The notes under the pieces are model-generated. The model worked only from the letters and a program-made list of their open reading frames with translations, did not search any database and was not told the DNA's origin. Both the position numbers and the translations under genes were made by a program. Below, in pieces: positions 1-21,353 of a stretch of 21,353 nucleotides of DNA. Source of the DNA: Rozella allomycis CSF55 (lineage: Eukaryota > Rozellomycota); contig KE560410.1 in the NCBI GenBank assembly GCA_000442015.1, forward strand, positions 1 through 21,353, read 5' to 3'. Positions within the stretch are counted from its first letter, which is position 1. Each line of letters starts with the position of its first letter.

Positions 1-82
1 CCCCGGGTGTGTATAGATTTAGCCCTATGATGCTGATTCCGATGCAGGAATAATATTTTTGGTGACATAACGCTTCCTTTTG

Positions 83-268
83 TTACATGTCAACCTTCTC
101 TTGTTTAGATATCTTATTAATATCTTGCTTTTGCTTCATTGCTGATCCAAGTGTTAATGTATCATCTTCAACCTCTTCTTCTTCATCGTCTAACGTCTTC
201 CTCTTTATTGAAATCTTCTTCTTCAAAGGATTATAATCTTGCTTTTGAATCTTCGGTAAAATGAATTC
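83..268 (-). CDS. Last exon of an unknown gene, charged C-terminal tail (partial)
   Basis: The minus strand is open from about 298 down to a TAA at 83-85. A CAG acceptor at 269-271 would start a 186-nt exon in phase 0 that encodes 61 residues. The peptide has a basic cluster (KKKISIKRK) followed by an acidic run (DDEEEEVEDD) and a second Lys/Gln-rich stretch. This is the composition of a nuclear or nucleolar protein tail with a bipartite-like nuclear localisation signal. The upstream exons are not visible, because the reading frame closes just before an unresolved base at 304 where a repeat island begins. I recognise no family. It could be a real 3' exon or a truncated copy; the ordered charged composition argues against chance. 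Confidence 0.4.
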   Translation of the reverse strand, partial: EFILPKIQKQDYNPLKKKISIKRKTLDDEEEEVEDDTLTLGSAMKQKQDINKISKQEKVDM

Positions 269-317
269 CTGAATGTTTTGAATATAGATAGATTTTATTT
301 AAGNGAAATTTTAGGGC

Positions 318-431
318 AGCCATAGGGCTAACGAACTGCTAGCCACCGTCGTAGCAGTTCACTCGCGTGTTTGGTACACGCGAGGCAACGGGTAACCTTG
401 ACTACTCGGTTTCAAAGCGACTGGAAGTCGC
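318..431. other. Cluster of four perfect stem-loops
   Basis: Four perfect inverted repeats follow one another: AGCC/GGCT (318-321/326-329), GAACTGCTA/TAGCAGTTC (333-341/352-360, 10-nt loop), CTCGCGTGT/ACACGCGAG (362-370/376-384, 5-nt loop) and GCGACT/AGTCGC (417-422/426-431, 3-nt loop). The second and third are separated by a single base. No ORF of useful length crosses them. The arrangement suggests a structured RNA or a recombination or transposon end. I do not recognise a known RNA family, and no tRNA or hammerhead core is apparent. Confidence 0.6.
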
Positions 432-468
432 AATAAGTGTGAATAATTTGGGTTTAATAGATAAAACA

Positions 469-516
469 ACAACAGGGATAACTTACAACAGGGATAACTT
501 AAAACAGGGATAACAA
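469..516. repeat. Three tandem copies of a 16-bp repeat
   Basis: The unit ACAACAGGGATAACTT occurs at 469-484 and 485-500 as identical copies. A third copy at 501-516 is diverged at its ends but keeps ACAGGGATAAC. It lies just downstream of the stem-loop cluster and just upstream of the inverted-repeat element at 535-817. Confidence 0.85.
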
Positions 517-534
517 AGATAATAAATCTAAAAA

Positions 535-817
535 GGGATTTGGCCGCTGCTATGCAAAAACGACTTTGAATAATTTAATTGAACTGGGGCGCTCTGACTT
601 CGGTCTGACCAAACCTGTTTGGCTCTAGGGTTTTGTTTGGCTTCGGATCTGCGAGTTGGAATTGAGAGTTTTAGGGTCTTAAGTTGGCTTTAGGGTCTTT
701 GTTTCACTTATGCGATCAGGATAAGTAAAACATGCGAGTTTAAGGGTCTTCTAGTCGGATTTAAGGGTTTGTTAAGGTCTAAATTATTTCAAAGTCAGCA
801 TAGCAAGCCAAAATCCC
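535..817. repeat. Inverted-repeat (MITE-like) element of about 283 bp
   Basis: The left arm (535-577) and right arm (780-817) are imperfect inverted repeats. Both read GGGATTT, then GGC, then TGCTATGC, then GACTTTGAA, then TAATTTA inward, with small indels. The interior has no coding potential but repeats the words TTTAGGGTCTT and TTTAAGGGTCTT several times. A non-autonomous DNA transposon or a long hairpin are the two readings. I found no convincing target-site duplication, so the transposon reading is tentative. Confidence 0.55.
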
Positions 818-914
818 ATTACACATATAACAAAAATTTCAGTGATCATTCTCGCTGCGAAGAATTGAGCAGCCCAAATTTATTGCTTTAAAACAAAAAT
901 CAATAATCAAGTAT

Positions 915-1065
915 AAACAAGCACGCTGGTCTATAGGCGAATGATCACTAGTAGCAGTAGCGAATGTGTGATTTCAAGCTTGAATTATTAAATGGTAAAA
1001 CATCTGGGTAAACAGGCGCGTTGGCCTATAGGCGAATGATCACTAGTAGCAGTAGCGAACGTGTG
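915..1065. repeat. Two copies of a dispersed ~110-bp repeat
   Basis: Two units at about 915-970 and 975-1065 share the core CTATAGGCGAATGATCACTA followed by GTAGCAGTAGCGAA and GTGTG. The second carries the palindrome GCCTATAGGC. The same family forms the array at 7731-8140. The second copy stops exactly at the unresolved base 1066, suggesting a contig join inside repeated DNA. Confidence 0.85.
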
Positions 1066-1067
1066 NT

Positions 1068-1196
1068 TATAATGATGGAAAATTTGCGATGAAGTATGGT
1101 CGCTATTTGAATAATGGATACGGTGATAAGAATTCACATCATGCAGAGAAATACGATGAAAACAACAAATATGAAGATGCATACAATGATGANTAG
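1068..1196 (+). CDS. Possible 3' coding fragment, Asn/Asp/Tyr-rich
   Basis: From just after the unresolved base at 1066 a plus-strand frame stays open for 41 complete codons (one ambiguous at 1193), then ends in TAG at 1194-1196, 57 bp before the THADA start codon. The peptide is rich in Tyr, Asn, Asp, Lys and His, with words such as KYGRYLNNGYGDK and EKYDENNKYED. It may be the end of a low-complexity protein whose upstream part was lost at the contig join. No family is recognised, and it could be chance in AT-rich DNA. Confidence 0.3.
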   Translation, partial: YNDGKFAMKYGRYLNNGYGDKNSHHAEKYDENNKYEDAYNDX

Positions 1197-1253
1197 TATA
1201 TTCAAAAGACAACTCACAAAAGACTTTAGTAAGTGGCTGAAAACTTCCTGAAA

Positions 1254-4200
1254 ATGACGAAAAAAAATTCGCACCTGCCTTTCTCATTCTCGGGTGTCGA
1301 AAAGCTCTCAAAAATATACACAAAATGGAGTTCCCAGACATGGAGTGAGCAAAAAGCGAGTATTCTACAGTTTAGCGGGTGTGAAGCGTTCTACGTTGGG
1401 ATAGGCGTTGACGATGCGACTCTGAAGCGGCTGTGTGTGCAGCGAGTTGAGCAGAGTGAGTATGAAGCGAGTGATGAAGATATGCGGCTGCTGCGTGAGG
1501 TTGTTGGGTATGAGGGGTATTTGTATGGGCTGTTTGTGTTTGAGATGGTTGGGATGGGACGAGTGTGTGGGTATTTGGTGAGGGAGCTGGTTGATGAGAT
1601 GTGTGGTGGGGAGGCGATGGATGATGGGGTTGAGTTGATGGCGTTGAGGTGTTTGTATGTGCTGATAAGGGATGGACGGACGGTTGTTGGGTGTGAGGAG
1701 GGGAGGAGGCTTGAGATGTGGTTGGAGGCGTGTTTTGGGAAGAGCAAGGAGACTGTTGGTGTTGCTGGGCTGGTAGTTGTTGGGCTGTGGAAGAAGAATG
1801 GGGTGTTGAGGGAGAAGATGGAAGAGTTTGTTGGAGGGATGGGCTGTGATGTAAGGAGTGTGAGTGTGATCAAGGCGTTGTTTACGTTGGAGTTTGAGAC
1901 GATTGAGTGGTGTTTGGAGAAGATGCTTGGAGTTGTGATGGCAGGGTGTGAGACTGGGAATGTATTGATTGTGCGGGTGATTAGTTTTGAGGCTTTGGTT
2001 GATGTGCACAAGTATCATTGTGAGAATATGAATGGAGTTGATGGGAGGATGGGGATTGTGGAGCGGATGAGCAGATATTGGGATGATGCTGTGGATATAT
2101 TGAGGTATAAGGTGAGGGATTTGTTTATGGTGAAGATGATGTATGAGAGCAAGGAGGAGATTAATGGGATTGCTAGGCGGGTGATGAAGAATATTGGCAG
2201 TGGGGGTGTTGTGCAGAAGAATGCGTATGGGATGATGAGTGTGTTGATGAGACATATGAAGGTTGAAGATGCGAGTGAGAAGATTGAAGAGTGTGTGATG
2301 TCGTGTGAAGGGGCGATGGAATCAGAGTTGTTGAGGAATAAAGCGTGTGATTTGTTGTGTGCATGTTTGAGTGTAGAAATAGAGAATGTTACTTTGAGTG
2401 AATATAAGAGTTTGAAGGTTGTGATGAGAGGGATGGAGAGTGCGAATGTGAATGTGAGGAATGCGTTGTGTAGATTGGTGATGAAACCGATATGCGAGAG
2501 GTATGTGAAGAGCATCCCAAAGTTGATTGAGAGTGTTGGAGGTGATGGGAATGTTAGGGGGAAGATGGCGCTGATGACTGTAGCGAAGACTGTTGGAGGG
2601 ATAGAGATGAATGATGTGAGGGAGCAATTGAAGAAATGTTTTGATCATTTTGATGAAGATGTGAGAATCCAGGCGTTGAGCTTTGTGTGTCAAGATAGAA
2701 AAAGCTGCAAGGAAATTAAACAAGAAGAATTAGAGCTAGTTTTGTATTTTGTGGAGAATTGTTTCTTGACTATTAATAGTGATACAAGACCAAAAATTAA
2801 AGTTAATTTGAAGAGAATGTTTGAGAGAATGAAGAAGAGTTTTAAAAGTAATATTGATGTTTATGAGATCTATTTGAATAAAATGTTAAAGTTTTGTGAC
2901 GAGGGATTGCATTTGGGATCATGTTATAATAGATTGAGTATTTGTTTGTTTTTGGTTAAAGAAATTATTGAGTTTGAAATTGAAATTGATTATGCGTTGA
3001 TTTGGAATAAACTGTTTAAATGTATTTTCTATGATGATTTTGAACTGAAAGAAAATTGTTATGAAATATTGAAGACTATTAAACATAAATTACAGGGCAC
3101 AAAAGGGATTGATGATAGTTTCAAGTCGTTAGATATGCATTTACTGAATTCTGTAAGATCTAATGATGCTGAATCCATTGCGTTGTTGATAAGATTGATG
3201 AAAGAACCACTAATGAAATATTATAAATTGTTTAGAAAACACTTGAATGAAGCAAAGAAGGATATTAAAAGAGCGAGTGTTGAGTATTCGTTGCAAGGAG
3301 TTTTAATAGTTTTGGGTTATTTAATTGAAGATGAGAAAGAATTTAATGATGTTGAAATAAGAGAAGGATTGTTTGAAATGATTAGAGAATTGAAGAATAT
3401 AGTTTCTAAAGTTATGGAGAGTTCAGCACCTGAAGGGTTCATCATTGACGACATTGACATAACCACTGCTAGTAGTAGTGCATTAACTTGTAACGCTTTG
3501 TCTTCGCAATTAACTTGTAACGCTTTGTCTTCGCAGTATCTCAGTTGCTATTGTTGGAGATCAATTAAACAATCAAATCAACTTGCAGGGGTTTTAGCAA
3601 AATGTTTTGAAAAAGATTACGAGTTTATTTCAAGGTTAGCAGAATATTTAAAAGATTTATTAATAAATTCAACACATTGCGGGGCATTTAATTCAGCAGT
3701 TCCATCTTTTCAATTGGTGTGTTCAATACTTTATAAGAATAAACAAATGAAAGAAATTAGTGGATTGATTGATGGATTATTTTCTAGTTTGAATGAGAAA
3801 CAAAGTTATACAAGAAGAAGCGGTGGGATTCCATTAGTCTTGTTGGAAATATTAAAGAATACAAATGACCAATTTCTAGAATATTCTTTTAATAAACTAA
3901 TAAAGAATTGTTTTGAAGAAGAAGAAGAAGATCATGTCAAGATACATTCAATGAATATAATTAAGAGTATTATTAAAGAATCAACATTGAAAAAGAATAT
4001 AATAAACTATATTAGTGATTGTATGGAAATTTGTTTGAGTTCATTGAAGAGTAAAGATTGGAATATAAGAAATTGTGGAATGATGCTTTTTAGTTCATTG
4101 ATTGTTAGAATATTTGGTAGTAAGAAATCTAAAGATGAATCTTTGAAGGAAAATAAAATTACTGCGAATGAATTGTTTTTCAAGTTTCCCAAGATTTACA

Positions 4201-5907
4201 ATTTAATTCTACTAGAACTAAAGGGGATGAAGGGGGTGAAGGGGGAAAAGGGGGAAAAGGAGAATGGAGAGAATAGTACTACTTCAATATCCACTACTTC
4301 TTCGTCTACTGCGACGTTGTTTTATATTCTTTTGTTGTTGAATAGACTGGAACCATCATCTTCTGATAAATTACATGGAATAGATTTAGATGAAATAATA
4401 GATTTACTATTTAATCTACTGGGGTCTCATAATATAAGAATACGAAGTATGACAGTCAATGCAATATATTCTTTAACAAATGATTTCAATTCTCTTTTTC
4501 TCTATTTAAAGAATATTTGTTTAAATCTAAATCTTTACTCTTCAAACTTTCAACATGGCATTCTACTCTTGTTTCATAAAATATTAAAAAAGATTAATCT
4601 AAACAATTTCAATCTAAATAATCTTTTTATTCATCAATCTTTTAAATGTCCAATAATCTCTCAATTGATAATTCAAATCTTAATTGATTTTAACTTCAAT
4701 TCTATTTCTGATGCAATTCCTTTTATTAAAGCAAATGTTTATTATTCAGCTATTGAACCAAATCAAAGAAATTTACTTTTAAATTCAATCAACTTTAATG
4801 TTTCAAATGAATCATCTATTCATGATTTAAAGTCTATTTTACAGAATATATCAAGGTAAGTATTTTATAGATTGTTTTCTTTTTTAAATGATGTTTTTGA
4901 TTAGTCTTTATGAAATCCATTGATTCCAAAGCCTTTTCTGATTCCATCTCTTTAACTATTTCTTTTATTTAAACAGTTTCTAATTATAGATTTGGTATTT
5001 CTGAAAATTACAAGTCTTTGAAACAGTAAGTTATTTCACCTTTATTATTCTCATTCCATCTAATGATGTCTTTATGAATTCCATTGATTCTAAAAGCCTT
5101 TTCTGATTCCATCTCTTTAACTATTTCTTTTATTTAAACAGTTTCTAATTATAGATTCGGCATTTCTGAAAATTACAATTCTTTGAAACAGTAAGTTATT
5201 TCACCTTTTATTATTCTCATTCCATCTAATGATGTTCTTGATTAGTCTTTATGAAATCCATTGATTCCAAAAGCCTTTTCTGATTCAATCTCTCTATTAT
5301 TTCAATTTCTTTAACAGTTTCTAATTATAGGTATTTGTTAAGCAAACAGCCAAAGAATCAACTAGAAGAGAAGAATATTCTTGAATCTCTTTTGCTATTC
5401 CCTTCAATAGAATTTCCACCAGAGAGAATCCTCGATCAAACTATTTCATGTAAAAATAACCACATCAAATATTTAAACCTCTTGGTTCTATCAAAGACTA
5501 ATTTATCAACTCTAAATTCCTCTTACATTGAAAAGCTATCAACGTTCCTTTATGGGTTATCAGATCCAACAGTAAACTATTACCTACGATTAAGTTGTTC
5601 TCGTGTTGTCGAGTCTTTAATACCAATATTCACAGCATTCAAAAATGACTATTTCATTACCGCACTATGTAGGCTTCTAATGGATGACGATGATTCTATC
5701 AGGCATTCAATTAACTATTCCTGTCAATCTATTCTGCCTCATCCATCTGATACTCTAGTTGCTCTAAAATATTTTGCTTCGATGATTGGAAATAAGTCCT
5801 TACTAAAATCTACATCAAATAGTGACTATGGGGCAAATGGGCTTTTCAAAAAGGAACAAGCTAATCAATTCATTGATAATATTTTATTGAACTCTTTAAT
5901 AAAATAG
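1254..5907 (+). CDS. THADA/Trm732 homologue, tRNA 2'-O-methylation cofactor
   Basis: Exons 1254-4855, 4990-5025, 5155-5190 and 5331-5907 join in frame (all introns phase 2) to give 1416 aa, close to yeast Trm732. The family is an armadillo/HEAT-repeat partner of the FTSJ1/Trm7 methyltransferase, which modifies the tRNA anticodon loop at position 32 in the cytoplasm. Diagnostic DUF2428 motifs are CYCWRSIKQ (about residue 768), TRRSGGIPL (about 853) and NIRNCGMMLFSSLIVRIFG (about 936), followed by an FFKFPKIY segment. The last exon has the terminal HEAT repeats (YLRLSCSRVVESL, LMDDDDSIRHSI). The start is the first ATG after an in-frame stop at 1230-1232. Oddities: a 9-residue duplication just before the CYCWRS motif, a Gly/Lys/Glu-rich insert near residue 990, two duplicated microexons, and a very G-rich sense strand over the first 1.4 kb. 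Family assignment is firm; splicing of the microexons is inferred. Confidence 0.9.
3483..3536 (+). repeat. 27-bp in-frame tandem duplication inside THADA
   Basis: Bases 3483-3509 and 3510-3536 are identical except for the last base (A or G). They encode LTCNALSSQ twice, in the linker immediately before the conserved CYCWRS motif. The duplication keeps the frame and sits at a domain edge where length variation should be tolerated. Confidence 0.95.
4856..5330 (+). repeat. Tandemly duplicated introns with two 36-nt microexons
   Basis: Three introns (4856-4989, 5026-5154, 5191-5330) begin GTAAGT and end TTTCTAATTATAG. They share a long internal block (CTTTATGAAATCCATTGATT or close variants, then CTTTTCTGATTC). 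Between them are two 36-nt exons, 4990-5025 and 5155-5190, encoding FGISENYKSLKQ and FGISENYNSLKQ; they differ at three bases, one of which changes an amino acid. All junctions are phase 2, so none, one or both cassettes can be included without breaking the frame. The unit is 165 bp. The TCTAAT word close to the acceptor is a candidate branch point. Confidence 0.85.
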
Positions 5908-5913
5908 AATTTT

Positions 5914-5919
5914 AATAAA
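5914..5919 (+). terminator. Poly(A) signal of the THADA gene
   Basis: AATAAA lies six bases after the THADA stop codon, followed by AT-rich DNA. Such a short distance fits the compact 3' ends of the other genes here. Confidence 0.6.
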
Positions 5920-6456
5920 ATTAGTTCCAACTTGAAATAATATATTTGTAATACAGTTGATTATGCGGGGCTTGCGTTCTCTTCTTATATTCAGATTTCA
6001 TTTAAACTATAAAATATTAAAGGAGTAAATCAGCCATTAGGCGAGTCACCCTAGTACATTAAAATATTGAATCAAGTTACATTTAAGTAAACATACTTCG
6101 AATCTGGACCATAAGCGGAGATTTGGATTTGATATAAGCTATTTAATAGTTACCGAAACATATGCCGTAGAGATGTATTCTGTGATTTTCATTTGCGTAA
6201 TCACTTCCTCCATGTGGTAGATATTTTTTGGAAATGAGTGGTAATGGACAATAGATTATAGATCGTTCATTTTCATCATAACCAACTTGCATTGCTATTC
6301 CGAATTTCGGAAAAGACATCCCACTTCTATGGTTGGAAACTAGGCCTTCAGCCCATCAGATTTTTATGTGGAGGCTTTTGGTAGGCATTTGAAGTCTTTC
6401 AAAGGTCATATTTCTCACTTTATTCTTTAAAAAATAGAATGTCATAAAATTTAATG
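5920..6456. other. Intergenic DNA without a recognisable gene
   Basis: No frame of useful length is seen. A diverged 50-bp segment at 6075-6124 (TTACATTTAA, then TCGAATCTGGACCA, then CGGAGATTT) recurs in direct orientation at 6705-6753, on the other side of the SINE, pointing to an old duplication. Confidence 0.5.
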
Positions 6457-6660
6457 GAATTTTTTTTTTTTTTTAAATATATACAATTAAGTCAATAATC
6501 GTATTTATTAAGGATGAGGGATCCACATCGTCAAAGTCACCAAGGAGTCGAACCCTGCCTCACCCTAAAACCCCGGAAAATTCGGATACATGGATGGGGT
6601 TCGAACCATGCACCTAGACGTCCAAAAGTGCCTTAGTTTGCCACTAGACCACCGGACAGT
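6457..6660 (-). mobile_element. tRNA-derived SINE
   Basis: Read on the minus strand, the element starts at about 6657 with GTCCGGTGGTCTAGTGGC. This contains a tRNA-like A box (6640-6652) like that of Glu, Gly or Asp tRNAs. About 45 bp on is a B box, GGTTCGAACC (6598-6607). A second B-box-like word (GGTTCGACTC) lies at 6545-6554, as in dimeric SINEs. The body ends in a run of 15 As (6460-6474 as Ts on the plus strand). The T arm does not pair well, so this is not a functional tRNA gene. Transcription would be by RNA polymerase III from the internal boxes, and mobility would depend on a LINE elsewhere. Flanking GTCATAAAAT and GTCAAAAAAT are weak candidates for a target duplication. Confidence 0.7.
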
Positions 6661-6879
6661 CAAAAAATGAAGCATCTTTTTGCTTTTGAAAATTTCGAAT
6701 CGGGATTACATTTAAAGTGAATAAATCGAATTTGGACCAAACGGACAGAGTTTACGACCCGGGCTTCAGAATCGTTTATTGAAATGTTGATTTAATACTA
6801 CTTTCACCTCGAATATTCCTTGAAGGGATTTACACCGTTGACCAGTGTAATCTGTGTATACGCATTTTGAGATCATCGT

Positions 6880-7370
6880 CCCCCCGCACCACCCAGAGAA
6901 ACCCGTAATTTTGTCTTTTCGCCGCACCATTACCGCACCACTTCAGAAACTCACACTAAAATCGCAATTCAAAAATTTGATATATATAGCTGTTGAGAAT
7001 ATACATAAAAATAGATTTATATCATTTATTCATATTTATAATATCATCCTGGGTACATATTTAGTCTATAATATCATCCTGGGTACATATTTAGTCGTGC
7101 ATTCTGTCTTCTTTCTCATGAGAAAGTCGCCCTTTTTCTTGAGTTCTTTAAGTTTTTTCTGTCACGTTTGTTACATGCAAGCTATGATGCTTCGTTAAGT
7201 TAATCGGCGAGTTGTACTATGTCTAATTAACGCATAAATTTGACAAGTCCTTGAGGTGGTGCGGGCAAATGACATATGGTGCGGGAAATGATATTTTTAT
7301 TAAGGTGGTGCGGCAAATGACANAGGTGCGGAACAATGACATTCTTATTAAGGTGGTGCGGACAAATAAT
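6880..7370. repeat. Inverted GGTGGTGCGG repeats around AT-rich core
   Basis: The left side (6880-6945) has CCGCACCACC, GCCGCACCAT and CCGCACCACT. The right side (7250-7370) has the reverse complement repeatedly: GGTGGTGCGGGCAAATGACA, then a similar unit about 52 bp later, then a third partial unit. The outer ends read GATCATCGTCC and, as reverse complement, GATTATTTGTCC, so the whole resembles a non-autonomous element with subterminal repeats. An unresolved base at 7323 falls within the right repeats. Confidence 0.5.
7037..7096. repeat. Perfect 30-bp tandem duplication
   Basis: Bases 7037-7066 and 7067-7096 are identical (TATAATATCATCCTGGGTAC followed by ATATTTAGTC). The duplication lies inside the core of the inverted-repeat region and has no coding role that I can see. 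Confidence 0.95.
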
Positions 7371-7730
7371 CTACCCTACGCTTCTTTGATCCCGACGGGC
7401 CAAATTTTGCCTATGAACTCACCAATATCTAATACAGGGCTCACGAATATGCTTTCAAAATGTGTCATTAATGATGAAGAAGNAGAGACTTGTTAACAAC
7501 ATTGAAGAATTTCCTCTACTTCTAGATAAGTGGTTGGATCGATAGCTAATGATCTCCATCACTGATGCCATCAAAGTACCATTCGTACGCGAAAATGCAA
7601 ATTAAGATTACAGCCAACAGTCAATAATATACTCAAATAATAAACCATGATTTAATAATGATTAAATATCATAACACAGCACCAATATTCCAAGTTTTTC
7701 GCTATAGACGTGTTTTGCAATGTCGCCGTN
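7371..7730. other. Intergenic DNA between repeat blocks
   Basis: One plus-strand frame is open through about 7371-7495, with words such as PYASLIPTGQILP, and contains the unresolved base 7483. It has no start codon of its own and no recognised family. The rest, to 7730, is AT-rich with no gene. It ends at the unresolved base 7730, where the ~110-bp array begins. Confidence 0.35.
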
Positions 7731-8140
7731 GTTTGCAGCTTAAAATATTAATTGGTAAAACATATGGGCGATTAAGGGCTTTGGCCTATAGGCGAATGAT
7801 TACCAGTAGCAGTAGCGAAGGTGTGATTTCAACTAAGCCAGTTTGCAGCTTAAATTATTAATTGGTAAAACATATGGGTGAACAAGGGCTTTGGCCTATA
7901 GGCGAGTGATCACCAGTAGCAGTAGCGAACGTGTGATTTCAACTTAGCCAGTTTGCAGCTNACAAGCGCGTTGGCCTATAGGCGAATGGTCACTAGTAGC
8001 AGTAGCGAACGTGTGATTTCAACTTAGTCAAATTTGCAGCTTAAATTATTAATTGGTAAAACACATGGGTGAACAAGCGCGTTGGCCTATAGGCGAATGA
8101 TCACTAGTAGCAGTAGCGAACGTGTGATCTCAACTTAGCC
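7731..8140. repeat. Array of four ~110-bp tandem repeats
   Basis: Copies can be aligned on TTGGCCTATAGGCGA at 7781, 7891, 7971 and 8082. Spacing is 110, 80 and 111 bp; the short interval is where the unresolved base 7961 replaces about 30 bp of the unit. Each unit runs GTTTGCAGCTTAAATTATTA, ATTGGTAAAACATATGGG, GGCCTATAGGCG, GTAGCAGTAGCGAA, GTGTGATTTCAACTTAGCC. The unit contains the 10-bp palindrome GCCTATAGGC, and TGATCA or GTGATCAC in three of the four copies. Two more copies lie at 915-1065, so the family is dispersed. It has no spacer structure and is not a CRISPR array. Confidence 0.9.
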
Positions 8141-8164
8141 CATTTCTAACCGAGCCGCTGCAGC

Positions 8165-8169
8165 GTCAT
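8165..8169. other. Left target-site duplication GTCAT
   Basis: GTCAT immediately precedes the left LTR and is repeated at 12517-12521 immediately after the right LTR. Five base pairs is the usual length for Ty3/gypsy integrases. Confidence 0.85.
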
Positions 8170-8724
8170 TGATGTAAAAAGAAGGACATTTATTTAATTT
8201 AGGCGAGGCTTCGTATATTAGTGAGGATCGTTTCTGATTGGTTCTGTGCGTGTGAACAGATCTTATTCTTGGATGTCGTACCAGGGAGTCTCATCCCATT
8301 TCATAGAGGGATTCTCATCCTACCCTTCTTAGAATAATTATCAAAGAGAGAAATCATAATTCTAAGGGATCTCTTAATCATGAAGGATCTCTATTGTGAT
8401 ACTAATTATAGAAAGGATACTATTTATAATTATAGAAANCAATTATCAACGAGAGGAGTCATGATTCTAATGGATCTCTTAATCCTGAAGGATCTCTATT
8501 CTAATACTAATTATAGAAAGGATACGTTTTATAGAAAGGACCAACATATAAAACTCTAAGGCGATATCAATAAATAGAACGGAGTATATTCCATTCTCAA
8601 TCGACTTCAGTTTTACTCTTTTATCTTTCGATTTACTATCAAATTTATGAGGATCTAGATACTATAAGCGCATGGAGCGACATTGGACTCTTTCGTCTAT
8701 TATTCTATTATTAGTAATACGACA
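8170..8724 (-). repeat. 3' LTR of the gypsy element (555 bp)
   Basis: Boundaries are set by the GTCAT duplication on the outside and the polypurine tract on the inside. On the plus strand it begins TGATGTAAAAAGAAGG and ends AGTAATACGACA. It contains an internal ~105-bp tandem duplication and, near its inner end, the C-terminus of the pol frame. Confidence 0.92.
8336..8524. repeat. ~105-bp tandem duplication inside the LTR
   Basis: The copies at 8336-8420 and 8441-8524 share AATTATCAA, GGATCTCTTAATC, GAAGGATCTCTATT and ACTAATTATAGAAAGGATA, with several substitutions. The unresolved base 8439 lies between them. It may be a duplicated transcription-control block in U3, or two LTR copies joined by the assembler. 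Confidence 0.8.
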
Positions 8725-11700
8725 TTCACCTCTTCCTACGTGCTTTTCCAAGAAAGGTTTTAATCTGCGAATGTTGATTGTCTCGTGAATAGAGTGTACA
8801 TCCAAAACACATGTAACGTTTGCATTTACTTGAAGAATCTTATAAGGTCCTGAAAATCTCGGTTGAGTCTTTGAAGGATTAATATGTTTAATAAATGCTT
8901 TCATACCGAGGGAGGGCGTAGTTGAAGTTGATTCTTGACTTATTTTCTTTTGCCAACGCCGTTGCCTTTTTTTCTGTCTTCCTGTTGCGGTCTCGAGAAG
9001 TTCATTAGTATTGTATTTTAGACTTGGATGAAGCATGTTGCATCTAAATGCTAATTCTGCTGGGGAGCATCCTAGAACTCGATAATACGATGTTTTGAAA
9101 GCCGACGATATAGCTGGTAAACGATGCGACCAATTTGATATTCCAGTTGCCTGTATACTATGATTATGAAAACCATCAATTTGTTCGACTAGGGAATTGC
9201 TTGAGGATTATATGTGGTTGTTGGGCAATACTGAATTTCGTAACTGTGCAGTAGTTCTTGACACTCGGCGCTTGTAAATTGTGTTCCATGATCACTTGTT
9301 AATTTACTTGGTCTTGGGTAACGACATAACCATTCGTTATCAAATACTTGTGTCACCGTAGCGGCTTGTATATTGTTCACTGCAACTCCATCCTTGTGCA
9401 CCAATCAATCATAATTATCACGTATGTGTTTTCCTCCTCTCCACGTAAGAATTTAAATCAGGATTATTGATAAATGTATCTGTATTTTCCGATATGTTTT
9501 CTGCTTTAAAATTGAAAGGACCTAGAATATCAATCGAGACATGAAAGCATGGAATGTTGCAATTTAATGAGCGTAATACTTTTCCATATGAATTTGACGG
9601 CTTGGAAATTTGGCAAGGTTGACATGAATTGATAAAATGAACAACGTCGTCCTGTGAGTCCAATTAGCAACTTTTCGAATTGTTTGATATACGTTGGTAA
9701 TACCGGCATGTTGTACAGAGCAGTGCAACCTTCAATAATTGGGTTTTGCAGTAATGTAGGGTGTAGGGAACGGTCAAATTTTTGTAAGAAAATTACTTGC
9801 GTGGTAAATCCTGGTGGTAATGTCATTGAGAATTTTGTTGATTTAGGATCTAACGTTTGTAATTCCTTTCTTATTTCGTGACTCTCCGTACATTTATTTT
9901 GAAATTCGTTAAAGATGTTAGGATCTAAGGGATAGTCACCGTCGTGCAGGCTAACTGTGTTGATTGTATAATTGTCATATTTTCGTGAGAGGAAATCAGC
10001 AGCTGTATTTGGCTCGCCCTTAATGTAAGTAATGCGGGGACCAAATTCAACTATAAGTAACTACCATCTTTGAATTCTGTGTAGGTTAAATGTTGATAAA
10101 AATTGCCAATTAGAACGATCCGTAAAAATTGCGATTTCGTGGCCACAAATAATGTGTCGTGTTGCTTGACGCGCCCACACAATTGCCAAAGCTTCCTTTT
10201 CCGAGGTTGTATTCTTCGTTTGTGGATCAGACAATTTTACGACTAAAACAATATATTAATCTAACTTCTTGCATACGAATGGCTCCCACGCCTTTATCCA
10301 AAGCATTTAACATTTGAAAAGGTTTCTCATAATCTTACAAATAAATGTTGGCTAAATGTTTCAACTCATTTATAACTTTTCTCAAAATGTTTGTGTGTTC
10401 TTCGCTCCATTTAAAGGGGACTTCCTTTTTAATAGTCCCGTTTTGGGGCGATTTTGGTACTCACGTAAGGGATCATTAATCTGTTGAAATTCAATGCGCC
10501 AACCAATCTTTGGAATCCTTTTCTGTTCTTCGGTGTGCGTAATTTCTCCAATGCTTCCATATTGTGTTTCGAAATATGAGTTCCATTTCCACTAAGTTCA
10601 AATCCTACATATTCAACTTTCTTTTGCAAAAAATTACATTTGGCTAAATTCAGAGTTATTCCATGTTGTTCAAATCGTTGAAATATTATTTTTAAATCTT
10701 TTATGTGTTCTTCTTTGGTCTTAATAGCAATAAGTAGGTCATCTAAAAATACTCTGACGAGAGGTAAGTCGTCGAAACGTTTACTGACGTCATGTTAAAA
10801 AATCATAGGTGCGTTAGATGGGAAAAAGGGCGTTCTGGTGAATTCATACTGTCAAAAACTAAAGTAAAGGCAGTGGGAGGGATTGCATCAGGGTGGATGG
10901 CACGTTGAAGTTGAAATCAAGTTGGGAAAAAATGACTGCGCCAGATAAGGAATAGATAATATCATCTATGTGAGGCATGGGGAAGCGGTCAACGATCATA
11001 TTTTGATTAAGTAATCTAAAATCTACCACAAGTCTGATGCTTCTATTCTTCTTTAGTTCAACAAACGCTGGTGACGGAAAAGGTGGTAGACTTTTCTTGA
11101 TGATTCCCATAGATTTCCATTTTAAAATTTCTTGTTTTCGTTGTAAGTCGCTTGGGGAAGAAACTGAATCTGATATTCCGCATCTTTTAAAAGACCAATA
11201 TGAGTTTCGGACCCTTGGATTAATGGATATTTCTGTAGAAGTTGCCTAATTACAGGATGGCAGTTTATGGTTTGGAAAAATGTTGGCTTTTGACACTAGT
11301 ATTACGTCTGGATCAACATCTATGTTAGACGTATTATATTGCTTATCAATAGAATTTAAAAAATAAATTTGAGTTTTTCGTCCTGCAGATTTCTGACTAT
11401 TTGTTTGAAAATCAATAGCAGTATTATAGGTTTGTAAAACATCCATTCCTAGAATAGTTTCGGCAGTGCGTGTTGAGAGTACAGCAGCTTTGACATTTAA
11501 TTTGATTGTTGGGCTCCGGCTGAGTAGGAAAAGAGGAAATCTTGTGGTTCCAATGGTCTGGTTAGGAGATCCGTCCGCGAGCGTTATGCGACGAGGTTTC
11601 AATTCTAGGGGAAGGTTTAGTATATGTGCAATCTTCGTGTTAATGATGGTGATAGATGAGCCGGTATCGACAAGACACTTACCAGGGTGATGTAACATGG

Positions 11701-11828
11701 AGCCTTGTAACTCTAAACGCTTAATAGTGCTTGCTGAAGCATATTGGCTTGTTCGTTTTCTGGGGTGTCCTTGTCGGCGCTCCGGCTCATATCCAAAAAG
11801 GCTGCGTGGTCTTGATGTCGAGAGGTTT
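8662..11828 (-). pseudogene. Degenerate gypsy pol (protease, RT, RNase H, integrase)
   Basis: Protease (11246-11828) has the active-site motif CLVDTGSSITII and the later ILGMDVL. The RT finger/palm (10859-11110) has RLVVDFRLLNQN and a FSQLDF catalytic segment; the second catalytic motif FLDDLLIA is at about 10730-10750, and the connection segment is at 10429-10629. RNase H (about 10000-10240) has TSEKEALAIVWA, FTDRSNW and NTAADFLSR, with an in-frame stop at 10061-10063. Integrase has the zinc-binding CQPCQ (about 9608-9635) and core motifs FHVSIDILGPF and SDHGTQFTS. The C-terminal SGPYKILQVNANVTCVLDV and INIRRLKPF segment (8662-9036) has no clear chromodomain. Frame changes separate these blocks, so no intact polyprotein can be made. 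In a live element the product would copy the RNA to DNA and integrate it. Confidence 0.9.
8725..8737 (-). other. Polypurine tract of the gypsy element
   Basis: On the minus strand AGGAAGAGGTGAA directly precedes the 3' LTR, where a plus-strand primer is expected. It lies within the 3' end of the pol frame. Confidence 0.7.
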
Positions 11829-11907
11829 TAACGTAAGAATTTTTAAAAGGTGTTGATGTTGTCGATTGCGGTTTCTTTCCTGCGGCTCGGCTTTTGAATC
11901 AAAATAT

Positions 11908-11961
11908 TTGACCGCGGCTCGGCTCGGCTCAGCTGAGAGTCATGGTGCCAGCCGCGGTCAA
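11908..11961. repeat. GC-rich hairpin insert in the gag region
   Basis: TTGACCGCGGCT (11908-11919) and AGCCGCGGTCAA (11950-11961) are perfect 12-bp inverted repeats. Between them are a CGGCT-type tandem repeat and the perfect palindrome CTCAGCTGAG. Related words (GCGGCTCGGCT, GCCGAGCTAAGCCG) lie on both sides from 11882 to 11975. The block is far more GC-rich than its surroundings and sits where gag should be. Confidence 0.75.
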
Positions 11962-12124
11962 GCCGAGCTAAGCCGTTAACAACACTACTGCTGCTTGTAC
12001 ACGACATTCTGCATTGGTGTGCGAGTCAGTCTTGTGAAACATGAACGTAAAGGTTTTCTTGTTTTGTATTGTTTTATGTTGTGGTTTGTTGTTTTTGACT
12101 TCTTTATAGTTATGTTCGTGAGAG

Positions 12125-12364
12125 TTATGTGTGTGATGAGGTTTTGTATGACTGTGCGAATACATTCCTGTATTTAATTGGATTCACGCAGCTAACAGAA
12201 TCATTTCCGTGAGACTTCCAACCCCTTGCATGACAATGTCTTTCTTGATGACTGAAAGTTTCGAACGCTTGTCGTTGTGAGCCGTCCGCGTTGATGATTG
12301 GAGTCGAGAGTGGGACTTTCACGGTAAAGCGTACGAAGGTGCGTTGATTGTTTTGTGCTAACAT
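12125..12364 (-). pseudogene. Gag remnant of the gypsy element
   Basis: The first ATG after the 5' LTR is at 12362-12364, 20 bases downstream of the LTR end. It opens a frame of 79 residues (MLAQNNQRTFVRF...) ending at 12125. Only about 560 bp separate the 5' LTR from the start of the protease frame, far less than a normal gag. No zinc knuckle was found, so most of gag has been deleted, partly replaced by the GC-rich hairpin block. Confidence 0.5.
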
Positions 12365-12384
12365 TTTACTTTGTCTGATTAGAA

Positions 12385-12516
12385 TGATGTAAAAAGAAGG
12401 CATTTATTTAATTTAGGCGGGGCTTTTTATATTAGTAAGGATCGTTTTTGATTGGTTCTATGCGCGTGAACAGATTCTATTCTTGGACTCTTTCGTCTAT
12501 TATTAGTAATACGACA
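12385..12516 (-). repeat. 5' LTR of the gypsy element, internally deleted (132 bp)
   Basis: It matches both ends of the 555-bp left LTR but lacks its middle. The missing part corresponds to 8274-8687 of the left copy and is bounded by TTGGA on both sides, so the deletion probably used this 5-bp direct repeat. As this is the promoter-bearing LTR, the element is unlikely to be transcribed on its own. Confidence 0.9.
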
Positions 12517-12521
12517 GTCAT
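12517..12521. other. Right target-site duplication GTCAT
   Basis: It is identical to 8165-8169. Removing the element restores a site reading GCAGCGTCATAAAGG. Confidence 0.85.
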
Positions 12522-12584
12522 AAAGGAAAACTCTCGAGTTACTCCTAAAGCAATACCAGCGGCGCGGCAGCTTAGTGACGGATA

Positions 12585-12604
12585 AACACCCAGTTTCGGG
12601 TGTT
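12585..12604. other. Perfect stem-loop upstream of the small ORF
   Basis: AACACCC and GGGTGTT pair perfectly around the 6-nt loop AGTTTC. It lies 35 bp before the ATG of the ORF at 12640 and would be in its 5' leader if that ORF is transcribed. Function unknown. Confidence 0.6.
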
Positions 12605-12639
12605 CTTCAGCCACAGCGAAACCTTTTCAACCCTGGAAA

Positions 12640-12954
12640 ATGGAAACTGAAGTAAAGGCATATCTTGCAAGCTTTTCATATGAAAAGAATATGAAAATCT
12701 CTGAAGCTTTGGTAGCGAATGCAATAAGAGCCCACCAAGTGGAGGCGGAAACAGTCACTATCAACGGAAAAACTAACATGGTAACGGTAATTTTAAGCTC
12801 CCCCGATGAAGCGAAAAAGATAAATGAAGAGACTCAGATGAGCACTGTGCTTATCTCGGGCAAACGTGTTTATATTAGGAACAGGGACCGCCTTAATATC
12901 TACATGCTTAGGGCGAGAAACATTCCAGGAGCCATCATTATTATAGAGCGGTAG
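12640..12954 (+). CDS. Hypothetical 104-residue protein
   Basis: A clean ATG-started frame ends in TAG at 12952-12954. The predicted protein alternates helix-like and strand-like segments (LASFSYEKNMKISEALVANA, NMVTVILSSPDEAKKI, VLISGKRVYIRN) and ends in a hydrophobic GAIIIIER. The pattern hints at a small RRM-like fold, as in the first ORF of some non-LTR retrotransposons, but no diagnostic motif is present and this is speculation. It lies between the gypsy element and a tRNA-like sequence, so a transposon fragment is quite possible. No intron is needed. Confidence 0.4.
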   Translation: METEVKAYLASFSYEKNMKISEALVANAIRAHQVEAETVTINGKTNMVTVILSSPDEAKKINEETQMSTVLISGKRVYIRNRDRLNIYMLRARNIPGAIIIIER

Positions 12955-13100
12955 AAAAGATGCTGGGAAAGGTGAAAGTCAACCCTTTGATTAAAAGGGA
13001 GGCAAAAATCAACAACAGCGGCCTATTTCACATCATTTGTAATGAAATTTTAGGGAAACAGCCCAAGAGAGGAGGGAAATAGGGAAGACAAATTACGTAG

Positions 13101-13165
13101 CGAGGGATCGAACCCAAGACCACACAGACACAGGACATGCTTTTGGCCATCCTGCCACATCGTCT
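13101..13165 (-). other. tRNA-like sequence (degenerate tRNA or SINE head)
   Basis: On the minus strand an A-box-like TGGCAGGATGG (13147-13157) is followed by a perfect-consensus B box GGGTTCGATCCC (13104-13115). The acceptor and anticodon stems do not pair convincingly. It is best read as a tRNA pseudogene or the head of a second SINE family; no clear poly(A) tail was found. Confidence 0.4.
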
Positions 13166-13535
13166 TGATGTTTACTAGAAAACTATCATTATTTTGTGTG
13201 TATCCTATGTCAAAAATAAAAAATTTTTGTCTTCTACTTTTGTTAAACTATATTTGTCATCGTTTGTAACAATAGCACTTGCTTATTTTGTTTAGGTTTC
13301 ATTTTACTTTTGTGTCTGTAAAATCGCATTTTTTAGATCAAAAGTGGGCTCTAAAGAATACTCGGGAAATTTCTAAATCGAAAAAGTGGCAATGATTATA
13401 TTCGACGTGTTTCTTCATATTCTTAGAATCGTCTTTTAGCCATTTTATATTAGACTTCAATATTAATAAACCAAACATATTTTCTAATTGAATATTTAAA
13501 AGAATGCTATGCATTTTTGACTGAAAGAAAGCCAT
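13166..13535. other. AT-rich upstream region of the phospholipase D gene
   Basis: No gene is seen. The region is AT-rich with homopolymer runs and must contain the promoter of the gene starting at 13536, but I cannot point to a specific TATA or binding site. Confidence 0.4.
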
Positions 13536-16417
13536 ATGCAATCACAATTTCCAAAGTGGCTTATGCACAAGTACATTCAATTAGACAACGCAGCATCAGA
13601 TTTTGAAATAATTCCGAAAGCAACCACTGACAGCGAAGATGACGACTTTTTCCATTCACAGCGAGTGCGTCAATTCACCAAGGACATTAAACGCAAGCTG
13701 GTCAAGGTATTCAGTCGCAAGAATCCGCGCGAGCTTGAAATCCTTGTTGAGCTGGATACGCCCACCAAGGCGATGTATGGGGGACTGGTTGCTCCGTTTT
13801 ATCGGTTTACGAGCCGTGACAGCGCTGTGCCTGTTCCTGTGATGTTTTCGATGTTGGATGTAAGGGGATGAGTTTAAATGGAGTAGGTTCATATAGTGTG
13901 CTGTGAGCATGATAATGCGATGTTTGATGCGAATTTGCCGGTGACGATACATTTGACGTATGGAGTGACGAACCAGAAATGGAAGGTGTCGCATTCGCTG
14001 CTGGATTTTGCAAAGCTGCATTCTATATTGAGGATACGACATTTGAAGGGGCATATTCCTAGACCCCCGAGTTTTCCGCCGCAGCTTGTGCATCTTGTTA
14101 ACCAAGCGAAGGATTGGCTTTCTGATTCGAAGCAACGGATGTTGAATAAAGTGTTAATGACACGTGAGAGAATTACTGCGTTGGAGATTTATTTGAAACA
14201 GTTGTTGGCTGTGATGAATATGAAATCGTGTATTGAATTGTGTGAGTTTTTGGAGATTAGTGGGTGTTTAGTGAAGGGTCCGATACAAAAGTTTAAAAAG
14301 GAGGGGTATTTGAAGCAAAAGGTTCATTCTTGGGGAGAGTTTTTTACTTTTGTGATGAAGTGTTGGATTGGCAAGAGATATGAGCAACGATGGATTGTTG
14401 TTGGGGATTCGTTTGTAGCTGTTCTAGAGAGGATAGATTCGCAGTATCCAATACAAGTTTTGCTTTATGATTCGTATTTTAGAATTAGCGAAGAAACAAA
14501 ATTATTTCATCCGAAACTTGTGGTGGCAAATTATTCGCAGAAATTGGAATTGCTGATTAAGAATGATGGCAAGAGGAAAGAATGGTTTTCAATTCTAAAG
14601 AAACAAAGCTTTGTGAATGAATTCTGTAAAGTGCATCCACATGGATCGTTTGCACCAGTGAGACTGAATTGCCACGTTGAATGGTTTATTGATGGACAGG
14701 ATACGTTTAAGTCAATCTATGAAGCAATAAACAATGCACAAAGACAAATTTTTATTCATGGATGGTGGGTGTCGCCTGAGCTTTATTTGTTGAGACCGAG
14801 CCATCTTTATCCCGAGTCACGATTAGATAAACTGCTAAAGTTGAAAGCATCGCAAGGAGTTCAAATCTTTATCATTGTGTACAAGGAAGTTTCATTTGCA
14901 TTGCCAATAAATTCATATCATACAAAATTTACACTGCAGGGGCTGCATAAGAATATTAAAGTTCAAAGATATCCAGACAGGGGTACTGGACCCTTGTATT
15001 GGGCGCATCATGATAAATTAGTAATTATTGACCAATCGATAGCATTTACGGGTGGTCTCGGTAAACAATGTTTAAATTTAGTTAAATAGATTTGTGTTAT
15101 GGAAGATATGATGATCAAAGCCATTCTATAGTTGATACTTCAGATACCCCAACATGGCCAGGGTTAGACTATTACAATCCAAGAGTTAAAGATTTCCGCA
15201 ACGTGCATTTGCCAGATACAACGCTTGTTGATAGAAAACTTGTGCCTAGAATGGCGTGGCATGATGTGCACTGTGTAATCCAAGGTGAAGCAGCCAATGA
15301 TTTGTCTAGACACTTTATTCAACGATGGAACTTTATCAAGACAGTCAAGGCTATGAGTAAAGGCGATTCAATTCCATTTTTGTTCCCTGGATCCCTTAAA
15401 CCCTTTAATAAAACAGTCACCGGCAAAGTCAATATCCAATGTCTGAGGTCCTGTGGTGAATGGTCAATGGGAACTATTCCTGAAAAGTCTATTTACGATG
15501 CATACATCCATCACATCCGCCATTCAAGGCGATTTATTTACATTGAAAACCAATTCTTTGTATCCACGTGCGCCAAGCCATCCCCAGTTAGAAATGAAAT
15601 TGCATTGGAAATAGCCAATCGAATAAAACTAGCATTTGAAAGAAACGAGACATTTAAAGTAATCATTGTAATTCCACTGATGCCTGCATTTGAAGCTGAA
15701 GTGAACCAGTCAGCAGCAACCACAGTGAGACGGGTAATGAAAGCCCAACTTGAATCCATTTCACGGGGTCCAAATTCTCTATTTGAGAAGATGAAGAGTT
15801 GGAATATAAATCCAGAAAATTTTATTGCATTTCTGTCGTTGAGAAGAGTTGATGATTTGTTGGGAAACAGAGTGACTCAGCAGATTTACGTGCATAGCAA
15901 ACTGTTGATTGTTGATGATTTGGTTTGTTTGATGGGATCTGCAAATTTGAACGATAGAAGCTTGCTGGGGTTTAGAGATTCTGAAACGTGCATTGTCGCC
16001 CAAGACACTGAATTTGAACAAGTAGAGTTTAATAATAAACACTTCAAAGTTGGCAAATCTATTTTTAATCTCAGGAAACGTCTTTTTATGGAACACTTTG
16101 GCTTACATGAACATGATGATCTGCTGAATGATCCAAGCAGTGACGCTTTTTTTAATGATATGCTGCATACAGCTAGAAATAATACACTCTATGTGAGACA
16201 CAATTTTAATTCTATTCCTGATGATACAGTCACATGCTGGGAAACTTATAGAAAGTTTAGCAATGGGAAATCCAACAATGCGATTGAATCGAATCCATGG
16301 AATGCCGTTCTTAAAGGGAACGCTGTTATGTATCCACTAGAGTTTATGAAGAATGAAGATTTGAGTGCTTCCATGTTGAATGCGGAATATCTGTTGCCAT
16401 TGGAAGTTTACTTGTAG
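13536..16417 (+). CDS. Phospholipase D with PX and PH domains
   Basis: Exons 13536-13859, 13887-15060 and 15090-16417 join in frame to 941 aa; the introns are 27 nt (phase 0) and 29 nt (phase 1). The enzyme hydrolyses phosphatidylcholine to phosphatidic acid and choline at cell membranes. Domains in order: a polar N-terminus; PX at about 95-230 (VPVPVMFSMLD across the first splice); PH at about 245-350 (EGYLKQK ... RWIVVGDSFVAVLE); first catalytic HxKxxxxD at H483, K485, D490 (HHDKLVIIDQSIAFTGG); IYIENQFF near 649; second HKD at H768, K770, D775 (VHSKLLIVDD); GFRDSET; and the conserved C-terminal LLPLEVYL. The second splice rebuilds GGLDLCYGRYDD, which is conserved in PLD1/PLD2/Spo14. The long loop between the HKD halves found in vertebrate PLD1 is absent. 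All catalytic residues are present. Confidence 0.96.
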
Positions 16418-16438
16418 ATTTGCCTTGTAGAAATATTA

Positions 16439-16444
16439 AATAAA
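16439..16444 (+). terminator. Poly(A) signal of the phospholipase D gene
   Basis: AATAAA lies 21 bases after the TAG stop, in the 72-bp gap before the convergent RanGAP gene ends. Confidence 0.65.
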
Positions 16445-16479
16445 TTTGCATATTAGCCATAACGTTATAATTAAAGAAG

Positions 16480-16485
16480 TTTATT
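16480..16485 (-). terminator. Poly(A) signal of the RanGAP gene
   Basis: AATAAA on the minus strand lies four bases beyond the RanGAP stop. Together with the signal at 16439-16444 it implies that the two convergent transcripts overlap at their 3' ends. Confidence 0.65.
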
Positions 16486-16489
16486 TGCT

Positions 16490-17703
16490 TTAAACAGATA
16501 AATTATTTACCGCAGAAGCCAATGCATCCATTGAAGTGCCTTCCTTTAGCACTGTTTCCTCGCATTCTGATTCTCCCGACTCTTCTTCCGACTCTTCTTC
16601 TGAATCCTCTTCATAATCCATATCATCCCACTCATCTAAAATGTCTAGTTTCCCCATTCGATCAAGGTTATTCTTTATAGCTTCTGCAGCGCTCCCATCA
16701 GGATTAAAAGAGTTGCCATTCAGCGAAAGACTGTTCAACGATTCAAAACGAAGCAGCGCCTGTGCGGCAATAAGCGCACCGTCCTCATCCATTTCGTTAT
16801 ATTGATAGTTAATGCTATTAAGCTCCTTAAAATTAGCGCTCGATAGCGACTTCCAAACTGCCTTTGAGCCAACTGAACCCAGCAAGCAATCACCAATATT
16901 CAAATTCTTCAATTTCGGCCATTCATTTTTATCAATCGCTTTTGAAAAGGCCAAAGATCCAACTTGAGTAAACGTGTTGTCATTCAAATCTAATATTTCG
17001 AGATTCTTGCAGGTCGCAAGTGCCTCGGACAAGTCTTCTACACCCTCTGGGCGAATTCCGTTTTGAGGCAACAGTATTTGTTGAAGCGTTTTTGAATGTG
17101 CCTTTATTGCTTTTCCCAGCTCTTTCGCGGCTGCGTTTTCTAGTCTGTTTCTGCCAATAACAATAACTTCTAATCCAGAATCTATTTGTTCACTATTTAA
17201 CTTTTCTGCCAAAGATACTAGAGCTTTTGCAATCGTAGACCCGCCTATTTCTGCATGCTCCATCTTTTACCTTGTGGGCCCAGACCATTGTTGTTCAACA
17301 TTAACACCTTCAAGTGCACAGCGTTTTCCAAGTACTCAACAAGTGGGTTCGCGCCAGCAGGGCCAAAGGCATTATCGCTCAAATTCAGCTTTTCCAGCGG
17401 CTGCTTCAGAAACGCATCACACAGGGATTTCAGTGCCAGGGGAATTTCGCCAAGCAATCTTCCAGTGAAAATATCACTCAATTCAGCAGTCTCATAAGCT
17501 TCAAACAAATTTTATACCTTTAACGACTTTGTTATCGACAGGGCATCTGCCAAGGCAGAAATTGCTTCAACGCCAAAAGTATTCCCAGATAAACGGATTT
17601 CTGTAGTTTCTGCGGTTATCTCGTCAAGAAAAGGCTGTATGTCCTCTGCCGTATTCAGTTTTAAACCTTTTCCTTCAAGAGAAAATACTTTTGACTGTGC
17701 CAT
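16490..17703 (-). CDS. Ran GTPase-activating protein (RanGAP/Rna1)
   Basis: Minus-strand exons 17703-17518, 17490-17271 and 17244-16490 join to 386 aa, the same length as fission yeast Rna1. Introns are 27 nt (phase 0) and 26 nt (phase 1). The protein stimulates GTP hydrolysis by Ran in the cytoplasm, maintaining the gradient that drives nuclear transport. It is a leucine-rich-repeat protein: SLEGKGLKL at the start, then SDIFTGR with R73 at the place of the critical Rna1 arginine, LNNNGLGPQ with N129 at the place of the conserved asparagine, GRNRLEN (166-172), QNGIRPEGVE and NDNTFT. It ends with an acidic tail (EEDSEEESEEESGES). The metazoan C-terminal RanGAP1 domain is absent. In the second intron a 20-nt alternative is also in frame, but the 26-nt one gives GLGPQGGSTIAKAL, which matches the family without an insertion. 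Confidence 0.96.
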
Positions 17704-17751
17704 TTAGGTGGCTAAGGCTGGAACTGTCAAAAAATCAATAATCGTAAAAAA

Positions 17752-17757
17752 TTTATT
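17752..17757 (-). terminator. Poly(A) signal of the RFX gene
   Basis: AATAAA on the minus strand lies about 33 bases past the RFX stop and 48 bases before the RanGAP start codon. The 86-bp gap must therefore hold both the RFX 3' end and the core promoter of RanGAP. Confidence 0.6.
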
Positions 17758-17789
17758 TGTTTCTGAGCTTTAGCAATTCAAAATGGCGG

Positions 17790-20135
17790 CTAATGAAGAC
17801 TAGAATAATAATTTTCACAATTAGGTACATCTACTCTTAATTTCTTTTTTGATGGGACAAATGACTCTTCGCTGTGGATGTTCTTTTTGGGACTGCCGTG
17901 TGGACGTATCAAATCACTTGCATGATTTGTATCATGTAGAGGGGGCGCCAATTGTTGTGCTTGGAAGCCATCAGATCCGCCGTAAATAACGCTTTTATTA
18001 GATGCCTGAAATTTTACTTTGTGTAATTGTCAAAGACTTCCTTGTTTGGAGCCATGTTTGATGGAAATGAATTACGCTCGGTATTTGCATGTGCTCTTGG
18101 TGGTTGGCTCTCCTGATACTGGCGATGAGCTTGCACTTCTTCTGCTTGGGCCATTGCCTCTTGACTCCAATGTTCTTCATAAATCTGCCTTTTAAGGTCT
18201 TCCAGTTTCCTTTCCACAATATAGAATATGTATTCGTCAAACAATAACCTCATCAAATGATAAGAACCTTTTAAATATTGAAGATAATGTTACCGAATGA
18301 ACTTGCACTTCTCAATGTCAAGTCACGCATAATTAGTGTAGACATAAATGACCATTTCATTAAAAATTGTCTTGAATTGTTTTCTACAATAGACGGATGC
18401 TCTGGTTCGTGAGTCTATTGAAGTTTATGATTTGTGTTACTTCTGGGGCCAAGCACTGTTCAACAATTCCTTCGAGCCATTCGCACCAAAATTCCAAAGA
18501 AACTCCTTGGCGTAAGTATGTTCTGAAACTCTCTTCCACTATTCAACATTATAGCAATTTATTACCCGATTCAAAAATGTTTTCTCTACATATCACAACC
18601 CATGAGGCTTGCTCTTTAATACTCTCAAAGTCAATATGGTTCCAGTCATTCAANTTATATTACCCGATTCAAAAATGTTTTCTCTGCATATAACAACCCA
18701 CGAGGCTTGCTCTTTAATACTCTCAAAGTCAATATGGTTCCAGTCATTCAACATCTGGCTAACTTGTTCTGAATTTTGCAAAACTGTTCTAGCAGCCTGC
18801 GCCAAATGATTTAAAGAGGTTCTTCGTCTAAGTACATGGCAAAATCTTCTGGCGCAATCAAGCTTTACATCCACAACAGCCATTGGAAATCCATCAAAAG
18901 CAGTCAAGAGCCAGATTTCCAAGTTTTTCGCAAAATGTCGTATCTGTTGTGACAAATTTATATTTAAAGGCTCTAGAACATTGGATAACAGTAATTGCAC
19001 AATATTCTTATGTTATAGTTATAGAATGTTTACCTGGTTCATTAAATCATCTGTTACACCAATTAATCGGCAAGCCTCCTCGCAGTTCAAGTTTGAAATT
19101 ATTTCCGAGTTTAATCCCTGCCAAAATTGTTTTAAAACCACCTCCATCTAGCATACATCTAAGAAAATCAATTTACTGAAGCAAAGTCTTTCATGCTAAT
19201 CATATTGTACACTTGTTGGCAGTGGATACGATATGCACTGCAAAATTCTACTAGCGCGTCCAAAGAAATGTGAGAGGGTATGTTTGATGCTATAGGTACG
19301 CAGTGCTCTTCTAAGACACAAATAAAGTCCTCCACACTCGGGCTGGTGTACAACCTTTGATCGTTGCGTTGCTGAATCTCTGAGATTGATTCCAAATTTT
19401 CTTGTTTAACTTTTCTGTTGCCGCTCCTTGGCTTTGGTGCACTGACTTTTTGTTCAGCACTTCGTACAATGAGGGATGTGTCATGGTTCATCATTTCCGG
19501 GTCGTTTTTCAGTTTGATTCCATAATAATGGTACCTATAATTAAATAATTTGTTTCATACTTTGAATTCCCGCGTGTTCCTAGTCTTCTTGTTTTGAGGT
19601 TAGGAAACACTGCCCTGATAATTTTACCGAATGAGGCTGCATTGACTGGTTCTACGCCCGATAAATGACACTGTTCCAAATAATGGGAATAGAGTGTAGA
19701 TCTTGGCATGCTAACTCCTTCATGCGCTTCATAGTTGGCCTCCAGCCATGTCGAAACGAACGGTGCCTTCGTCTTACTTACGCCATTCGACTGAAAAGCC
19801 TGCGCTAGTCTTCTAATGTAATTTAAACTTATAATATTTACGCTGGAAGTGGTTGATGAGCAAAGGCCTGAGGCCCGGCTTTTGCGGGGGAAGAGTAATG
19901 ATGAAAAATCCCTATGTGGCACTTTGAGAACATTTTACCTCCTTGTAGTGCATCATTACTTTCATCGTCTTCAGATGTGTCTGTAGATTCCTTAATGAGT
20001 GTTAAATCAAAGTATTACGTGATATTCAGAGTTTGTTGTGTTGGCAACGGCAACATTCGAGTGCTGATTGATGGTAGTGTCATTTTCTTGCTTTTTGTGG
20101 GGTTCATTATCTGCTATTAACACCGTGGAAAGCAT
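17790..20135 (-). CDS. RFX-family winged-helix transcription factor
   Basis: Eleven minus-strand exons: 20135-20019, 19990-19939, 19911-19842, 19812-19561, 19534-19177, 19147-19034, 19006-18566, 18538-18441, 18414-18294, 18267-18018 and 17991-17790. Introns are 28, 27, 29, 26, 29, 27, 27, 26, 26 and 26 nt. With a 98-bp assembly duplication removed from exon 7, the frame is continuous for 658 aa. RFX proteins bind X-box DNA in the nucleus. The DNA-binding domain is at about 101-172 ([46 protein letters not shown], the last split by an intron). The dimerisation region follows ([18 protein letters not shown] at about 381, [35 protein letters not shown] at about 499-516), then a probable coiled coil and a C-terminal SKKKLR nuclear signal. 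An acidic Ser/Asp/Glu stretch lies at 40-55. The start is the first ATG after an in-frame TGA; exons 1-3 and 11 rest on frame and intron pattern only. Confidence 0.93.
18560..18751. repeat. 98-bp duplication joined at an N inside RFX exon 7
   Basis: Bases 18560-18653 and 18658-18751 match over 94 bp with three substitutions, and the single N at 18654 lies between them. Both encode the same stretch ([18 protein letters not shown]). The offset of 98 is not a multiple of three. Removing exactly 98 bp leaves exon 7 at 343 nt, which fits the phases of both neighbouring introns and the family alignment. Two unmerged contigs or alleles are the simplest cause. Confidence 0.92.
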
Positions 20136-20990
20136 TTCTAGTCATATGTGAAGCGAAGGCTATTTTACTTTTGTTTAAAGGTGTATTTGTAAACAAACCA
20201 GGTACATTGTTAAAAAAAATTTCCTTCAAGGGAAATCTATTATTTTCATTGAAAAGAGTCTTGAGAAGCAAAAAATCTACAGTTAAATTGAAATTTCCGT
20301 ATTTATTCTCAACAGTGGCTATACATTATGTTGTGACCTTCAAACTTTCAATTTTACAGAAATAGAAGAATATGAATTATATCATATATGTATCTACGTC
20401 AAAGGCGCAAACGCTCATTCATAAAAAAGAGGCGAAAGCAAATATTTTATATTTTAAATAAATACAATTAATTTAATAATTTATAATCGTATGAAATTGA
20501 AAATTTAATCAGAATAATGGCTTCGATTCATATTGAATGCCAAGTAATCATAAACAATTATTAATTCGCCCGCTTTGCGGCTTTGCCGTTTTCTGCACTG
20601 GAGGTAAACCTTTATTCTCTTCATGGACACTATAGAAACAGTAGTCACTAGTGTTACTCGCAGAGCTCATTTATAACATTAAAGGCAAGCTACATATATC
20701 CACTTAAAGATATGGTCCTCGGCGATTCAAAGTAACACCCACGAACAGTGAAAATCAAAATGGCATTTGATTCTTTGCATGAGCAAAAATTGAAATTATA
20801 AAACGAATTGATGAATTAAATTTCAAGTATTCAATACACATATACGTTTCTCATTAATATTTTTGTACTTCTTCCTCCACACTAATTGAAAAGATTCTAT
20901 AATTAATCGGACTAATGGCTATTCATAGAGTTTATCTATTTTTATAAATTGATAATCTAAAAATGCACTTTATGACCAAGCCACAACAAG
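20136..20990. other. Divergent intergenic region between RFX and a secreted-protein gene
   Basis: The 855 bp separate two divergent start codons, so promoters for both should lie here. The DNA is AT-rich. A plus-strand frame at 20171-20365 has no ATG near its beginning and no recognisable motif. A stretch at about 20452-20490 (TTTTAAATAAATACAATTAA, then ATAATCGTAT) resembles the tail side of the SINE at 6471-6500 and may be a SINE relic. No TATA box is assigned. Confidence 0.5.
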
Positions 20991-21353
20991 ATGTTTATCT
21001 GGGGTGTTTTGACAGTTGTTACAGTCATTTCTAATGCGCTTGTTTCTGGGTCCCTTTCATCTGAAAAAGAGGTAAGACAAACGCTTGAGAATTTCGTCAC
21101 CGTAAGGAACTTGGAAACTGACGGTGTCAATGATGTTTTGGAGTTTATTGGAAAAAATGATATCCCAAATAATACGCCTTGGGATCTTTTTAAGAAAGTG
21201 ACCAATCAGGTGTTTCAATGTGTCAAGGTTGAAACTCTTCGACATCGCGCAACTAAAGCTTTTGAAAATTTGGTAGGTGTTTCTTCACGCAAAGGTGACA
21301 TATTCTATGGAAGAAATCAAGATAGCATGCCTTTTATGAATGATATATTGGAG
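20991..21353 (+). CDS. Probable secreted or membrane protein, 5' part only
   Basis: An ATG at 20991 opens a frame that stays open for 121 codons to the window edge, so the gene is incomplete. The first 20 or so residues form a hydrophobic segment (MFIWGVLTVVTVISNALVSG) followed by polar sequence, typical of a signal peptide with cleavage near VSG-SLS. The following region is soluble and mixed-charge (LEFIGKNDIPNNTPWDLFKK, VFQCVKVETLRHRATKAFEN). I recognise no family. No ultra-short intron is needed to keep this part open. Confidence 0.7.
   Translation, partial: MFIWGVLTVVTVISNALVSGSLSSEKEVRQTLENFVTVRNLETDGVNDVLEFIGKNDIPNNTPWDLFKKVTNQVFQCVKVETLRHRATKAFENLVGVSSRKGDIFYGRNQDSMPFMNDILE

Follow-up and report, generated by a model that had tools for sequence, protein, structure and literature searches.

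The window analyzed here, a stretch of 21,353 nucleotides from the fungal parasite Rozella allomycis CSF55 (contig KE560410.1, positions 1 to 21,353), raises the question of whether fourteen segments of 26-29 nt that interrupt three neighbouring genes are genuine introns and, if so, whether their excision calls for a modified mechanism of intron recognition, as the sequence-only reading had proposed. We consider them to be, very probably, ordinary U2-type spliceosomal introns of R. allomycis that are excised by a conventional spliceosome. The genes and segments are listed below, with the number of junction residues identical to a deposited Rozella protein.

13536 to 16417, forward strand: phospholipase D (PLD) gene (PX + PLD), two short introns
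13860 to 13886, forward strand: PLD intron 1, 27 nt, phase 0, retention would introduce in-frame stops; 17/17, P0241
15061 to 15089, forward strand: PLD intron 2, 29 nt, phase 1, GGLDLCYGRYDD restored on splicing; 17/17, P0241
16490 to 17703, reverse strand: RanGAP gene, two short introns
17491 to 17517, reverse strand: RanGAP intron 1, 27 nt, phase 0, retention would introduce an in-frame stop; 17/17, P0001
17245 to 17270, reverse strand: RanGAP intron 2, 26 nt, phase 1; 17/17, P0001
17790 to 20135, reverse strand: gene for the transcription factor RFX, in which ten short introns are proposed
19991 to 20018, reverse strand: RFX intron 1, 28 nt; 17/17, P0121
19912 to 19938, reverse strand: RFX intron 2, disputed, 27 nt, without a stop; deposited P0121 keeps it
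19813 to 19841, reverse strand: RFX intron 3, 29 nt; 17/17, P0121
19535 to 19560, reverse strand: RFX intron 4, 26 nt, GNSKYHYYG restored on splicing; 17/17, P0121
19148 to 19176, reverse strand: RFX intron 5, 29 nt; 17/17, P0121
19007 to 19033, reverse strand: RFX intron 6, 27 nt; 17/17, P0121
18539 to 18565, reverse strand: RFX intron 7, 27 nt; 17/17, P0121
18415 to 18440, reverse strand: RFX intron 8, 26 nt, lowest score among the fourteen; 17/17, P0121
18268 to 18293, reverse strand: RFX intron 9, 26 nt, SASSFGSYHL restored on splicing; 17/17, P0121
17992 to 18017, reverse strand: RFX intron 10, 26 nt; 17/17, P0121

All fourteen intervals read GTA...AG, with lengths of 26 nt (five), 27 nt (five), 28 nt (one) and 29 nt (three), exactly as first tallied. 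If retained, nine of them would shift the reading frame and four of the five 27-nt ones would introduce stops. At thirteen of the fourteen junctions the spliced reading runs without gaps and matches a deposited Rozella protein (P0001, P0241 or P0121) at 17 of 17 residues, which is agreement with the annotation and not proof of splicing, since the deposited proteins are themselves predicted. The spliced PLD protein (941 aa) is 99% identical over 83% to P0241, a ‘phospholipase D/nuclease’ with PX and PLDc domains in Pfam, whose C-terminus diverges from the window's reading; the spliced RanGAP (386 aa) is 100% identical over 100% to P0001; and the N-terminal part of RFX, a gene with matches to RFX_DNA_binding and BCD_RFX, is 98% identical over 99% to P0121. 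Proteins of relatives also continue across several junctions, namely PLD intron 2 (12/17 residues, distant P0242), RanGAP introns 1 and 2 (9/17 and 14/17, Basidiobolus P0003), RFX intron 5 (8/17, P0122) and RFX introns 4 and 9 (14/17, the alignment having a gap where the stretch ends, and 15/17, Paramicrosporidium P0138). The family motifs said to be restored by splicing hold up against relatives for GGLDLCYGR, NGLGxQGG, GNSKYHY and SASSFGSYHL; in the remaining case LSDIFT is shared and the three residues preceding it differ (TAE vs IMN). Going by this continuity of the proteins, the introns are probably removed from the mature mRNA.

The segments could instead reflect assembly-error frameshifts, translational bypassing or pseudogenes, with no introns involved. 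A local assembly error does lie within RFX (the gap N at 18654), and an ab initio run on the window with default settings left RFX unreported and called PLD intron 1 as 189 nt, while lower penalties recovered RFX along with some wrong calls. We nevertheless regard this explanation as scarcely credible, given that all fourteen segments share the GTA...AG form at 26-29 nt, that GT-AG stands far above 14 control dinucleotide pairs, that the deposited proteins continue across thirteen of the segments and those of relatives across several, and that the size class recurs in the genes for Isy1, a U2AF65 candidate, Cwc25 and Prp8. The expectation that ordinary gene finders would break these genes proved mostly wrong, as thirteen of the fourteen are already absent from the deposited proteins. 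The observation holds, and the introns are largely annotated already and an addition to a known ultra-short kind.

The narrow length class that had been read from three genes is also found elsewhere in the assembly. Within positions 1-200000 of one other contig (C69; 200 kb, about 2% of the assembly), a search with a uniform length prior yields 72 GT-AG introns of 24-31 nt, compared with 5-19 for the 14 control pairs. Upon cross-validation, in which the motif was learned on one half and tested on the other without a length prior, the coding model not being held out, 94 of 214 calls fall at 26-29 nt (30, 23, 20 and 21 at 26, 27, 28 and 29 nt, respectively), flanked by two at 24-25 nt and 12 at 30-33 nt. 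Outside the class are 99 calls of 34-400 nt (37 of 34-100 and 62 of 101-400) and nine of 10-25 nt, scattered about as the calls for control dinucleotides are; most are read as noise because calls above 50 nt are no commoner for GT-AG (63) than for each of the controls (64-100). Within these 200 kb the introns form a single narrow class below about 35 nt. Independently of the gene finder, profile matches continue across a 28-nt gap in Isy1 (positions 66 to 67) and a 26-nt gap in the best U2AF65 match (positions 431 to 432). The predicted models of the U2AF65 candidate, Cwc25, Prp8 and SF1 also carry unverified calls of 41-123 nt. We found no report of Rozella intron lengths in the open literature searched, though one may exist.

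The splicing machinery that would act on these introns looks conventional in the parts examined. The U2 snRNA gene (139.2 bits, over its cut-off) carries the canonical branch recognition sequence GTAGTA, the U6 snRNA gene (88.5 bits, over its cut-off) the canonical ACAGAGA, and the U1 snRNA gene, at 69 bits just below the cut-off of 69.5, the canonical ACTTACCTG. SF1 is complete with its SF1-HH, KH and zinc-knuckle domains, and Prp8 and a U2AF65 candidate were found. The minor (U12-type) 5' splice site is RTATCCTT, and none of the fourteen introns starts with it; all have GT...AG ends which, together with the canonical U1, U2 and U6 sequences, fit the U2-type class. A modified spliceosome, with altered snRNAs or branching factors that permit tiny introns, has been conjectured for Stentor, which is described in PMC9505925 as being without the Gly-rich plug of Cwc25 and the conserved N-terminus of Isy1. 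Rozella keeps both: Cwc25 starts with MGGGDLNLKKSW and has the Gly2-4 plug, Isy1 fits its Pfam family over 1-253 of 253 positions starting from residue 1, and MGGGDLNLKKSWHP and MARNREKAKSMF are present. Although the lack of a branch-site consensus despite a canonical U2 would favour such a modification, the canonical snRNAs, the complete SF1, Prp8 and the U2AF65 candidate, as well as the two retained N-termini, make it improbable, and the modified recognition first proposed is unsupported in these parts. As the splicing parts examined look normal, the short introns represent a known phenomenon and are not evidence of a new mechanism.

The splice signals themselves are weak. The introns are mostly GTA[A/T]...AG and about 79% A+T, and motif and composition together discriminate, with an in-sample AUC of 0.97, between 111 called introns and 193 length-matched GTA...AG pairs in exons. 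A branch-site consensus was not found, CTRAY being present in 8 of 115 introns (5.9 expected) and YTRAY having no clear preferred position, which is unusual beside a canonical U2; among the motifs tried, only ATTT (61 against 45.4 expected) and, to a slight degree, TTTAA (23 against 15.7) are enriched. A genome-wide count of GTAAGT...AG at 27 nt was discarded, as it uses the wrong consensus (285 matches vs 619 in an unmatched reversed control). With a conventional spliceosome, the 26-nt cut-off would be the shortest intron that can be engaged, with U1/U6 at the 5' end, a loosely defined branch A contacted by U2, and the 3' AG. A bias towards deletions in a compact genome, perhaps aided by selection against longer introns, would hold lengths just above this floor. 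Recognition would proceed by intron definition, whereby weak end motifs, A+T-richness and shortness jointly mark the segment without a strong branch-site or polypyrimidine consensus.

Comparable systems, as described in the cited papers, show that ‘close to the minimum’ was an overstatement, with introns from 15 nt in Stentor (15-16 nt), 16-17 nt in mikrocytids and 18 nt in nucleomorphs (18-21 nt) (PMC10245619), and from 23 nt in Trichomonas (type B, ~23-25 nt; PMC12316389). The first three, like Rozella, each have a narrow length range, though the introns of Rozella are about 10 nt longer; those of mikrocytids, whose narrow lengths have been attributed to deletion bias acting against a functional minimum (PMC10245619), are conserved in sequence, whereas those of Rozella are not. 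Trichomonas type B introns are alike in length but have retained, close to the 3' end, a CTAA branch motif (PMC12316389), and no such consensus was found in Rozella. Paramecium tetraurelia, with a mean of 25.1 bp and 99.9% of introns within 20-35 bp, likewise has one narrow class, that of Rozella being 26-29 nt and in a fungus; its authors point out that if nothing but very short introns is recognised, cryptic introns within exons are more liable to be excised (PMC5663052). Dicyemid mesozoans, parasites too, have introns that are very short and uniform (26.2 +/- 1.9 nt, n=16; PMC2222250) but belong to an animal lineage, and we infer an independent origin. Early-diverging fungi, suggested earlier for comparison, are the right neighbourhood given the source. 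Rozella is a sister lineage to Microsporidia, where nearly all introns were lost, and its coding sequence retains 2.53 introns per kb (PMC8476143). If these are mostly 26-29 nt, and given the standard snRNA recognition sequences and branching-factor N-termini, Rozella tests what the shortest intron is for a normal fungal spliceosome, without the changes conjectured for Stentor, and whether intron lengths are narrow where deletion bias runs up against a functional floor.

The strong selection invoked at first is possible in view of the exonic look-alikes described below. Under length-gated splicing, a rival reading, distance is the main recognition element, splicing is confined to GTA...AG pairs separated by ~26-32 nt, and selection acts against such pairs in exons. 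The weak motifs and missing branch consensus are in keeping with it, as are exonic look-alikes, i.e., scored GTA...AG pairs of intron length whose expected numbers come from synonymous shuffles; since the shuffles overpredict everywhere, antisense other lengths included, only the ratios of observed to expected are meaningful. In gene-finder exons, sense look-alikes of 26, 28 and 29 nt with a score of at least 1 number 3 against 26.3 expected, compared with 60 against 109.2 for ten other lengths; at a score of at least 0, the figures are 15 against 51.9 and 133 against 206.4. Antisense look-alikes of 26, 28 and 29 nt are not depleted at this threshold (52 against 50.6; other lengths, 133 against 181.3). 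However, the deficit is weaker in uninterrupted ORFs taken without the gene finder (25 against 36.1 expected after scaling by the control ratio, P=0.034, with 0.052 and 0.071 at the two other thresholds), and look-alikes of 30-32 nt are also low in gene-finder exons. Moreover, distance plus GTA/AG cannot suffice, because bare GTA...AG pairs of 26-29 nt in exons (1.64 per kb) outnumber called introns of the same size (0.97 per kb). We therefore consider length gating possible but doubtful.

In its fuller form, with an unmodified fungal spliceosome, the ~26-32-nt spacing would replace branch-site and polypyrimidine signals, exons would be purged of look-alikes and stop-free 27-nt introns would persist unseen, a combination that we likewise view only tentatively. 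The easily missed introns are those that are both stop-free and a multiple of three in length; at 27 nt, when read as coding, they insert nine false residues into predicted proteins. The disputed RFX intron 2 would leave the frame intact, contains no stop and appears in P0121 as nine residues. Its score of 2.67, reached by 64% of the 111 called introns and 3% of the 193 exonic pairs, is typical of introns; the relatives tried do not cover the site, and its status as an intron is unproven. Seven exonic 27-nt segments score at least 1.5, including one in a Rab5 gene, a stop-free intron read as coding by the ab initio gene finder that shows up as a clean gap of nine residues in comparison with solved Rab5 structures, and one in Vps34, which aligns without a clean gap; two of the seven sit at the ends of predicted genes, with the intron's own TAG serving as the stop. 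Among the 27-nt introns called, a single one of 27 lacks a stop, but most such introns would escape the gene finder. The number of hidden introns is uncertain because the depletion of 27-nt look-alikes depends on the score threshold: in gene-finder exons they are not depleted at a score of at least 1 (10 vs 11.6 expected), and at lower thresholds they are depleted like other lengths, in uninterrupted ORFs too. If the length-gated code were true, part of the annotated Rozella proteome would carry false nine-residue inserts (RFX; possibly a Rab5).

Length gating is also opposed by apparent longer introns in the window.

4856 to 5330, forward strand: three tandem longer candidate introns (134, 129 and 140 nt) with two 36-nt mini-exon copies, in the ab initio model of a THADA/TRM732-like gene

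These introns of 129-140 nt are a possible exception to the short class, predicted by a model that also made doubtful calls of 31 nt (1345-1375) and 101 nt (5572-5672) in this gene, whose assignment comes from Pfam on the upstream ORF only. A second, Trichomonas-like class of long introns with strong motifs, to which this gene pointed, was considered and rejected, GTAAGT...CTAAY...AG occurring 52 and 50 times genome-wide against 376 and 362 in controls (not composition-matched), with the motifs rare among long calls in the sample. Separately, the RFX relative P0122, which comes from a metagenome, carries 17 additional residues at the junction within KYHYYG (RFX intron 4), perhaps a longer intron retained at the same site.

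In Rozella allomycis, a parasite of the fungus Allomyces, all 14 intervals that the sequence-only reading had proposed as introns of the phospholipase D (PLD), RanGAP and RFX genes could be recovered from the window as GTA...AG segments of the proposed 26-29 nt, and were assessed as introns by translation and by comparison with deposited proteins and relatives. Spliced RanGAP is 100% identical to the deposited R. allomycis CSF55 protein over the full 386 residues, spliced PLD matches a Rozella protein with 99% identity over 83% of the query, and the spliced N-terminal part of RFX matches one with 98% identity over 99% of the query. Upon removal of 13 of the 14 intervals, the junctions align ungapped with the deposited proteins with 17 of 17 residues identical; since these proteins are themselves predictions, the match reflects agreement with the annotation and is not proof of splicing. 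Retention of the introns would shift the frame in nine of the 14, and would introduce in-frame stops in four of the five 27-nt introns. The proposal that splicing restores family motifs was borne out against relatives for GGLDLCYGR in PLD, NNNGLGxQGG in RanGAP, and RGNSKYHY and a 13-residue stretch in RFX, while several other junctions fall outside the aligned parts of the relatives compared. Judged by this sequence evidence the 14 short introns appear to be real, and such introns are recurrent in the sampled genome and mostly annotated already.

The same tight class of 26-29 nt, noted earlier for the three genes, is seen in the intron length distribution of a 200-kb sample of another Rozella contig (C69; less one 13,786-base run, about 2% of the assembly). 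A gene-structure search based on coding statistics, with a uniform prior on intron length, called 158 GT-AG introns in this sample, 72 of them at 24-31 nt, against 5 to 19 introns of that size for each of fourteen other dinucleotide pairs used as controls. When end motifs were trained on one half of the sample and applied to the other half, with no such separation for the coding model, the 26-29 nt class made up 94 of the 214 calls (26 nt, 30; 27 nt, 23; 28 nt, 20; 29 nt, 21), the others including 2 at 24-25 nt, 12 at 30-33 nt, 37 at 34-100 nt and 62 at 101-400 nt. Calls longer than 50 nt numbered 63 for GT-AG, and every one of the 14 control pairs gave between 64 and 100; as GT-AG does not exceed the controls, we take most long calls to be noise. 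Outside the gene-structure search, the profile match to Isy1 spans a gap of 28 nt, and the best match to U2AF65 spans one of 26 nt.

Among 115 called introns of 26-29 nt, 97% begin with GTA and 93% have A or T as the next base, a G preceding the donor is weakly favoured, and the 3' end is TAG or AAG. Neither a polypyrimidine tract nor a branch-site consensus was found in these 115 introns, CTRAY occurring in 8 against 5.9 expected. In exons, bare GTA...AG pairs spaced 26-29 nt occur at 1.64 per kb, more often than called introns of such size (0.97 per kb), and thus the ends and their distance are not enough to define an intron. The called introns are 79% A+T compared with 65% for exons, and a score adding motif and composition separates introns from exonic pairs with an in-sample AUC of 0.97.

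This score bears on RFX 19912-19938, a 27-nt interval without an in-frame stop, which is kept as nine residues in the deposited RFX protein (P0121). It scores 2.67; 64% of 111 called introns score as high or higher, as do 3% of 193 length-matched exonic GTA...AG pairs, and given this intron-like value we lean towards the intron call of the sequence-only reading; the interval is probably an intron retained in the deposited model. A comparable segment was found in one other gene:

L010 (C69 1-10000), 4591-6063, minus strand: predicted Rab5 gene with a stop-free 27-nt segment before the conserved IGAAFLTQ, read as coding by our gene finder

The Rab5 segment (GTAATG...AAAG) reads as the nine residues VMYFLMITK, opposite which solved Rab5 structures align with a clean gap (...T-IGAAFLTQ...), illustrating that a stop-free intron with a length divisible by three is easily taken for coding. 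From composition, about 31% of 27-nt introns are expected to be stop-free. Exonic segments of 27 nt resembling introns are conspicuous at a score of at least 1 (10 against 11.6 expected in gene-finder exons, 8 against 11.3 in uninterrupted ORFs) and not at lower thresholds, which leaves the number of hidden 27-nt introns uncertain.

Exons would be expected to avoid GTA...AG pairs spaced about 26-29 nt if such pairs are what the spliceosome selects. Expectations for these look-alikes in gene-finder exons were derived from synonymous shuffles. In gene-finder exons, sense look-alikes of 26, 28 and 29 nt scoring at least 1 numbered 3 against 26.3 expected, and those at ten other lengths 60 against 109.2. 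Antisense look-alikes scoring at least 0 numbered 52 against 50.6 expected at 26, 28 and 29 nt, though at the ten other lengths the antisense strand, too, was under expectation (133 against 181.3). The deficit was smaller in uninterrupted ORFs taken without the gene finder: at score 0, 25 look-alikes were present where the ratio at control lengths predicts 36.1 (P = 0.034), and the remaining thresholds gave P values of 0.052 and 0.071. The evidence that exons avoid intron-length look-alikes is suggestive only.

The splicing machinery shows no sign of anything unusual in the parts tested. Rfam searches found U2 (139 bits) and U6 (88.5 bits), both over their cut-offs, and U1 at 69 bits, slightly under the cut-off of 69.5; the recognition sequences are canonical (U1 ACTTACCTG, U2 GTAGTA, U6 ACAGAGA). 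Prp8 was found, and SF1 carries the helix-hairpin, KH and zinc-knuckle domains of its family. The U2AF65 candidate is the top of 28 matches, many of the others no doubt being other RNA-binding proteins, and scores 126.7 bits against a family cut-off of 310.3, perhaps because the gene is split by introns. Excerpts of a published account of Stentor, with introns of 15 nt, describe a Cwc25 without the Gly-rich plug and an Isy1 without the conserved N-terminus (PMC9505925). In contrast, both are kept in Rozella, where the Cwc25 N-terminus starts MGGGDLNLKKSW and residues 1-256 of Isy1 match family positions 1-253 of 253; Cwc25 tryptophans 12, 24 and 72 are present in Stentor as in Rozella. The suggestion of a modified mechanism thus finds no support in the features tested, namely the snRNA recognition sequences and a few of the spliceosomal proteins (Cwc25, Isy1, SF1, Prp8 and the U2AF65 candidate).

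The lengths had also been described as close to the minimum, which is overstated, as shorter introns are published elsewhere: excerpts of these sources give 15 nt in Stentor, 18 nt in the Bigelowiella nucleomorph and 23 nt in Trichomonas (PMC12316389), and 16-17 nt in mikrocytids, with an argument for a floor against deletion bias (PMC10245619). Introns of Paramecium average 25.1 nt (range 20-35; PMC5663052), and those of dicyemids, for which a comparison had been suggested, 26.2 nt (PMC2222250). Thus, 26-29 nt is neither minimal nor unique. For Rozella, whose lineage is given as sister to Microsporidia and whose intron density is given as 2.53 per kb of coding sequence (excerpts of PMC8476143), no report of intron lengths was found in the open literature searched, the 2013 genome paper being outside this scope; the deposited proteins already reflect such short introns. 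The tight length class, the missing branch motif and the standard recognition sequences together make length-gated recognition testable.

Other features were observed in the window and in one relative. In the metagenome relative of RFX (P0122), 17 additional residues sit precisely at the KYHYYG junction and may represent a longer intron retained at the corresponding position. In the RFX gene of the window, about 90 bases are repeated with a few differences on either side of a single N at 18654 (18558-18760); the most likely cause is a contig overlap left unmerged, or the presence of two alleles, and not a true duplication. A THADA/TRM732-like gene carries, in tandem, three candidate introns (134, 129 and 140 nt; 4856-5330; GTAAGT...TTTCTAATTATAG), set apart by two copies of an in-frame 36-nt mini-exon; the unit is apparently a tandem duplication of intron and exon, and its splice motifs look stronger than those of the short introns. 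Along the coding strand of this TRM732-like gene, GC skew is very strong over 1001-3000 (two 1-kb bins, with values of 0.55 and 0.71) and fades inside the same ORF. Retroelement remains lie at about 8662-11827 on the minus strand, where separate frames match gag-asp_proteas (aspartyl protease) and reverse transcriptase, and a Tf2-1-like SH3 match falls under its cut-off. By eye, the motif GGCCTATAGGCGAATGATCACTAGTAGCAGTAGCGAACGTGTG and its variants recur several times near single Ns at about 930-1070 and 7750-8150.
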